Assembly: GCF_024623785.1 (NCBI RefSeq)
Contig: NZ_JANKBZ010000011.1
Coordinates: forward strand, 248,001-312,000
Source of the DNA: Archangium lipolyticum
GTDB taxonomy: Bacteria; Myxococcota; Myxococcia; Myxococcales; Myxococcaceae
Length of the DNA stretch: 64,000 nt
Direction: 5' to 3'
The notes beneath the pieces are model-generated. The model was not told the DNA's origin, ran no database searches, and saw nothing but the letters and a program-made list of their open reading frames with translations. Both the position numbers and the translations under genes were made by a program. Of this stretch, positions 1 through 64,000 are shown one piece after another (within the stretch, counting starts at the first letter, position 1; each line of letters opens with the position of its first letter).

Positions 1-446
1 AACTCGCCCAGCTCGCTGAAGGCGATGATCTCATCCATGCGCGCGCGTACCTCCGCGCGGCTCATGCCCAGGATGATGCCGTTGATGAGGATGTTCTCCC
101 GCCCGGAGAAGTCCGGGTGGAAGCCGGCGCCCAGGTCCAACAGCGCGGAGATGCGCCCGTTGATCTGGATGGAGCCCGACGTGGGCGCGTAGATGCCGGT
201 GATGATCTTCAGCAGCGTGCTCTTCCCCGAGCCGTTGCGCCCGAGGATCCCCATGGTCTTTCCCCGGGGGATGGTGAGATCGATCCCGCGCAGCGCGGTG
301 ATGAGCCGCGCCTCCTCGGACTGGCGCTGCCCGCGCATCCAGCGCAGCAGCTCGGACTTGAACGTCGTGTACTCGCCCCGGATGGTCCGCTTCCGGAAGC
401 TCTTCACGACGTCACGGATGACGATGGCGTCCATGGATTCCTGCAT
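1..446 (-). CDS. wzt: Wzt-type polysaccharide ABC transporter ATPase (C-terminus cut by window edge)
   Basis: ATP-binding subunit of an ABC exporter for O-antigen or another lipid-linked polysaccharide; it would power the permease encoded just upstream. The ATG at 446 lies 6 bases after the permease stop codon, so the two genes form one operon. The visible 148 residues contain a Walker A motif GRNGSGKST with its lysine at about residue 75, and the N-terminal extension before the strand leading to Walker A (residues 20-60) is the kind seen in Wzt/TagH proteins rather than in short lipoprotein exporters. Signature, Walker B and any C-terminal carbohydrate-binding domain lie outside the window, so substrate specificity cannot be judged. 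Assignment to the Wzt group rests on the pairing with a Wzm-like permease. Confidence 0.88.
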
Positions 447-452
447 TGGCGA

Positions 453-1235
453 CTAGATGGACTCCGCGAATTCCTCGCGGCGGGCCTCGAACAGCTGCGA
501 GGCACCCCACAACAGCGCGAGCGACCCCAGGGCCAGCCCCAGCAGGGGCAACCCGTCCGGGAGCCGGTGTTCGTAGAAGATGGACTGGTACGAAGTGATG
601 AGGATGGCCACGGGATTGACCAGCGTCACCAGCACCCGCATCCGCGGATCGGCGATGGTGCTGGCCTGGTACAGCACCGGCGTGCAGAAGAACCAGAGCG
701 TGAGCAGGTTCTGCACGATGTGCTGCAGGTCCCGGAAGGTCACGTTGATGGCGGAGATGATGTAGACGAGCGCCAGGGTGAAGACGAGCTGGATGAGCAC
801 CACCAGCGGGAAGGCCACCACGTGCCACGTGGGCCACACGCCGTAGAAGGCCCCCAGCACCAGCATCAGTGGCAGGGACAGCACGTAGTTGATGAGGTTG
901 GTGGCCACCACCGTGGAGGGCAGCACCTGCGCCGGGAAGCGCACCTTGGTCATCAAGTCCCGCCGGTCGCTGATGGTGCTCGCGCCGGCGCCCACGGAGC
1001 TGGTGAACCAGATCCACGGCAGCAGGCCCACGAACATGAAGAAGGCGTACCTCGGGATGTTCTGCCGCATCACCACGGTGAAGAGCAGCGCGTACACCAG
1101 CATGTGGAGGGTCGGGTTCAGGAACGTCCAGAAGAACCCGAGGACGGAACCGCGGTAGCGCGCCTTCAGCTCGCGTTGGACGAGGCTGATGAGCAACCCC
1201 CGGTATTGGTACAGCTCTCGGAAGTGGCGGAACAT
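453..1235 (-). CDS. wzm: Wzm-type ABC-2 permease for polysaccharide export
   Basis: Integral membrane subunit of an ABC-2 family polysaccharide exporter, 260 residues, the usual Wzm/TagG length. It begins with the amphipathic segment typical of the family (FRELYQYRGLLISLVQREL) followed by KARYRGSVLGFFWTFLNP, a hallmark stretch of Wzm/KpsM-like permeases, and has about six hydrophobic segments. The central DLMTKVRFPAQVLP and the INVTFRDLQHIVQ region match the conserved cytoplasmic loop and coupling region of this family. The partner ATPase starts 6 bases downstream. In M. xanthus homologous genes export O-antigen; that role here is inferred from family membership and from the bactofilin operon lying nearby. 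Confidence 0.9.
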   Translation of the reverse strand: MFRHFRELYQYRGLLISLVQRELKARYRGSVLGFFWTFLNPTLHMLVYALLFTVVMRQNIPRYAFFMFVGLLPWIWFTSSVGAGASTISDRRDLMTKVRFPAQVLPSTVVATNLINYVLSLPLMLVLGAFYGVWPTWHVVAFPLVVLIQLVFTLALVYIISAINVTFRDLQHIVQNLLTLWFFCTPVLYQASTIADPRMRVLVTLVNPVAILITSYQSIFYEHRLPDGLPLLGLALGSLALLWGASQLFEARREEFAESI

Positions 1236-1345
1236 GGGGCGGCCTTCATATAGCAGGCCAGAGCCGGTACGCGAGGCAGGCGGACATACGGGGCCCCGCT
1301 CCTCGCGATGGCCGGTTCGCTGTCCGAGCCAGGGGCCGGACCTGG

Positions 1346-1381
1346 AAAAAACAAAGGCCCCCTGGTCTCCCAGGGGGCCTT
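1346..1381 (-). terminator. Intrinsic terminator after the tRNA-Gly pair
   Basis: A 12-bp perfect inverted repeat (AAGGCCCCCTGG, loop of 4, CCAGGGGGCCTT at 1354-1381) is followed, reading the minus strand, by a T-rich tract (1346-1351). It sits 5 bases past the CCA end of the downstream tRNA gene, so it should end the tRNA transcript before the wzm promoter region. Confidence 0.85.
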
Positions 1382-1386
1382 CTTGT

Positions 1387-1461
1387 TGGAGCGGGAAAAG
1401 GGATTTGAACCCTCGACCCTCGCCTTGGCAAGGCGATGCTCTACCACTGAGCTATTCCCGC
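1387..1461 (-). tRNA. tRNA-Gly(GCC), downstream copy
   Basis: The minus strand folds into a complete cloverleaf: acceptor GCGGGAA/TTCCCGC, D arm GCTC-AGTGGTA-GAGC, anticodon stem TCGCC/GGCGA enclosing TTGCCAA (anticodon GCC), and T arm with GGTTCAAATCC-type loop. Discriminator base T and an encoded CCA (1387-1389) follow. It is identical over all 75 bases to the copy 15 bases upstream, and the two are probably co-transcribed and closed by the adjacent hairpin terminator. Confidence 0.97.
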
Positions 1462-1476
1462 ATCAGGTCGGAGTAT

Positions 1477-1551
1477 TGGAGCGGGAAAAGGGATTTGAAC
1501 CCTCGACCCTCGCCTTGGCAAGGCGATGCTCTACCACTGAGCTATTCCCGC
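1477..1551 (-). tRNA. tRNA-Gly(GCC), upstream copy
   Basis: Identical in every position to the tRNA gene at 1387-1461, including the encoded CCA, with anticodon GCC. The 15-base spacer (1462-1476) is too short to hold a promoter, so this is a dicistronic tRNA transcript. GGC is a heavily used glycine codon in GC-rich genomes, which fits a duplicated gene for this isoacceptor. Confidence 0.97.
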
Positions 1552-1635
1552 TTCTCTCGACTCCTGAAGCCTCTCGCCGGTGCCTCGCGGCGCCGTCGAA
1601 AGTGAGGGGGGATATACAGTCCGCTCCCAGGTGCG

Positions 1636-2328
1636 TCAAGCCTTCTGTGCGTCCGTTCCGCTCCCCCGTCTGGCCAGCATGGCGAGGAAGGCACGGAAGT
1701 ACACGACGGCGCTCCACACCGAGAACGCCCCCGACAGATAGACCAACAGCTGACCCACCTTGTTGAAGTCCACGGGCGCCGAATAGAAGCCCACGTCGAT
1801 CAGGTGCTCGTAGTGCACGCAGAGCGAAATGATGCCCACGAGCTGGAGGGACGTCTTCCACTTGCCCTCCTGCCCGGCGGCGATGACCATGCCCTCGCTC
1901 GCCGCGATGGTACGCAGGCCGCTGACGATGAGCTCGCGCGCCAGCAGCACGATGACCACCCAGGCCGCGATGCGCCCCAGCCGCACCATCATCACCAGGG
2001 CGGCCATGACGATGAGCTTGTCGGCCAGCGGGTCCATGAACTTGCCCACCACGGTGATGAGGTTCCACTGGCGCGCCAGGTAGCCGTCCACCACGTCCGT
2101 GATGGCGGCCACCGCGAACACCGCCGCCGCCAGCAGCGAGGAGTACGGGTCCGCGTCGTAGGTGAGCCACACGAAGACGGGGATGAGGAAGATCCGCCCC
2201 AGCGTCAGCATGTTGGGCAGGTTCCAGAACTCCTGCACGAGCACGCTGGGCTCGCGCGCCGCCCGACGCCGCGCCCGCTCCTCCTTCTTCTGCCGCTTCC
2301 GCAAGGCCCGCTGCTCAGCTCGATCCAT
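1636..2328 (-). CDS. pgsA: CDP-diacylglycerol--glycerol-3-phosphate 3-phosphatidyltransferase
   Basis: Catalyses the committed step of phosphatidylglycerol synthesis, exchanging CMP of CDP-diacylglycerol for glycerol-3-phosphate at the inner membrane. The CDP-alcohol phosphotransferase signature D-x2-DG-x2-AR-x8-G-x3-D-x3-D is fully present (DVVDGYLAR ... GKFMDPLADK) in the region of residues 78-104. The protein has several membrane segments and a highly basic, roughly 30-residue N-terminal extension (KRQKKEERARRRAAR) not found in E. coli PgsA, which may bind anionic lipid. The gene lies 11 bases after the TPR-AIM24 gene and the lytic transglycosylase gene, all in one direction, so it is probably the last gene of that operon. 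Confidence 0.93.
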   Translation of the reverse strand: MDRAEQRALRKRQKKEERARRRAAREPSVLVQEFWNLPNMLTLGRIFLIPVFVWLTYDADPYSSLLAAAVFAVAAITDVVDGYLARQWNLITVVGKFMDPLADKLIVMAALVMMVRLGRIAAWVVIVLLARELIVSGLRTIAASEGMVIAAGQEGKWKTSLQLVGIISLCVHYEHLIDVGFYSAPVDFNKVGQLLVYLSGAFSVWSAVVYFRAFLAMLARRGSGTDAQKA

Positions 2329-2339
2329 GGTGCCGCCTT

Positions 2340-3839
2340 CTATCGGACTGGGAGGGCGATGAGGGCAAATCCTTCACCGGTCAGCTCCACGGCGATCCGG
2401 GGCGGCTCGCCCCCCGGCGCCGGCAGCGGCACCACGCGGGGGGTCACCCCACCCTGCCAGCCCACCAGGTGGGACAGGGGGATCGTCACCGGCGCCTCCT
2501 CGGCGACGCGCACCGAGCGCAGCGTCCCGGTGAGGCTCAGCAACACCCGCCCCTGCCCGCGCAGGTGCACCAGGCTCAGGTCCGGCGCCACGTCCGAGGG
2601 CACCTTGCCATTCTCGAAGGCCACCGGCTCCTCGAAGGCGAAGACGCACTCCTCCCGGAGGTAGGCGCCCTCGTCGCCCACGTCCACCGCCAGGAAGGAG
2701 CACTCCTGCGCCGGCTCGAGGAAGAGCACGCCCGAGCCGCTGACGCGCACCAACTGCTCCGCCCCCTCGCCGAAGGCCTCCTCCGTGGGGAGGCCCCGGT
2801 AGCGCTTCATCTCCGGTTGGAACCCGAGCTGCCCGGTGAAGGCCACCAGCCCCTCCAGCCGCGTGAGCAGCTCGCCGTCCACGCGCACGGAGAAGCTGCC
2901 ATTGCCCACCCGGAAGGGGTTGGCCTGGCTCGCCCCCGCCAGCGCCACCGCCGAGACCAGCTCGGCCAGCACCGGCACGTCCGCGCCCGGCCGGAAGGCC
3001 ACCTTCGACGGCAGCTCGGGGGTGGCCCCCTCCAGCGTCTGCGGCAACGGCTCGCTCGTCTCCACCGCCGCGGACGTCTCCGCGAAGGTCTCCTCCGTCC
3101 GCGCCTCGGCCTCGTCGGACGGGCCCTGGCTCCCCGCGAGTGCACCCGGCCCCTCGTCATCGGTGAAGCGCAGCTCCTCCGAGCTCTCCTCGCCGGCCGG
3201 GGACGCCGCGGTGGAGGGGGACTCGTCCAGACCGAACTGGGCACCCCACTCCCCCTCGGCGGGAACGGGAGCGGGAGTGGAGGCGGAACGCGCGGCGGGC
3301 GCGACCGCCGGAACCGCGCTCAGCGAGAGCCTCGAGGGCCGGGCGAACGTCTCCCCCGCGATGGCCCTGGCCATCTTCTCCACCATCACGTCGCTGCCGG
3401 CCTTGACGAAGTGCTCGCGGGCGCGCCCGTACTCCCCGGCCTGCGCCAGCGCCAGCCCCAGGTAGTTGTGCGCCTTCTTGTGGTCCGGCTGCAGATCCGT
3501 CGCGGCCTCGAACTCGCGCATGGCGCGCTGGAGGGCGTTGGTCTTCAGGTACACCAATCCCAGGTTGACGCGCAGCGTGGCGTCCACCGGGTTGTCGCGC
3601 ACCAGCGCCTCGTAGAGCTCGGCGGCCCGGTCGAACAGGCCCAGCTTGAAGTAGGCCAGCCCGAGCAGGTTGCGGCCCTTCTCGTTCCTCGGTTGGAGCT
3701 GATGGGCCCGCTCCAGCAACTGCCGGGCCTCGGTGACCCTGCCCTGCGCCAGCAGCTCTCCACCCTGGTAGAGCTGCTTCAGGAACTCCTCGTCAACGGG
3801 GCTCTTCTGCCCCCGTCCCGACACGCGCGTCGTCGCCAT
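2340..3839 (-). CDS. TPR protein with C-terminal AIM24-like domain
   Basis: Protein of 499 residues if started at the ATG at 3839 (MATTRVSG); a longer frame exists upstream but would run inside the lytic transglycosylase gene. Residues about 20-140 form three to four TPR units (LLGLAYFKLGLFDRAAELYEAL and similar). Next comes a roughly 150-residue acidic, Ala/Pro/Glu-rich linker. The last ~190 residues form an all-beta region with Gly-rich turns (RVSGSGVLFLEP, LRGQGRVLLSLTG) that I recognise as AIM24-like. The first 47 bases overlap the 3' end of the transglycosylase gene in another frame, indicating translational coupling. No signal peptide is seen, so it is probably cytoplasmic. The TPR part likely mediates protein contacts; the exact function is unknown. 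Confidence 0.8.
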   Translation of the reverse strand: MATTRVSGRGQKSPVDEEFLKQLYQGGELLAQGRVTEARQLLERAHQLQPRNEKGRNLLGLAYFKLGLFDRAAELYEALVRDNPVDATLRVNLGLVYLKTNALQRAMREFEAATDLQPDHKKAHNYLGLALAQAGEYGRAREHFVKAGSDVMVEKMARAIAGETFARPSRLSLSAVPAVAPAARSASTPAPVPAEGEWGAQFGLDESPSTAASPAGEESSEELRFTDDEGPGALAGSQGPSDEAEARTEETFAETSAAVETSEPLPQTLEGATPELPSKVAFRPGADVPVLAELVSAVALAGASQANPFRVGNGSFSVRVDGELLTRLEGLVAFTGQLGFQPEMKRYRGLPTEEAFGEGAEQLVRVSGSGVLFLEPAQECSFLAVDVGDEGAYLREECVFAFEEPVAFENGKVPSDVAPDLSLVHLRGQGRVLLSLTGTLRSVRVAEEAPVTIPLSHLVGWQGGVTPRVVPLPAPGGEPPRIAVELTGEGFALIALPVR

Positions 3840-4482
3840 CCGGATCCGTCCCGCGAGGCTCGTTCTTCGTGAGCTCTTCGCGCTCTTTGTAATGGAAGTA
3901 GAGCTGGAGCACCTTGCGCACGTAGGCCTGCGTCTCAGGGTACGGCGGCACCTGGCCACCGTACTTGCGCACCGCGTCCGGGCCCGCGTTGTACGCGGCC
4001 ACCATCTTGACCATGTCCCCGTTGTAGAGGTTGGCCAGCACTCGCAGGTAGCGCACCCCGCCCTCGATGTTGTCCCGGGTGTCGAAGATGTCCTTCACGT
4101 ACATCTCCGAGGCCGTCCCGGGCATCAGCTGCATCAACCCGCTGGCCCCCTTGGGGGAGAGCGCGTTGACGTTGAAGTTGCTCTCCGCGTGCATGATGGC
4201 CCGCACCAGGGCGGTGGGAATGCGGTAGCGCGTGGCGGACTGGACGATGTGCGGCTCGAGATCCTCCGGGGTGCGCGCCCGGCCCCTCACGGGGGCGTTG
4301 GGCGCGGGCGCCTGGGAGAAGGTGCCCTTGAGCTTGTTCGCCTTCTTCGAGCCGGGAGGTGGAACGTTCGTGTAGACGATCGTTCCATCCTTCTCCACGT
4401 ACCTGTAGATGCCCTCGGACGCATGAGCGCCCAGGGGGGCAAGCAGCAGCACGGTCAGCAGCAGGACGGGAATGGCTCGCAT
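3793..4482 (-). CDS. Secreted soluble lytic transglycosylase (DUF4124 plus SLT domain)
   Basis: Periplasmic peptidoglycan-cleaving enzyme of 229 residues. A signal peptide (MRAIPVLLLTVLLLAPLGAHA) is followed by a short DUF4124-like module (IYRYVEKDGTIVYTNVPP) and then the goose-lysozyme-like SLT domain. The catalytic glutamate is E100 in HAESNFN, followed by the family motifs SPKGASGLMQLMPGTA and VAAYNAGPDAV. The tail is hydrophilic. It is divergent from nadB, with about 87 bases between the two starts, and its 3' end overlaps the TPR-AIM24 gene by 47 bases. Membrane-bound MltC/MltE types are less likely because no lipobox is present. Confidence 0.92.
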   Translation of the reverse strand: MRAIPVLLLTVLLLAPLGAHASEGIYRYVEKDGTIVYTNVPPPGSKKANKLKGTFSQAPAPNAPVRGRARTPEDLEPHIVQSATRYRIPTALVRAIMHAESNFNVNALSPKGASGLMQLMPGTASEMYVKDIFDTRDNIEGGVRYLRVLANLYNGDMVKMVAAYNAGPDAVRKYGGQVPPYPETQAYVRKVLQLYFHYKEREELTKNEPRGTDPDGDDARVGTGAEEPR

Positions 4483-4569
4483 ATCGGCCCCTCAACCTTA
4501 GATCCCCGCCCGAAAGTCCTCAAGAAATCGCCTTGTTTCCGGCACTTACAGCCATTAAGGCTCTGACAC

Positions 4570-6159
4570 ATGGCCCATAGGTTCGACTTCCTGGTTTTGG
4601 GTGGTGGTGTAGCGGGCCTCTCGTTCGCCCTGCAGGCGGCGCGCCACGGAACGGTGGCCGTCCTCACCAAGCGGGAGCGGTACGAGAGCAACACCGCCTA
4701 CGCCCAGGGCGGCATCGCCAGTGTTCTGTCCCCCACCGACACGTTCGAGTCGCACATCCAGGACACCCTGGAGGCCGGTGCCGGCATCAACCACCTGGAC
4801 GCGGTGGAGGTGACGGTGCGCGAGGGCCCGGACCGCATCCGCGAGTTGGTGCAGCTGGGCGCGGACTTCAACCGCCGCACCACCGGCGAGTTCGATCTCA
4901 CCCGGGAGGGCGGCCACTCCGAGCGGCGCATCATCCACTCCGGCGACATCACCGGGCGCGAGGTGCAGCGCGCCCTGCTGGAGGCCTGTGACGATCAGCC
5001 CAACATCACCTTCTTCCCCAACACCTCGGCCATCGATCTGATCCTCGACCGGCGGCCGGTGCCGGGGGCCCCCGGACGGTGCCTCGGGGTGTACGCGCTC
5101 ATGCCCACGGGGAGCATCGACCGCTTCCTGGGCAAGGTGACGGTGCTGGCCACCGGCGGAGCGGGCAAGGTGTACCTCTACACCTCCAACCCGGACGTGG
5201 CGACGGGCGACGGCGTGGCCATGGCGTACCGGGCGGGCGCCGAGGTGGCGAACATGGAGTTCTACCAGTTCCACCCCACCTGCCTGTACCACCCGGAGGC
5301 CAAGAGCTTCCTCATCAGCGAGGCCCTGCGCGGCGAGGGCGGCAAGCTGCGGCTGCGCAACGGCCAGCAGTTCATGGACCGCTACCACCGGCTGGCGGAG
5401 CTGGCCCCGCGCGACGTGGTGGCGCGCGCCATCGACGCCGAGCTCAAGCGCACCGGCGACGACTGCGTCCACCTGGACATGACGCACCTGGGGCGCGCCT
5501 TCCTCATGGAGCGCTTCCCCAACATCTACGCCACGTGCAAGGCCTTCAACATCGACATGGCCGTGCAGCCCATCCCCGTGGTGCCCGCGGCCCACTACAT
5601 GTGCGGCGGCGTGGTGACGGACCTGTACGGGCGCACCAGCGTGCCGGGCCTCTACGCCATCGGCGAGGTGTCCCACACGGGCCTGCACGGCGCCAACCGG
5701 CTCGCCTCCAACTCGCTGCTGGAGGGGCTCGTCTTCGGCCACCGGGCCGCCGCGGTGTGTGCCGAGGAGGCGCGTGCGAACGGCAAGCACCATGACGAGC
5801 CGCCCGCGTGGGACGAGGGCAGCGCGGTGGCCTCGGACGAGAGCGTCGTCGTCACGCACAACTGGGATGAGATCCGCCGGTTGATGTGGAACTACGTGGG
5901 CATCGTCCGCACGGACAAGCGGCTGATGCGGGCGCGCCGCCGGCTGGAGCTGCTGCGCGAGGAGATCCGCGACTACTACTGGCGCTTCAAGGTGACGCGC
6001 GACGTGATCGAGTTGCGCAACATCTGCGAGGTGGCCACCCTCATCGTGGACTGCGCCAGTCGGCGCAAGGAGAGCCGCGGCCTGCACTTCACGCTGGACT
6101 ACCCCAACACGGACGAGCACCACTGGAAGCGTGACACCGTCGTCCGTCGAGAGATCTGA
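4570..6159 (+). CDS. nadB: L-aspartate oxidase
   Basis: FAD-dependent oxidation of L-aspartate to iminoaspartate, the first step of de novo NAD synthesis in bacteria. At 529 residues it is the family size. The N-terminus has the FAD dinucleotide-binding motif GGGVAGLSFALQAA, followed by NTAYAQGGIASVL, which is characteristic of NadB over succinate dehydrogenase. Other conserved blocks are GGHSERRIIH, MEFYQFHPTCLY, the flavin contact GLHGANRLASNSLLEGLVFG and a C-terminal helical domain. The gene is not next to nadA or nadC in this window. Its stop is 7 bases before the rhomboid start, so nadB, the rhomboid gene and the LOG gene are probably co-transcribed. Confidence 0.95.
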   Translation: MAHRFDFLVLGGGVAGLSFALQAARHGTVAVLTKRERYESNTAYAQGGIASVLSPTDTFESHIQDTLEAGAGINHLDAVEVTVREGPDRIRELVQLGADFNRRTTGEFDLTREGGHSERRIIHSGDITGREVQRALLEACDDQPNITFFPNTSAIDLILDRRPVPGAPGRCLGVYALMPTGSIDRFLGKVTVLATGGAGKVYLYTSNPDVATGDGVAMAYRAGAEVANMEFYQFHPTCLYHPEAKSFLISEALRGEGGKLRLRNGQQFMDRYHRLAELAPRDVVARAIDAELKRTGDDCVHLDMTHLGRAFLMERFPNIYATCKAFNIDMAVQPIPVVPAAHYMCGGVVTDLYGRTSVPGLYAIGEVSHTGLHGANRLASNSLLEGLVFGHRAAAVCAEEARANGKHHDEPPAWDEGSAVASDESVVVTHNWDEIRRLMWNYVGIVRTDKRLMRARRRLELLREEIRDYYWRFKVTRDVIELRNICEVATLIVDCASRRKESRGLHFTLDYPNTDEHHWKRDTVVRREI

Positions 6160-6166
6160 CCACCGG

Positions 6167-6910
6167 ATGACCTCCCCCAACGACGAGCCGCGTGACACCT
6201 GGGAGCCCGCGGGAGCTCCTGGCCCCGAGCAGCGGCCCACCGAGGCCCCTACCCCACCCGTGCGCCAGCCGTGGCCCCCGGTGTGCGCCACCATCCTCGT
6301 GGGCGCGGTGGCCCTGTACCTGCTGGATGCCTTCCTGAGCCCGGAGCAGGGCGCGCTCCTCGTGGGCGCACGGGGGCCCGTCTTCCAGTGGGCCACCCTC
6401 TACGGGCCGTACGTCCAGGAGGGCCAGTACTGGCGCGCGCTCTCCTGCATCTTCGTGCACGGCGGCCTGCTCCACCTGGGCTTCAACATGTCGGTGGTGT
6501 ACTCGCTGGGCATGCCCCTGGAGCGGGGCATCGGCAGCGCGCGGTTCCTGATCATCTCCCTGGCCACCACGCTGGGCGCGTCCGCCTTCGCCCTGCTCTT
6601 CAACTTCGAGGTGCCCACCGTGGGGGCCTCGGGGATGATCCTCGGCTGGGGCGGCGCGATGATCCTCATCGCCACGCGCGAGTTCCGCCGCAGCCTGATG
6701 TTCTGGCTGGCCCAGGTGCTGGTCATCAGCATGCTGCCGGGAGTGAGCTGGGCCGCGCACCTCGGAGGCTTCCTCTTCGGCCTGCCCATGGGCTTCGCCC
6801 TGCGCCTGGGGCCCCGGGTCTTCGTCCGCGCCGCGCCATTGTTGCTCGCCATCACCGTGGCGGTGGTCTACATCGCCGCGAATCCGGAACGTTTCAGGGG
6901 AGTACCCTAG
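6167..6910 (+). CDS. Rhomboid family intramembrane serine protease
   Basis: Six-to-seven-segment membrane protein of 247 residues from the ATG at 6167; a GTG at 6131 would extend it into nadB but is less likely. It carries the rhomboid elements in order: HLGFNM in the oxyanion region, the catalytic serine S155 in GASGM, and the catalytic histidine H198 in WAAHLGG. The 45-residue N-terminus is cytoplasmic, Pro-rich and low-complexity. It should cleave transmembrane helices of client proteins within the membrane; the clients cannot be inferred from context. It ends immediately before the LOG-family gene (stop and start are adjacent), which indicates an operon. Confidence 0.92.
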   Translation: MTSPNDEPRDTWEPAGAPGPEQRPTEAPTPPVRQPWPPVCATILVGAVALYLLDAFLSPEQGALLVGARGPVFQWATLYGPYVQEGQYWRALSCIFVHGGLLHLGFNMSVVYSLGMPLERGIGSARFLIISLATTLGASAFALLFNFEVPTVGASGMILGWGGAMILIATREFRRSLMFWLAQVLVISMLPGVSWAAHLGGFLFGLPMGFALRLGPRVFVRAAPLLLAITVAVVYIAANPERFRGVP

Positions 6911-7504
6911 ATGAGCATCCAATCGGTCTGCGTCTTCTGTGGCTCGCGGATGGGAGCCCGTCCCGAATACCTCGAAGGAGCCAGGGCCCTGGGCGCGGAG
7001 CTCGCCCGGCGGGGGCTCGCCCTCGTCTACGGGGGAACCAGCGTGGGGCTGATGGGCGCCATGGCGGACGCGGTGCTCGCCGGAGGTGGCAAGGTGGTGG
7101 GCGTGCTGCCCCACGTGCTGGGGGACAGGGAGATTGCCCACCGGGGCCTCACCGAGCTGCACATGGTGGACTCCATGCACACGCGCAAGGCGATGATGGC
7201 CTCGCGCGCGGACGCCTTCATCGCCATGCCCGGCGGCGTGGGCACCTTCGAGGAGCTCTTCGAAATCACCACCTGGGCCCAGCTCGGCATCCACCACAAG
7301 CCCATCGGCCTGCTGAACGTGGCGGACTTCTACGGGCCGCTGCTGGCGCTGATGAAGCGCGCGGTGGACGAGGGCTTCATCCCCGAGACACGCGCCCAGC
7401 CCTTCGCCTGCGAGGCCTCGCCGGCGGCGCTGCTGGATGTGCTCCAGAAGGCCGGACAGCCGCTCGCCCCGGACAAGCAGGTGCTCCGGCCGGAGCAGAC
7501 CTGA
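6911..7504 (+). CDS. LOG family nucleotide 5'-monophosphate phosphoribohydrolase
   Basis: A 197-residue Rossmann-fold protein of the TIGR00730/LOG family. It shows the diagnostic active-site motif PGGVGTFEE, the upstream R-K pair (HTRKAMM) and N-terminal VCVFCGSR. Family members release the base from nucleoside 5'-monophosphates (cytokinin-activating LOG enzymes or PpnN-like purine nucleosidases); at under 200 residues it resembles the LOG type and lacks PpnN's extra domains. The start codon abuts the rhomboid stop codon. The real substrate is not determinable here. Confidence 0.9.
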   Translation: MSIQSVCVFCGSRMGARPEYLEGARALGAELARRGLALVYGGTSVGLMGAMADAVLAGGGKVVGVLPHVLGDREIAHRGLTELHMVDSMHTRKAMMASRADAFIAMPGGVGTFEELFEITTWAQLGIHHKPIGLLNVADFYGPLLALMKRAVDEGFIPETRAQPFACEASPAALLDVLQKAGQPLAPDKQVLRPEQT

Positions 7505-7525
7505 CGCGAGCGCCGGGTGCGCGCG

Positions 7526-8155
7526 TCAGTGCGCGTGCACCCGCATCTCCACCTTGCCGAGCGAGGAGGCCATGCGCAGCACCACGCGCTCGGTGTTCGG
7601 GAGGATGACGGGCTTGCCGTCGGGGAACGTGGTGGGGAAGCGCACGCGGTAGCCCACCCAGAAGGTGCCCAGGTACGGGTAGAAGGCCCGCATGTCCTGA
7701 TCCGCCCGGCCCAGGCGCTCCACGCTGAGGGGCCGGACCTCTCCCTGCGGCGTCACCAGCACCACGTTCCAGATGGACGAGGGCCGGTCGAAGTCCTCGT
7801 ACCGGTAGTTGTAGACGTGGACGCCGAGGAAGAACTCGTGCGTCTTCACCGCCTCCGCCATCTCCTGCGTGAGCAGCTCCCGGACGCGATCCTGCGTCAG
7901 CGCCTTGAAGGTGCCCGTGCGCTGGATGCGGGCTTGGCGGAAGGCCTCCGTCTGCAGGGTGGCCGCGGCGAAGAGCACGGTGTCGAAGCCGCTGTAGAGC
8001 TCGTCTCGAGCCGTGTACCGCTCCAGCACCTGCTGGTAGGCCAGCTCCTCCCGCTCGTCCTTGAGCGCGGGAGGGGGATCTCCCAGCGTGGGAGGCGTGG
8101 AGACACAGCCCGTGAGCGCCATCAGCAGCGCCCCGAGCCGCAACTGCGTCTTCAT
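7526..8155 (-). CDS. Predicted lipoprotein of unknown function
   Basis: A 209-residue protein with a lipoprotein signal ([17 protein letters not shown], lipobox LTGC). I do not recognise a named domain. The mature part starts with a charged helical region (LKDEREELAYQQVLERYTARDELYSGFDT) and continues as a mixed alpha-beta domain rich in aromatic residues (YNYRYEDFDRPSSIWNVV, FYPYLGTFWVGYRVRFP), suggesting a globular outer-membrane-associated fold. The start overlaps the end of pyrE by four bases (ATGA), so it is the distal gene of the bacNOP-padC-pyrE transcript. Confidence 0.8.
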   Translation of the reverse strand: MKTQLRLGALLMALTGCVSTPPTLGDPPPALKDEREELAYQQVLERYTARDELYSGFDTVLFAAATLQTEAFRQARIQRTGTFKALTQDRVRELLTQEMAEAVKTHEFFLGVHVYNYRYEDFDRPSSIWNVVLVTPQGEVRPLSVERLGRADQDMRAFYPYLGTFWVGYRVRFPTTFPDGKPVILPNTERVVLRMASSLGKVEMRVHAH

Positions 8156-8721
8156 GGAATGAAGTCCTTGCGGGTGTACAGGGTGAAGAGCCGGTGTCCG
8201 GCGGCCTCGACCGCCTCGCGACCACCCTCCAGTCGGTCCACCAGCGCGAACGCCCCAAGTACCCTCAGTCCTTCCAGCTGCGCCCGCTCGATCGCCTTGA
8301 GCGTGGACGCTCCCGTGGTGACCACGTCCTCCAGGATGGCCACCGGCGCACCGGGAGAGAGGGCCTTCATGCCCTCGATCCACTGGCCCGTCCCGTGGCC
8401 CTTGGGCTCCTTGCGGACGATGAAGGCATGCACCGGCGTGCACGCCAGGTAACTGGAGAGGCTGACGGCCGAGGCGAGCGGATCCGCCCCCAGCGTCAGG
8501 CCTCCCACCGCCACGGCCTCCGAGGCCTCCCGCCGCACGGCGTCCAGCAGCAGCCGGCCGATGAGGAAGTGCCCCTCGGCCAGCAGCGCCGTGCGCTTGC
8601 AGTCGATGTAGAAGTCCGACTCCTTGCCGGACGAGAGGACGACCTTGCGCCGCTCGAAGGAGCGCTCGGTGAGCAGCTCCAGCAGGCGGGCCCTGTCACG
8701 CGCGAGCGTGTCCACCTTCAC
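8152..8721 (-). CDS. pyrE: Orotate phosphoribosyltransferase
   Basis: Converts orotate and PRPP to orotidine 5'-monophosphate in de novo pyrimidine synthesis. At 189 residues it has the type I PRTase PRPP-binding loop [14 protein letters not shown] and the N-terminal [14 protein letters not shown] stretch typical of PyrE. Translation starts at GTG (8721), overlapping the padC stop by four bases (GTGA), and its own end overlaps the following lipoprotein gene. It is therefore translationally coupled to a ParB-like CTP-binding protein gene, which is an unusual setting for pyrE. Confidence 0.93.
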
Positions 8722-9566
8722 AAGCTCTCCAGCCAGGCCACGAGATCCGAGGAGTAGCGCAGCTGCGTGAGCAGCTCCTGCTTCCGCGTCTCATCGAGGT
8801 CGGCGAACACGTCCGCCAGCAGCGCCAGATCCTGGTTGAGATCCACCAGCCGCTGGGTGGCCTCCGCGGCCAGCTCGTCCGCGTCGACCTCCTCTTCCAC
8901 CATCTCCGGCGCCAGCGACTCGTCGTCGGCCAGCGCCTTCTCGAACATGTCCCGGGCGATGGGCGTCAGCCGCCCCTCGGCCTCGAGCTGCGCCCGCTTG
9001 GCCTCCAGATCCTCCCGGCTCACCGGCGAGGCATGCATGGCCGAGGCGAGCGCCATGAGCAGCGCGTCCTCGTCCGAGAGATCCGTGTGCAGGCGCGCCA
9101 GCACGCGATCCCTCTTGAGGAAGCGCAGCGCCGCCACCCGGCGGAAGCCGGAGATGATCTGGAAGCGATCGGGCGGCTTGAAGCGCACGTCCACGGGGTA
9201 GAGCTGCCCCAGCCGGGCCAGATCCGTGGCCAGCGCGGACAGATCCCCCACGGGGCGGATCTGGAAGGTGGTGTCCTCGTCGATCCGCTCCAGCGGAATG
9301 TGGGCGGGAGCCACGTGCCCGCGGCGGCGGGGCGCGACGGCCTCCACGACCTCGGCGGGAGTGGCGGACGGCTGGGCCGCGGCGGCCCCGGACGTCCCCT
9401 CACCCGCGGAAGCCTCCGCCGCCCCCTCCTGCACGGAGGGAGAGGCTGCGGACCCGGACGCGGCCGACTCGGGAGGGGTCGTCCCAGACGACTCCTCCCC
9501 CGGGGTGCTCGGCTTCGCGTCCACCTCGTCGATTCTGTTCTCGGCGCTCATGGCGTTCATCGGCAC
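8718..9566 (-). CDS. padC: PadC-like ParB/Srx-domain protein (bactofilin-associated ParA adaptor)
   Basis: A 282-residue protein. After a low-complexity Ser/Glu/Ala N-terminus (to about residue 80) it has a ParB N-terminal-like domain: [46 protein letters not shown]. The last two elements correspond to the ParB/Srx nucleotide-binding boxes. No ParB helix-turn-helix or parS-binding domain is evident. In M. xanthus PadC is a CTP-binding ParB-like protein that joins the bactofilin BacNOP scaffold to ParA. The same gene order (bacN, bacO, bacP, padC) supports that identity here. A second in-frame ATG at 9551 is an alternative start. Confidence 0.88.
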
Positions 9567-9633
9567 CCCTGGTATCGACCCGTCCTAGCGCCGCGACGGC
9601 GGTGCGGCGGCGCGACGGAACCACCACAACGCT

Positions 9634-10347
9634 TTAACGGCCCTTCTTCTTCACGACGACCTTCTTCCTGGCCGCCTCCGCCACCGTCGGCGGGACTGGC
9701 GCGGCGGGCGGCGGCCGGGGAGGCTCGGGCCGGGCAGGCGGCTCGGCGGCCCTGGAAGCGGGCGGCGCGGGCGGTGCCGGACGAGCAGCGGCGGTCGCTC
9801 CCGGAGCCGGCGGCGGTGCCGGACGGGCGGTGGGCGCCGTGGCGGCCGAACGGGTCGGAGCAGCGGCGGCGGGCGCCGTGGGACGCGCGGCGGGCAGCGC
9901 CGGACGGGCGGGCACGTTGGTGCCCGGACGCACGGCGGGGCGCACGGCCGTCGGACGCGGCAGCGCCGGACGATCCGCGGGCACGCGGCCCGGCTCCACC
10001 TCGCCCATGTCCACGCGGCCGCGGAAGCTCGCACCATCGACGATGATGACGCGCGGGGCATGGATGTCGCCCACCATGCGGCCCTCGCGGGTGAGCTCCA
10101 CGCTCTCGGTGGCGTTGATGTTGCCCACCACCACGCCGCTGACGATGGCGTTCCTCACCGCCACGTTCGCCTTCACCACGCCCGTGGGCTCCACGATGAG
10201 GGTGCGGCTCAGCGTGAGCTCGCCCTCCACGCGGCCGCGCACGGTCAGATCCTCGTCACCCGTCAGCTTGCCGCTGATGAGGATGGACTGACCCACCACG
10301 GTGTTGTTGACGGTGGCCCCTGGGGCCAGTTCCTTCGCGGTGGCCAA
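9634..10347 (-). CDS. bacP: Bactofilin with long Pro/Ala-rich tail (BacP-like)
   Basis: Polymer-forming cytoskeletal protein of 237 residues. Residues about 15-115 form the bactofilin right-handed beta-helix (VVGQSILISGKLTGDEDLTVRG, VVVGNINATESVEL, MVGDIHAPRVIIVDGASFRG). The C-terminal ~120 residues are almost entirely Pro, Ala, Arg and Thr and end in a strongly basic peptide, RKKVVVKKKGR. In M. xanthus BacP is likewise the longest of three adjacent bactofilins and recruits PadC and a small GTPase system; I recall a basic C-terminal peptide there too, but cannot check the match. It starts 3 bases after the bacO stop codon. Confidence 0.9.
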   Translation of the reverse strand: MATAKELAPGATVNNTVVGQSILISGKLTGDEDLTVRGRVEGELTLSRTLIVEPTGVVKANVAVRNAIVSGVVVGNINATESVELTREGRMVGDIHAPRVIIVDGASFRGRVDMGEVEPGRVPADRPALPRPTAVRPAVRPGTNVPARPALPAARPTAPAAAAPTRSAATAPTARPAPPPAPGATAAARPAPPAPPASRAAEPPARPEPPRPPPAAPVPPTVAEAARKKVVVKKKGR

Positions 10348-10350
10348 GGA

Positions 10351-10677
10351 TCAGCGCTCCTTCGGGATGTCCATGTCGACGTTGCCCTTGAAGGAGGCGC
10401 CGTCGGCGATGAGGATGCGCGGGGCCTTGATGTCGCCCACCACGCGGCAGTCCGTCTTCAGCTCCACCTTGTCGGTGGCCGCGATGTTGCCCGTGACGCG
10501 GCCGGCGATCTCGACGTTCTGCGTCTCGATGTCCGCCTCGACGACGCCGCTGCCCTCGACGTACAGGCTCTCCTTCAGGGAGATCTTCCCCTTCACCGTC
10601 CCCTGGATGACCAGATCCTCGTCGCCGGAGATCTCACCGTCGATGACAATGCTCGAACCAATGACCGTATTCGCCAT
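10351..10677 (-). CDS. bacO: Bactofilin (BacO-like)
   Basis: A 108-residue protein that is essentially only the bactofilin beta-helix. Repeating strands run VIGSSIVIDGEISGDEDLVIQG, TVKGKISLKESLYVEG, VVEADIETQNVEI, RVTGNIAATDKVEL and VVGDIKAPRILIADGASFKGNV. The short charged tail ends DMDIPKER. It lies between bacN and bacP in the same direction and should co-polymerise with them into non-nucleotide-dependent filaments, as bactofilins do. The three paralogues have diverged, which suggests separate roles. Confidence 0.93.
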   Translation of the reverse strand: MANTVIGSSIVIDGEISGDEDLVIQGTVKGKISLKESLYVEGSGVVEADIETQNVEIAGRVTGNIAATDKVELKTDCRVVGDIKAPRILIADGASFKGNVDMDIPKER

Positions 10678-10725
10678 GAGTGTTGTCCACCCCTCCCGGA
10701 GGGTTCTGCTGGCCCCAAGGCCCGT

Positions 10726-11070
10726 TTAGATGTCGTCCGGCAGCTTCACGTCCATCTCGATGGACCCGTTGAAGACCGCTCCGTCCTCGATGACCACGCG
10801 CGGCGCCTTGATGTCGCCCGCGACCTTCGCCGAGGCATTGATGGCCACCCGGCCCGAGGCATCGATGTTGCCGCTCGCCTCGCCGTTGATGGTCAGCTCC
10901 TCGGCGCGGATGTCCGCCTGGACCTTGCCGGTACCCTCGATGGTCAGGTGGTTCTTCAGGGAGATCTGCCCCTCCACCCGCCCCTCGATGATGAGATCGC
11001 CGCCACCCGTGAGGTTCCCCCGGATGACGATGCCCTTGCCGATGATGCCCGTCTGCTCGCCCTGTGCCAT
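10726..11070 (-). CDS. bacN: Bactofilin (BacN-like)
   Basis: First gene of the bactofilin-PadC operon, 114 residues from the ATG at 11070 (MAQGEQTGIIGKG); an ATG ten codons upstream is possible. The beta-helix repeats are clear: GKGIVIRGNLTGGGDLIIEG, RVEGQISLKNHLTIEG, EASGNIDASGRVAI, VAGDIKAPRVVIEDGAVFNG. About 48 bases separate it from bacO. The upstream interval to the hydrolase gene is only 63 bases, so the operon promoter is either there or shared with the upstream genes. Confidence 0.92.
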   Translation of the reverse strand: MAQGEQTGIIGKGIVIRGNLTGGGDLIIEGRVEGQISLKNHLTIEGTGKVQADIRAEELTINGEASGNIDASGRVAINASAKVAGDIKAPRVVIEDGAVFNGSIEMDVKLPDDI

Positions 11071-11133
11071 GCGGTGACCCTCGGAGGCGTCCTCGCCCAT
11101 CGAAGTTTGCGCTGTAAGGAATTGGAACCTACG

Positions 11134-11988
11134 TCAGAGATGCGAAGAGATCCAGTTGCTGATGTCACCCTGGACCTCCTCCTTGCCGAGCTCGTTGAGG
11201 GGCTCGTGGCGCATCCCCGGATACACCTTGTACACCTTGTCCTTCGAGCCCACGGCGTCGAAGAAGAGGCGTCCGGCTTCCACGCTCGCCACCCGGTCCT
11301 CCGCCCCGCAGAGCTGGAAGAGCGGCACCTTCACCTCCGGAGCGATCGACATCACCCGGGCCTGGGCCTCGGTGGCCTCGATGAACCAGCGCGGCGTCAC
11401 GATCTGATTGTAGAGGGGGTCCTGACGTGCCGCCTCCTGCACCGCCTCGTCCCGGCTGAGATCCTCCATCGACAGCTCGGTCTTGATGGGCATCCACGGA
11501 AGGACCCTGCCCACCGCCCGGGCGGCCACCAGCTTCAGCGCCGGGGGAGTGATGGCGAGCTTGAAATAAGGCGCGGACAGCACAACGCCGCTCACGCCCT
11601 GAAGCCCGCCACGCCCCAGCAGGTGGACCGTCATGAGCGCGCCATGGCTGTGCGCGAGCACGAACATCTTCCGCCCCTCGGCCGCGCGGCGTACCCGCTC
11701 CCAGAAGGCGGCCAGGTCGTCCAGGTAGTCCGGCCAGGAGGCGCAGAAGCCGCGGCGCCCGTCGGCGCGGCCATGGCCGCGATAGTCGAAGCCATGGACG
11801 GCGTAACCCTGGGCCGTGAGGGCGTCGAAGGTGGTGCGATAGCGGCCGATGTGGTCGCCGTAGCCGTGCACCACCGCCACGTGGGCACGGGGTTGCTCCG
11901 GCTGCTCGGACATCCAGAAGAGCCGCAGCCCGTCCTTCCCAGTGAAGAAGCCCTCGTCGAGTCGCGCCATGGTCACTGCCGAGGACAT
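11134..11988 (-). CDS. Alpha/beta hydrolase, monoacylglycerol lipase-like
   Basis: A 284-residue serine hydrolase of the Hydrolase_4 / monoglyceride lipase group. It has the oxyanion stretch VVHGYGDHIGRY, the DYRGHGRADGRRG motif typical of monoglyceride lipases, nucleophile S114 in AHSHGA (a variant of GHSMG), an aspartate in CGAEDRVAS and a histidine in GMRHEPLNE. No signal peptide is present, so it is intracellular. Its ATG shares one base with the upstream TPR gene's stop (TAATG), a translational coupling arrangement. The likely substrate is a lysophospholipid or monoacylglycerol; specificity is inferred from the family only. Confidence 0.87.
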   Translation of the reverse strand: MSSAVTMARLDEGFFTGKDGLRLFWMSEQPEQPRAHVAVVHGYGDHIGRYRTTFDALTAQGYAVHGFDYRGHGRADGRRGFCASWPDYLDDLAAFWERVRRAAEGRKMFVLAHSHGALMTVHLLGRGGLQGVSGVVLSAPYFKLAITPPALKLVAARAVGRVLPWMPIKTELSMEDLSRDEAVQEAARQDPLYNQIVTPRWFIEATEAQARVMSIAPEVKVPLFQLCGAEDRVASVEAGRLFFDAVGSKDKVYKVYPGMRHEPLNELGKEEVQGDISNWISSHL

Positions 11989-13862
11989 TAGCGATCCGCC
12001 GCACCGGTGGATAGCAACTTCAGCTTGCGCTCGATGAGGGCCCGTTGCTCGGGCGGCTCGGCGGCTTCCGGATTGAGGGCCAGCAGGTCCAGGGCGCGCT
12101 TCCAGGCGCCGGCGGCCTCACCCGAGCGTGACACACGGTGGTAGGCGTCGCCCAGGTGCTCGAGGATGACGGGCTCGTCGGGCTCCAGCTCCGCCGCGCG
12201 CTCCAGGGCCTCCACGGCGCGGGGGTAGTCACCACGCTGGTAGTGGATCCACCCCAGCGAGTCGAGGAAGGAGCCGGTATCCGGGCGCAGCTCCAGGGCG
12301 CGCCGCACCAGCCGCTCCGCCTCGGTGAAGTCCCGGCCGCGCTGGGCCAGCACGTAGCCGATGAAGTTCATGGCCGCGGCGTTGTCCGGGTCCAACTGGA
12401 GCACGCCACGCATCCAGGTGAGGGCCCCGTCCTCGTCCCCCTGCACCAGCAGCACGTTGGCCATCGTGTAGCGCAGGGCCGGCTCGCGAGGGTGCTGCTC
12501 GATGGCGTCGCGCAGCAGGGTGAGGGCCTCGGAGGCGCGTCCCTGGCGCCGCAGGGTGGAGGCGAGCGCCTCGTAGAGGTCCGGCTCCTGCTTGCGGCCG
12601 AGGGCCTCCTTGAGCACGGCCACGGCGCGCTCGGGCATGCCGCCGCGCTCCAGGGCCCGGGCCTGCTGCACCCACAGGCCCATGTCGTCGGGACGCTCGG
12701 CGAGCGCCTCGCGCAGCAGGGCGAGCGCGGTCTCGTGGTCGCCCACCTGGGAGAGGCAGCTGGCGCGGCGCACGCGCGCGTCGAAGAAGAGCTCGGAGGA
12801 GACGGGCACCTCGGCATAGGCCCTGGCGGCCACGTCGAAGTGATGAAGCCGCTCGTGCACCAGGCCGGAGTAGAAGGAGACGCGGGGGGAAGCCCCCCTG
12901 CCCTTCCGGGCACCATCCAGCACCTGCATGGCGGAGGACATGTCCCGCGCGGAGAGGAAGGACAGGGCCACCCGCACGGCGAGCTCCGGATCGTCGGAGA
13001 GCGACAGCAACCGGTCGAAGTACGCCCGCGCCCGCACCGACGAGCCCTGAAGCAGCGCGAGCCGGCCCGCGTTCATCAGCACCGCCTGGCTGTCCGGGTC
13101 TCGCTCCAGCGCGCGGGCCAGCGACTCCTCGGCCTCGGAGACGCGGCCGGCCTTCTCCTGGAGCTGCGCGAGCGTGGTCAGCGCCTCCACGTCCCCGGGG
13201 TCTCTCTCGATGGCCTTCGCCAGCAACACACTGGCCCGGGCACCATCACCGCGCTCGGCCAGGGCCAGTCCCAGGCGCCGGTAGCCGACGGACTCGCCGG
13301 GCAGCGCCGCCGCCAGTTCCTCCACCACCTTCACGGCCTGCTCGTTGGCGCGGGAATCCAGGTAGAGCTGCGCGAGGACGAGGTAGGCCTCGGGCTCGCG
13401 GGGCTGGAGCTGGATGGCGCGGCGCAGGTGCAGCCGGGCCCGCGAGGGCTTGCGGGACTCCATCAACACGCGCCCCAGCAACAGCCGGCTGGCGTAGTAG
13501 TCGGGGTGTCGCTCCACCGCGCGCCGCAGCTCGCGCTCGGCCCGCTTGAGCTCCCCCAGGCGCGCGTACTCCTCGCCGAGCCGCGTGAGGAGGAGCGGCT
13601 CGTTCTCGTCGGTGGCCAGCGCCAGGCGCAGCTCGTCCACCGCGCTCCGGTGGTCCCCCGAGAGGCTCGCCAGCTCCGCCCTCAGGTAGTGCGCATAGCT
13701 GGCGGGCGAGGCGGTGCCGACGTCATTGGCCGCCGCGCGGATGGCCTCGCTCATGGCCGACCGGTCCACCGCGGGCCGGCGCGAGGCGGGGGCCGCGGCC
13801 GCCCCCAACCCGACGAGGGCCAGGAGGGACACGGCGCGGGTGAGGGTTCGGCTCGGGCGCAC
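11988..13862 (-). CDS. Exported TPR-repeat protein
   Basis: A 624-residue protein with an N-terminal signal-like segment (LTRAVSLLALVGLGAAAAPA) followed by more than a dozen TPR-like helix pairs through the rest of the sequence (LLLTRLGEEYARLGELKRA, VLMNAGRLALLQG, FIGYVLAQRGRDFTEA, FLDSLGWIHYQRGDYPRA). The segment GYVLAQRGRDFTEAERLVRRA followed by a DSLGW block is the pattern of a family of periplasmic or outer-membrane-associated TPR proteins in Proteobacteria. It probably acts as a scaffold in the periplasm. It is 20 bases downstream of the hybrid kinase gene and coupled to the hydrolase gene. Confidence 0.85.
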   Translation of the reverse strand: MRPSRTLTRAVSLLALVGLGAAAAPASRRPAVDRSAMSEAIRAAANDVGTASPASYAHYLRAELASLSGDHRSAVDELRLALATDENEPLLLTRLGEEYARLGELKRAERELRRAVERHPDYYASRLLLGRVLMESRKPSRARLHLRRAIQLQPREPEAYLVLAQLYLDSRANEQAVKVVEELAAALPGESVGYRRLGLALAERGDGARASVLLAKAIERDPGDVEALTTLAQLQEKAGRVSEAEESLARALERDPDSQAVLMNAGRLALLQGSSVRARAYFDRLLSLSDDPELAVRVALSFLSARDMSSAMQVLDGARKGRGASPRVSFYSGLVHERLHHFDVAARAYAEVPVSSELFFDARVRRASCLSQVGDHETALALLREALAERPDDMGLWVQQARALERGGMPERAVAVLKEALGRKQEPDLYEALASTLRRQGRASEALTLLRDAIEQHPREPALRYTMANVLLVQGDEDGALTWMRGVLQLDPDNAAAMNFIGYVLAQRGRDFTEAERLVRRALELRPDTGSFLDSLGWIHYQRGDYPRAVEALERAAELEPDEPVILEHLGDAYHRVSRSGEAAGAWKRALDLLALNPEAAEPPEQRALIERKLKLLSTGAADR

Positions 13863-13882
13863 CCCCCGAGTCTAACCCGGGG

Positions 13883-16387
13883 CTACAGCTTCGGCACGGG
13901 GGCGGGCGCTCCCAGCCGCTCCAGGATGCGCTCCGCCGGCTCGCTGTCGTGGCTCACGTCCGCCACCGCCGAGCGGTACTCCACCCCTGTGTGCTTCTCG
14001 ACATCCGGCAGCAACCGGCCGATGACGTTGCGTCCTGCTTCAACATTGCACTCGGGCAGGACGACGGCGAGCACGCCCTCGCCCAGGTGGCCGAGGATGT
14101 CCTGGGTGCGCAGGCGGGCGCGCATCACGTCCGGCACGCCGCGCAGCGCGTCGTCGAGCACGTAGCGATCCGGGCGGAGCACGGCGAGGCTCACCGGCCG
14201 GCTGTAGCGCCGCCCGCGGCTCACCTCGTGGTCCAACCGCAGCATGAGGCCGCGCCGGTCATAGAGCCCGGTGATGGGATCGTTCCCGCTGCGCCGCATG
14301 AGCGTCGAGGAGGCGCGCTCCAGCTCCGCCTCGGCCTTGCGCAGCTTGAGGGCGCGCTCGGTGCGGCCCAGCAGCTCCATGGCGTTGAAGGGCTTGCTCA
14401 TGTAGTCCACCGCGCCGAGGTTGAGCGCGCGGACCTTGTCGGCCACGCCCTGGTGGGCGGACAGGAGGATGACGGGGATGCTGGCGGTGTCCGAGGAGGA
14501 CTTGAGGGCCACCGCGGCGTCCAGGCCGTCCAGCTTGGGCAGGAAGACGTCCATCACCACCAGGTCCGGCTTGGAGGTCCGCGCCCGGGCCAGCCCCTCG
14601 GCACCGTCGCGTGCCACGTCCACGCGGTAGCGCGAGCGCAGCACCTCTACCAGCACGGCGGCGATCTCCGGCTCGTCCTCCACCACCAGCACGCGCGGCT
14701 GCTCGGCCGTCTCCTTGTTGGGGAGGTTGCGCACCGCGCGGCTCACCTCCTGCGCCAGCGGCAGGGTGAAGATGAACGCGGCGCCGCCCTCGGAGGGGGC
14801 CTCGGCCCAGATCTCCCCGCCATGCAGCTCCACGAACTCCTTGCAGATGGCGAGCCCCAGGCCCGTGCCACCGCCGCCCTTGGCCCCGCTGCGGTAGCGG
14901 TCGAAGACGAGCGGCAGCTCCTCGGCGGGAATGCCCTTGCCGTCGTCCTGCACCACGATGCGCGCCACGTCACCGTCCGGGCGCACCAGCCGCGAGGCCT
15001 TCACCACCACCTCGCCCGCGTCCTGCGCGTGGTGGATGGCGTTGGTGATGAGGTTCTGCAGCACCTCGTGCAGCTTCAGCTCGTCACCGATGAGCATCAG
15101 GCTCTCGGTGGTCTCCGCCCTCAACGCCACCCCGCGCTCGGCGGCGAGGATCTCCAGCTCGGTGACGCTCTCCTTGCAGAGCACGGAGATGTCCAGCACG
15201 CGCGGCTCGATGGACAGGCGCGCCACGTCGCCCTTGCCGCGCTCCAGCAGCGATTCCATCAGGCCGAGGATCTTCCGGCCCTGGCGGATCATCGCCTCGG
15301 CGGACTGCTTCTGCTGAGGATCCAACCCGCCCTCGAGCAGCAGCCGGCCATGGCCCAGCAGCACCTGCAGCGGGGCGCGCAGGTCGTGACTGCACACGGC
15401 GATGATCTCGTCCTTGAGCCGGTTGAGGTCCTTGAGGCGGCGGTTGGCCTCGCTCAGCTCGCGGTAGCGCTCCACGTAGGCCAGCTCGAGCTCGTCGCGC
15501 TTCTTCTTGAGCGCGGTGTGCAGGCGGGCGTTGCGGATGCAGTTGGCGAGCGCCGCCGCCACCGCCTGGGCGAACTCCTGCTCGTCCCGGCCGAAGTTCT
15601 CCGAGCCCCGGGAGATGCGCAGGAAGAGGGCCCCGAGCAGCTCGTCCTGGCACACCAGCGGCTGCACGAGGATGCAGCGCACGCCCAGGGACTTGAGGGC
15701 GGGGCGCACCTCCTCCATGAGCGGATCCCGCTCGGGCTCGTCCACCAGCACCGCCTGCCGGGTCTCCAGGGCCCGGCGCAGCTCGGGGTAGCGGGCCAGG
15801 TCCACATCCAGCGACAGGCCGGGATCCTCGAGCGTGGCCACCACGCTGGCGGTGCGGGCGTTGATGTCCTCCACCAGCACCACGGAGCAGCGGTCCGCGT
15901 TGATGACGGAGCCCACCTTCTCCACCGCCAGCCGGAGGATCTGCTCCAGCTCCAGCGAGCTGGTGGCCGCCTGGGTGATCTCCAGCAGCCGCTCCGTGCG
16001 GTTGCGGGTGCGCTCCATGAGCTTGCGCTCGCGCAGCACCGACTCCAGCCGGGGCGCGAGCTCCTGGAGGTTGCGCACCCAGTCATCCACGGGCAGCTTG
16101 CGCAACACCTCCGAGCGCGAGCGGGTGAGATCCGCCAGCACCCGCACATCCCGAAGCCGGGCATCCTGGCGCACGGCGGCGAGCGCCTCGGCGGCGCGCT
16201 TGCCCGTGGTCGCCACGAGGATGGCGTCTGGCTGGAGTGACTCCGCCAGCTTGGACAGCTCCGCCATGTCCTCGGTGATGGCCCACTGGAAACCGCTTTC
16301 GGACAGGTGCGCGAGCACGGCGTCGTTCGCCGCCTTGGCACCGATCACCAGGACACGGCCACGTGACCCCGCGAGTTCAGCTCTCAA
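13883..16387 (-). CDS. Hybrid sensor kinase: GAF, HisKA, HATPase, receiver, degenerate GGDEF
   Basis: An 834-residue cytoplasmic kinase. The order is: a receiver-like but probably phosphate-incompetent N-terminal domain (about 10-115); a GAF domain (about 143-293, INADRCSVVLVEDINA); a HisKA domain with phosphoacceptor H334 in CSHDLRAPLQVL; an HATPase with N box LQNLITNAIHH and G boxes DDGKGIP and GTGLGLAICKEF; a true receiver with D613 in MDVFLPKLDG; and a C-terminal GGDEF-like domain starting DPITGLYDRRGLMLRL. That domain lacks the GG(D/E)EF catalytic loop (GEGVLAVVLPE is in its place), so it should not make c-di-GMP. No transmembrane segment is evident; signals are probably sensed through GAF. 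Confidence 0.92.
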   Translation of the reverse strand: MRAELAGSRGRVLVIGAKAANDAVLAHLSESGFQWAITEDMAELSKLAESLQPDAILVATTGKRAAEALAAVRQDARLRDVRVLADLTRSRSEVLRKLPVDDWVRNLQELAPRLESVLRERKLMERTRNRTERLLEITQAATSSLELEQILRLAVEKVGSVINADRCSVVLVEDINARTASVVATLEDPGLSLDVDLARYPELRRALETRQAVLVDEPERDPLMEEVRPALKSLGVRCILVQPLVCQDELLGALFLRISRGSENFGRDEQEFAQAVAAALANCIRNARLHTALKKKRDELELAYVERYRELSEANRRLKDLNRLKDEIIAVCSHDLRAPLQVLLGHGRLLLEGGLDPQQKQSAEAMIRQGRKILGLMESLLERGKGDVARLSIEPRVLDISVLCKESVTELEILAAERGVALRAETTESLMLIGDELKLHEVLQNLITNAIHHAQDAGEVVVKASRLVRPDGDVARIVVQDDGKGIPAEELPLVFDRYRSGAKGGGGTGLGLAICKEFVELHGGEIWAEAPSEGGAAFIFTLPLAQEVSRAVRNLPNKETAEQPRVLVVEDEPEIAAVLVEVLRSRYRVDVARDGAEGLARARTSKPDLVVMDVFLPKLDGLDAAVALKSSSDTASIPVILLSAHQGVADKVRALNLGAVDYMSKPFNAMELLGRTERALKLRKAEAELERASSTLMRRSGNDPITGLYDRRGLMLRLDHEVSRGRRYSRPVSLAVLRPDRYVLDDALRGVPDVMRARLRTQDILGHLGEGVLAVVLPECNVEAGRNVIGRLLPDVEKHTGVEYRSAVADVSHDSEPAERILERLGAPAPVPKL

Positions 16388-16571
16388 CGAAGTCCTCGCA
16401 TGCCAGGCCCTGCGTGGCCATGTGGAGAGACCGGAAATATTTCAAGAAAGCGTCAACCGTCATACGCGGGTCCGAATCATGCCGCCGAAGCTGCCAGGGG
16501 GCCAGCGTGTCGGACTCGACGGGTCCGAGCAAGAATTGTGAGGAGCCCCCCCCCGCGTATACTCGGCCGCC

Positions 16572-18674
16572 GTGCGACTTCCGCGACCTTCGCTGTCCTC
16601 TCTTCCTCTGAACCCCCTGCTGCTGACGGCCCTCCTGGGTACCGGCGCGGCGCGTGCGGAGGCCCCCCCCGCGTCCACGACGCCCCCTCCGGCTCCCCCG
16701 GCCGCCCAGCCCGCGGAGGTGAAGACCCTCGCCGCCCCGGCCGCCCCCCGGACGACCCCATCGGTTGGCTCCGAGGACCTGTTCCACACCCCCGCGACCT
16801 CCGGCAATGGCTGGAACTCCCCCGGGAATCTCCGCCGCTCGGCCACCCCCACGGGTGGGGTGGGACTGCTGCGCGTGGCGGGCGCGGACCTCGGGCGCCG
16901 CGGGCTGCTGCGCCTGTCGCTCTCCAGTGAGCTCTCCTCCAGCGCCGACTTCCCCGTACAGGGTGCGAAGAACTCCCGCACCGGCGGCACCTTCGGTCTC
17001 TCGTACGTGCCGCTGGACTTCCTCGAGGTGGCGCTGGCCTACACGGCCTCGGCCAACAACAACACGCGCTCCTCCCCCACCCTCATCCAGGCGCTCGGCG
17101 ACGTGACGCTCGGCGTCAGGGCCACGAAGCAGTGGATTCCGGGGCTGTGGGCCGGCGGGGACCTGCGCGTCATGACGTTCTCCGGCGTGGGCAGCCAGGA
17201 CAAGGTCGCCTTCGGCTTCTCGCCCCGGGCCATCGCCACCTATGACACGGGTGGAGTGCTGCCCCTGCCCGTGGCCCTGCGCGTCCACGCCAACCTCGGC
17301 CTGCTCGTGGATGGCACGGGCTCGCTGGCGGACGCCGAGCGGCTCAACGCCGCCGAGGAGTACGCACTGGGCATCAACCGCTACCCGCGCTTCACGGCGG
17401 GGCTCGGGGTGGAGGCCCCGCTGCCGTTCGTCACCCCCTTCCTCGAGTACGGACTGGCGTCCCCGCTCGGCGTGGAGGGCGGCCAGCTCGTCGCGCCGGA
17501 CGGGACGCTCGTGCCCGTGGGCCGGGTGGCGCCGCAGACGCTCGGGCTGGGCGCCAGGATGACGGCCCTGCCGAACTTCACCTTCACCGCGGCGGCCGAG
17601 CTCGGTCTCACGCGGCAGGTGGGCCGGGGGGTGACACCCGTCGTGCCCTTCAACCTGGTGCTCGGCGCCTCGCTCAACGTGGATCCGCTGGTGCAGACGG
17701 GCGCCGTTCCGCGGGCGATGACCCAGGCGGAGACCCCGGCACAGGTGACACCGGTGACGCCGGTGACGCGCCCGCAGACCGCCGCGGCCGTCCAGACGGC
17801 CCAGGTGTCCGGCGTGGTGCTGGACGCGAAGACGCGCCAGCCGCTGCCCGGCGTCCTCGTGGCCATGGTGGACTCGGCGCTGCCGCCGGTGGCCTCGGAT
17901 CCGCGCGATGGCCGCTTCCTCACCTATTCGCTGCCGAGCGGCCCGGTGAAGCTCGCCGTGCGCAAGGAGGGCTACCTCCCGCTGGAGAAGGAAGTGGTGC
18001 TGAAGGCGGGTGAGACGGCCACCGTGGAGCTGGCGCTCGTGGCGGAGGTGAAGCCGGCGACGCTCAACCTCGCCATCACCTCCAAGCGCAAGCCCGTGTC
18101 GGCCACGCTGGCCTTCCTGGGCGGCCCCGAGCCCCGGCAGGTGGCCTTCTCCGACGGCAACGCGGCGTCCCACAAGCTGCAACTGCCCGCCGGCCTCTAC
18201 CGGGTGGAGGTCACCGCCCCCGGCTTCCTGGCCCAGACGCGCGGCGTACAGGTCGCGGACGGCGCCTCGCTGGAGCTGGCCTTCGACCTGGAGCCCGAGC
18301 CGAAGCAGTGGCAGGTGAAGCGCGAGAACGACAAGCTGGAGCTGCTCCAGCCGGTCCGCTTCGCGGAGGGCAAGGCCACGCTGCTGCCGGAAAGCCACCC
18401 GCTGCTCTCGCAGGTGATGGACCTGGTGGTGCGCACCGGCATCAAGCGCATCCGCGTCGAGGCCCACACCGACAACCAGGGCAACAAGGAGACCAACCTC
18501 ACCCTGTCGAAGGACCGGGCGCGCGCGGTGGCGGACCACCTCGTCAAGGCGGGGCTGGATCCCTCGCGGATCGAATCCGAGGGCTTCGGCGACAGCCGTC
18601 CCATCGCCCCCAACCTCACGCCGAAGGGCCGCGAGCTGAACCGGCGCGTGGAGATCGTCATCCTGGAGCCCTGA
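16572..18674 (+). CDS. Outer-membrane protein with carboxypeptidase-regulatory repeats and OmpA domain
   Basis: A 700-residue protein starting at GTG. A signal peptide (LLLTALLGTGAARA) is followed by a Pro/Ala linker, then a beta-rich region (about 80-380) with alternating aromatic and Gly strands that looks like a barrel. Two carboxypeptidase regulatory-like or PEGA-like beta-sandwiches follow (VSGVVLDAKTRQPLPGVLVAMV; LNLAITSKRKPVSATLAFL). The C-terminal OmpA peptidoglycan-binding domain shows RIRVEAHTDNQGNKETN, SKDRARAVADHLV and GRELNRRVEIV. It likely ties the outer membrane to the cell wall. The next gene follows after 39 bases in the same direction. The divergent kinase starts 184 bases upstream; I see no clear promoter element in that interval. 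Confidence 0.85.
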   Translation: MRLPRPSLSSLPLNPLLLTALLGTGAARAEAPPASTTPPPAPPAAQPAEVKTLAAPAAPRTTPSVGSEDLFHTPATSGNGWNSPGNLRRSATPTGGVGLLRVAGADLGRRGLLRLSLSSELSSSADFPVQGAKNSRTGGTFGLSYVPLDFLEVALAYTASANNNTRSSPTLIQALGDVTLGVRATKQWIPGLWAGGDLRVMTFSGVGSQDKVAFGFSPRAIATYDTGGVLPLPVALRVHANLGLLVDGTGSLADAERLNAAEEYALGINRYPRFTAGLGVEAPLPFVTPFLEYGLASPLGVEGGQLVAPDGTLVPVGRVAPQTLGLGARMTALPNFTFTAAAELGLTRQVGRGVTPVVPFNLVLGASLNVDPLVQTGAVPRAMTQAETPAQVTPVTPVTRPQTAAAVQTAQVSGVVLDAKTRQPLPGVLVAMVDSALPPVASDPRDGRFLTYSLPSGPVKLAVRKEGYLPLEKEVVLKAGETATVELALVAEVKPATLNLAITSKRKPVSATLAFLGGPEPRQVAFSDGNAASHKLQLPAGLYRVEVTAPGFLAQTRGVQVADGASLELAFDLEPEPKQWQVKRENDKLELLQPVRFAEGKATLLPESHPLLSQVMDLVVRTGIKRIRVEAHTDNQGNKETNLTLSKDRARAVADHLVKAGLDPSRIESEGFGDSRPIAPNLTPKGRELNRRVEIVILEP

Positions 18675-18713
18675 TGCCGGCCAGGTGGCGCACGGGCTAG
18701 ACTGCGCGCCACC

Positions 18714-20312
18714 ATGTCAAACCGCTCTCCGAGCCGGGTGCTCGCGCGCCCGGCGCTGCTGCTGCCACTCCTCTCGCTGGCCTGTAACAACCCCCCGCCC
18801 GTCACCACGCCCGACCCACCCCAGGTCAGCATCATCGTGGACGAGCCGAGCACCGTGGGGACGAGCCTCAAGCTCTCCGTCTCCACGTCCGGTTGTGACC
18901 AGGTGCAGCGCGTGGACCTGCTCGACAACAATGAGCTGCTGAAGCAGGTGGCCTACGCGGGCAACCCCACCCCGGTGGTGCTGGGGATGAGCGAGATCCG
19001 CTACTCGCGCGGCATCGCGGCGACCCTGTCGCTCACCGCGCGCGTCACCTGCGCCGACGGACGTACCAACGTCTCCCAGGCGCAGCCGGCCACGTTCCTG
19101 CCGGTGGCGGAAGTGGTGGAGCCCACCTCGGCCACCGACCAGGTGGTGCCGGACCTCTTCATCGCCGAGGGCCGGGAGTCCCAGGGGAACGTGGCGTTCA
19201 TCGGGTGTGCCCAGGAGGGCAACGGACGCTCGGGGCTCTACAAGGTGCCGAGGAGCAACCCGGACAGCACGCAACGCGTGGAGATGATCATCCCGTGCGC
19301 CCGTAACACGAACATCACCGACCGGAGGCCCGCCAGCACGGGCTGGCGCTGGGTGTGGACGCCCAACACGGGGTTCTTCTCCGTCAGCCCGCAGTTCACA
19401 CTGGGCACCGCGGTCCGCGTGAAGGTGGATCGGCTCACGGTGCTGCCCAATGGAGATGCCCTGGTCTGGGACGAGGGCGAGGGTGGCACCCCGAAGACCC
19501 TGGCCCGCTACAACCCCGCGGGCACGAAGCTGTGGGAGCTGGCGGGCGGCTCCCCGGACGCGAGCAAGGACATCCCGGGCTTCCTCATCGGCGAGCCGGT
19601 CGACCGGGGGGATGGCACCATCGCCGTCCCGGTCCAGAGCGGCATTCCCGGCAGCGAGGCGGAGATCATGGTGGGGTTGGTGTCCAGCGCCGATGGACGG
19701 TGGACCAGCTCCTTCTCCCTCATCGACACCCAGACGCCCTTCAACGCCCCGGCGCCGGCGGTCGCGCTCGACTCCACGGGCACGCGGCTCTACATGGCCA
19801 CGCAAGGCACGAGCGCCGCATACGTGCGCGCCTGCGCCATCACCGGCATCTACGGTGAAGCGGGGCGGTGCGACCCGCCGACCAACCGCAAGTGGATCTC
19901 CCCGGATCTGACGGGACAGGTGGCAGCCCTGGTGCCCTATGCCAGTGGCACGCGGCTGGCGGTCATCGCCACCAACCGGACCTGGTTCCTGGACACGGCG
20001 ACCGGGCAGGTGGTGAACAAGGACAAGCAGCCCCTCTCGCCCACCGGCGCGCTGGTGGCGCAGCAGGTGCTGCCGGGGCTGGACCAGTCCTTCTATCTCT
20101 TCACCAGCGGGGTGCCCACGGAGTCTCAGCCCATCCCCTACCCCGTGGAGATCATCGCCACGGACGGAGCGGAGAAGGGCGAGGTGTTCCGCTACCAGGT
20201 GCCGGGCGGGAGCATCGCCGGAGCCACGGACGACGCGGGCACGCTCTGGCTGCGCGTGGGCCGCAAGCTGGTGAAGCCGCTCTCGCTGGAGCAGTACCGG
20301 CAGGTGCGCTGA
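18714..20312 (+). CDS. Predicted lipoprotein, possible beta-propeller
   Basis: A 532-residue lipoprotein: signal sequence with lipobox LSLAC, cysteine followed by NNPPPVTTPDPPQ. The first mature ~90 residues look like an Ig-like domain (VSIIVDEPSTVGTSLKLSVS ... RVTCADGRTNVSQ). The rest contains repeated strand-turn motifs of the kind seen in propeller proteins (WVWTPNTGFFSVSP, LARYNPAGTKLWELAGGSPD, RYQVPGGSIAGATDDAGTLWLRVG). I cannot name a family. It follows the OmpA-domain gene closely, so the two surface proteins are probably co-expressed. Confidence 0.75.
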   Translation: MSNRSPSRVLARPALLLPLLSLACNNPPPVTTPDPPQVSIIVDEPSTVGTSLKLSVSTSGCDQVQRVDLLDNNELLKQVAYAGNPTPVVLGMSEIRYSRGIAATLSLTARVTCADGRTNVSQAQPATFLPVAEVVEPTSATDQVVPDLFIAEGRESQGNVAFIGCAQEGNGRSGLYKVPRSNPDSTQRVEMIIPCARNTNITDRRPASTGWRWVWTPNTGFFSVSPQFTLGTAVRVKVDRLTVLPNGDALVWDEGEGGTPKTLARYNPAGTKLWELAGGSPDASKDIPGFLIGEPVDRGDGTIAVPVQSGIPGSEAEIMVGLVSSADGRWTSSFSLIDTQTPFNAPAPAVALDSTGTRLYMATQGTSAAYVRACAITGIYGEAGRCDPPTNRKWISPDLTGQVAALVPYASGTRLAVIATNRTWFLDTATGQVVNKDKQPLSPTGALVAQQVLPGLDQSFYLFTSGVPTESQPIPYPVEIIATDGAEKGEVFRYQVPGGSIAGATDDAGTLWLRVGRKLVKPLSLEQYRQVR

Positions 20313-20343
20313 GCCGTCTCCCGCCACCTCCCGGCCGAGGGGC

Positions 20344-21531
20344 TCACGGACAGGAGGTGGCGCCGAAGTCCGCGTCGTAGGTCCCCAGGCAGACATACCT
20401 GCCGGTGGAGTTCTCCTCCTGAAGGGCGCGGCCGTCGAGCCGGGTGTGGCCGATGCGCACGTCGAAAGTCCTCGCGCGCCAGATGCTCGCGAACTGCCCG
20501 ATGAGGATGGAGTTCTCCACGGTGAGGGAGTGGCTCGTGGTGTCACTCGCGGTCACGAAGGTGGAGATGCCCTGGGAAGAGGCCGCATTGCTCCCCTGCA
20601 GGCGGCTGTTGCGCACGCTCCCGTTCCCTCCGCTGACGAGCAGCCCGATCGCCAGCTCTCCACCGCTGGCCGAAGCCTGCACGTCGACGAGCGACACCTG
20701 GTGATTGCCATCCCTGCTGGCGATGCCCCAATTCCGCGTGCCGTCGATCGCGCTGGCGCTCACGTCGTTCAGCTCGACGCTCCCTCCGGCCAGGCTGATG
20801 CCATGGTTGTCGGAGCCGCTCCGTCCCTCGAAAGAGGAATCCCTGAGCGTGACGGCGCAGGACACGCAACGGAACCCGGCGACGTTGCCGCTGGGGGCGG
20901 ACGCGAGCGCACGGACGTTCTCGAAGCTCCCCTTCCCTCCATGGAGGAAGACGGCATACGTGCGCTCGGTCCCATTCGACGCCTTGGCGTCGATGTCGTG
21001 GAAGCCGAAGTCCGTGTTCTCGCTGTAGACGGCCATGGACAGCGCACCGCCACCGGTGTTCTCCACGCTGAGCGAGCTCATCACGGCGCCCGAGGCCCCC
21101 ACCACGGTCCCCACAGCCGTGACACTGGAGGAGCGAAGCGTGGTAAAGCGCCTGCCGGAACCCTCCAGGTGGATGTTCGGCTTGAGCAGGAGTGGCGAGG
21201 CCCCGAGGTCATAGAGACCCGGCTCGACCTTGATCCGCCAGGCCTGGCCATCCGGGATTCCCGCGATGGCGTTGCGCAGCGCGTTTCCACTCTCCAGGGC
21301 GGTTCCCGCGGGGCCGACCACCTTCGTGCGCACGTACATCACGCCTGGGGGACCCTCGAGCCCGGTATCGCCCTTGTCGCCCTTGTCTCCCTTCTCCCCC
21401 TTGTCACCCGCGGGCCCCTGCGCCCCCGGCTGTCCTGCCGCTCCTTCAGGACCCTGGGGCCCGGGCTGGCTGCTGCAGCCAGCGAGAAAGACGCACAGGA
21501 CAGCACGAAACACAGAGGCTCTTGGATTCAT
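20344..21531 (-). CDS. Lipoprotein with collagen-like stalk and parallel beta-helix
   Basis: A 395-residue protein from the ATG at 21531 (MNPRASVFRAVLCVFLAGC), chosen because it gives a proper lipoprotein signal with lipobox LAGC; an ATG 11 codons earlier is weaker. Immediately after the lipid-attachment cysteine come 13 uninterrupted Gly-X-Y triplets starting GPQGPEGAAGQPG and ending GLEGPPG, rich in GDK/GEK as in bacterial collagens. Next comes a roughly 330-residue domain of short repeating strands with Asn/Ser/Gly turns (IHLEGSGRRFTTLRSS, AVTLRDSSFEGRSG, NGSVRNSRLQGSNA) typical of right-handed beta-helix proteins. It probably projects from the outer membrane as a stalk with a binding or enzyme head; function unknown. 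Confidence 0.85.
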   Translation of the reverse strand: MNPRASVFRAVLCVFLAGCSSQPGPQGPEGAAGQPGAQGPAGDKGEKGDKGDKGDTGLEGPPGVMYVRTKVVGPAGTALESGNALRNAIAGIPDGQAWRIKVEPGLYDLGASPLLLKPNIHLEGSGRRFTTLRSSSVTAVGTVVGASGAVMSSLSVENTGGGALSMAVYSENTDFGFHDIDAKASNGTERTYAVFLHGGKGSFENVRALASAPSGNVAGFRCVSCAVTLRDSSFEGRSGSDNHGISLAGGSVELNDVSASAIDGTRNWGIASRDGNHQVSLVDVQASASGGELAIGLLVSGGNGSVRNSRLQGSNAASSQGISTFVTASDTTSHSLTVENSILIGQFASIWRARTFDVRIGHTRLDGRALQEENSTGRYVCLGTYDADFGATSCP

Positions 21532-21610
21532 GGAGGATTCCCGCGAAAAACGAGCCACATACATATCCGAGGAAAAGCACTCGCAGGAAGACCCTCAACC
21601 CAATGACTCC

Positions 21611-22435
21611 TCACGGGGCGCCAGCCGCGGGTGGGCGGGTGCCCTCGCGCAGGAAGGCCAGCGCCGTGTGCACGAAGGCCTCGCGGTACTCCCCGAAGAT
21701 GGGGCCATGCCCCGCGTTGGGGACGATCCAGAGCCGCGCGTCGGGGATGGACCGGAATAGCTCGAGCGACAGCTCGGGCGGGTACAACGGATCATGGTCC
21801 CCGTTCACCACGAGGGTCGGCGCCACGATGGTCGACAGCAGCGGGCCCGTGAAGTTCATGTCGTCGTAGCTGTTGGCGAAGCCGCGTCCGATCCGCCACA
21901 GGGCGCGAATCTGCTCATCACCGTGGACGTGGCGGCCCCGCATCTCCGCCCACTCGGCTGGGGACCGGGACTCCTCGGTCATCGCCGCCATCAGTTTTCG
22001 TGCCTGGGCGGGGTAGTACGGCGTGGCCGCGGCGATGACCATGCGCCTCACACGTTGGGGGAACAGCGTGGCCAGGTGCAGGAGCGCGTTGCCCCCGAAG
22101 CTCAACCCGATGGCCAGCGGCTGCTCGATGCCGAGCTGGTCGAGCAGCGCCAGGACGTCGAGGGCGCACTGCCGTATCGTCAGGGTTCCGGAGGGATTGG
22201 TCGACCTGCCGTGGCCGCGCAGGTCGGGGAGGATGAGCTGGAACTCCCGCGCGAGCGCGTCGAGATCGAAGACGTGCCGCCAGTCGGAGCCCGCCCCCGT
22301 GAAGCCATGGAGCAGCAGCAGGGGCTCTCCGTGCCCGCGGACCTCGTAGGACAACTCGATGCCGTGAACCGCCAACGACTTCCGCTCAGGTGAGGTGTCG
22401 AGCAAGGTCTGCCTCGCATTCGTGGGGCACCCCAT
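21611..22435 (-). CDS. Alpha/beta hydrolase
   Basis: A 274-residue hydrolase from the ATG at 22435, which has a purine-rich GGGAGGGAGTGG stretch upstream; a longer frame to 22498 adds an unlikely N-terminus. Family motifs are LLLLHGFTGAGSDWR (oxyanion loop), DLRGHGRST, nucleophile S112 in GLSFGG, acid in VNGDHDPLYP and base in NAGHGPIFG. Length and motifs resemble esterase / haloperoxidase / 2-hydroxy-muconic-semialdehyde hydrolase-like enzymes. No signal peptide. It is divergent from the secreted serine hydrolase gene, with about 80 bases between the starts. Substrate unknown. Confidence 0.85.
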   Translation of the reverse strand: MGCPTNARQTLLDTSPERKSLAVHGIELSYEVRGHGEPLLLLHGFTGAGSDWRHVFDLDALAREFQLILPDLRGHGRSTNPSGTLTIRQCALDVLALLDQLGIEQPLAIGLSFGGNALLHLATLFPQRVRRMVIAAATPYYPAQARKLMAAMTEESRSPAEWAEMRGRHVHGDEQIRALWRIGRGFANSYDDMNFTGPLLSTIVAPTLVVNGDHDPLYPPELSLELFRSIPDARLWIVPNAGHGPIFGEYREAFVHTALAFLREGTRPPAAGAP

Positions 22436-22516
22436 GGAGCTTCCACTCCCTCCCATCCGCGTGCAACCTGAGGCCGCCTTCCAGGTTGGAAGAGCCACAC
22501 ACGAGGGGAATCAAAC

Positions 22517-23512
22517 ATGAAGCGGACATGGAAGACGGGCCACATCCTGGCAGGCGGATTGTCGATGCTGGGCCTCATCGCGCTCCCCGGCACTTCGCAT
22601 GCGGCCCTGACGGTGTACGAGCAGGCCGCGGTGGACACGGCCAACTCCGCACCGGCCTGCACGTCACTCGGGGACTTCTACTGGGAGGTGGGGAATGGCA
22701 CGGCGAAGCGCTTCGGCTTCTCACGAGGCAGCAACGTGTCGGAAACGACGGTGATGCCGCTCGCCTCCGCGAGCAAGTGGCTCTACGCGAGCGCCTACCT
22801 GCAGTCCAAGGGCTACGCGAACCTGAGCACGGCCGAGAAGAAGCGGCTCAACTTCACCAGCGGCTACCTCGAGCGCACCGACACCATCTGTGGAGACGCG
22901 GGGACGACCGTCTCGGACTGCTACGGTCCGAGCTACAAGGACGTCTCGTACCGCATCCTCCAGGACGGCCACTTCTTCTACGACGGCGGGCACATGCAAA
23001 AGCTCGCCCTGGATGACATGGGAGGGAGGACGGGCACGGGACTGGTCAGCGTCATCGACTGGCTCAATGCCCAACTGGGCACCAGCCTGCCGCAGACCCC
23101 GAGTGCCGTCGCCGTGGCCGGGGGGTTCTGGGGCAGCGCGGCGCACTACCGCGTCTTCCTCCAGAAACTGCTCGGCAACCAGTACGCCATGTCCGTGAGG
23201 TTGAATGCCGATGCCGTGCCCGCCTACCCCGGTGGCCCCGGCGTGACGTATACGCCGTGGACAGCGGCGGGCCAGGCGTATTACGGGCTCGGACACTGGT
23301 TGGAGCGCGAGTCCGTGAACAATGCCTGGAGTGTGACGGGCCACTCTTCGCCAGGGATGTTCGGGTTCTACCCGTGGGTGGATGCCGGGAAGAGCCAGTA
23401 CATGCTCCTGGCCCGCGCCCGCCTGAACACCACCGGAGGCGAAGGCGAGCTGTCACGCGCCTGCGCGCACGAAATCCGCAAGGCCTACGAGCTGGGGGTT
23501 CCGCGGCCCTGA
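22517..23512 (+). CDS. Secreted beta-lactamase-like serine hydrolase, altered YxN motif
   Basis: A 331-residue protein with signal peptide ending SHA-A. A class C beta-lactamase/DD-peptidase type active site is suggested by S84-A-S-K87 in PLASASKWLYA. A later block HSSPGMFGFYPWVD resembles the family's third-motif region (HTG-type). The usual YxN motif appears replaced by Y155-D-G in FFYDGGHMQKLA. Four cysteines (CTSL, ICGD, DCYGP, RACAH) could form disulfides, consistent with export. It is probably a serine esterase or peptidase and not a true beta-lactamase; the assignment is moderate because the second and third motifs are degenerate. Confidence 0.7.
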   Translation: MKRTWKTGHILAGGLSMLGLIALPGTSHAALTVYEQAAVDTANSAPACTSLGDFYWEVGNGTAKRFGFSRGSNVSETTVMPLASASKWLYASAYLQSKGYANLSTAEKKRLNFTSGYLERTDTICGDAGTTVSDCYGPSYKDVSYRILQDGHFFYDGGHMQKLALDDMGGRTGTGLVSVIDWLNAQLGTSLPQTPSAVAVAGGFWGSAAHYRVFLQKLLGNQYAMSVRLNADAVPAYPGGPGVTYTPWTAAGQAYYGLGHWLERESVNNAWSVTGHSSPGMFGFYPWVDAGKSQYMLLARARLNTTGGEGELSRACAHEIRKAYELGVPRP

Positions 23513-23561
23513 GCCCCGAGGTCCGGTGCCGGACGCCCTCCCCCTCTCGCGGCCGGACATC

Positions 23562-25769
23562 TCAATGGGTGCGCGAGGAGCAGTCCTCTCCCTGTGTCCC
23601 CTGACGGGAGGGGCGCGGGCGTTCCGCCGACCGCACACCATACGGTGAGGAAGGCCGATGGACCGGGAGCAGGGGCTGGGGCGGGAAGATGAAGCTGGAG
23701 AGGGAGCGGAGGCCACCAGCGAGGACGGCGCAGGCCAGGCGAAGGAATCCCACCGGCGCCAGCCCTCGAGCCCGCACCGCCGCGGAGAGTCCCAGGGAGA
23801 AGCTCACCGCCAGGTTCACAACCCCTACCAGGGCGATGCCCAGCACCGCCCAGAGGAAGTCCGGCTCCACCAGGCGCTCGGGCCCCAGCGTCACACCCGC
23901 GAAGGAGAGTGTTCCAGCACTGAGGGTGACGTGCCGCACGTCCAATGACAGACCGAAGAAGCGGCACACGGCGGGGGTCATGCCCAGCAACAGTCCGAGG
24001 CTGACATTCGCGCCCAGGCCACACGCATGGCGCGCGAGCGCCTCACCCAACCCTCTCGCCCGCGCTCCACCCAGCAGGCCGACCAGGGCCTGGTGACGCG
24101 CGAGCGCCTCCGGCAGGCGCCTGTAGTGCACCCAGTTCTCCAACCATCCCCCGCAGATGCTCGAACACCACAACAGCACTCCAGTGAGGGCGGCGAAGAG
24201 GAGCGTGCCACTCTTCAGCGGGTGGAGCGAGCGCACCACGTACTCCGCCTCCTTCACGTCCAGCAGCGGCTGGCCCCGGAGCGACTGGAGGACGACGCCC
24301 ACCAGGGTGACGGTGGCGACCACCGCGCCGAGGTTGCCGAAGACCGAGGCCAGCTGGGAGCGGGTGATGCACGCCAGTTGCTCCACCAGACTGTGCATGC
24401 CCTTGTCGCCGGCCTTCACGTCCATCGAGGCCGCCAGCGCCGCGGCCGTCATGGAGGGCTGCTTGGTGGCCAGGGTGAAGCCAAGCAGTTGGATGAGCAG
24501 GAATCCGAGGGCGTAGTTGGTGGCGGCCGCCAACCCCTCGAAGAAGAGCGGCAGCGCCGCGAAGGCGATGAGCAGCTTGAACGCCGCGGTGCTCGCGGTG
24601 AGCAGCCCTCCACCCGCCGCAGCGCTCACCATCTGGTGGTACTCGTCCTGGGTGGTGGTGATGTAGTGACGGCCCACCTCGCCCGTGTGCTCGAAGATGC
24701 GCCGCGAGATGCAGCGCACGCTGCTGCGGAACACCCCCATCACGCTGCGCTCCTGCTCGTGCGCATGAACCAGACAGGAGAGCAACCGGGTGGCGGCTCC
24801 CGGCAGCGCCTGGGTGCGATCCGGAGCGAGGAACCACAGCAGGGGCTCCAGCCGGTCCAACGCATGACCGAGCTGCTCCAGCCGGTAGACGAGCTCGGTT
24901 CCCACCGCGTGCGCATCCATGTGGCGCAACACGCCCTGCACGGCGGTGCGACAGCCGGAGAGGGCCTCGGCGCAGGCCTCACGCGCCTGCTCCACCGCGA
25001 ACCCCTCCGGGTCCGCCCGTACCGCCACCCGCAGGGCCTCGCATGCACGCGGAAGGCGGACGAAGGGAGAGCACTCGAGCGGCCCCGGCGGTAGCCTCGC
25101 CAGCACGTCGCTCTCCAGACCCAGGGCACTCGCGCGCGTGGCGAGCACGACCACCGCGTCCTCCACCGCCGCCTTCAACGGGGAGAAGGACGGCGAGCGC
25201 AGCAGGGCGCAGAGGGCCACCACGTGCTCTTCGGACAGCTCGTCCAGCCAGACCTCCCCTTCCTCACCGGGGAACAGGCGCCATACCAGTGGAGCCAGGT
25301 CGTGCTCGTCCGGCGCGGGGGGCACCAGCCGGCATCCGAGCCGCGCCACGGCATCCCCCAGCAGGCTCCGGCCGGCGGACAGGCCCGGCTCGGTGAACAG
25401 CCTCAGCGCGGACGTCTCGGCCAGCACCGACGCGACGACACCGCGCAACTTCTCGCACCACGAGGGCACCTCGGCGAGCACCTCCACCAGCAACCGCAGG
25501 CGCGCCGAGCCAGAGGACTCCACCGCTCCCAGCCGCCCGCGCCGCGAGGGGGTGGCGCCACGTGTCCGAAGCCAGCGGGCCAGCTCTTCCAGCCACGCCA
25601 TGCGCTCCGCCAGCGGCGCCCGGGGACGGGCCGAGGACATCAGCGCCTGCAGCTCGCTCAGTCGCTCCTCCGCCTCGGGAGTCTCCGGATAGTGGGCGAG
25701 CAGGCGTTCCAGCAGGGATGGGTACGGATCGGGTTCGGAGCGCGGGGCCTGAACGGGGCTGGAGATCAT
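23562..25769 (-). CDS. Gcr-family membrane protein ('site-specific recombinase' family)
   Basis: A 735-residue protein from the ATG at 25769 (MISSPVQAPRS). The N-terminal ~350 residues are hydrophilic and helical; the C-terminal half has about six hydrophobic segments. The central block RRIFEHTGEVGRHYITTTQDEYHQMVSAAAGGGLLTASTAAFK (read in parts) is the signature of the Gcr family, pfam 'SpecificRecomb', named after a Neisseria protein. The name is misleading: no recombinase active site is visible, and the membrane architecture argues for a membrane-associated role. The C-terminal tail is basic and Pro-rich. Confidence 0.78.
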   Translation of the reverse strand: MISSPVQAPRSEPDPYPSLLERLLAHYPETPEAEERLSELQALMSSARPRAPLAERMAWLEELARWLRTRGATPSRRGRLGAVESSGSARLRLLVEVLAEVPSWCEKLRGVVASVLAETSALRLFTEPGLSAGRSLLGDAVARLGCRLVPPAPDEHDLAPLVWRLFPGEEGEVWLDELSEEHVVALCALLRSPSFSPLKAAVEDAVVVLATRASALGLESDVLARLPPGPLECSPFVRLPRACEALRVAVRADPEGFAVEQAREACAEALSGCRTAVQGVLRHMDAHAVGTELVYRLEQLGHALDRLEPLLWFLAPDRTQALPGAATRLLSCLVHAHEQERSVMGVFRSSVRCISRRIFEHTGEVGRHYITTTQDEYHQMVSAAAGGGLLTASTAAFKLLIAFAALPLFFEGLAAATNYALGFLLIQLLGFTLATKQPSMTAAALAASMDVKAGDKGMHSLVEQLACITRSQLASVFGNLGAVVATVTLVGVVLQSLRGQPLLDVKEAEYVVRSLHPLKSGTLLFAALTGVLLWCSSICGGWLENWVHYRRLPEALARHQALVGLLGGARARGLGEALARHACGLGANVSLGLLLGMTPAVCRFFGLSLDVRHVTLSAGTLSFAGVTLGPERLVEPDFLWAVLGIALVGVVNLAVSFSLGLSAAVRARGLAPVGFLRLACAVLAGGLRSLSSFIFPPQPLLPVHRPSSPYGVRSAERPRPSRQGTQGEDCSSRTH

Positions 25770-25881
25770 GGACACCGGAATCTTTGTCCCCAAATCAACA
25801 AAACGCGAAATGGGGTGGCCAAGCCTGCCTGTCCCGCGGGCCAGCCCGTTACAGCCAGGCAGGCGGAGTCCGGGTCGGCGC

Positions 25882-26817
25882 TCACGGGAACGTCACGCCC
25901 CGAAGGGTGACGGTGCGCAGCCCGTTCGCCTCTCCCAATCTGAGGACATAGGCGCCACGGGCCTGCTCCTCCGTGGCCTCCGCCTCCACCACCACGAGGC
26001 CCCGCTCTTTTCCGGGAGAAATGGGCGCTGGTTGCCACACGCGCAGCACCCGCAGCGGCGCGCCGCCCTTCCCCACCAGCGCCGCGCCTTCCGCATCCAC
26101 CGTCCAGGGCTGCACGCTCGTGTTCTTCACCTCCAGCGCCACCGCCACCCGTCCCTCGGCACGGTAGCTGTAAGCCTTGTTTCTCTTGAGAGCCTCTCCG
26201 GGAGGCTGTCGAGTCGTGTCGAAAATGTCCTGTGCCGCGATGCTTCTCGTGCCCTCCACCAGCCCGGAGTCGATGAGCCCGGCAATGCCTCCGGGACTCT
26301 TCTGCTCTGTCTGGGTTTGCGCCAGCCACGCTTCGCACCGCTCGGCCCGCTCGTGCTCCTGTCTCGCCTCCAGTTGAAAGGACTCGGCCGAGCGCGGCTG
26401 GCGGTACACATTCACCTGCGGCTCGGCCCGGGTGGGGTGCACCACCAACCGGAAGGTGGCGCTCGTCGGCACCGCGCCATCCGCGAAGCGCACCGTGAGG
26501 AGTGGTTGCGTCCCCGGTGGCAGCGCCCCCGAGGGCAGGAGCATGACGATGCCCGTGGCCTCGTCTACTGTTACCACCCGGAAACGCTCGCGTGCCTCCA
26601 GCACCACGCCCCCGCGCAGCAGCGGCGCGTTGAACACCAGGGTGGTGGTGAGGCCGGGGCTGATGCGCACCTCGTGCACCTGCCCGGAGCTGTCCGCCGT
26701 CAGCTCGAGGTGGCGAGCGGTCACGGCGTCCCAGATTTCGGACGGGGGCTCGGCGAGGACAGGCGTCGTGGCGAGGAGCGCCAGCAGCAGGGGGGCGGTG
26801 GGCAGCGGGCAGGGCAT
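25882..26817 (-). CDS. DUF2381 family exported protein
   Basis: A 311-residue protein from the ATG at 26817 with a signal peptide (PLLLALLATTPVLA). It matches the myxobacterial paralogous family DUF2381 (TIGR02268). Features I recognise are the early R-x-x-E-L segment, the strand VHEVRISPGLTTTLVFNAPL, FRVVTVDEATGIVMLLPSGALPPG, the helical stretch QEHERAERCEAWLAQ, and the C-terminal block GLVVVEAEATEEQARGAYVL. Members are very often encoded beside a Ser/Thr protein kinase gene, as here (91 bases downstream of the kinase stop). Its biochemical role is unknown. Confidence 0.85.
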   Translation of the reverse strand: MPCPLPTAPLLLALLATTPVLAEPPSEIWDAVTARHLELTADSSGQVHEVRISPGLTTTLVFNAPLLRGGVVLEARERFRVVTVDEATGIVMLLPSGALPPGTQPLLTVRFADGAVPTSATFRLVVHPTRAEPQVNVYRQPRSAESFQLEARQEHERAERCEAWLAQTQTEQKSPGGIAGLIDSGLVEGTRSIAAQDIFDTTRQPPGEALKRNKAYSYRAEGRVAVALEVKNTSVQPWTVDAEGAALVGKGGAPLRVLRVWQPAPISPGKERGLVVVEAEATEEQARGAYVLRLGEANGLRTVTLRGVTFP

Positions 26818-26907
26818 GGGGCGTACTACCTCCGGAGTGCTCTGGGAAACAAGCACCTCCTACGTCGCCCCTGCTCTTCCGTCCGCCCTTGTCCGCTGCC
26901 GGGCCTT

Positions 26908-28980
26908 CTACTCGAAACGCTCCACCGGCATGACGCCTTCGGAGTATGAAATCAGCGCGGTGCCCGGCTTCTCGCCCGGCTTCACCTGCTTGCCCCCCAC
27001 CCCCACGTCGCCGCCCCGGTCAACGAGCACCATGCAGATGGGGTACGTATGCCCATCCGGCGTGTGGAGTTGGGTGAAGCGGCCGTAGATGCGGTCCGCG
27101 CCGAAGAAGAGCTCTCCGGAGACCACGTTATCTCCCGCGGGCAGATTCGTCCGGGTGGGCTCGATCTCCATCGTGGTGCCTGGCCCCTCGCGCACGGGAA
27201 CGAATGTCTCGTTCTCGTCCTGGTTGGGGAACTCGGCCCCCAGATTCCTTCCGATGCGCAGGCCCAGTTCCTTCATGGTGCGCAACGAGCCGGGCGGACA
27301 CTCGGTGGGAGCGGGGAGGGACCGCACCTGGACGGCGGTGGTGGTGGGGCCGGGACAACCGGTGGCGAGGGCGCAGCCGAGGAGGGCCGCCCCCGCCTTC
27401 ACGGCCGTGGAGCCCGAGTCCATGGATGGCTGCTGCTGGGTGCCCTGGGGATCCTTGCGAAATGTACTCACGCGCGTGTCCTGGGATTGCGTCGCGCTGG
27501 CGACGGGCGCGGGGGTTTCCGCCGCTTCGGGCGCCGCGCCGCCGTCACCTTCCAGCCGCCGCCACGGGGGCGCCACTTCCTGGCCACCCGGCTCCAGGGT
27601 GATGGGGTAGAACTCCGGCGGTAGGACGGCTCGGGGTGTCCCCACCGGTGAGGTCGTGGACATGGAGGGACGTGGTGGAGAGGGCACGGCGAGCCACACG
27701 CCCAGACCCAGAGCCAGCACCGCACTGGCAGCATGGAGCATCCGACGCGAGCGCACGGCAGACGTGTCCGGGGCATGCGGTCGCACCGACGTGTCGGACG
27801 GCACGGAGTCCCTCGGGGCATCCTCGTTTGCCAGTGGAACCACCGTGGGGTCGGCTCCAGGCGGCTCCTCTCCAGGCATGCCCTGAGTGGACACCTCATC
27901 CGGCGGACGCGGTTTGCCCCTCACGGGCCGCTGCGCGTAGGAGGCCCGGCGCTCGTAGAGTGCCAGCAGGTCCACTCCTCCCCTCCACATGTCCTCCTGC
28001 CACGCGGTGGTGGCGTTGTGGTGACTCCAGGCTTCGCACAGCGGCACCTTCCACGTCTCATCCGCCTGCTTCACCACCTCCTCCAGCGCCGCCTCCACCG
28101 CCCGTGCGTCCGCGTACCTCTCCCCGGGCTGCTTGCGCAGCATGCGCCAGCACACTTCCCCCAGCACCCTGGGCACTCGCGGGTTGAGCTCGTGCGGCAC
28201 CCTCGGCTCCTGGTGCAGGATGGCGTGCACCAGCTCGCCCTCTCTTCCCCGGAAGGGCAGCCCACCGGTGAGCAACTGGTAGAGCTCCACGCCCAGGGCC
28301 CAGAGATCATCGTCCGGAGTGGCGCGCGAGTCCTCCTCGCCACGCCAGGAGCGCCACACCCGGGGGCTGAGATAGGGCCAGGTGCCCGGGGGCACGGGCC
28401 CCGTCACCGTGGGAGCGCCCTCGTACGTGGCCACCCCGAAGTCCACCAGCACCAGCCGACGCTCGCCGTACACCAGCAGGTTGGGCCCCTTCACGTCCCG
28501 GTGGACGACTCCGGCCGCGTGTACCGCCCCCAGCAGCCGCGCGGCCTGACGCACCAGGTCCGCCACCTCGAGCGCGTTGGGGTTGTTCTCCCGGACCCAC
28601 GCGTCCAGCGGCAGCCCGCGCACATAGGGCGTGACGATGAACAGGAAGCGAGGCTCGCGGGCGGGCCACAGGCCATGCCCCTCCAGCGGCAACCCTCCCG
28701 CGCGCCACAGCTTCATCATGACGTCCAGCTCACGCCGGGCCCAGGACGCCGCATGCGGCAGGGAGACGAACTTCACCGCGAACAGCAGCTCCTCACGCCG
28801 GGCGCGGAACACGGTGCCCTGGCCGCCGCTGCCCAGCGTGGCCTCCAGCCGGTAGCCGGCCACCTCCATCCCCACCTGGGGGAGGTGCTGCTCCAACGCG
28901 TTGCACCGCATCCCGAGCAGATGCGGCACCCGCTGCCGCACCTGCGCATCTCCTGGCCGAAAGGGCGGGGCTTCGTTCAT
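26908..28980 (-). CDS. Transmembrane Ser/Thr protein kinase with periplasmic C-terminal domain
   Basis: A 690-residue eukaryotic-type kinase starting at 28980. Kinase domain about 35-300: glycine loop GSGGQGTVF, lysine in LLFAVKFV, catalytic D162 in HRDVKGPN, D180 in DFG, and PGTWPYLSP as activation-segment end, where SPR replaces the usual APE. A linker then leads to one membrane segment (HAASAVLALGLGVWLAV), followed by a Pro/Thr-rich region and a C-terminal domain (TALISYSEGV end). The latter contains ALLGCALATGC, a lipobox-like stretch that resembles the N-terminus of a stand-alone lipoprotein, as if a lipoprotein gene had fused to the kinase. It probably signals envelope state to cytoplasmic targets. 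Confidence 0.9.
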   Translation of the reverse strand: MNEAPPFRPGDAQVRQRVPHLLGMRCNALEQHLPQVGMEVAGYRLEATLGSGGQGTVFRARREELLFAVKFVSLPHAASWARRELDVMMKLWRAGGLPLEGHGLWPAREPRFLFIVTPYVRGLPLDAWVRENNPNALEVADLVRQAARLLGAVHAAGVVHRDVKGPNLLVYGERRLVLVDFGVATYEGAPTVTGPVPPGTWPYLSPRVWRSWRGEEDSRATPDDDLWALGVELYQLLTGGLPFRGREGELVHAILHQEPRVPHELNPRVPRVLGEVCWRMLRKQPGERYADARAVEAALEEVVKQADETWKVPLCEAWSHHNATTAWQEDMWRGGVDLLALYERRASYAQRPVRGKPRPPDEVSTQGMPGEEPPGADPTVVPLANEDAPRDSVPSDTSVRPHAPDTSAVRSRRMLHAASAVLALGLGVWLAVPSPPRPSMSTTSPVGTPRAVLPPEFYPITLEPGGQEVAPPWRRLEGDGGAAPEAAETPAPVASATQSQDTRVSTFRKDPQGTQQQPSMDSGSTAVKAGAALLGCALATGCPGPTTTAVQVRSLPAPTECPPGSLRTMKELGLRIGRNLGAEFPNQDENETFVPVREGPGTTMEIEPTRTNLPAGDNVVSGELFFGADRIYGRFTQLHTPDGHTYPICMVLVDRGGDVGVGGKQVKPGEKPGTALISYSEGVMPVERFE

Positions 28981-29046
28981 GCACTGCACCTCCGAAGTGG
29001 TGCAGCGTAACATGACCGCTGGCGACTGGTAGACGTGCGCGTGTGC

Positions 29047-29104
29047 CTACCGGACGAACACGGGCGCGGACACGTCGACGGAGTACGGCACCACCGCCGC
29101 GCCA
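29047..29104. repeat. 58-bp direct repeat, left copy (duplicated 3' end of the lipoprotein gene)
   Basis: Matches 32813-32870 in the same orientation with a single substitution. Read on the minus strand it encodes VPYSVDVSAPVFVR and a TAG stop, that is, the last codons of the lipoprotein gene at 32813-33352, but no rest of the gene is present. It lies 66 bases upstream of the kinase start. Confidence 0.93.
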
Positions 29105-29205
29105 ACGGGCTAGTATGGAAGTCCCCGTTAGAGGCCCCGATGACTTCCACATCGCCGCTGCTGCTGTTGCTGTCCCAGGTGGAAGGGCCGGAGTCGGGGT
29201 GGACA

Positions 29206-31464
29206 ATGCGCGCTGAGGCCCGGGCATATCCGTGGGCGGCGGTGCTGCTGGGGGTCGTGCTACTGACGAGCGGCTGCGTCACGCTGGCACCGCAACCCGG
29301 TGGGAGCTCCTCTGGCGGCCCGCGAGCCCTCTCCACGATGCGAGAGACGGGGGCGCCGGGCGAGCAGGAGAGGCTGCACCGCCGCTGGGGCGCCCGGGGA
29401 CTGGGCCCGGACGCAGCCATGGGGAGCGCGAGCGGAGCAGCCTCGTACGCCCAGGGCCCCGCCGCCTGCGGAGGTAGGGCCCTGCCCCCGGGTTGGCCCG
29501 ACTTCTCCTCCGGCGACAGGGAGGCACTCCTCGCCCCCTTCCTCACGTGCGCCTCGCCCGTCGAATTCCTCGCGCTGCAGGAGCACGTGGACATGCCCCG
29601 CCTGGTGGAAGCGCTGGACGACTGGCGCGCCGTGCGGTTGGGAGCCCAGGGCACACCGCGCGAGGATGCCGCCGGCATTCTCAACCACAAGCGAACCTCC
29701 CTCCTCCTCAATGCCACCGAGGCTCATGGAACCGTCAGGGCCCAGGTACTCGCCGTCTTCATCGTCGACTCCGCCCATGACGACGACTTGAGGGAGATTC
29801 TCTTCCTCCTGGCCCAGCACAAACGGCTGGCGGAAACGCTCGCGCTGCTGCCCGAATTCCAGACGGCACTGGAGAAGAGAGGGCTGAAACCCACGGCCCG
29901 TGCGGATCGGGACTTTCAATGGAAGGACCTGGGCCGAGGCCTTGCCCGCGCTGGCAGGGATGCGCTCTCCAGCACTTCGCTCAGCGGTGATGCGAGAGGC
30001 TTCAACTTCACCCTCATACGAGGCCAACTTCCTCCAAGCTACCAGGAGGCCCTCGACGAGGCGGAGAGGAAGTGGGCGGCGCAGCACTTCTCCGGGGGCA
30101 ACGTGGTGCTGGGTGGCTTCGACCACCTCACCTTCGGCGTGCCGTTGGGCTTCTACAGCCTGCTGGCCGGAACGGGCCATGGGGCGTACGCGCTGACACA
30201 AGGCAGATACGAGCAGGCCACGCGCGAATTGGCGCCAGCGGCACTCCTGGTGGCGCTCTACGCGGGTGGCAAGGGCGTGCGCTACCTCTCCGAGGGGAGA
30301 GGCGCACCGGGGACGGGGCCGCACCTCCTCGGCGGACTCGAGGCGATGGAGCTGCGGCTGCGAGCCCTCGATGAAACGGCGCGGCGATTGGAAGGGCTGC
30401 TCGGCCTGAAGGGACTGCGGGAACTGGCCCGGTACATCCAGGCCAGCCGGGAGGCGAGCCGTTTCGTCGCCGTGGGCGGGGTGGACGCCGCGCTGGCGCT
30501 GCATGAGGCCCGAGGGGATGTGGCCAGGGCCCGGCCGCTGATGTCCAGCGCCAGGCTCAAGGCCACGGGCTCCTCCGCGAGCAGGAGCGGTGCGGAAACA
30601 GGCACCGGGAAGGTGGCCACCGCGGCCGACGAAGCCACACACCGCTCTGGCTGGGTGGCGCGTGAAGTGGAGCGCCCTGGCACCCTGGCCTCGCTGGTGG
30701 ACGAACAGGCCGGCCACACGCGGGAGGTAGTGGAAGCGAAACTCTCGGCGGTGGAGCTCGAGTCGGCGAGCCCGCGCCTGCCCAAGGACGCGAGCGTGCT
30801 GGTGAAGCAGCGCCCTTCTCTCGACGCCCCGCCGCCTGGGGCCCGCGGCAACCCACGCTGGCGCGAGTACGTCGACTACTACGAGAAGCGCCTGGGAGAG
30901 GTGAAGGAGGGCAAGGCCGCAAAGGGCCCGCTGCCATGGGAGGCCTACGAGCAGATGCGGGCGTGGTTCGCCCGGGGGCTGGCCTTCGAGCGCGTCATGG
31001 TGGCACTGCTGGAGGCCGACGCGCAGCTACCTCGGGCACAGCGCCGCTTCCTCGGGGACTTCGACAAGCCCCGCATTGAAACGAATGTGGGCGTGAGAAA
31101 GCCGAGCCCGGGGCTGCGCTACGCGGATGTGCTCGTCATCGAAGAGGGCGGGCTTGCCGGACAGCCACGTCGTGTCGAGACGTTCAGCTTCAAGAGCCGA
31201 GACCTCTCGGGGATGAAATTCGAAACCTTGGCGGCCCAGATGATTGAGGACGCAAGGGAAGCTCTGCGGAACTACGGCGAGACGCTGGACATCCGCCGCG
31301 ACTCCATCCAATCCCTTCTCCCTGGAGGCAGCAAGGTGAAGGTGCCGAGAGTACGTCTCGTTTACGAAGGCGGAGACCTCAAGCCCAAGAATGAGAACGT
31401 CTTGACGAGAGCCTTGGACGAAGCCAAGGAAATGGTTCCGGAAGTGGAGGTATCGGTCCAATGA
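29206..31464 (+). CDS. SitA-like lipoprotein polymorphic toxin
   Basis: A 752-residue protein from the ATG at 29206, chosen because it yields a lipoprotein signal (YPWAAVLLGVVLLTSGC, lipobox TSGC). Residues about 20-420 form a helical region with GAYALTQGRYEQATRELAPAA and ALYAGGKGVRYL. I associate these with SitA-family toxins, which M. xanthus passes between cells by outer-membrane exchange. The last ~150 residues differ in character and may be a nuclease: D641 (RYADVLVI), then E658 and K663 (ETFSFKSR) are arranged loosely like a PD-(D/E)xK site. The downstream gene overlaps by four bases and is the probable immunity gene. Toxin identity is inferred from architecture and context; the catalytic domain is not confidently assigned. 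Confidence 0.75.
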   Translation: MRAEARAYPWAAVLLGVVLLTSGCVTLAPQPGGSSSGGPRALSTMRETGAPGEQERLHRRWGARGLGPDAAMGSASGAASYAQGPAACGGRALPPGWPDFSSGDREALLAPFLTCASPVEFLALQEHVDMPRLVEALDDWRAVRLGAQGTPREDAAGILNHKRTSLLLNATEAHGTVRAQVLAVFIVDSAHDDDLREILFLLAQHKRLAETLALLPEFQTALEKRGLKPTARADRDFQWKDLGRGLARAGRDALSSTSLSGDARGFNFTLIRGQLPPSYQEALDEAERKWAAQHFSGGNVVLGGFDHLTFGVPLGFYSLLAGTGHGAYALTQGRYEQATRELAPAALLVALYAGGKGVRYLSEGRGAPGTGPHLLGGLEAMELRLRALDETARRLEGLLGLKGLRELARYIQASREASRFVAVGGVDAALALHEARGDVARARPLMSSARLKATGSSASRSGAETGTGKVATAADEATHRSGWVAREVERPGTLASLVDEQAGHTREVVEAKLSAVELESASPRLPKDASVLVKQRPSLDAPPPGARGNPRWREYVDYYEKRLGEVKEGKAAKGPLPWEAYEQMRAWFARGLAFERVMVALLEADAQLPRAQRRFLGDFDKPRIETNVGVRKPSPGLRYADVLVIEEGGLAGQPRRVETFSFKSRDLSGMKFETLAAQMIEDAREALRNYGETLDIRRDSIQSLLPGGSKVKVPRVRLVYEGGDLKPKNENVLTRALDEAKEMVPEVEVSVQ

Positions 31465-32801
31465 AGGCGCTGAGCGTGCATGATTTGCAGCCGGAGGACA
31501 GCCTCTGGCTCGATTTCAAAGGTGCCTTCAACCCGCAGGCGGCACGGGAAAGCGAACTAGAGCCACTCATCGAGGCGATTGAGAAGTACGCCAGCGGGTG
31601 GATGCCGGACATCGTCAATGGAAAGCGGCTGCGCAAATACTCTCGTGCTTCTATTTGGAAGGCACTGGACGAGCGACTCGATGGGAACAGTACGGCCCTG
31701 GGGCTCTACCGGACAGAGTGGCCCGCGCTGGACAGTCGACTCAGGCTATGGCTTCCACCGCGAGTTCCCGAACTAGACATCATCATCAATGTGAAGCCGC
31801 TCTTATTCTTTGCGGAGGAGAAGCGCTGCCGCCATTTTATGGAGATGGTGCGTGAGTGGGCTTCCCATTACCTGGTTCCCCATGCCGTGGCTCACAGCAG
31901 TGATGATATGGAGCTGGCTGGTTTCCCCAGCTTTGGCCGCGACGACGAGACTCGAAGAAGAGACGGGTTCGACAAAATCTACGAGGTGTTCTGGCTCAAC
32001 GTTTTCGGCCCCAAGCTGGTGGAGATAGTCGGTCGCGAGCGCATGCTGTCCACACCGGCCCACCGGGTGGAGGAACTCCCGAATGGCTCCGTCCTCCTGG
32101 TGACGTGGCCCACCGTGGCGGATTTCGCCAGCAGGGAGGCACGGCTTGCCCAGGCCCGCGCCCACGCCCACCTCCGGCCGGACCTGGACTTCGACACCGT
32201 GCTGCACAACCTGCTCGCGCGCAGTGCGAGGCTCGCCCCCGTCGAGCCCCGCTTCCACCCGGACCTGGCTCCGCTCCTCTCGCGTGTGGTGGACCGCGCC
32301 GCCAGTCACGAGCGCCAGCGCAGGATCGCCGAGCTCAACGCCTGGCAGCCGCCCGAGCCCGAGGAGTGGCGCCCCGTCGACTCCGCCCTCCCCTCGGACG
32401 TGGACGACGCGGAACGTGCTCGCGAGCATTACAGCACCCTCGCCGAGCACCTCGTGGCCCTGCTGCACACGAAGGTTCCCTCCATCTTCGAGGCGACACC
32501 CGAGTCCCTCACGGACGCCGACTTCTACTTCTGGCGCGAGGAGTTCCCGGCGAGCCGCCAGCGGGAAGCCATTGACGAGACCGCCGTGCCCGCCATTGGT
32601 GCGTACCTGGGCGAGGTGCTGGTGCGAAATCTCGGTGGCGAATGGATACCGCGCCAGAAGCTCGAGGAGGCGCAAGTGCGCGTAGGCAGCCGCGTCTGGT
32701 TGCCCTTCGTTCGGGCGCGCCACTACATGACCTCGCGACAGTCGCTTCTGGACTACTCCCTCACCCGGCTCTATCGCGCGGCCGAGCGGCACCGAGGCTG
32801 A
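31461..32801 (+). CDS. Probable immunity protein for the SitA-like toxin
   Basis: A 446-residue soluble protein, no signal peptide, coupled to the toxin gene through an ATGA overlap. The first ~250 residues (EVFWLNVFGPKLVEIVGRERML, TPAHRVEELPNGSVLLVTWPT) resemble a recurring myxobacterial immunity-type module; I recall similar sequences beside other lipoprotein toxins but cannot name a Pfam family. The C-terminal ~190 residues (FYFWREEFPASRQREAIDE, VWLPFVRARHYM, DYSLTRLY) look like a second domain. Bases 31440-32080 are visibly less GC-rich than the flanks. It probably binds and blocks the toxin in the cytoplasm; a second effector role for the C-terminal part cannot be excluded. Confidence 0.65.
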   Translation: MKALSVHDLQPEDSLWLDFKGAFNPQAARESELEPLIEAIEKYASGWMPDIVNGKRLRKYSRASIWKALDERLDGNSTALGLYRTEWPALDSRLRLWLPPRVPELDIIINVKPLLFFAEEKRCRHFMEMVREWASHYLVPHAVAHSSDDMELAGFPSFGRDDETRRRDGFDKIYEVFWLNVFGPKLVEIVGRERMLSTPAHRVEELPNGSVLLVTWPTVADFASREARLAQARAHAHLRPDLDFDTVLHNLLARSARLAPVEPRFHPDLAPLLSRVVDRAASHERQRRIAELNAWQPPEPEEWRPVDSALPSDVDDAERAREHYSTLAEHLVALLHTKVPSIFEATPESLTDADFYFWREEFPASRQREAIDETAVPAIGAYLGEVLVRNLGGEWIPRQKLEEAQVRVGSRVWLPFVRARHYMTSRQSLLDYSLTRLYRAAERHRG

Positions 32802-32812
32802 GAACGAGGGCG

Positions 32813-32870
32813 CTACCGGACGAACACGGGCGCGGACACGTCGACGGAGTACGGCACCGCCGCCGCGCCA
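32813..32870. repeat. 58-bp direct repeat, right copy
   Basis: The intact copy of the repeat at 29047-29104 (one mismatch, A versus G near the end). Its first base is the last base of the lipoprotein stop codon (CTA on the plus strand). The two copies bracket the toxin and immunity genes, giving a 3,766-base repeat-to-repeat unit. Confidence 0.93.
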
Positions 32871-33352
32871 GTGGCACGGACGCGGACGAAGAAGGGGCCT
32901 CCGTGCTCCGCCCGCAGGAGACGCACCTCACCCGCCTGGTGCTGAACGATGTCCCCAGGTGCGCTCAACGGCAGCGGGTTGCCCTTGCCGTCGAGGAGCT
33001 CGACCTCCAACGGCCCCAGCGCCGCGTCCCAGCGCACGACCGCGCCAGAGGGGTAGCAGCAGTCGCCATGGGCGTGAATCCAGTCCGCGTCCCCGGGGCA
33101 CGCCACCCGCCCCTCGAGCTTCAACGGCCCGTGATTGAAGACGTGGGAGACGGCGGGGACGGCCAGCCCCTGCTCCAGCGTGTCGTCGTCCTCCCACGCG
33201 TCATCCGTACAGGCCGGACCGTCAGGTGACCCGCTCCCACGCGGGAGCCCACTCCCCTCCCCGGCCGTGCGGCAGGCGCCCATCCCCCACGAGGAGGCCC
33301 CCATCAGCGCGAGACACAGCAACCTCATCATCCGGCGACGTGTAGCAGGCAT
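32813..33352 (-). CDS. Predicted lipoprotein of unknown function
   Basis: A 179-residue lipoprotein: signal RRMMRLLCLALMGASSWGMGAC with lipobox GMGAC, then a short Gly/Ser-rich linker and a beta-rich domain (DDAWEDDDTLEQGLAV, VACPGDADWIHAHGDC, VRLLRAEHGGPFFVRVRA). The mature part resembles a pre-peptidase C-terminal (PPC-like) sandwich: an Asp-rich start followed by a D-x-D-W stretch. Internal ATGs at 33331 and 33328 are alternative starts. Its stop codon coincides with the end of the right 58-bp repeat. Before the cassette arrived it would have been directly upstream of the Ser/Thr kinase gene in the same orientation. Confidence 0.78.
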   Translation of the reverse strand: MPATRRRMMRLLCLALMGASSWGMGACRTAGEGSGLPRGSGSPDGPACTDDAWEDDDTLEQGLAVPAVSHVFNHGPLKLEGRVACPGDADWIHAHGDCCYPSGAVVRWDAALGPLEVELLDGKGNPLPLSAPGDIVQHQAGEVRLLRAEHGGPFFVRVRATGAAAVPYSVDVSAPVFVR

Positions 33353-33404
33353 GGGGGTCCTCTCGAGGGTGGCGGGTTGGAGACATGAACAACGCCAGCA
33401 TTCT

Positions 33405-33929
33405 TCAGATGGCGTCGAGATCGATGTCGCAGCCGATCTTCTCGCCGAGCGCGCCCAGCTCGTCCCGCATCCTGCGGGCGCTCGTGCCCTGCGGAAGGGT
33501 GACGACGCCCTCGAGCACGAAGAGCGGCGTCCCCGCGAAGGGCGCCGACTCGACGCGAGTCTCGAGCTCCTCGACGTTGACGGAGTGCTGGCGGAGGAGC
33601 GCGGTCACGCGGGCGGCGATGCCCGGCTGGTCGTTGCTGTAGACCTTGAGGCGGTAGGGAACGCCGCCAGGAGCCCGCGAGGTGCTGGCGGCCGCCTCGT
33701 ACATCTCGAGACGGAGCCCCATCCCCGAGCCGTCGCTCTCGAGCTTGCGCCGGAGCGAGGCGAGCGCTTCGGAGGAACCCTCGATGAGGGCGAGCAGGGC
33801 GAAGTGGCCGCGCAGATTGACCATGCGGCTGTCGGAGAGGCTGGCGCCAACGTCGAACACATGACGGGTGAGGTCGGCGACGAGCCCTGGACGATCGGGA
33901 CCCACTGCGGTGACGATGAGCTGAGGCAT
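33405..33929 (-). CDS. Double ACT-domain protein, GcvR-like
   Basis: A 174-residue protein from the ATG at 33929 (MPQLIVTAVGPDRPGLVADL). It consists of two ACT domains: residues about 1-80 (TAVGPDRPGLVADLTRHVFDVGASLSDSRMVNLRG, in parts) and about 92-172 (VYSNDQPGIAARVTALLRQHSVNVEELET). Tandem ACT proteins of this length are glycine-cleavage regulators (GcvR) or amino-acid sensors. No DNA-binding domain is present, so it would act by protein contact or ligand sensing. It is a single gene divergent from the DUF1993 gene with about 120 bases between. Confidence 0.85.
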   Translation of the reverse strand: MPQLIVTAVGPDRPGLVADLTRHVFDVGASLSDSRMVNLRGHFALLALIEGSSEALASLRRKLESDGSGMGLRLEMYEAAASTSRAPGGVPYRLKVYSNDQPGIAARVTALLRQHSVNVEELETRVESAPFAGTPLFVLEGVVTLPQGTSARRMRDELGALGEKIGCDIDLDAI

Positions 33930-34049
33930 AGGGCCGCCACCATAACAACCCGGCTCGGGCCGCGAACGCACATCCTTCACGGAGCATGGCCGACCTGTCG
34001 GAAGCGGACGTTCCGCCGGCGGCGGTACGGGTCACTCCAGGACAACTCC

Positions 34050-34643
34050 ATGGAAATCTCAGTCCATCAAGCCAGCATCCCCACCCTGCTCCGCATGCTG
34101 CGGAACCTGGAGCACATCCTCCAAAAGGCAGCCGCCTTCGCGGAGAAGGAACGGATGAATCCGGAGCTGCTCCTGGAGCGGCGCCTCCATCCGGACATGT
34201 TCCCGCTGTCGAGACAGGTGGAGATCGTCGTCTCTGGCGCGAAGGGGTGCGCCGCGCGCTTGGCCGGCCGCATCGCTCTGGACGATGAGTCGCCGGAGCT
34301 CGCGGTCTTCAACAGGGGCTCCGAGCAGGAGTTCGGCGAGCGGCTGACGTCATTCACCGCGCTGCGGACGCTGATCCAGGAGGCGCTCGGTTATCTGGAA
34401 ACGATCTCGCGGGAGGAGGTCGACGCCGGGCCGGAACGGCCCATCTCCGTGGCCAAGCCGGGAGAGGTTCGCGTCTTCGAGAACCCCCGGTCGTTCGTGC
34501 TCCTCTCCGTCCTCCCGAACCTCTATTTCCACATCACGGTGGTGTACGCCTTGCTGAGATCGGCGGGGGTTCCCCTGGGCAAGCAGGACTTCGAGGGAGC
34601 CCCAGCCTATCGAATCCGGCGCCCCGCTGAAGACGCCGGGTGA
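34050..34643 (+). CDS. DUF1993 domain protein
   Basis: A 197-residue protein starting at 34050 (MEISVHQASIPTLLRMLRNL). The family signs are the initial SVHQASIPTLLRMLRNLEHIL helix, MNPELLLERRLHPDMFPLSRQVE, and LPNLYFHITVVYALLRSAGVPLGKQDF near the end. DUF1993 proteins are small helical-bundle proteins related to the DinB-like fold; the substrate or partner is unknown. A much longer frame reaching back to 33135 exists but runs antisense through the ACT gene and is not believed. Confidence 0.9.
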   Translation: MEISVHQASIPTLLRMLRNLEHILQKAAAFAEKERMNPELLLERRLHPDMFPLSRQVEIVVSGAKGCAARLAGRIALDDESPELAVFNRGSEQEFGERLTSFTALRTLIQEALGYLETISREEVDAGPERPISVAKPGEVRVFENPRSFVLLSVLPNLYFHITVVYALLRSAGVPLGKQDFEGAPAYRIRRPAEDAG

Positions 34644-34774
34644 CGTCACCGAGGGGCAGCCCGGCGGACAGGCGCCACCCTCCCCCTCGGCCAGACGAGG
34701 CATCACGTTGTCAGCGGGCGCGTCGTGGGCACCTTGCACACGGACAAAGGCATCCCTCTTCCAAGGAGGCGCTC

Positions 34775-35356
34775 ATGGCGCGCATCGCATTCATCGTGGA
34801 CAAGGATTTCGAGGACTCGGAGTTCCGGGTGCCCTACGACCAGGTGAAGCAGGCCGGGCACGAGCCCGTCATCATCGGTCTGGAAGCCGGCAAGGAGCTC
34901 CAGGGCAAGAAGGGCAAGGAGACGATCCGCGCCGACAAGGCGATCCAGGACGTGCGGGCGGAGGACTTCGCCGCGCTGGTGATTCCGGGAGGCTACTCAC
35001 CGGACCACCTGCGCATGGACTCCCGGATGGTCGGCTTCGTGCGGGACTTCTTCAAGGCGGACAAGCCCATCGCCGCCATCTGTCACGCGCCGTGGATGCT
35101 CGTGGAGGCGGACATCGCGGACGGACGCACGGTCACCTCATTCCCTTCCATCAAGACGGACCTGCTCAACGCGGGGGCGCGCTGGGTGGATCGCGAAGTG
35201 GTGGAGGACGGCAACCTCATCACCTCGCGCAAGCCGGATGACTTGAAGGCCTTCTGCGCCGCGCTGCTGCGCCAGGTGGACCAGGGCATCGCCTCGCGCC
35301 TCGAGTCTCCCCTGGCCGCCCAGTCCACCGCGGCTCCACCGCCCTCGGTGCATTGA
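34775..35356 (+). CDS. PfpI/DJ-1 family protein (protease or deglycase)
   Basis: A 193-residue protein with a strong Shine-Dalgarno (AAGGAGG, 34763-34769) before the ATG. It has the type 1 glutamine amidotransferase-like fold of PfpI: FIVDKDFEDSEFRVPYD (early Glu), ALVIPGGYSPDHLR, and the nucleophile elbow AICHAPWML with C103-H104. Roles known for the family are stress-related deglycation/chaperone or peptidase activity. The C-terminal ~25 residues are a low-complexity extension (QSTAAPPPSVH). No close operon partner. Confidence 0.92.
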   Translation: MARIAFIVDKDFEDSEFRVPYDQVKQAGHEPVIIGLEAGKELQGKKGKETIRADKAIQDVRAEDFAALVIPGGYSPDHLRMDSRMVGFVRDFFKADKPIAAICHAPWMLVEADIADGRTVTSFPSIKTDLLNAGARWVDREVVEDGNLITSRKPDDLKAFCAALLRQVDQGIASRLESPLAAQSTAAPPPSVH

Positions 35357-35549
35357 GGCCAGGAGGGAGGGGTAGTGCACCTCGGCGAAGACACCGCCGG
35401 GGCCCAGCGCGTACTTGAGGGCCTGACACGCCCCGGTCCGCCGGGCTGGTCAGAGAGAGGCTGGGCCGACTTTGTGATGTCCTCACCGTGTTGCAGATTA
35501 GATTCATGTAGCGAGGAGGTGTCTCGTCACAAGGGGAGCAGGGAAGCCC

Positions 35550-37874
35550 ATGTCGACAGTCGACGGGCAAGGACGTGAGGCAAGAAGAAAGCCCTCCGTC
35601 CCCTCCTTTCCCAAGCTGCTCGTCCTGGTAGGGGCCAGCCTTCACGCCACGCTGATCGTCGACAGCCAGGGTCGGATCGTCCGGGTGGACAACACCCTGG
35701 CCCCCGCCGGAGGGTGGGAGCTCGAAGCGCCGCTCGAAGGACGGACCCTCGAGGAGGTGCTCCACCACCACCCCTGGCTCACCCATGCCCTCCGGACGGC
35801 CCTCACCGGACAGGAGACGGCCTGCGAAGGCGGCGAGCCAGCCCGGCGGATGAGAGCCCTCGTGCTTCCCATCTTCGGAGACGACGGCCAGTGCCTGGGC
35901 GCCTGTGCCCGCCTGAGAGCGAGCGCCCCGCAACCCGAGACGGCCCACCACGAGGCACTGAAACAGGAGCTCACCCGGACCCAGCAACAGTACGAAGAGC
36001 TCCTCAACGCCCTGGACTGCATCGTCTGGGAAGCCGACGTGGGCTTCCGCTTCACCTTCGTCAACAAGCAGTCCGAACGCCTGCTCGGCTATTCCCCCCT
36101 CGAATGGATACAGGAGCCGGACTTCTGGGAGAACCACGTCCATCCCGAGGACCGAGGGTGGGCCCAGGCCTATTGCATGAAGGCCACCCGGGAGCGCAGG
36201 CCCTATGAGTTCGAGTACCGCATGGTGGCCACGGATGGACGCATCGTGTGGCTGCGGGCCCACGTCACGGTGCTCGTCGAGGAGGGACAGCCCCCGAAGC
36301 TCCGCGGCATCATGGTGGACGTCACCGAGCAGCGCCAGGCCCGGGAGAAGCTGGAGCGGACGGCCTCCCTGCTGCGCGCCACGTTCGACTCCATCGCGGA
36401 TGGCGTGATCGTGGTGGACACGAACCAGCGGCTCACCGCCTACAACAAGCGGTTCCAGCTGCTCTGGGGGCTCCCCGATGACGTCCTGCTGGTGAACATG
36501 GACATCGCGAAGTCGATCACCGTCGCCGCCCCCCTGCTCAAGGACCCGGAGCGGTTCATCCTGCGGCTCCAGGAGATGTTCGTGGTCTCCGAGCAGGTGT
36601 ACGTCGATACCATCGAGTTCCTCGATGGCCGCATCCTCGAGCTCACCTCGCTGCCCCAACGGATGGGAAGCACCATCATCGGACGCATCTGGAGCTACCG
36701 GGATGTCACGGAGGAGCGCCGCGGCAAGGCGGAGCAGGAGCGGTTGTTCGCGGCCGAGCAGAACGCGCGCGAGCAGCTGGAGGAGTCGTTCGCCCTGCTC
36801 GACACCTTCCTGAACAACGCGCCCATCGGACTGGGCTTCCTCAGCCGCGACCTGCGCTTCATCCGGACCAACGACGCGCTGGCCGCGCTCCATGGCAAGA
36901 CCCGGGAGGAGGAGGTGGGCCGGGAGCTCCGCGAGATGGCGCCGTACGTGGCGAACACCATCGAGCCCCTCATGCGCCAGGTCATGGAGACCGGTGAGCC
37001 CCTCATCGGACTGGACACGGCGCTCGAGGTCCCGGCCACCCCGGGCCAGTTGCGGTACTGGCGCGTCAGCTACTACCCCGTCCGGACGAAGAGCGGGAGG
37101 ATCGTGGGCGTCGGCGCCGTGGTCGTCGAGTTGACGCAGGAGCGCCGCGCGCAGGAGGAGCGGGAGCGGCTGCTGCGCGAGGCCCACGAGGCCATCCGGA
37201 TCCGGGATGACTTCCTCTCCATCGCCTCGCACGAGCTGAAGACCCCCCTCACGCCCATCAAGCTCCACTTGCAGAGGCTCGAGCAGCGGAGCGCCGCCGG
37301 GCAGCCCATCCCGCCCCAGCTCGCGCAGAAGGCACTCGCCCAGGTGGACCGGCTCACCGGGGTGATCTCCGACATGCTGGACTCCTCGCGGATCGAGGCG
37401 GGGCTGCTGGAGCTGGAGCGCGAGCCCCTGTCACTCCAGGAGCTCATCCGCGAGGTCCTGGCCGGCTTCCGCCCGCACTGTCTCCATCACCCGCTGGAGT
37501 ACGAGGAATGCGCGGAGGCGCTCGTCGTCCAGGGGGACTGGAGCCGGCTCGCGCAGGTGCTGACGAACCTGCTGGAGAACGCCCTCAAGTACAGCCCCCA
37601 GAAAGGGCCGATCCGCGTCACGCTCACCCGGAGCGGAGCGGAGGCGCTCGTCTCCGTCTCGGACTCCGGAATCGGCATCCCGGCGGACCAGCAGGCGCAC
37701 CTCTTCGAGCGCTTCTTCCGGGCCCGGAACGCCCCCGTGTCTGGCTTTGGCGGGTTGGGGCTCGGGCTCTACATCAGCCGGCACCTCGTCGAGCGTCACG
37801 GCGGCCGCATCTGGGTGGAGAGCGAGTCGGGCCAGGGCGCCACCTTCCGCTTCACCCTCCCGGTCCCCCCTTGA
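35550..37874 (+). CDS. Multi-PAS sensor histidine kinase
   Basis: A 774-residue soluble kinase. Four PAS-like regions precede the kinase core: about 25-125 (weak; LIVDSQGRIVRVDNTLA), about 150-275 (LLNALDCIVWEADVGFRFTF with the PAC-like DVTEQRQAR), about 285-410 (LRATFDSIADGVIVVDTNQR) and about 430-540 (LDTFLNNAPIGLGFLSRDLRF). HisKA follows with H561 in SIASHELKTPLTP, then an HATPase with LTNLLENALKYSP, DSGIGIP and GLGLGLYISRHLVE. There is no transmembrane segment and no receiver, so a separate response regulator, not encoded nearby, must exist. It converges on the potassium-system genes with a 7-base gap. Confidence 0.94.
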   Translation: MSTVDGQGREARRKPSVPSFPKLLVLVGASLHATLIVDSQGRIVRVDNTLAPAGGWELEAPLEGRTLEEVLHHHPWLTHALRTALTGQETACEGGEPARRMRALVLPIFGDDGQCLGACARLRASAPQPETAHHEALKQELTRTQQQYEELLNALDCIVWEADVGFRFTFVNKQSERLLGYSPLEWIQEPDFWENHVHPEDRGWAQAYCMKATRERRPYEFEYRMVATDGRIVWLRAHVTVLVEEGQPPKLRGIMVDVTEQRQAREKLERTASLLRATFDSIADGVIVVDTNQRLTAYNKRFQLLWGLPDDVLLVNMDIAKSITVAAPLLKDPERFILRLQEMFVVSEQVYVDTIEFLDGRILELTSLPQRMGSTIIGRIWSYRDVTEERRGKAEQERLFAAEQNAREQLEESFALLDTFLNNAPIGLGFLSRDLRFIRTNDALAALHGKTREEEVGRELREMAPYVANTIEPLMRQVMETGEPLIGLDTALEVPATPGQLRYWRVSYYPVRTKSGRIVGVGAVVVELTQERRAQEERERLLREAHEAIRIRDDFLSIASHELKTPLTPIKLHLQRLEQRSAAGQPIPPQLAQKALAQVDRLTGVISDMLDSSRIEAGLLELEREPLSLQELIREVLAGFRPHCLHHPLEYEECAEALVVQGDWSRLAQVLTNLLENALKYSPQKGPIRVTLTRSGAEALVSVSDSGIGIPADQQAHLFERFFRARNAPVSGFGGLGLGLYISRHLVERHGGRIWVESESGQGATFRFTLPVPP

Positions 37875-37881
37875 GGCGGGA

Positions 37882-38550
37882 CTACCGTTCCAAATCCCAC
37901 AGCCGGGCGAGTGACGCCACGCGCTCGCCCCGGCCCGCCACCAACAGGATGTCTCCCGCGTGCAGCATCGCCTCGGGGATGGGCTCGTTCACCACGCCCC
38001 GGTGCTGGATGGCGATGACGTTCAGCCCGTGCGTCTGCCTCAGCCTCATCTCCTGCAGACTCCTGCCCGCCGCATGCTCGGGCACCTTCAGCTCGGCCAG
38101 CGCGTAGCCATTGGGCAGCTCCGTGCTCGCCTGCATGCTCGAGTGCAGCAGCATCCTCGCCAGTTGCTCGCCCATCTCCGCTTCCGGGTACACCACGCGC
38201 GTGGCCCCCGCCAGCGAGAGGATCTTCCCCCGCTGCCAGCTCGAGGTGCGCACCACCACCGTCTTCACCCCCAACCCCTTGAGCACCGCGGTGCCCAGCA
38301 CCGCCGGCTCGAAGTCCTCCTCGCCCAACGCCACCACCGCCACCTCGGCCTTGGCCACCCCCAGCATGCGCATGGCCTCTTCCGAGGTGCAGTCCGCCCG
38401 CACCGCCTGCGCCACCACGTCCTTGAGCGCCTCCACCCGCTCCATCGAGAGGTCCACCGCCAACACCTCCCCCCCCGCCTCCGACAGGCGCCGCGCCACG
38501 TGCTCGCCGAACTGTCCCAGGCCCACCACCACGTACTTCTTCATCGTCAC
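37882..38550 (-). CDS. Trk/Ktr potassium uptake regulatory subunit (RCK)
   Basis: A 222-residue KtrA/TrkA-type gating protein. The N-terminal RCK Rossmann domain binds nucleotide through GLGQFGEHVARRL and a VLAVD acidic strand end. The C-terminal RCK_C domain is about 140-222 (YALAELKVPEHAAGRSLQEM ... GDILLVAGRGERV). A single RCK unit of this length fits KtrA rather than the duplicated E. coli TrkA. It starts 3 bases after the channel-subunit stop codon, so the two are co-translated. It would assemble as an octameric ring on the cytoplasmic face of the channel protein. Confidence 0.93.
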   Translation of the reverse strand: MTMKKYVVVGLGQFGEHVARRLSEAGGEVLAVDLSMERVEALKDVVAQAVRADCTSEEAMRMLGVAKAEVAVVALGEEDFEPAVLGTAVLKGLGVKTVVVRTSSWQRGKILSLAGATRVVYPEAEMGEQLARMLLHSSMQASTELPNGYALAELKVPEHAAGRSLQEMRLRQTHGLNVIAIQHRGVVNEPIPEAMLHAGDILLVAGRGERVASLARLWDLER

Positions 38551-38553
38551 TCC

Positions 38554-40347
38554 TCAGCCCACGACGATCTTGGTCGAGGGGTAGCTGTAGCTCGCGCGCG
38601 CCTTGGACAACCCCACCGCGAGCGCGAGGGTGAAGGGGCCCAGCCGCCCCACGAACATGGACGCGCACACCACCAGCTTGCCCAGGGCGGACAACTGCGG
38701 CGTCACCCCCGTGGACAGCCCCACGGTGCCGAAGGCGCTCACCGCCTCGAAGAGCAGGTCGCGGAACGGCAGGTGGGGCTCGGCGGCGAAGAGGAGGAAG
38801 GCCAGCCCGAAGAGCAGGCCGAAGGAGATGAGCGCCACCGCGCATGCCCGGTACACCGTGGCCGGGGGCACGCTGCGCCCCATCACCTCCACCTCCGAGC
38901 GGGTGTTGAGCAGGGCCCGGAAGGTGAAGGCCAGCACCGCCACCGTCGTCGTCTTCACCCCGCCCGCGGTGCCTCCCGGCGAGCCTCCGATGAACATCAG
39001 CACCAGGCACAGCAGCAACATGGGCGTGCCCAGCTTCGACAGATCCACCGAGTTGAAGCCCGCGGTGCGCAGGGACACGCTCTGGAAGAAGCTGGCCCAC
39101 AGCCGCTGTCCCAGCGAGAGCCCGGCCAGCGACTGGTTCCACTCCAGGGCGAGCCAGGCGAGCGCGCCCCCCACCACCAGCACCGCGCTGGTGAGGAGCA
39201 CCACGCGCGTATGCACCGGCAGGAAGCTCCAGGCACCGCGCGGGCCGCGCTCCCTCCACGTCTTCCAGTCCAGCAGCGAGGTGACGACGGGGAAGCCCAG
39301 GCCGCCCAGGGTGATGAGCGCCATCACCGTGAGGTTGACGCCGGGGCTGCCCACGAAGCGCATGAGGTTGTCCGGGTAGAGGCCGAAGCCGGCGTTGCAG
39401 AAGGCGCTCACCGCGTGGAACACGGCGTAGAAGGCCCGCTCGGAGGCGGTCAGCGGATGGCCGTCCGGGGCCAGCACCATGGACGGATAGAGGGCCAGCG
39501 CGCCCAGCACCTCCAGCGTCACCGTGATGAGGACCATGGAGTAGAGCATCCGCTGGAAGCCCAGCACCGTCTCCTCCTCGAGCAGTTCCTGCATGGCCCC
39601 CCGGGTCCGCGCCGAGAGCTGGCTGCGGAAGGCCAGGGCCAACGTGGTGGTAATGGTCATGATGCCCAGACCTCCCACCTGGATGAGCCCCAGGATCACC
39701 CATTGGCCAAAGGTGCTGAAGTAGCCGCCGGTGTCCACCACGGCGAGCCCCGTCACGCACGAGGCGCTGGTGGCGGTGAAGAGCGCCACCAGGAAGGGCG
39801 CGCCCATGCCGTCGCGCGTGGCCGCGGGGAACATCAACGCCAGCGTCCCCAGGGAGATGGTGAGCAGGAAGGACAGGCACAGCAGCGGCAGGGGCCGGCT
39901 CAGCAGGGCCTGGAGCACGGGCCTCGCGGGGCGCCAGGCCACCAGGTCGATGCACTCGCGCGCCAGCAGCCGCAGGGCCAGCAGGGTCGCCGAGGCCCGG
40001 GGACCCCCCGCCCCCAGCGAGAGCGCCGCTGGCACGGCGAAGAGCAGGTCCGGCCACCGGTGGCGCCACAAGCGCAGGCGGAAGGCCCAGGTGTCGCGCA
40101 CCAGTTCTCCGCAGAAGGTGGCCACCACCGCCCCGGCCAGCAGCGCCGCCACCAGTTCCCTCCAGGGGCCCGCCCTGCCGCGCACGGTGAACTCGAAGAG
40201 GATCAGGGCCACCACCGCGGCCCTGCTCATCCGGCGAGGCCAGTCACGAGACCGGGAGCGGCGGCGCGGCGCCTCGGGTGGAGGCGGCCGCGGGGGCAAC
40301 TCGGAGAGGGGCTCGGGCTTCGCTTGGGAAGGGGCTGCGGAGGTCAT
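38554..40347 (-). CDS. Trk/Ktr potassium transporter membrane subunit
   Basis: A 597-residue potassium-translocating membrane protein. The four pore-loop repeats with their selectivity glycines are visible: TSASCVTGLAV, SAFCNAGFGLYP, SLRTAGFNSVDL and SAFGTVGLSTGV. The first ~130 residues contain a Pro-rich cytoplasmic start and extra hydrophobic segments before the core, so it is longer than typical KtrB. It is followed directly by the RCK subunit gene. Together they form a complete potassium uptake system; whether Na+ or H+ coupled is not readable. Confidence 0.93.
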   Translation of the reverse strand: MTSAAPSQAKPEPLSELPPRPPPPEAPRRRSRSRDWPRRMSRAAVVALILFEFTVRGRAGPWRELVAALLAGAVVATFCGELVRDTWAFRLRLWRHRWPDLLFAVPAALSLGAGGPRASATLLALRLLARECIDLVAWRPARPVLQALLSRPLPLLCLSFLLTISLGTLALMFPAATRDGMGAPFLVALFTATSASCVTGLAVVDTGGYFSTFGQWVILGLIQVGGLGIMTITTTLALAFRSQLSARTRGAMQELLEEETVLGFQRMLYSMVLITVTLEVLGALALYPSMVLAPDGHPLTASERAFYAVFHAVSAFCNAGFGLYPDNLMRFVGSPGVNLTVMALITLGGLGFPVVTSLLDWKTWRERGPRGAWSFLPVHTRVVLLTSAVLVVGGALAWLALEWNQSLAGLSLGQRLWASFFQSVSLRTAGFNSVDLSKLGTPMLLLCLVLMFIGGSPGGTAGGVKTTTVAVLAFTFRALLNTRSEVEVMGRSVPPATVYRACAVALISFGLLFGLAFLLFAAEPHLPFRDLLFEAVSAFGTVGLSTGVTPQLSALGKLVVCASMFVGRLGPFTLALAVGLSKARASYSYPSTKIVVG

Positions 40348-40458
40348 CAGGGGGTGTGGGGCCGACGCGGCGGCTCAACCCTAGCACCTCGAATGAAGGC
40401 GGGAGAAACAAGGTGGAGCGCGGGTAGCACTGTCAGCAAACCCGATTCGAATTCGTGA

Positions 40459-40581
40459 GCTCCGGTCCTGCCTGGAGCGGGCTCGGGGCTCGGGCTTCCG
40501 TTCATCCAACCCATCCCCGGACAGAACGTGGTGGTGTTCGCGGCGACGGACGGCGTCTCCGGCATGGAGCCGTGGCGGTAG
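40459..40581 (+). pseudogene. Remnant of the 3' end of an ELWxxDGT-repeat protein gene
   Basis: Between the potassium genes and the ABC operon (a 360-base gap, 40348-40707), one frame reads [19 protein letters not shown] and then stops. This is the shape of the last repeat of ELWxxDGT/hyalin-like proteins, which are common large exported myxobacterial proteins. Upstream the frame is closed by a stop at 40456 and no start is present, so only about 40 residues remain. It is probably debris of a deleted gene. The rest of the gap shows no other coding pattern. Confidence 0.4.
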
Positions 40582-40707
40582 CTGCGCGTCACCGCTCGCG
40601 TTCTGACACCTTCGAGCGGCTCCGCTGGCGAGTAGCCGAACCCGCTTCGAAGTCGGAGGAGAGTCCGGATACGTTCCCGGCCCATCACATCGTTCGAGGG
40701 GAGTTCC

Positions 40708-41630
<923 letters not shown>

Positions 41631-41634
<4 letters not shown>

Positions 41635-42392
41635 ACCTGTATGCGATCCGCGCCATCTACCGGTTCGAGATGGCGCGCACCTTCCGCACGTTGATGCAGA
41701 GCATCGCCTCTCCGGTGCTGTCCACGTCGCTGTACTTCGTGGTGTTCGGCTCGGCGATCGGCTCGCGCATGGGGGAGATCAACGGCGTCAGCTACGGGGC
41801 CTTCATCATCCCCGGCCTGCTCATGCTGTCACTGCTGAACGAGAGCATCTCCAACGCCTCGTTCGGCATCTACATGCCGAGGTGGTCGGGCACCATCTAC
41901 GAGGTGCTGTCCGCGCCGGTGTCCTACGTCGAGGTGGTGATCGGCTACGTCGGCGCCGCGGCCACCAAGTCGGTGATGCTGGGGGTGTTGATCCTCACGA
42001 CGGCCCGGGTATTCGTGCCCTATGAAATCGCGCATCCGCTGTGGATGGCCTGCTTCCTGGTGCTGACCGCGGTGACCTTCAGCCTGTTCGGCTTCATCAT
42101 CGGCGTCTGGGCGGACGGCTTCGAGAAGCTGCAGGTCATCCCGCTGCTCGTCGTCACCCCGCTGACGTTCCTCGGGGGCGCCTTCTACTCGATCAACATG
42201 CTGCCGCCCGTCTGGCAGAAGATCACCCTGTTCAACCCGGTGGTGTATCTGGTCAGCGGCTTCCGCTGGAGCTTCTACGGCGCCTCCGACGTCAACGTCA
42301 CCATCAGCGTCGGCATGACCCTGGTCTTCCTCGTGCTGTGCCTGGCCGCCGTGCGGTGGATCTTCAAGACGGGCTACAAGCTGAAGTCCTGA
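41631..42392 (+). CDS. ABC-2 exporter permease, DrrB/YadH-like
   Basis: A 253-residue membrane protein with about six hydrophobic segments; ABC-2 features include [19 protein letters not shown] at the N-terminus, [17 protein letters not shown], and the late conserved block [22 protein letters not shown], followed by [12 protein letters not shown]. It starts inside the ATPase stop codon. A strong hairpin (42412-42440) follows the stop, so this is a two-gene operon. Confidence 0.92.
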
Positions 42393-42411
42393 GGCCCACG
42401 CCGTCTCAGGG

Positions 42412-42440
42412 GGGTCCGTGAAATTGCCATTCACGGACCC
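42412..42440. terminator. Bidirectional hairpin between ABC permease and pectate lyase
   Basis: An 11-bp perfect stem (GGGTCCGTGAA, 7-base loop, TTCACGGACCC) 19 bases after the permease stop and 27 bases after the convergent pectate lyase stop. No long T run follows on either strand, so it may act with Rho or as an mRNA stabiliser. Confidence 0.6.
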
Positions 42441-42467
42441 GGCCCTGTGCTGCCTGCTAGGCAGAGC

Positions 42468-43355
42468 TCACCAGCTCAACACGTCGGTCTTGGAAACGCG
42501 GCATGTGGTGGTATTCCACTGGCTCGCGCCGTCGTTGACCTTCTTCGACTCACCCTTGTGATCGGTGACGCCGATGAACTCCGTGCAGATCTTCGGCTTG
42601 TCCTTCGACGCGTTGTAGCCGCCCTTGACGAAGAGGTTGGTGATCGTGACGGTGTCCCCGTAGTTCTGGTTCGCGCCCGCGACGGCCGACTTGATGCCCT
42701 CGAGCTTGACGTTGTCGATGATCAGGTTGCGAGGACCACCGTTGTTCGTGCAGTCACCGCAGGAGCGCCAGAGCTTCCCGAAGTCGCTGATGTAGGAATT
42801 CTTGATGATGGTCTTGGAGTTGCCCTTGGCGTTGTGCTGGAACACCTTGTCACTGGCGTGCAGGGCGATCACGTGGTTGAGCGTCATCGTCGCCCCGTCC
42901 TTCGTGTTCGTCGCCGCGTCCTCGCAGACGTCCTCCCAGTAGACGTGGTCGAGCGTGCAGCTGCCCAGACAGACGATGCCATTGCCGGCGGCGAGACCGC
43001 CCGGGATGATGAGATTCTTGACGGTGACACCGTCCTCGACCTCGAACACCGTCTTCTGGTTTTCACCGTCGCACGAAGCGGTGTTGTTCACGCCAATCTT
43101 CTTGTTGGCGAAATCGTAGACATCCGAGCCACCGTTGGCGGCGTTCTTCAACCGGGTCGTGCTGGTCCTGATCTCGCCAGCGCCATTGCTGGGCGTCGGG
43201 ATCGTGGTCGAAATGGTCTCCAGCCCACCGACCTCCTCGCCCAGGAGCTCTCCGTTGCTCAGGGCCTCCTCTTCCGTCATCCCTCCGCACCCGCTTCCCA
43301 GAACACCCATCATGAGCAGAAAGGCAGGGGCACGCAGTTTCTTATGGGTGAACAT
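42468..43355 (-). CDS. PL3-family pectate lyase lipoprotein
   Basis: A 295-residue secreted enzyme that cleaves polygalacturonate by beta-elimination. It starts with a lipoprotein signal (APAFLLMMGVLGSGC). The mature protein carries a ~50-residue linker and then the PL3 beta-helix: CDGENQKTVFEVEDG, VTVKNLIIPG, IVCLGSCTLDHVYWEDVCEDAA, ASDKVFQHNAKGN and YISDFGKLWRSCGDC. The VYWEDVCEDA block with acidic residues for calcium binding is the family hallmark, and several cysteines are conserved. The lipobox suggests it is tethered to the cell surface, unusual for PL3 enzymes, which are normally released. Confidence 0.92.
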   Translation of the reverse strand: MFTHKKLRAPAFLLMMGVLGSGCGGMTEEEALSNGELLGEEVGGLETISTTIPTPSNGAGEIRTSTTRLKNAANGGSDVYDFANKKIGVNNTASCDGENQKTVFEVEDGVTVKNLIIPGGLAAGNGIVCLGSCTLDHVYWEDVCEDAATNTKDGATMTLNHVIALHASDKVFQHNAKGNSKTIIKNSYISDFGKLWRSCGDCTNNGGPRNLIIDNVKLEGIKSAVAGANQNYGDTVTITNLFVKGGYNASKDKPKICTEFIGVTDHKGESKKVNDGASQWNTTTCRVSKTDVLSW

Positions 43356-43542
43356 GGCGTCACATTTCCTTGTTTGTCTGATGGTCCGGGTTCATGGCAC
43401 GTCCAACTGATTCACATGCGGAATCAGGATTAACGCGCCTTGAACGCCTTCTGTGTACAAGGCATCAGACCGTGAATCCAATGGAATTCAATTCATCCCA
43501 GAAGATCTCGGGGTTCCTTGGAAATGAGTCTCACCCCTTCGA

Positions 43543-43567
43543 GCCGGGCCCTCTCACAGGGCCCGGC
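43543..43567 (-). terminator. Hairpin after the aminotransferase gene
   Basis: A perfect 10-bp stem GCCGGGCCCT / AGGGCCCGGC with a 5-base loop lies 11 bases beyond the aminotransferase stop codon. Its flank lacks a T tract, so termination strength is uncertain. Confidence 0.55.
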
Positions 43568-43578
43568 GGACGTCTCAC

Positions 43579-44865
43579 TCAGGCCGCGCTGGGGGCCTGG
43601 GCCTGCTGCAGGCACTCACGCATGGCCTCTTCGGCCATGTCGATGGTGTAGTCGATCTGCTCAACGGTATGCGCCGCGCAGATGAAGTTGAGATCGCGGC
43701 GCAGCAGGATGCCACGGCGCGCCATGCCGGCCTGGAAGGGCTGGGTGAGCTTCGCGTTCTCCACGGGGTTCTTGGAGAAGCGGAACAGGGGGATGGCGTC
43801 ATAGCCCAGGATGCGCAGCGGCGAGCCCACGCGCTCGGCCCGGGCGTTGATGCCCGTGGCGAGCCGCCGGCCCAGGTTCGCCAGGTGCTCGGTGAAGCCC
43901 GGCTCGCGGCTCACCTTGAGTACGGCCTCGCACACCGCCAGTGACAGGAGCTCGCCGCCGAACGTGGTGGACACCTGCAGGTCCGCCAGCTTGCTCAGGT
44001 ACTTCTCCGGCCCCGCCACCGCCGACAGGGGCATGCCCGCGGCGATTGCCTTGGACAGACAGACGAAGTCGGCGCGCACGTCGAAGAACTGCTGGGCGCC
44101 GCCCGGAGCCAGCCGGAAGCCGGTGATGACCTCGTCCTGGATGAGCAGCACGCCGTGCGCCGTGCACGTGGCGCGCAGCTTGTGCATGAACTCGCGGGTG
44201 AGGCAGCGGTTGAAGGGCACCGACAGCAGCACCGCCGCGAGCTGGTTCCCCGTCTGCTCGATGCGGGCGAGCAGCGCGGCCTCGTCCGGCTCCTCGAACA
44301 GCGGCATGCGCGTGGTGTACTGGGCCAGCACCGCGGGCACGCCCGGCGTGTCATACATGAAGTGATCGTGCCAGCCGTTGTATCCAATGGTGATGAGGTG
44401 CTCCTTGCCCGTGACGTAGCGCGCCAGACGCACCGCCGCCGACGTGGCATCCGCCCCCGTCTTGAAGAAGCGCGCCATCTCCGCGCCGGGGATCATCTCC
44501 ACCAGCGTCCGCGCGGCGCTCACCTCCCAGGCCGTGGGCAGCGAGTGCAGGAGCCCCTCCTCCAGGTGCTGGCGGATGGTGTCCACGACAGCCGGGTGGT
44601 TGTGGCCGAGCGAGCTCGCGCCCAGTCCACAGATGAAGTCGATGTACTGCTGGCCGTCCACGTCCTCCACCAGCGCGCCCTGCCCGCGGGCGAGGTAGAC
44701 CGGGAAGGAGCCGGGGGCGAACATCTCCGGCTTCTTCATCATCGTCTGGGTGAGACCGGGGACCAGCCGCTTCGCCTCGGCCAGCAGACGGTTGGAGTTG
44801 GTGAGATCCATCTTGCCCACGATGGGCCTGGGCAGAGACGGGTGCCTTTTCGCGTGTACGTCCAT
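43579..44865 (-). CDS. mxcL: Class III aminotransferase, GSA-aminomutase-like (MxcL-like)
   Basis: A 428-residue PLP enzyme from the ATG at 44865. Class III features: GALVEDVDGQQYIDFICGLGASSLGHNHP, RFFKTGADATSAAVRLAR, the aspartate in LLIQDEVITGFRL and the PLP lysine in VCLSKAIAAGMPLSAVAG. The layout resembles glutamate-1-semialdehyde aminomutase. The gene is not with heme genes but 38 bases behind an MFS exporter gene that has a Fur-box-like site, the setting of MxcL, which reductively aminates the myxochelin aldehyde to myxochelin B in Stigmatella. The siderophore role is inferred from family and context; a tetrapyrrole hemL function is the main alternative. Confidence 0.8.
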   Translation of the reverse strand: MDVHAKRHPSLPRPIVGKMDLTNSNRLLAEAKRLVPGLTQTMMKKPEMFAPGSFPVYLARGQGALVEDVDGQQYIDFICGLGASSLGHNHPAVVDTIRQHLEEGLLHSLPTAWEVSAARTLVEMIPGAEMARFFKTGADATSAAVRLARYVTGKEHLITIGYNGWHDHFMYDTPGVPAVLAQYTTRMPLFEEPDEAALLARIEQTGNQLAAVLLSVPFNRCLTREFMHKLRATCTAHGVLLIQDEVITGFRLAPGGAQQFFDVRADFVCLSKAIAAGMPLSAVAGPEKYLSKLADLQVSTTFGGELLSLAVCEAVLKVSREPGFTEHLANLGRRLATGINARAERVGSPLRILGYDAIPLFRFSKNPVENAKLTQPFQAGMARRGILLRRDLNFICAAHTVEQIDYTIDMAEEAMRECLQQAQAPSAA

Positions 44866-44903
44866 GGGATTCCTCGTCTGAGAGGGGACTGCGTTGGAAG
44901 AAC

Positions 44904-46127
44904 TCAGACCGGCACCGCGCGCGCGGCGCCGATGCGGCGGCCAAACAACCAGAGCGTGCAAAGCGCACAGCCCGTCACCCCGGCGGCGATCCAGCCCACC
45001 CGGCCAAACCCCGCCAGCGCGCCATCCGGCATCACCGTGAGCAACAGGCCCCCCACCCACGCGCCGAGCCCGGAGGCGCCATCGCTCGCCGCCATGTTGA
45101 TCGCCATGTAGCGGCCGCGCAGCGCGGGAGGCACCCGGGAGGCCACCAACGCCAGGGTGGGAATGGCCCGCCCGGAGGTCAGCACCATGAACAGCACGAA
45201 CACCACCGCCACGCCCGGCAGCGGCGACGCGGTCAGGTGCGTGAAGAGCAGGTGCGGTCCCACGGTGCCCACCAGCAGCGCGGCCAGGACGCGAGCCGGA
45301 CCGAAGCGATCGGCCAGCCGGCCAATCCACCGCGAGCTCAACAACGTGGCGGCGCCGCCCGCCAGATACACCCAGGACAGGTCCGACAGCCGCAAGCCCA
45401 GGTTGCCCACCATGAAGGGGCTCAGATAGGGAATGAGCAGGAAGCCGGAGAACACCACGCAGAAGGTCAACACCCACCCGAGCGCCAGGGCGGGTGTCCA
45501 TTCCGGCCCGGACGAGTCCCCTCCCCTTGCGTCACGGCGCCCGGCCAGGTGCTGGGTGACCGCGGGCAGGGAGAACAGCAGCGCCAGCCACAACCCGCCG
45601 CCGAGCGCGCAGATGACCCAGAACGGCGAGCGCCAGCCCCACTGGCTCGCCAGCCACAACCCCAGGGGAACGCCCGCCACCGCGCACAGGCCATATGACG
45701 CCATCACCGTGCCGATGGCCTTGCCCCGGCGCTCCGCGGGGATGACATCCCCGATGATGGCCTGCACCACCGCGCTCATCAGCCCCGCGCAGGCCCCCGC
45801 CACGGCTCGCGCTCCGAGCAACCCCAGGTGGCTGTCCGAGGCGCCGCACAGCAGCGTCGAGACGATGAACCCCGCGTAGAGCCCGAGCAGCGTGCGCTTG
45901 CGATCGAAGCGGTCCAGCCACAGCCCCCCCAACAGCCCCATACCCGCCGAGGCCAGCGTGTACGCGGACACCAGCACCCCGAACTGCGCGGCCGAGATGC
46001 CCAGGCGCCGCATGAGCTCCGGCCCCAGCGGCATGACGATCATGAAGTCCAGCAGGTGGGTGAACTGCACGGCCGCCAGCAGCCAGAGCATCCGCTGCTC
46101 GGACTTCGGAGAGGGGGAAACGGTCAC
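44904..46127 (-). CDS. mxcK: MFS exporter, probable siderophore efflux (MxcK-like)
   Basis: A 407-residue major facilitator protein with 12 hydrophobic segments (FTHLLDFMIVMPLGPELMRR, GLWLDRFDRKRTLLGLYAG, AERRGKAIGTVMASYG). I chose the GTG at 46127, which has GGAGCG six bases upstream; the longest frame begins at 46202 and would translate the Fur-like site itself (DFDFHYHY), so that start is rejected. The transporter resembles drug-efflux MFS proteins and precedes the aminotransferase gene, so export of the siderophore is the natural guess. Substrate is inferred from the operon and the regulatory site. Confidence 0.8.
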   Translation of the reverse strand: MTVSPSPKSEQRMLWLLAAVQFTHLLDFMIVMPLGPELMRRLGISAAQFGVLVSAYTLASAGMGLLGGLWLDRFDRKRTLLGLYAGFIVSTLLCGASDSHLGLLGARAVAGACAGLMSAVVQAIIGDVIPAERRGKAIGTVMASYGLCAVAGVPLGLWLASQWGWRSPFWVICALGGGLWLALLFSLPAVTQHLAGRRDARGGDSSGPEWTPALALGWVLTFCVVFSGFLLIPYLSPFMVGNLGLRLSDLSWVYLAGGAATLLSSRWIGRLADRFGPARVLAALLVGTVGPHLLFTHLTASPLPGVAVVFVLFMVLTSGRAIPTLALVASRVPPALRGRYMAINMAASDGASGLGAWVGGLLLTVMPDGALAGFGRVGWIAAGVTGCALCTLWLFGRRIGAARAVPV

Positions 46128-46162
46128 GACACGCTCCAGGGACACGGCGTCAACCCATGGTC

Positions 46163-46189
46163 GATAATGATAATGAAAATCAAAATCAT
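46163..46189 (-). promoter_or_regulatory. Fur box upstream of the exporter-aminotransferase operon
   Basis: The sequence GATAATGATAATGAAAATC (46163-46181) matches 16 of 19 positions of the classical Fur consensus and continues with CAAAATCAT, giving an array of four NATAAT-like hexamers. It lies 36 bases upstream of the chosen GTG start, where it would overlap the promoter. Such an AT-rich block stands out in this GC-rich region. Confidence 0.8.
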
Positions 46190-46344
46190 CAGACGGGCGC
46201 ACTTATAGACGACGCGGGGGGCCCTCGGCAAGTCCTCCCTTCCCCGCCGTCCTCGCCGCGCTCGTGCTCGCCGTGGCGCCTCCGGAGGTCCCCCCCTGAC
46301 CTTCGTGGCTGTCCCCCCCTCGTCTCAAACACCGGGAATGCTGC

Positions 46345-48339
46345 TCAGGGATTGCCGAGGTGCCGCTCGAGGACGTAGGCCTGCGACAGCCGATTGAACA
46401 CCGGCTCCAGCTCGTAGGCATTGAGGATGTTGCAGGCGGGCAACTTCTCCCAGCTTCCGGAGGTCCACATCGTCGCGCCCATGCCGATGCTGTCCAGGAA
46501 GCCGAGGAACTCCTCACCGTCCGCTTCCCAGGCGCCCTTGTCGTTCGGGTGCATCTGCGTGCTGGGCCAGCCGTACTCACCAATGAAGCCCTGGGTGCCC
46601 TGGGCCGCCACCCAGTCGGTGAAGGGCTTCACCCGCGCCACTGTGTACGCGCCCACCGACGCATGACCCTTCTTCCGGGCCTCCGCCAGATACACGTCAT
46701 GATGGGACCGGTACTTCCCGCCGCCGTCATCCGGGTACTCGGGGTCGTCGAGGGCGTCCATGTAGATGTGCGCGTGATACATGATGTTGTTGTAGCTGTC
46801 GGTGATCCACTTGCGCGGGTGGCTCTTCGGCCACAGCTCGGCCGAGCTCCACGAATAGCCCTCCACCATGATGAGCATGCTGTCGTTGTTCGTAGTGCGG
46901 AGCTTGTTCACCACCTCCTGCGAGTAGAGCTCCCACTGCTGCGCGGGCTTGATCTCACCGGTCCGGGTGCCCTGGCTCACCTGGTCGACGTAGAAGACGT
47001 GCGGGGCGCTGCCATTCGTCCCGTCCACGATGAACTGGATGCCAATGACCTTGTAACTGGCCCACAACGCCTCGTCGGGGTTGAAGTACACCCGGCTCTC
47101 GATGCCCTTGGTGATGGGGAACTCATCGCTGAAGAAGTTCGTCGACCAATCCATGGAGGACATCACCATCCGCGCGCGGACCGATCCGGGCGTCGTCGTG
47201 GGCACGAAGACCTTCACCTGGAAGGTCCTCCCGTTGGTGATGCTGGTGGACTTCGTGCTCGAGTACAGCCGCGCGCCGAAGACCTTGTTGTCCCCCGTCA
47301 CGGCAGCGCCGGTGATCTTCATCGAGCCCTGGCCGTTGCGGCTCTCCCGGCCGATGACCTCACTGCTCTGGGCCACCCAGCCCTCGAGGCTCGACTCGAA
47401 GCTCGAGATGGAGACGGCGTTCGACAGCGTGCCCTCGGTGTGGGGCAGGTCATGGGGCTCGTTCATGATGTCGTACGCGTAGACGGCCGAGTACGCCCGG
47501 GCGTCCGCCTTGATGGCGGAGGCAATCAGGCTCCAGGCCTGCGCGTACTGCTCCTTGGTGGGCCCGCCCGGCTCCCCGAAGGCGCGCTTCACCCCGCTGA
47601 GCGACGTGTAGCGGCCGTAGTTGTGCATGTCGACGATGACCTTGAGACCCGCCGTGTTCGCGTCGATGAGCGTCTGCAGCAGCAGGTTCTTGTAGTTCGT
47701 GTCCAGCCCCTTGTTCAGGTCGGGCTGGATGCGCTCCCAGATGAAGGGGATGCGCACGACGTCGTGGCCGAGGCTCTTCAGGTACTGCAAGGACGCGAGG
47801 GTCGGCTTCGAATACGTGGTCCCGTAGGTTCCGGGCAGCACGCCGCCGGCATTACCCAGGTCCATGAGGTTGATGCCCCGCCGGTAGCGCCTGACGGGCG
47901 CGCCATTCACGTGGAACGTGTAGTTGTCCACGACCCTCCCGGCCTGGAAGTAGACGACGGTGCCCGCGGCGTTGGTCGCCTTCGTCATCCAGAGGTAGTC
48001 ACCCGTGACGAGCTCGGGGGGAATCGTGTAGACCCGGGAGAATTCCTTCGTCTGCCCGGCGCTGAAGTTCTGCCCCGTCAGGACCTGCTTGTGGACCACT
48101 GACGGAGAGATACCACCCGAGATCGTGTACGGCCGGACCTCGAAGGTGATGGTGACGTTCGACACGGCTTCTGGCGACTGCATGCCGATGAAGAACTCAA
48201 CGCGCCCTCCCGAGGAGACGGTCTTCGGCCCGACTCGGGCGCCCAGATTCGAGAAGGTGAGCGCGCTGGCCGGCATCGGCGTGCCCATGAAGAAGAGAAT
48301 CGCCGAGAGAAGAACCCAATTGATGGCACGCAAATGCAA
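46345..48339 (-). CDS. GH5 endoglucanase-like enzyme with inserted beta-sandwich module
   Basis: A 664-residue secreted glycoside hydrolase starting at TTG (48339), 7 bases after GGAGG. After a signal peptide (WVLLSAILFFMGTPMPASA) comes a ~120-residue beta-rich domain, then the GH5 barrel: RYRRGINLMDLGN, LKSLGHDVVRIPFIWER, AGLKVIVDMHNYG, acid/base E294 in IMNEPHD and nucleophile E588 in FIGEYGWPS. The distance between the two glutamates is 294 residues, far above the usual ~100-150. A ~140-residue segment (NAVSISSFESSLEGW to VFYVDQVSQGTRTG) resembling a carbohydrate-binding sandwich is inserted after the acid/base strand. Probable cellulase or related glucanase. Confidence 0.88.
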   Translation of the reverse strand: MHLRAINWVLLSAILFFMGTPMPASALTFSNLGARVGPKTVSSGGRVEFFIGMQSPEAVSNVTITFEVRPYTISGGISPSVVHKQVLTGQNFSAGQTKEFSRVYTIPPELVTGDYLWMTKATNAAGTVVYFQAGRVVDNYTFHVNGAPVRRYRRGINLMDLGNAGGVLPGTYGTTYSKPTLASLQYLKSLGHDVVRIPFIWERIQPDLNKGLDTNYKNLLLQTLIDANTAGLKVIVDMHNYGRYTSLSGVKRAFGEPGGPTKEQYAQAWSLIASAIKADARAYSAVYAYDIMNEPHDLPHTEGTLSNAVSISSFESSLEGWVAQSSEVIGRESRNGQGSMKITGAAVTGDNKVFGARLYSSTKSTSITNGRTFQVKVFVPTTTPGSVRARMVMSSMDWSTNFFSDEFPITKGIESRVYFNPDEALWASYKVIGIQFIVDGTNGSAPHVFYVDQVSQGTRTGEIKPAQQWELYSQEVVNKLRTTNNDSMLIMVEGYSWSSAELWPKSHPRKWITDSYNNIMYHAHIYMDALDDPEYPDDGGGKYRSHHDVYLAEARKKGHASVGAYTVARVKPFTDWVAAQGTQGFIGEYGWPSTQMHPNDKGAWEADGEEFLGFLDSIGMGATMWTSGSWEKLPACNILNAYELEPVFNRLSQAYVLERHLGNP

Positions 48340-48724
48340 CTTTCCACCTCCATTTTGCCTGCGTTACACCGACGTATGCCTTCTCACCCGTAAAGAAAGA
48401 AGGCGCACTTCACTGCTATAGCACGTATTCCATGTTTTTTGAGCCTCTCGGGGTGTTTTCCGTGTTCGAGCGGGAGCAGAGCCGCGAGCGGGTCAACGGC
48501 CAGGCCTTGTCTCGATTATCGAGAGAGAAGAGATCAGGTCGTGGAGGGGGAGGAATCGAAGCTCCGCGAAGAGAACCTGCTCCCCGTGTGATCGGGACAA
48601 GAATCACTATCAACCGGCACGGGTGAGGCATCGCACGCCATGACAGGAACTACCATCTTACGCGGGCGCCAGTGTTTGTGCGGGTAGTGCGTGCTCGAGA
48701 GCGATGCTCTTGTTGAAGGGCTCG
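48340..48724. other. Intergenic region upstream of the GH5 gene
   Basis: A 385-base gap between two minus-strand genes. I see no coding pattern. It is locally AT-richer near 48350-48440 and holds the palindrome at 48510-48524, so it is probably the promoter region of the GH5 gene. Confidence 0.6.
48510..48524. promoter_or_regulatory. Palindromic candidate operator upstream of GH5 gene
   Basis: TCTCGAT-T-ATCGAGA is a perfect 7-bp inverted repeat with a single central base, 171 bases upstream of the GH5 start. The symmetry and spacing suit a dimeric regulator; no regulator gene is nearby. Confidence 0.4.
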
Positions 48725-49459
48725 TCAGTAGAACCGCTCGTCGAGCTTCTCCGCTGGCTTCACGTTCGGGAAGCGCAAGGTGACCGTGACGTCCACGGGA
48801 CCACGCTTCGGCGCGTCGCCCATGGCCGTGCTCATGGCGTCGTACGCTTTGTACTGGAGGTGGTGGTGGAGGCAGTTCCTCAGCGCATTGCTCGGCACCG
48901 GGTCGAACCGGCTCTTGTCCCTTACCGCGGAGAGCTGCTCGTCGAAGTGAAGGGTGATGCGGTAGCTCCGTGCCGCATCCGGCCGCCGCGCCAACTCCTG
49001 GGCCATGCACCACTCGCGCCCCTCTCGCCCATTCGGGACGACCATTCGCGCGGCAAGCCACTCTTGCGGCGTGGTCTTTCGCCTGGGCTTCGGAGGCTGT
49101 GGCGGAGCGGGCGGTGGAGGCGCGGGTGGCACGGTGACCGGCGGGACGATGAACCGCGGGGTGGGAGCCGTCGGGGTGGGAGGAACGGCGGTGATGGAGG
49201 GAGGCGGTGGAGAGGGACGCCGCGCTGGAGACAGGGCCAGGTAGAGCGAGAGGCCCAGGGTGATGCTTGCCAGGGCTCCAGCAGAGACCGCCAGGAGGAG
49301 CTTCCGCCCATCCGGCCGAGTCGGCCGGGCCCCTCCACCGTTCATCGCCTCTGGCTGCGGGGTATAGACGGTGTCGCAGTACGAGCAACGCACCTCCGAG
49401 CCAATTATTGGAGGAAGACGTGCTCCACACGAGGCGCATTTCGGGACACGAGGGGCCAT
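48725..49459 (-). CDS. Zinc-ribbon membrane protein of unknown function
   Basis: A 244-residue protein. It starts with a two-CxxC zinc ribbon (CASCGARLPP ... CSYCDTVYTP), continues with a single membrane segment (LLLAVSAGALASITLGLSLYLAL), a ~70-residue Pro-rich stretch and a C-terminal periplasmic domain (SYRITLHFDEQLSAV, VDVTVTLRFPNV) with CMAQEL and RNCLHHH cysteines. The final domain has the look of TonB-C or AgmX/GltJ-type C-terminal domains of myxobacteria, in which a Pro linker precedes a small beta domain. Function unknown. Confidence 0.75.
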   Translation of the reverse strand: MAPRVPKCASCGARLPPIIGSEVRCSYCDTVYTPQPEAMNGGGARPTRPDGRKLLLAVSAGALASITLGLSLYLALSPARRPSPPPPSITAVPPTPTAPTPRFIVPPVTVPPAPPPPAPPQPPKPRRKTTPQEWLAARMVVPNGREGREWCMAQELARRPDAARSYRITLHFDEQLSAVRDKSRFDPVPSNALRNCLHHHLQYKAYDAMSTAMGDAPKRGPVDVTVTLRFPNVKPAEKLDERFY

Positions 49460-49511
49460 GCGGTCCGAATTCTACCAAGCCGCCCCGTCAGAGCCACGGC
49501 CTGATTCGGCA

Positions 49512-50375
49512 TCACGGCCGCAGCGACTGAAGTCTCGAGCTCCGCGCCGGCGCGGCGGCAACCATGGCGTCGATCAGCGTGCGCGCCTCACCGGTCCCCT
49601 TCTCTCCGAGCGCGGCCAGCATGGGAAGTCGGCTGACCAACCACAGCCCGAGCGTGGCGAAAGGAGCCGGTATCTTGCCGAGGACCGCCACGTTCGAAGG
49701 CGTCAACGGATGGCCGAGCGAGCGAACGAGCGCGAGCCCTTCGACCATGCCGGAAGCGATCTCGCGCGATTCATTCCACGAGAGCCCGGACCCGCGCTTG
49801 TGAACACGGTCGAAGGCAACCATCATGGGCGCCACCACCGCGGCGTGGGTGCGCAGCCAGCTGTGCATATCCGCTTGCGTGTCGGTGGCGATGCCGGCCT
49901 TTGAAAAGGTCGCGGCCCACGCAGGATCCGTGACGATGGTGATCTGCAGGGCGGAGAGTGCGCGAGGAACGACCTGGAATTTGAGTTTGCCGTCCTTGAG
50001 CTCGGCGAGGATGGCCGGAAAACCAAAGGCGAAACGGTTGGCCCCCACTGCGTCGCGCAACCGGTCGAGCGGCGCGAAGGTGTTGAACATGAACATCACC
50101 TGCTTCGCGGCACTGCGTTGCAACGCGGGCAACACCGCATCGACCTGTGATTCGAGAACGGTGACCAGCACCAGGTCCCACGGGGTGGTGGCATCGAGTG
50201 CGGCGCTCACTTCGACCGGCGCGCGCTGAGCATCGGTGGTGACGATGGCGCGCTCCTTCTCGAGCTGAGCGAGGCGTGCACCGCGCGCGACGACCGTCAC
50301 TTCATGGCCCGCTCGAGCGAGATGAAATGCGAACGTGCTGCCGATGGAGCCGGGGCCGACGATGGCGATTTTCAT
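49512..50375 (-). CDS. Ketopantoate reductase-like dehydrogenase (ApbA/PanE family)
   Basis: A 287-residue NADP-dependent reductase with the Rossmann motif GPGSIGSTFAFHLARAGHEVTVV at the N-terminus, LVLVTVLESQVDAVLPAL and a helical C-terminal domain. The catalytic features of true PanE (a Lys after the Rossmann domain and NSxxxDxxxG in the C-domain) are only partly matched (HKRGSGLSWNESREIASGMVEG), so the substrate may not be ketopantoate. It is a single gene divergent from the secreted hydrolase. Confidence 0.82.
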   Translation of the reverse strand: MKIAIVGPGSIGSTFAFHLARAGHEVTVVARGARLAQLEKERAIVTTDAQRAPVEVSAALDATTPWDLVLVTVLESQVDAVLPALQRSAAKQVMFMFNTFAPLDRLRDAVGANRFAFGFPAILAELKDGKLKFQVVPRALSALQITIVTDPAWAATFSKAGIATDTQADMHSWLRTHAAVVAPMMVAFDRVHKRGSGLSWNESREIASGMVEGLALVRSLGHPLTPSNVAVLGKIPAPFATLGLWLVSRLPMLAALGEKGTGEARTLIDAMVAAAPARSSRLQSLRP

Positions 50376-50549
50376 GGGCGCCCCTCTATAACCAGCGCGT
50401 GGTCACGTCGCCGTACGAAATGAGCCGAATCGGGTGCGGCTCGGCCGATATGCCAGGGGACCTTGGTCGTTGAACAGCCCGAAGCCGCCAAACCAGGGGC
50501 ACCTCACGAACGAGGTGCCCACCACCGGCTCCGCCTCGGAGGTTCCGCC

Positions 50550-51815
50550 GTGTCTCGTCTTGGTCTCGTAGTCGCCGTGCTCGTCGCGTGCTCGTCCGCA
50601 CTCGCGTCCCCCCGCACGCTCACCGAAGCCGAACAGCTCGCGTCCGTCAGCGCCCCTTTCGCGGCGACGCGCGAGCACGTCACCGGCGACATCTACCACT
50701 ATCAATTCGACATCCGCGTCGGGTCCACGCCGAACGCACGCCTGCGCATCCACCGCGTCGTCCGCGAGCTCTCGCCGTGGCGGCCGCGTCCGGCCACGCA
50801 TGCGGTGATGCTGCTGCACGGAGACTTCGCCAACTTCGTCACGAACTTCGTGCCATCACTCGGCAATCCCACATCGTCGGCCCCTGGGCTCGCCCCGTAT
50901 CTGGTGTCCCGCGGCATCGACACATGGGGCGTCGATCGGCGCTGGACGCTGCCCACCACCGATGGTGATGTCTCCGATCTGGCCGGGATGGGCGTCAACC
51001 AGGCGATCGGGGACACCGCTGTCGCGCTCGCCTTCGCGCGGGCGACGCGGACCGTCACCGACCGCGATCCGGGCCGGATCGCCCTCGGTGGATTCTCGCA
51101 TGGAGCCCAGCTCACCTACGCGTACGCCGCCGCCGATGGCCGCCACGTCTCGGCGATCGCCGCGCTCGACATCTACTACGATATCGCTCCCGAGGACGCC
51201 GACCTGCGGGCCCTGGCGTGCGCCAATGCCGCGGCGGGACGCGACGCTCTGGCCCAGGGGGTGACCGACTCCAGTAACAGCTTGTTCATCACGGCGGGCC
51301 AGTTGGCTCGGAGCACGCCCGATGAGCCCTCGCCCCTGTTCCCGTCCTACACGAATCGGGGAGTCGTGCTCACGCTCGCGGGTCTGACCTGGTGGCTCGC
51401 GCCGTACACGCCGCTGTACCACTTGAGTGCGCCGGTCCTCGACGCCGAGGGCAATGTCACGGGGTTGAGCGAGTCGTCCGAGGACAGCGTGAGCGCGTGG
51501 TTCGCCAGCGCGCCACCACACCAGTCGATGCGCGAGGCCGTGGAGTTCGATGAGATCTGGTGCGGCACTTCGCCGAGGCCTTCACTCGCGAACATCCGCG
51601 TCCCGCTCTTCTATCTCGGCGCCGCTGGCGGGTTTGGTGACCACGGTCTGTACTCGACGACAAGGGTCTCGTCGACCGACGTCACCACGCTCGTCATCCA
51701 TCGGTTCGGGCCAGAGCGAGTCGCCGAGGACTTCGGCCACGGCGATCTGTTGTACGCGGAGGACGCGCCGACACTCGCCTGGGGACCGTTCGCGGCGTGG
51801 CTGCTGCACCACTGA
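50550..51815 (+). CDS. Secreted alpha/beta hydrolase
   Basis: A 421-residue protein from the GTG at 50550, which has GGAGG eight bases upstream and gives a signal peptide (SRLGLVVAVLVACSSALA-SPRT). Hydrolase motifs: HAVMLLHGDFANFVTNF (oxyanion loop), GVDRRWTLP, nucleophile S183 in GGFSHGAQLTYAYAA and a late histidine in DFGHGDLLYAED. A long cap region separates the nucleophile from the C-terminal acid/base. An extracellular esterase or lipase is likely; no substrate is evident. Confidence 0.83.
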   Translation: MSRLGLVVAVLVACSSALASPRTLTEAEQLASVSAPFAATREHVTGDIYHYQFDIRVGSTPNARLRIHRVVRELSPWRPRPATHAVMLLHGDFANFVTNFVPSLGNPTSSAPGLAPYLVSRGIDTWGVDRRWTLPTTDGDVSDLAGMGVNQAIGDTAVALAFARATRTVTDRDPGRIALGGFSHGAQLTYAYAAADGRHVSAIAALDIYYDIAPEDADLRALACANAAAGRDALAQGVTDSSNSLFITAGQLARSTPDEPSPLFPSYTNRGVVLTLAGLTWWLAPYTPLYHLSAPVLDAEGNVTGLSESSEDSVSAWFASAPPHQSMREAVEFDEIWCGTSPRPSLANIRVPLFYLGAAGGFGDHGLYSTTRVSSTDVTTLVIHRFGPERVAEDFGHGDLLYAEDAPTLAWGPFAAWLLHH

Positions 51816-51875
51816 CAAGAACTCGGCGGGGCGGCGGTGCCAGACACCGCCACCCCGGAAGGAGATGGCCGAGGG

Positions 51876-52466
51876 TCAGAAGGCGTAGCCGAGCGCGAAC
51901 CCCAGCGAGATGCCGTTACCGTACAAGAGCTGGAAGGCCTGCCGCTGCGCCTCGTTGGGGGTTCCGGAGACGATTTCCGGATTCCTGGTCAAGGCGAAAG
52001 CGTACCCAGCGGTCGCCGAGACGCAGAAGCCTCCATTCGCGAGGAACTCCAGGCCACCGACCACCTGGGCGAAGGGCGCGGGCTTCACCCGGGCGAGCAC
52101 CCTGTTGTTGTTGGTATCGAGGGAGATGGGCTCGTCACCCGCGCCACCGGTCATCATCATGCCCGCACCCAGGAAAGGCGTGAACTTGGAGGTGAGGAAG
52201 TTGTAGCGGAAGCGCGCGCCGCCCTTCCATCCCGATGCCGACAGCCCTCCCGCCATGTCGAGCGAGAGCGAGGGCATGAAGTGGTAGGTGGCCTGCAGCC
52301 CCACCCCGCTGAGGGTGTTCCACCCAGCCTCCGCCATGAGCGCGAAGCGGCGCTGCGAACGGATGGGCGTGGAGGAGCCCTGCGGCGTCCCCTCCTGCGC
52401 GAGTGCGGTGGACGGAAGCGCGAGGCTCGAGGCGAGGAACGAGACGAACACGAACGAACGGAACAT
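51876..52466 (-). CDS. Outer-membrane beta-barrel protein
   Basis: A 196-residue protein from the ATG at 52466 (AGGAAG five bases upstream). A signal peptide (FRSFVFVSFLASSLALPSTALA) is followed by alternating aromatic/Gly strands (FALMAEAGWNTLSGVGLQATYHF, LSLDMAGGLSASGWKGGARFRYNF, FTPFLGAGMMMTGG) and ends with the typical barrel terminus LGFALGYAF. Size fits an eight-stranded OmpW/OmpX-like barrel. Function unknown; it converges on the hydrolase gene. Confidence 0.82.
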   Translation of the reverse strand: MFRSFVFVSFLASSLALPSTALAQEGTPQGSSTPIRSQRRFALMAEAGWNTLSGVGLQATYHFMPSLSLDMAGGLSASGWKGGARFRYNFLTSKFTPFLGAGMMMTGGAGDEPISLDTNNNRVLARVKPAPFAQVVGGLEFLANGGFCVSATAGYAFALTRNPEIVSGTPNEAQRQAFQLLYGNGISLGFALGYAF

Positions 52467-52640
52467 GGACTTCCTGTCGGACAGACACACCGGCTTCATG
52501 CACTTCCCCCTCTTGAGTTGAATGCCCTGCATCGAGTCAGAGCCGGCGAGCGGGAGAATCATGCAGGAAATCCGCGGGCTATTTCCGCGTGAGTCTCACC
52601 GGGGTACTCGTAGGGGGCATTGTCGCACATCGCTCTCGTT

Positions 52641-52692
52641 GACGTGTCAGCCCGTGTCAGTCGACGTGTCAGCCCGTGTCAGTCGACGTGTC
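52641..52692. repeat. 22-bp tandem repeat upstream of the lipoxygenase gene
   Basis: GACGTGTCAGCCCGTGTCAGTC is present twice exactly (52641-52662, 52663-52684) and starts a third time (GACGTGTC). Each unit carries two GTGTCAG heptads, so the site offers five regularly spaced GTGTC elements about 100-150 bases before the lipoxygenase start. Apart from this and the barrel gene's leader, the 328-base gap (52467-52794) shows no genes. Confidence 0.75.
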
Positions 52693-52794
52693 GGCCATGC
52701 GGCACGGGGGAGTCCCTGGGACCGTGTGCGCTCGTGGTGAGGCGATGCGGTCCTCATCGGACACACGGCATGGAATCTGCACCGGCGCGGTGCC

Positions 52795-54822
52795 ATGAGC
52801 GTGGAATACAAAATCAAGGTTCGCACGGGCGCTCGTCTGGGGTCAGGGACGGACACCGACATCAGCGTCGTTCTGGTGGGCTCACTGGGAGAAAGCGAGC
52901 AGCACGTCCTGAACAAGCGCTTCCACAACGACTTCGAGGCGGGGGCGGAGGATGTCTATACGCTCCAGACCCGGGATGTCGGTGAGTTGCTGCTGCTGCG
53001 CTTCACCAACTCCGGGGGTCTGGCGGCTGACTGGCTCCTCGACTTCGCCCATGTCACCTCGGGTGACAAGAGCTGGCACTTTCCACACTACCGCTGGGTC
53101 CTGGGCGGTACGACGGTCGAGGTCCTCGAGGGCTCGGCCGTGTTGCCGCAGAACGTGCGTCACGTGCGCACGGTGGAGGCCCGCCGCGCGCAGCTCGAGA
53201 ACCGCAAGAAGATGTACCCCTGGCGCCCCGCCGAGGCGACCGCCGGGTTGCCCGGCGCGCTCGACATCAGCAAGGAGCGTCCGCTGCCCAAGGACGAGCT
53301 GTATCGGAACCTGACCGAGGGCAGCTACGAGACTGTCATCGCCAGGACGATGGCCACGCTCCGGCTGCACCTGCCCCTCCTGGCCGATGCCTGGAATGGG
53401 TTGGTGGATACGCTCGGCATTCTCAAGCACCTGGAACTGCCCAAGCTCGCCGAGCGGTGGCAGGACGATCACGAGTTCGCGCGGCAGGCCGTCCAGGGCG
53501 TCAATCCGCTCCACATCACGAGCATCACCGCCCTGCCCGAGGGAATGCCGCTCACGGACCACGAGGTCCGGGGCCTTTTGTCGCCGGGCACCTCGCTGGT
53601 GGGGGCACTCGAAGCCAGGCGGGTGTTCCTGCTCGACTTCGAGGTGCTCGAGGGCATTCCCATGTTCCGCAAGGTCGACGAGCACGGAGTCGAGGAGCGG
53701 CGCTGGGCGCCCGCGTCCCGGTGCCTGCTCTACCTCGAGGATTCCCAGCGGCTGCGTCCGCTCGCGATCCAGCTGGGCCGTGACCCCGCGAAGGATCCCG
53801 TGTTCACCCCGAACGATTCCGAGGCGGATTGGCTCGCCGCGAAGATCTACCTGCGTTGCAGCGAGGGCAACGCCCACCAGATGATCGCGCACGCGCTGCG
53901 CACGCACTTCGTGGTGGAGCCGTTCGTCATGGCGACGATGCGCAACCTGCCGGATCCGCACCCCATCTACAAACTGATGCGCCGCCACTTCCGCTACACG
54001 CTCGCCATCAACGAGGGGGCGCGCAAGGGCCTGCTCGACGAGGGCGGCGTGTTCGACGACTTCATCGCCACCGGTGGTCCGGACAAGGGACACATCAAGC
54101 TGGGCCAGAAGGGCTTCCAGCGCTGGAAACTGGCGGACAACAAGCCGCGCCTGGACCTCCAGCGCCGGGGCGTGCTCGATCCCGCCATCCTGCCCGACTA
54201 CCCGTACCGGGATGATGCCCTGCCGCTGTGGGACGCGCTCGAGGAGTTCGTGGGAGGCGTGCTCGCCCCCTTCTACAAGTCCGACGCCGACCTGGTGAAC
54301 GACACCGAGATACAGGCCTGGTGGGCGGATCTCCTCGAGCACGGCATCCCCGTCGACAAGATGCCCTGTGCCAGGCTCGAGCGCGTCGCGGACCTCGCCG
54401 ACATCCTCACCACCGTGCTCTACACGGGCAGCGTCCACCACGCCGCGGTGAACTACCTCCAGTACGAGCACTACGCCTTCGTCCCCAACGCGCCGCTGTG
54501 CATGCGCAAGCCTCCCCCGGCGCAGAAGGGCGTGCTGCGCCTGGAAGACATCACCGAGATGATTCCGACCAGATCCCAGACCCTCTGGCAGGTCGCCATC
54601 GGACGCGCGCTCGCCAGCTTCGGCGAGGACGAGGAGTTCCTGCTCAACGAGGGTGGGTGGAGGGAGACGTACTTCCAGGAGCCCGGGTTCCTCGCCATCC
54701 GGGAGCGGCTCTACGAGCGGTTGCGTGCCCAGCTCGAGGCGGTGAAGGCCCGCAACGCGAAGCGCGACGTCCCCTACACGGTGCTCCAGCCAGACCGGGT
54801 CCCTTGCGGCATCACCGTCTGA
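52795..54822 (+). CDS. Lipoxygenase with PLAT domain
   Basis: A 675-residue non-heme dioxygenase that inserts oxygen into polyunsaturated fatty acids to form hydroperoxides. Residues ~1-120 form a PLAT/C2-like domain (YKIKVRTGARLGSGTDTDIS). The catalytic domain has the first two iron ligands H361 and H366 in HQMIAHALRTHFVVEPF, then H549 and N553 in HHAAVNYLQYE; the final residue V675 would be the fifth ligand (usually Ile). The Coffa-site residue is A409 in INEGARKGLL, which predicts S stereochemistry. No signal peptide. It is followed after 45 bases by a cytochrome P450 gene. Confidence 0.95.
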   Translation: MSVEYKIKVRTGARLGSGTDTDISVVLVGSLGESEQHVLNKRFHNDFEAGAEDVYTLQTRDVGELLLLRFTNSGGLAADWLLDFAHVTSGDKSWHFPHYRWVLGGTTVEVLEGSAVLPQNVRHVRTVEARRAQLENRKKMYPWRPAEATAGLPGALDISKERPLPKDELYRNLTEGSYETVIARTMATLRLHLPLLADAWNGLVDTLGILKHLELPKLAERWQDDHEFARQAVQGVNPLHITSITALPEGMPLTDHEVRGLLSPGTSLVGALEARRVFLLDFEVLEGIPMFRKVDEHGVEERRWAPASRCLLYLEDSQRLRPLAIQLGRDPAKDPVFTPNDSEADWLAAKIYLRCSEGNAHQMIAHALRTHFVVEPFVMATMRNLPDPHPIYKLMRRHFRYTLAINEGARKGLLDEGGVFDDFIATGGPDKGHIKLGQKGFQRWKLADNKPRLDLQRRGVLDPAILPDYPYRDDALPLWDALEEFVGGVLAPFYKSDADLVNDTEIQAWWADLLEHGIPVDKMPCARLERVADLADILTTVLYTGSVHHAAVNYLQYEHYAFVPNAPLCMRKPPPAQKGVLRLEDITEMIPTRSQTLWQVAIGRALASFGEDEEFLLNEGGWRETYFQEPGFLAIRERLYERLRAQLEAVKARNAKRDVPYTVLQPDRVPCGITV

Positions 54823-54867
54823 GTCGTTGCTCCTCCCGCCCCACCCGTGTCTCCAAGGAGTCCATCC

Positions 54868-56247
54868 GTGCCGAACCCGCTGTCTCGAGGTCTGTTCAAC
54901 CTGTTCTTCGGCTCCAGACGCCGGGCCTTCGCGTCCCTGCCCGGGCCCGTGCCTGGAATCCTCGGCAACGCCGGAGACTTCCTCGGTGGCGAGAAGCCCT
55001 GGAACGTCTGTGCGCGCTACGGCCGTGAGTACGGAGGCGTCACCCTGGTCTGGCTGGGGCCCAAACCGGCCCTGGTGCTCAACGATCCCACGCTCATCGA
55101 GCAGGTGCTCGACTCCCGCCGCATGGAGTTCGAGAAGGGCTCGCTCCACGAGCAACTCAAGCCGACCACGACGGAGCACTCGATCTTCATCGCGAACCTG
55201 AATGGGGACTGGGCCACGAAGCGCCAGCAGGATCCCTTCGTCCAGTCCTGGTCACCCCGGTGGCTGGCCGCCCAGGTCGCCCCCATGCAGGCGGTGATCA
55301 CCGAGGCCGTCAACGCCCTCATCGCGAGCGGGAAGACGGTCGATCTCGCGCCCGTGCTCCGCCGGCTGACGTTCGACGCCTTCGCCGTTGCTGGCATGGG
55401 CGAGAAGACACCGGACTCGGTGTACGAGGACTTCATGCTGCTCGCCAAGGGGGCGGATGCGCGGCTCCAGTCCAATCTGCCCTTGAGGTTCGTCTCGTTG
55501 CCCAAGGGCTTCGAGGCCGCCCGTGAGCGGTTCTACCGGTTCTTCGAGGAGCGTCTCGGTGCCTTGCGCCGCTCCCCCAAGCCGGAGGCCACGGACCTGA
55601 TGTCATGGATGCTGCGCGAGATGCCCGGCTTCGACGACAAGTGGCTGGCGCGCCACGTCGCGCTGATGTTCTACGGCGGTGTCTTCTCGTCGAGCACCAC
55701 GCTGGTGGGCGCGTTCCACCAGGTGCAGAAGCACCCCGGCGCCGAGGCGCGGCTCGTGACCGAGGCCGCCACGTTCGCCGGGGGGCCACCCACCCTCGAG
55801 CGTTTGAACGACGCGCGGTGGCTCGAGGCCGTCACCCTCGAGGCGCTGCGGATTCTTCCCGCGGTCCGCGTCTTCATCCGCACCCCGGTCAAGGACGTGC
55901 AGTTCGCCGGCGTCACGTTGCCGGCGGGGACGACACTCATGATCTCCAACCAGCACCTGCACCGAGACCCCACGCACTGGCCCAACCCGGACTCCTTCGA
56001 GCCCGAGCGATGGCTGGACGGAGGCCTGGCGAGAGATCCCATCGGCAGCGGCCACTTCTTCCCGTTCGGCCGGGGCCCGCGCATGTGCGTGGCCACCGAC
56101 TTCGCCATGGTGTTCCTGCGCACGGCCATCGCGACGATCGCCGCTCGCGCCAGGGTCCAGGTCGCCTCGACGGAGCCCTTCGAGGAGGGCTTCTTCTTCG
56201 GCGTGGTCCTCCCCACGAACGTCCACGCGAAGTTCATCGCGCGCTGA
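54868..56247 (+). CDS. Cytochrome P450 with non-canonical I-helix, lipoxygenase partner
   Basis: A 459-residue P450 from the GTG at 54868 (AAGGAG upstream). Heme ligand C407 in FPFGRGPRMCVA (the usual final Gly is Ala), E325-x2-R328 of the K helix in LEALRI, and PERWLDG of the meander. The I-helix reads FYGGVFSSSTTL: where typical monooxygenases have AGx(E/D)T, this has GGVFS, so the acid that delivers protons to oxygen is missing. P450s acting on peroxides without O2 (allene oxide synthases, hydroperoxide lyases) often lack the acid/alcohol pair, and the preceding gene is a lipoxygenase. A hydroperoxide-converting enzyme is inferred. Confidence 0.88.
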   Translation: MPNPLSRGLFNLFFGSRRRAFASLPGPVPGILGNAGDFLGGEKPWNVCARYGREYGGVTLVWLGPKPALVLNDPTLIEQVLDSRRMEFEKGSLHEQLKPTTTEHSIFIANLNGDWATKRQQDPFVQSWSPRWLAAQVAPMQAVITEAVNALIASGKTVDLAPVLRRLTFDAFAVAGMGEKTPDSVYEDFMLLAKGADARLQSNLPLRFVSLPKGFEAARERFYRFFEERLGALRRSPKPEATDLMSWMLREMPGFDDKWLARHVALMFYGGVFSSSTTLVGAFHQVQKHPGAEARLVTEAATFAGGPPTLERLNDARWLEAVTLEALRILPAVRVFIRTPVKDVQFAGVTLPAGTTLMISNQHLHRDPTHWPNPDSFEPERWLDGGLARDPIGSGHFFPFGRGPRMCVATDFAMVFLRTAIATIAARARVQVASTEPFEEGFFFGVVLPTNVHAKFIAR

Positions 56248-56320
56248 GCCGTGGCTCCCAGGCCCCCTACCCCGCCCCTTCTGGGAGGGTGGCCTGGGTC
56301 ATGGGGCCAGGTGCCCTGGC

Positions 56321-57364
56321 TCAGCGGTGGAGCGTCCAGGTGCCGCCGTTCCAGTCGATTCCGACGTAGCGCCGATGGTGGATGTCGTACACCACGTGTC
56401 TCATGTGGGCCTGCTGCGGGGCCGTCTTTCCCGCGCACCAGTCACCGTCGTAACTGCTGACCACCTCGTTGGCGAAGGCCACGACGTCTCCGTACTCGGT
56501 GTCGAAGACCGCTGGGCCCTTATGGGGGAAGGGCAGCTCAGAGTCCTTGGCCTGCCAACCGGAGTCGGTCCACGCGTACCAGTCCCACAGTGGCAGGCCC
56601 TGGACGCCAGAGCCCGCCACCAGGAGCAGCTCGCCATGCCGGCAGTCGAAGACGAGTCCAGCGTACTGGCGATGGCCAAACCCAGGCCCCACTTCATCCT
56701 TGAGTGACCAGGTTTCATCGAGCTCCCATGTCGCCAGGCCGTCCGCGAAGAAGACGATGCGCTGACGGGAGGCGTCGTACCTCATGACGCCGAGACCCGA
56801 CGGAGCGCCCTTGGAGCCTGGATCGACCTGGATCTGGAGATTCCGCCAGCTGGTGCCATCCCAGGCGTACGTCTGGGGCCCTTCGGATGCAGCGGTGTCG
56901 AGCGCCACCAGCTGTTGCCGACGAGGGTCGAACGTCAGGCTCGAGAAGTCCGCGGGTGTCGTTGCCGCGAGCTTGCTCCATCGGGCTCCATCGAACGTCC
57001 ACGTGCTGCCCTGGCCCACCGCCACGACCTGGTCCCGTACCGGATCGTAAGCAAGCAGAGAGAAGCCGCCGCCACCCGCTTCCGGGACCGGAACCCAGGT
57101 CCCGAACAGGTAGGGCTGGCCACCGTCGGCGAGAACGTAGCCACCCCCGTCCCTGACGTACGCGGGGTCCTTCGGCAGGCATTCCCGTGAGGGCATGGAA
57201 CGATACGACGGGTTCACGGGGCATTCGCCGTCGAGCTCCACTGGCGGGCCCGCGTCCGGGTCCATTCCCCCATCACGCCCACCGTCATCGGGCGGGCTCC
57301 CCGGGCACCCCACGAGGAGCATCATGAAAGCCAGGGCCGCGGCAGCACGTGTCATCATCGTCAT
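56321..57364 (-). CDS. Predicted lipoprotein with kelch-like repeats
   Basis: A 347-residue lipoprotein from the ATG at 57364 (MTMMTRAAAALAFMMLLVGC, lipobox LVGC). After a Gly/Asp-rich linker (PPDDGGRDGGMDPDAGPP) come repeats of about 50 residues with the pattern 'D-x-x-R-x-x-V-V-A ... T-W-x-F-D-G-x-x-W' (LAYDPVRDQVVAVGQGSTWTFDGARW, LTFDPRRQQLVALDT, LRYDASRQRIVFFADG, LVFDCRHGELLLVAGSG), which fits a kelch/galactose-oxidase-type beta-propeller. No catalytic motif was seen. Surface binding role suspected. Confidence 0.78.
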   Translation of the reverse strand: MTMMTRAAAALAFMMLLVGCPGSPPDDGGRDGGMDPDAGPPVELDGECPVNPSYRSMPSRECLPKDPAYVRDGGGYVLADGGQPYLFGTWVPVPEAGGGGFSLLAYDPVRDQVVAVGQGSTWTFDGARWSKLAATTPADFSSLTFDPRRQQLVALDTAASEGPQTYAWDGTSWRNLQIQVDPGSKGAPSGLGVMRYDASRQRIVFFADGLATWELDETWSLKDEVGPGFGHRQYAGLVFDCRHGELLLVAGSGVQGLPLWDWYAWTDSGWQAKDSELPFPHKGPAVFDTEYGDVVAFANEVVSSYDGDWCAGKTAPQQAHMRHVVYDIHHRRYVGIDWNGGTWTLHR

Positions 57365-57400
57365 GCCGCCGTCATACACCACAACCTCATGGCGCGGTCA

Positions 57401-59578
57401 TCACGGAGACAGGGCCGTGCTGCTCAGGATCTCCGTCCCCACCGGCGCCAGCTCCCCCCGGTGGATGGCCTGCACGCGTTGATGTGTCTTCTTCATCTCC
57501 TCGATCATGGCCTCGTAGGGTTGATCCGCCTGGTTGATGAGGCCCATGTTGAAATTCTCGCCATCGGGCAACGAGCGGTGGGTCACGGCCTGGTCGTAGA
57601 GCAGGAAGAATCCGAAGCCGATGAACTGCGGCCGGGCGGCGAGCTGCTCCACGTAATAGCGGTAATGCAGCCCGCGCGACCTCTGGTCTGGAGTGGCGGT
57701 GGACGCGGAGTGGGCCGTCAGTCCACGCCCGTAGGTCGAGAACGAGAACTCGAGCAGCAGGATGGGCTTGTCATGGAGGAGGTACTCATCAATCCAGGAC
57801 GGAGACTTCTGGTAGACATCGAAGCTCAGTGCGTCCACGAAGGGCACACTGCCCGCGACCCACTCGGGTGAATTCCTCCATTTGGGAACCAGGGAGCCGC
57901 CGAGATAGAGGTGGTTGGGGTCGTACTTCTTGAGAACCCGGCGGACCACCTCGTGGTACTTCGCCGAGGCCCGGACGATGAAGGCGGAGATGTCCGCGTC
58001 CAGACCGGACGTCGTCGTCACCGGGGTGCTCTCCAGCAGCGTCCGGGTCGACGTCGCCGGCAGCCCCAGCTTCTGCGCGACGAGGCTCGTACTCCCGCCA
58101 TTTCGCTCCAGCATGAAGGTGATGAACTCCCGCTTGGCCGGGCTGGTTGCGTCGAGCTTGAGCACGGCCAGCACGACGGAGCGATCCCACCCCCGCTCGT
58201 TCTCGAAGGTGTGGCCGATGATGCGCGGCTCCGCCTTCACGCTGTCCAGGTAGCCCTTCAGTTTGCCTTCGATCGTCGGCTCCCAACCCGGGTCGAAGGG
58301 ATCCACGGCCTTCCAGGGCGTGAGATTGCACATGGTGCAGTTATCGGGAGGCTTGAGCACGGTGATGTATGGGAAGGCGATCCGGTCATCGCGCGTCCAC
58401 TTCGTATGGGTATTGAAGCCCCAGGCACGCAGCCGCTTGTTCATCACCTGGGCCCAGCGGGAGCCGTAGTCCACACCGGAGCCACCCGTGTCGTACTTCC
58501 GCCGGAGATTGGCCGTCAGGAAGCTGACGGTGCGTACACCATTCACCGATGAATAGGCATCGGGGAAGGTCGTGGACGAGGGGAGCTCCTGGAACACCTT
58601 TCGCGGCGTGTTGTCCGGGTTGTTCACCGGGGTCGAGTAGCCCCCGTCCTTGAACATCGCGCCATCGACGCCGATGACGAAGAAGGGATCTCCCTGCGGC
58701 GAGATGAGCCACCAGCGCTGGTTGATCTTCTCGAGACGGAAGAAGCCCGTTGCCAGGTAGCGAGGCTGGGGCGGAGAGCCAAGGGCCGGGCCCGACGCAT
58801 CGGATGTGCTCGCGGGCTGCGCCAACCGCTGAGCCTCCGCGGCGGCATCGGCGACCAGCTGCGCGTCGGAGGAGATCTTCCCAGGCCAGTTCTCCCAGAG
58901 GAACTGCCCGTACTTGTCCACCATCAGGGTCTCGCGCTTGAACTCCGCCGAGAGGTCGCCAGGCAGTGCCACCGAGCCGGTGGGCAGGGTGTCCGTCGTG
59001 TAGAAGCGGATCTCGCTCAGGGGCATATGCACGTTGGAGTGCGGCCGCTTCAAGATGAGGCGGAAGTAGCGCGCCTTCCGGCCCCTCAGGGAGAAGACGA
59101 GCGTCTTCCCCGATGCCCAGGGCTGATGCCCGGCGGAACGAAAGAGGGTGTCGCTCGCCGCCCGGTCATGGAGCTGCATGTCCTGGACGCCCCAATAGGT
59201 ATTGGGAGCCCTCGCTACGACCTCGACCCGGTCGATGGCGTAGTCCCGCAGCAGGTCGAAGACGACGGCCACCTTCGAGGGAACGGGAACGTCCGGCAAG
59301 GCGTTCCAACCCACCTCGGTAAGCACCAGGGTGTCGGTGCCGTCGGTGAGCGCCCCCGTCTCGAAGGAGATGGGGGTCGCGGTGAGTGGGGAGCCCGCGT
59401 CCGCTGAGGACAGCCTCAGCTTCTCCTCGCCACCGGAGGCCGTGATGATGGCCTGGTTGTATTGGTAGGCGCCGCTCTCCACGAGGGACGAAGCGGCGTG
59501 GGCGGAGTCCATGCTCCAGCCAAAGAACACCCAGAACAGGACGAGTGCGAGAGGATGGGAGAGGGGGATGGGTTTCAT
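57401..59578 (-). CDS. Agarase-like glycoside hydrolase with discoidin-type N-terminal domain
   Basis: A 725-residue secreted enzyme from the ATG at 59578 with signal peptide (LALVLFWVFFGWSMDSAHA). Residues ~20-190 look like an F5/8-type C (discoidin) carbohydrate-binding domain (FETGALTDGTDTLVLTE, RKARYFRLILKRPHSN). The catalytic part starts near 260 (RWWLISPQGDPFFVIGVDGAMFKD), has E459 and E461 in HTFENERGW and E610 in ILLLEFSFST, as in clan GH-A agarase-type enzymes (GH50/GH86-like). The substrate may be another soil galactan or beta-glycan, since agar is not expected here. It is divergent from the metallophosphoesterase. Confidence 0.8.
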   Translation of the reverse strand: MKPIPLSHPLALVLFWVFFGWSMDSAHAASSLVESGAYQYNQAIITASGGEEKLRLSSADAGSPLTATPISFETGALTDGTDTLVLTEVGWNALPDVPVPSKVAVVFDLLRDYAIDRVEVVARAPNTYWGVQDMQLHDRAASDTLFRSAGHQPWASGKTLVFSLRGRKARYFRLILKRPHSNVHMPLSEIRFYTTDTLPTGSVALPGDLSAEFKRETLMVDKYGQFLWENWPGKISSDAQLVADAAAEAQRLAQPASTSDASGPALGSPPQPRYLATGFFRLEKINQRWWLISPQGDPFFVIGVDGAMFKDGGYSTPVNNPDNTPRKVFQELPSSTTFPDAYSSVNGVRTVSFLTANLRRKYDTGGSGVDYGSRWAQVMNKRLRAWGFNTHTKWTRDDRIAFPYITVLKPPDNCTMCNLTPWKAVDPFDPGWEPTIEGKLKGYLDSVKAEPRIIGHTFENERGWDRSVVLAVLKLDATSPAKREFITFMLERNGGSTSLVAQKLGLPATSTRTLLESTPVTTTSGLDADISAFIVRASAKYHEVVRRVLKKYDPNHLYLGGSLVPKWRNSPEWVAGSVPFVDALSFDVYQKSPSWIDEYLLHDKPILLLEFSFSTYGRGLTAHSASTATPDQRSRGLHYRYYVEQLAARPQFIGFGFFLLYDQAVTHRSLPDGENFNMGLINQADQPYEAMIEEMKKTHQRVQAIHRGELAPVGTEILSSTALSP

Positions 59579-59591
59579 CGTATGTGCTGAA

Positions 59592-59614
59592 ACACCGGAC
59601 CCCCTACCCGGTGT
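59592..59614. promoter_or_regulatory. Inverted repeat before the agarase-like gene
   Basis: ACACCGG-N9-CCGGTGT is a perfect 7-bp inverted repeat 14 bases upstream of the agarase-like start codon. It could be an operator or a transcript leader hairpin; no regulator is assigned. Confidence 0.4.
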
Positions 59615-59714
59615 CACCCTACCCCACCAACAACCCTGTCACGACGATTCCACATCGGGTGTAACCGGGTCGGCACGCATTGCCGCTACACTGGGAGCCA
59701 GGACAGGAGGCGGT

Positions 59715-60422
59715 ATGCGCATCGCGGTCATTTCGGATCTCCACCTGGGCCAGCGGGATGTGGTGGACCACTTCGGCCACGAGGACACGGCGTTCCTGCG
59801 CTTCCTGCGCTTCCTCGAGGGGAACTTCGAGCGGATCGTCCTGCTGGGGGACATCTACGAGACGCTGACCTCCCGGGTGCCCAGCAGGCAGGCCGCCGAG
59901 CTGAAGGCGGCACGGGAGGCGCATCCGGAGCTGGTGCGCCGCTTCGAGCGGCCCCAGTACCACTACGTCCACGGCAACCATGATCTGATCGCCGGGTGGG
60001 TCCTGGCGGCACCCGAGCACCTGATGCTGGAGGCGGATGGGGTGCGGATGCTCTTCACGCACGGCCACCACCACGACTGGATGATCCGCCAGGCCCGCTG
60101 GATGTCCGAGGCAGCGGTGTGGGCGGGGGCGTGGCTGCGGCGCTGGGGCCTGGGTGCCGTGTTCCGGGCTTTCGACTCGCTGGACCAGCGGATGCGGGGC
60201 GCGGTGGAAGATCCCTCGCGGTGCACCTTCCAGCGATGGGCGCTGGGGCGGGCGTGCCAGAGCGCGGCGGACATCGTGGTGACGGGGCATACACACAAGG
60301 GCATGCGAGTGGCGCATGGGGAGCGCCTCTTCCTCAACAGCGGCACGTGCTCGCAGGGGCGGTACTCGTTCCTGAGCCTGGACACGAAGGCCAGCGAGTA
60401 CGCGCACCACGCCACCTGGTGA
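59715..60422 (+). CDS. Metallophosphoesterase
   Basis: A 235-residue calcineurin-like phosphoesterase from the ATG at 59715 with AGGAGG six bases upstream. Metal-binding motifs occur in order: DLHLGQRD (D-x-H), GDIYE (GDxxx), GNHD, FTHGHHHD and GHTHKG. The fold resembles UDP-2,3-diacylglucosamine pyrophosphatase/YfcE-type phosphoesterases, but LpxH-specific features are not clear. It is single-gene and divergent from the agarase-like gene. Confidence 0.9.
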   Translation: MRIAVISDLHLGQRDVVDHFGHEDTAFLRFLRFLEGNFERIVLLGDIYETLTSRVPSRQAAELKAAREAHPELVRRFERPQYHYVHGNHDLIAGWVLAAPEHLMLEADGVRMLFTHGHHHDWMIRQARWMSEAAVWAGAWLRRWGLGAVFRAFDSLDQRMRGAVEDPSRCTFQRWALGRACQSAADIVVTGHTHKGMRVAHGERLFLNSGTCSQGRYSFLSLDTKASEYAHHATW

Positions 60423-60477
60423 GTGCGTCAATCCCCAGCGCTCACGACTGGACCGCGCGGGCCGTGGACCTGGAGCT

Positions 60478-60903
60478 TCACGCCTTCCGGCGCCGCGCGC
60501 GCAGCTGGGAGATGACCTCGTGGGCCTGCTCGAACGTGGAGACGAAATGAAGCCTCTCCGCCGAGCGAGTATCTCCGTGGCCCGTGACCTGGGCAGCCAG
60601 CGAGATGCCCCTGGCCAACGCCCGGTGCAGCAGCCGCGCGCCGATATAGATGGTGCCCAGCGACCACTCCGAGGGGACCTTCTCGCTGAAATAACGCCCG
60701 GCCTCCGGGTCGAGGCGACCCGCGTCCTTCATCACCGACACGGTGATGAGGGGGTGTGCCTCGCGCATCTCCTGGTAGATGCCCACGATGCGGGTCGCGT
60801 GCGCCAGGGTGAGAGGGCCATGGTACGTTGCCCAGAGGACGTCCGGCGGCTCGAAACGGAAGATGTGGCTTCCCACCATCCACTCACGTGGGCCTTGCGT
60901 CAT
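60478..60903 (-). CDS. STAS-like hypothetical protein
   Basis: A 141-residue soluble protein. The sequence starts VGSHIFRFEPPDVLWATYHGPLT and has a beta-alpha-beta arrangement with MREAHPLITVSVMKDAGRLDPEAGRYF and VSTFEQAHEVISQL, resembling the STAS/SpoIIAA-like proteins common in myxobacteria. No active-site residues are recognisable. It shares no operon with the neighbours. Confidence 0.7.
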   Translation of the reverse strand: MTQGPREWMVGSHIFRFEPPDVLWATYHGPLTLAHATRIVGIYQEMREAHPLITVSVMKDAGRLDPEAGRYFSEKVPSEWSLGTIYIGARLLHRALARGISLAAQVTGHGDTRSAERLHFVSTFEQAHEVISQLRARRRKA

Positions 60904-61026
60904 GCGTCCTCTCCGCTTCTCCCAGTCTAGCGGTGGAGCGTGGGACGAACGCAGCCCATCGGCAAGGGTCCTCGCGTGCCGGGGTGAGCGGACCTCAACT
61001 CTTTAGCAGTTTGCCCCGGCGGTGAA

Positions 61027-62280
61027 TCAGCGGGCCGCGCGATCCCCCGGCAACAGGCGGACCAGCAAGGCCGCCAGCGCCGAGGCGGTCGCCAGCAACG
61101 TCACCGCCACCCATCCCCACCGGGCCAGCAGGAGGCTACCGCTCGCCGCGCCGATGGACATGCCGATGAACGTACCGACGAACAGCACGGCGTTGAGCCT
61201 GCTGCGTGCGGCCGGATCGATGCCGAAGACGATGGTCTGATGCGCCACGAGCGTGATCTGGACGCCGAGGTCGAAGCCGATGGCGCTGGCGGCGATCAGC
61301 CACAGCCGGGTGTTCGGCTCGAGCCACGGCGACACGAGCATCGTGGAGAACGACAGGGCGGTCAGTGCGGCGCCCAGGCGCGTGACCCTTTCGGGGCCGA
61401 AGCGATCCGCGAGGCGGCCCGCTACCGGCGCGCCCAGCGCCCCGGCCGCGCCGGCCAGGCCGAATGCACCGGCGGCCGCGCTGCCCAGGTGGAACGGCGC
61501 GCCATGCAGCATCACGGCGAGGGTCGACCAGAACGCGCTGAAGCCGACCGAGAGCAGGCCCTGCGCCAACGCGGCCCGGCGCAGCGCGCCGTACTGTCGC
61601 CACAGGCTGGCGAGCGAACCCAGCAGGGCACCGTACGTGAGCGTGCTGGTCGGGCGGAAACGGGGCAGGCCGAACCAGGCCACCCCGCCGACGAGGGCCA
61701 CGCTGGCGGCGGCGATCATGTACATGGCGCGCCAGCCGAAGTGCTCGGCGACCACGCCGCTGACGACGCGAGACAACAGGATGCCGAGCAGCAGGCCCGT
61801 CATCACCGTGCCGACCACCTTGCCGCGATGCCTTTCGGGCGCCAGGGTCGCGGCGGCCGGGACGATGTCCTGCGCCAGGGTCGCCGTCAGGCCGACGGCG
61901 AAGCTCACCGCCAGCAGCAGGTGGATGCCCGGGGCGATACCGCCCAGCAGCAGCGCCACGCTCAGGAGGGCGGCCTTGATGAGGATGATGCGGCGCCGGT
62001 CGAAGCGATCGCCGAGGGGCGTCAGCAGCAGGATGCCCAGCGCGTATCCCAGCTGGGTGAGCATGGGCACGAGGCCCACCGCGGTGTCCGAGGCGCCGAT
62101 GTCGGCCCCGATCACCCCCAGCATCGGCTGGCTGTAGTAGAGCGACGCCACCGACAGCCCGGCACCCGTGGCCAGCAGCAGGCGCAGGCCCCCCGACAAA
62201 GGCTCGCTGTCGCCGCGGCTGGCGGTCGCGGCCACGGTGCTGTTTCCGGCGGTTGTATGTACGGTACGAATGAAGGACAT
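61027..62280 (-). CDS. MFS transporter (AraJ-like efflux)
   Basis: A 417-residue major facilitator protein from the ATG at 62280 (AGGGGTG upstream), 12 hydrophobic segments. Motif A is present between TM2 and TM3 (LTPLGDRFDRRRIILIKA) and its repeat near TM8-9 (GRLADRFGPERVTRL). QDIVPAAATLAPERHRGKVVG resembles sugar/drug efflux proteins of the AraJ/YdeA group. It is divergent from a LysR regulator with a palindromic site in the shared 121-base promoter region, so its expression is probably controlled by that regulator. Confidence 0.9.
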   Translation of the reverse strand: MSFIRTVHTTAGNSTVAATASRGDSEPLSGGLRLLLATGAGLSVASLYYSQPMLGVIGADIGASDTAVGLVPMLTQLGYALGILLLTPLGDRFDRRRIILIKAALLSVALLLGGIAPGIHLLLAVSFAVGLTATLAQDIVPAAATLAPERHRGKVVGTVMTGLLLGILLSRVVSGVVAEHFGWRAMYMIAAASVALVGGVAWFGLPRFRPTSTLTYGALLGSLASLWRQYGALRRAALAQGLLSVGFSAFWSTLAVMLHGAPFHLGSAAAGAFGLAGAAGALGAPVAGRLADRFGPERVTRLGAALTALSFSTMLVSPWLEPNTRLWLIAASAIGFDLGVQITLVAHQTIVFGIDPAARSRLNAVLFVGTFIGMSIGAASGSLLLARWGWVAVTLLATASALAALLVRLLPGDRAAR

Positions 62281-62362
62281 GATGTTCACCCCTGGCGATC
62301 GAGTCGAGGCAACTGTGCGCCAGAGGAGTGGGCATCGGTAGTAGCGTGCCTCGCACAGTGGA

Positions 62363-62379
62363 TATACGCTCCGCGTATA
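62363..62379. promoter_or_regulatory. LysR-type operator between MFS and LysR genes
   Basis: TATACGC-TCC-GCGTATA is a perfect 7-bp inverted repeat. It contains a T-N11-A core (T65 to A77 of the 62300 block), the recognition pattern of LysR regulators. It lies 23 bases upstream of the LysR start and about 83 bases upstream of the MFS start. Confidence 0.7.
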
Positions 62380-62401
62380 AAGCCGCTGGAAGCGAGCCGC
62401 C

Positions 62402-63391
62402 ATGCCCCCTCAGTCAAAGCCACCCCGGCCGCGAGTCTCCCAGCGGCGGATGTCCCAACCCGCCGCGCCGGCCACCGCCGACCGGCTCGAGCTGATGCAG
62501 ACCTTCATCCGCATCGTCGACGCGGGCAGCCTGTCCTCCGCCGCCGCGCAGCTGGGCACCACGCAGCCGACGGTGAGCCGCCGGCTGCAGGCGCTGGAGC
62601 GCTCGCTGGGGCTGCGGCTGATCCAGCGCTCCACCCATGCCATGAAGCTCACCGAGGACGGCGCGCGTTGCTATGAGCGCGCGAAGGAGCTGCTGGCCAG
62701 CTGGGAGATGTTCGAGGCCGACCTGCGCGGCGCGGGCGACGAACCGGAGGGCACGCTGCGCGTCGTGGTGCCCCACGCGTTCGGGCAACAGTTGCTGGTG
62801 GAGCCGTTGACGGAATTCCTGAATCGCCACGCGCGGGTATCGGTCGAATGGCTGCTGTACGACCGGGCGGCGGATTTCATCGCGGATGGCATCGACTGCG
62901 CGATCCACGTCGGCGAGGTACATGACCCCAACGTGGTGGCGATCCGCGTGGCCGAGGTGCCGCGCATCGTCGTGGCCGCGCCGTCCGTGCTGGCTGGATT
63001 GCCCATGCCGACCCACCCCGACGAGCTCGCACGGTTGCCCTGGCTGTCACTGCGCACGTTCTATCGCAACGAGGTCTCGCTGACCCACGTGACCACCGGC
63101 GAGGTCCAGCCCATCATCTTCCACCCGCGCCTGAGCACGGACAGCCTCTACGCCATCCGCAGTGCCGCGGTGAACGGCCTCGGCATCTGCGTGGCCTCGT
63201 CCTGGGTGCTCCAGGAAGACATCATGCGGGGTCGACTCCTGCACCTGGTGCCGCTCTGGCGGGCCGCGCCCTTGCCAATGTATCTGCTCTATCCGTATGC
63301 GCGCTTCTATCCAGCGAGGCTGCGCACCTTCGTGGAGTTGATGCGGAAAACGATCCCGGCGGCCCTGGCGGTGGCAACGGACGGAGTATGA
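62402..63391 (+). CDS. LysR family transcriptional regulator
   Basis: A 329-residue regulator; an ATG at 62450 would give a more typical ~313 residues. The winged helix-turn-helix is FIRIVDAGSLSSAAAQLGTTQPTVSRRLQALE, followed by a dimer helix and a periplasmic-binding-like effector domain (LRVVVPHAFGQQLLVEPLTEF, IDCAIHVGEVHDPNVVA, GLGICVASSWVLQEDI). It belongs to the common CrgA-like subgroup. It is divergent from the MFS gene and likely autoregulated through the palindrome between them; the ligand is unknown. Confidence 0.92.
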   Translation: MPPQSKPPRPRVSQRRMSQPAAPATADRLELMQTFIRIVDAGSLSSAAAQLGTTQPTVSRRLQALERSLGLRLIQRSTHAMKLTEDGARCYERAKELLASWEMFEADLRGAGDEPEGTLRVVVPHAFGQQLLVEPLTEFLNRHARVSVEWLLYDRAADFIADGIDCAIHVGEVHDPNVVAIRVAEVPRIVVAAPSVLAGLPMPTHPDELARLPWLSLRTFYRNEVSLTHVTTGEVQPIIFHPRLSTDSLYAIRSAAVNGLGICVASSWVLQEDIMRGRLLHLVPLWRAAPLPMYLLYPYARFYPARLRTFVELMRKTIPAALAVATDGV

Positions 63392-63431
63392 GCCGGAAAG
63401 CATGTTAGCTTGAAACAAAGGAAGAGTGGAT

Positions 63432-64000
63432 ATGGCCCCCAGCAGTCCCACGAAAATAGCGGTGATCGGCAGTGGCCTCATGGGAAGCGCACTGGCGCGT
63501 GCCTTCGCGGCGGTTGGTCACGAAGTCGCGGTCTGGAACAGGACTCCAGGCAAGGCAAGAGCCGTCGGCGGTGGCACCGTCGCGATGGAGAACCTGATCG
63601 AAGCCGTATCGGGACGAGAGCTCGTCGTCGTCTCCTTGTCCAACTACGCCGCCTGCTCCGAAGTGTTCTCCTCGGAGGGTGTCACTCCGGCGCTTGCCGG
63701 CAAGACGCTCGTTCAGCTCACCAGCGGCTCACCCGCGGACGCTCGCGAGGCACTGGAGTGGGCGAAGGCGAACGGCGTGGACTACCTGGACGCCGCGATA
63801 CTCGCCTACCCGGGTTTCGTCGCCACCGAGTACGCGACGGTCTTCTACGCCGGGTCGCGCCCGGTCTTCGACCGGCACCTCGAAACCCTCCAGGCGATCG
63901 CCAGGAATTCGATCTACGTCGACGAGAGGATCGGTTCCGCCGCGACGCTCGACTGCGCGATTCTCGAGGCCTACTACGGGGGCTCCCTGGCCTTCCTCCA
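63432..64000 (+). CDS. NADP-dependent imine reductase/6-PGDH-like dehydrogenase (3' end beyond window)
   Basis: The first 189 residues of a beta-hydroxyacid dehydrogenase-type protein. The Rossmann motif IAVIGSGLMGSALARAFAAVGHEVAVWNRTPGKA includes the N-R-T that favours NADP. Further blocks are VVVSLSNYAACSEVF, LVQLTSGSPADAREALEWA and YLDAAILAYPGFVATEYATVFYAG; these suit the imine reductase / 6-phosphogluconate-type family. A purine-rich stretch AAAGGAAGAGTGGAT precedes the ATG. The helical C-terminal domain is outside the window, so the substrate class cannot be refined. Confidence 0.85.
   Translation, partial: MAPSSPTKIAVIGSGLMGSALARAFAAVGHEVAVWNRTPGKARAVGGGTVAMENLIEAVSGRELVVVSLSNYAACSEVFSSEGVTPALAGKTLVQLTSGSPADAREALEWAKANGVDYLDAAILAYPGFVATEYATVFYAGSRPVFDRHLETLQAIARNSIYVDERIGSAATLDCAILEAYYGGSLAFL

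Follow-up and report, generated by a model that had tools for sequence, protein, structure and literature searches.

The window analyzed here, a stretch of 64,000 nucleotides from Archangium lipolyticum, carries a lipoxygenase (LOX) gene and a cytochrome P450 gene, both of them intact (Table 1). The LOX reading frame matches the PLAT domain (7e-17, 63 bits) and the Pfam lipoxygenase family PF00305 (3e-74, 251 bits, above the Pfam cut-off). Its nearest solved structure is that of coral 8R-LOX (3.5e-120), with which it aligns end to end, followed by human 5-LOX and 11R-LOX. The ligand set characteristic of the active-site iron, His-His-His-Asn plus the C-terminal carboxylate, is present in full as H361, H366, H549, N553 and V675, the last position being Val or Ile in the orthologues. 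At the Coffa position, where Ala by the usual rule goes with S stereochemistry, the alignment places Ala409 in the window LOX and Gly in coral 8R-LOX, which predicts that the window enzyme forms an S-hydroperoxide.

The downstream gene matches PF00067 (1.2e-48). Its orthologues begin with V/M/L-P-N, in agreement with the GTG at 54868 that has AAGGAG just 5' of it, and on this basis the gap between the two genes measures 45 bases. The ExxR motif (EALR) and the heme-binding motif FGRGPRMC are intact, and the I-helix segment LMFYGGVFSSSTT aligns with the AGHETT of ordinary P450s. The conventional acid–alcohol pair of helix I, AGx(E/D)T, is found neither in the window P450 nor in its family, and the Arg-Pro in helix I that defines the CYP152 peroxygenases is likewise missing, GGxFS standing there instead. 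GGVFS is unusual within the A. lipolyticum genome, since 24 of the 29 other P450s examined have an AGx(E/D)T-type motif, the rest having mostly AGHTT, AGYES or a fragment. When a predicted model of the P450 (pLDDT 79) was compared with the PDB using VIA-align, BM3 (which oxidizes fatty acids), CYP97 and CYP184 came first among the 50 entries listed; CYP74 was not among these 50, which we do not take as evidence. A sequence-only reading of the same stretch had described a LOX with all His/Asn iron ligands, followed after 45 bases by a P450 with GGVFS in place of AGx(E/D)T, and each part of that description holds.

Table 1. Features of the LOX–P450 pair and of genes found beside related P450s. 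Positions refer to the window unless a locus identifier (L) is given.
Feature	Position	Strand	Basis or remarks
PLAT and lipoxygenase gene, 675 aa	52795..54822	+	Pfam matches, ligand alignment
LOX iron-ligand codons H361...H366	53875..53892	+	Sequence alignment
LOX iron-ligand codons H549...N553	54439..54453	+	Sequence alignment
Intergenic gap, 45 bases, with AAGGAG ribosome-binding site before GTG 54868	54823..54867	+	
Acid-less cytochrome P450 gene	54868..56247 (mechanical ORF from 54847)	+	PF00067, orthologue starts
I-helix GGVFS, residues 277-281 of the 54847 ORF; Phe for the acid, Ser for Thr	55675..55689	+	
Heme-thiolate Cys414 in FGRGPRMC, without CYP74-type insertion	56086..56088	+	
Fatty-acid desaturase gene	L060:11434-12279	+	Same place in L019, L050, L055, L057, L059, L061, L063, L065
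Di-heme cytochrome c peroxidase/RoxA-like gene	L067:11406-13076, L068:11319-12974	-	Zavarzinella and Gemmata

The LOX–P450 pair extends beyond a single myxobacterium. When one genome from each of 85,000 species was scanned with the P450 as sole query, 44 loci were returned; 42 of them belong to the family of the window P450, and two (L086 and L087) lie outside it. A LOX gene is located within about 250 bases of the P450 gene in 32 of the 42 family loci and is absent beside it in 10, and it lies directly upstream in all 23 close myxobacterial orthologues. Myxobacterial holders of the pair are Corallococcus, Myxococcus (including M. xanthus), Pyxidicoccus, Archangium, Citreicoccus and Sorangium. 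The LOX gene comes first in myxobacteria, in Acaryochloris (two bins), in L078 and in Qipengyuania, where the two genes overlap by 4 bases, and the P450 gene comes first in four Leptospirales records, one of them with two such pairs in tandem. The pair is also found in a bin named Kuenenia and in a deltaproteobacterial bin with the order LOX–P450–LOX; several of the pair-bearing records are metagenome bins, whose organism names are provisional. Of the 59 whole genomes compared, which comprise that of the window and those of relatives, seven hold both orthologues, one (G015) holds the LOX only and none the P450 only, and wherever both are present they are adjacent. In the six relatives with the pair, identity to the window proteins is 62–95% for the P450 and 67–95% for the LOX. 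One Corallococcus copy (L064) has a broken P450 frame and a LOX that is cut short, and in Zavarzinella the sole LOX lies about 15 kb away from the P450. The sequence-only reading had suggested looking for the pair in other myxobacteria and had named homologues that never adjoin a lipoxygenase as a refutation; the pair is conserved in other myxobacteria, and the adjacency is seen in five phyla and in either gene order. We regard it as virtually certain that LOX and P450 work in one shared pathway. How often the pairing arose is a separate matter: the tree of the paired LOXs requires four changes at the fewest, and several origins are not established, as a single clade is not rejected (AU p 0.074).

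Two further arrangements were seen in the course of this survey. The small contig L083 (1-4495) carries LOX, P450 and LOX genes in a row, and the I-helix of its P450 reads GGQMG, with neither acid nor alcohol. A genome of the same genus has a second P450 copy (L016:8742-10130, + strand), 66% identical and with the motif SGVFS, whose neighbors include a sensor kinase and an APH-family gene but no LOX.

Clustering of the neighboring proteins yielded only three broadly conserved genes: the P450, the LOX and a divergent LOX-like gene (about 690 aa) that has a partial PF00305 match and a transthyretin-like N-terminal region. The LOX-like gene is found at the locus in most myxobacteria (L060:5680-7749 on the - strand, with L015, L017, L019, L051 and L073 also listed), whereas the copy of the window's own genome lies outside the window, on another contig (L003:430-2538); in a Pirellulaceae bin it stands beside the P450 without the LOX. 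In the sequence alignment, the LOX-like protein is missing the first His ligand and has kept H379, H384, H588, N592 and the C-terminal Ile; its predicted model (pLDDT 51) was too poor for use. A fatty-acid desaturase gene, which sometimes overlaps the P450 gene, follows directly 3' of it in nine distinct loci, M. xanthus included, and is absent beside the window's pair. Both the divergent LOX-like gene and the desaturase gene thus often belong to the locus. No redox-partner gene was recognized among the neighbors scanned, and in three Leptospiraceae loci a thioredoxin/AhpC-like gene comes after the LOX. In Gemmata and Zavarzinella, where the P450 has no LOX beside it, a di-heme cytochrome c peroxidase/RoxA-like gene lies next to the P450 in convergent orientation instead. 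Since the fatty-acid 10S-dioxygenase of Pseudomonas aeruginosa falls within this superfamily (PMC4496055), the RoxA-like gene could possibly provide these two genera with an alternative source of hydroperoxide, which we offer as no more than a lead.

To place the P450, a tree was built by a quick method from 46 family members, distant matches and further P450s from the window's genome. The 46 form a single clade (SH-aLRT 100, stem 1.01) that excludes the genome's other P450s and extends over Myxococcota, Planctomycetota, Spirochaetota, Cyanobacteriota and Pseudomonadota. The residue at the acid position is Phe in 30 members, Tyr in six, Val in six, and Ile, Met, Trp and Thr in one each; neither Asp nor Glu occurs there. 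Ser takes the place of Thr in 45 of the 46, and the heme Cys and ExxR are present in all of them. The out-of-family matches L086 and L087 have AGHHT and AGHET, respectively. The family is nested among ordinary AGHET P450s, and against its profile CYP74A fragments reach only 34–35 bits, whereas AGHET P450s from the window's genome reach as much as 126 bits. The nine-residue heme-loop insertion of CYP74, with its loss of FxxGxRxC, was not found in the window P450, and neither candidate position holds a distal residue of the Asn321 type, the structural position implied by PMC13049297 being Ser281 and the sequence-aligned one Met. With heme loop, distal Asn and scores all against it, membership in CYP74 is rejected. 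Because the family is nearer to AGHET P450s than to CYP74 and is without the heme-loop insertion, the acid was most likely lost within ordinary P450s, apart from CYP74, and the scores and the heme loop support the separateness from CYP74 that the sequence-only reading had proposed. An apparent '(F/Y)GG' shared by CYP74A and the family in the sequence alignment was dropped as evidence of homology, since structural work (PMC13049297) implies that the residue three places ahead of this GG, Asn321, occupies the Thr position.

For M. xanthus, the LOX step of the locus has already been characterized biochemically: MXAN_1744 and MXAN_1745 are active 11- and 12-LOX enzymes that convert arachidonate to 11- and 12-HpETE (PMC5760719). 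Given arachidonate, cultures produce hepoxilins and trioxilins; the epoxyalcohols (hepoxilins) are formed by the purified LOXs alone (PMC5760719). That study tested the LOXs, epoxide hydrolases, COX and two putative TXA synthases, the latter being inactive, and we found no mention in it of the P450 of the LOX–P450 locus. The M. xanthus proteins are 73% (LOX) and 64% (P450) identical to those of the window. The LOX family is represented in strain AM003 by two genes only, both in the LOX–P450 locus, and since there are no others, the LOX and the LOX-like protein of the locus are almost certainly the characterized 11-/12-LOX enzymes, taken as an unordered pair. If the LOX-like protein is one of MXAN_1744/1745, it has been reported to be active despite its missing ligand. 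A literature search, with most subscription journals outside its reach, gave no paper on the adjacent P450, on MXAN_1743/1746 or on a bacterial LOX with a P450, which does not prove the P450 to be undescribed. A MeJA-induced P450 from Archangium (PMC6997564) could not be linked to that of the window.

Taken together, these data enable us to propose a two-step route. The LOX would use O2 to convert a polyunsaturated fatty acid, the cell's own, derived from prey or made by the desaturase, into an S-hydroperoxide, which would serve as the substrate of the dedicated acid-less P450. The heme thiolate of the P450 would cleave the O–O bond of the hydroperoxide and rearrange it without external O2 or a redox partner/NADPH, giving an epoxyalcohol, an allene oxide, a diol or a cleavage product. 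Since their substrate already carries the O–O bond, peroxide-rearranging P450s need no acid–alcohol machinery, and it is this class that is best fitted by an I-helix that has lost the acid and carries Ser, together with a constant partner that makes fatty-acid hydroperoxides. No common distal residue is seen in helix I of plant AOS (FATCFN321TWGGMKI), PGIS (ATQGN287MGPA) and TXS (AGYEI345), some fungal AOSs have a nonpolar residue or Thr at the distal position, and an axial Asn is thus not needed by all of these enzymes (PMC13049297). A two-gene oxylipin pathway of this kind, with O2-independence, product class and role as the parts that we infer, appears to us moderately probable. Against an isomerase, proton delivery assisted by substrate or water allows some acid-less P450s to remain monooxygenases, and bacterial P450s frequently have no neighboring redox-partner gene. 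The Ser retained at the alcohol position and the 10 family loci without an adjacent LOX point the same way, as do the M. xanthus LOXs that make hepoxilins unaided (PMC5760719).

The disappearance of the acid from all 46 members across five phyla, with a hydroperoxide maker as the constant partner and no redox gene recognized among the neighbors scanned, sits poorly with a conventional monooxygenase, which would hydroxylate or epoxidize the LOX product with the help of O2 and a redox partner whose gene lies elsewhere, protons being delivered via Ser281 and water. Such an enzyme would nevertheless agree with the nesting of the family among AGHET P450s, the near-invariant Ser and a predicted fold closest to BM3, an oxidizer of fatty acids, CYP97 and CYP184 among the entries listed, and redox partners are presumably present in a genome with dozens of other P450s; we judge it unlikely, while giving it real weight. 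A peroxygenase or peroxidase, for which the LOX hydroperoxide would oxidize a second substrate or be reduced in self-protection, would also agree with the missing acid and redox partner and the LOX adjacency, and with the thioredoxin/AhpC-like gene behind the LOX in the three Leptospiraceae loci, but is rendered quite improbable by the lack of a conserved gene for a second substrate and of a CYP152-type Arg-Pro in the I-helix region. That the adjacency is incidental or inherited, with no common pathway, is barely credible, because, even though common descent links most of the myxobacterial loci, the pair recurs in five phyla and in both gene orders while the other surroundings are not conserved. 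The rearrangement of LOX hydroperoxides by the P450 is the reading that we retain. As for its extension to the whole family, in which P450s over five phyla would have evolved from ordinary monooxygenases into self-sufficient hydroperoxide isomerases tied to LOX, some having switched to a RoxA/10S-DOX-like source (Gemmata, Zavarzinella), we find the case evenly balanced.

Several known systems resemble the proposed pathway. The coral allene oxide synthase–lipoxygenase fusion (2fnq, 3dy5), the source of the nearest solved LOX, also ties a LOX to a hemoprotein that converts hydroperoxides, its partner there being a catalase-related heme protein rather than a P450. In plants, acid-less CYP74 enzymes (allene oxide synthase, hydroperoxide lyase and divinyl ether synthase) likewise use the hydroperoxides of 9/13-LOX, and if Asn321 sits at the Thr position in accordance with PMC13049297, Phe occupies the acid position in both Arabidopsis AOS (ATCFN) and the window P450. 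The window P450, however, belongs to a bacterial gene pair, is without the heme-loop insertion and the distal Asn, and keeps the canonical FGRGPRxC. A peroxide maker is also coupled to a self-sufficient P450 in the fungal DOX-CYP fusions (linoleate diol synthase, EAS, AOS) and in COX with PGIS/TXS (PMC13049297), but in the present case the peroxide maker is a non-heme-iron LOX instead of a heme DOX or COX, and unlike in the fungal fusions LOX and P450 are separate genes and the I-helix is different (GGxFS). The M. xanthus 11-LOX/12-LOX pair (MXAN_1744/1745) almost certainly comprises the LOX orthologue and the divergent LOX-like protein of this locus. CYP74-like P450s of Methylobacterium are assigned to the CYP74 clan, with fatty-acid hydroperoxides given as their substrates (PMC10813956); the family of the window P450 lies outside by its score against plant CYP74A.

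In plants, a LOX and a peroxide-rearranging P450 lead to jasmonates and green-leaf volatiles, and related DOX-CYP and COX routes exist in fungi and animals. The pair described here points, from its sequences, to a bacterial route to hormone-like lipids with an origin separate from that of the plant one. If this is true, an independent bacterial counterpart would offer a further test of how a P450 leaves O2 chemistry and a source of compact bacterial enzymes with which to make oxylipins, and M. xanthus knock-outs could probe the role of oxylipins in bacterial predation or development.

Finally, two loci contain tandem P450s (L081:4183-6966 and L082:8261-11377), in which a P450 with AGTEI precedes a GGVFS family member. 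The AGTEI motif resembles the AGYEI of thromboxane synthase, and in L082 the AGTEI P450 is fused to a cyclic-nucleotide-binding domain.
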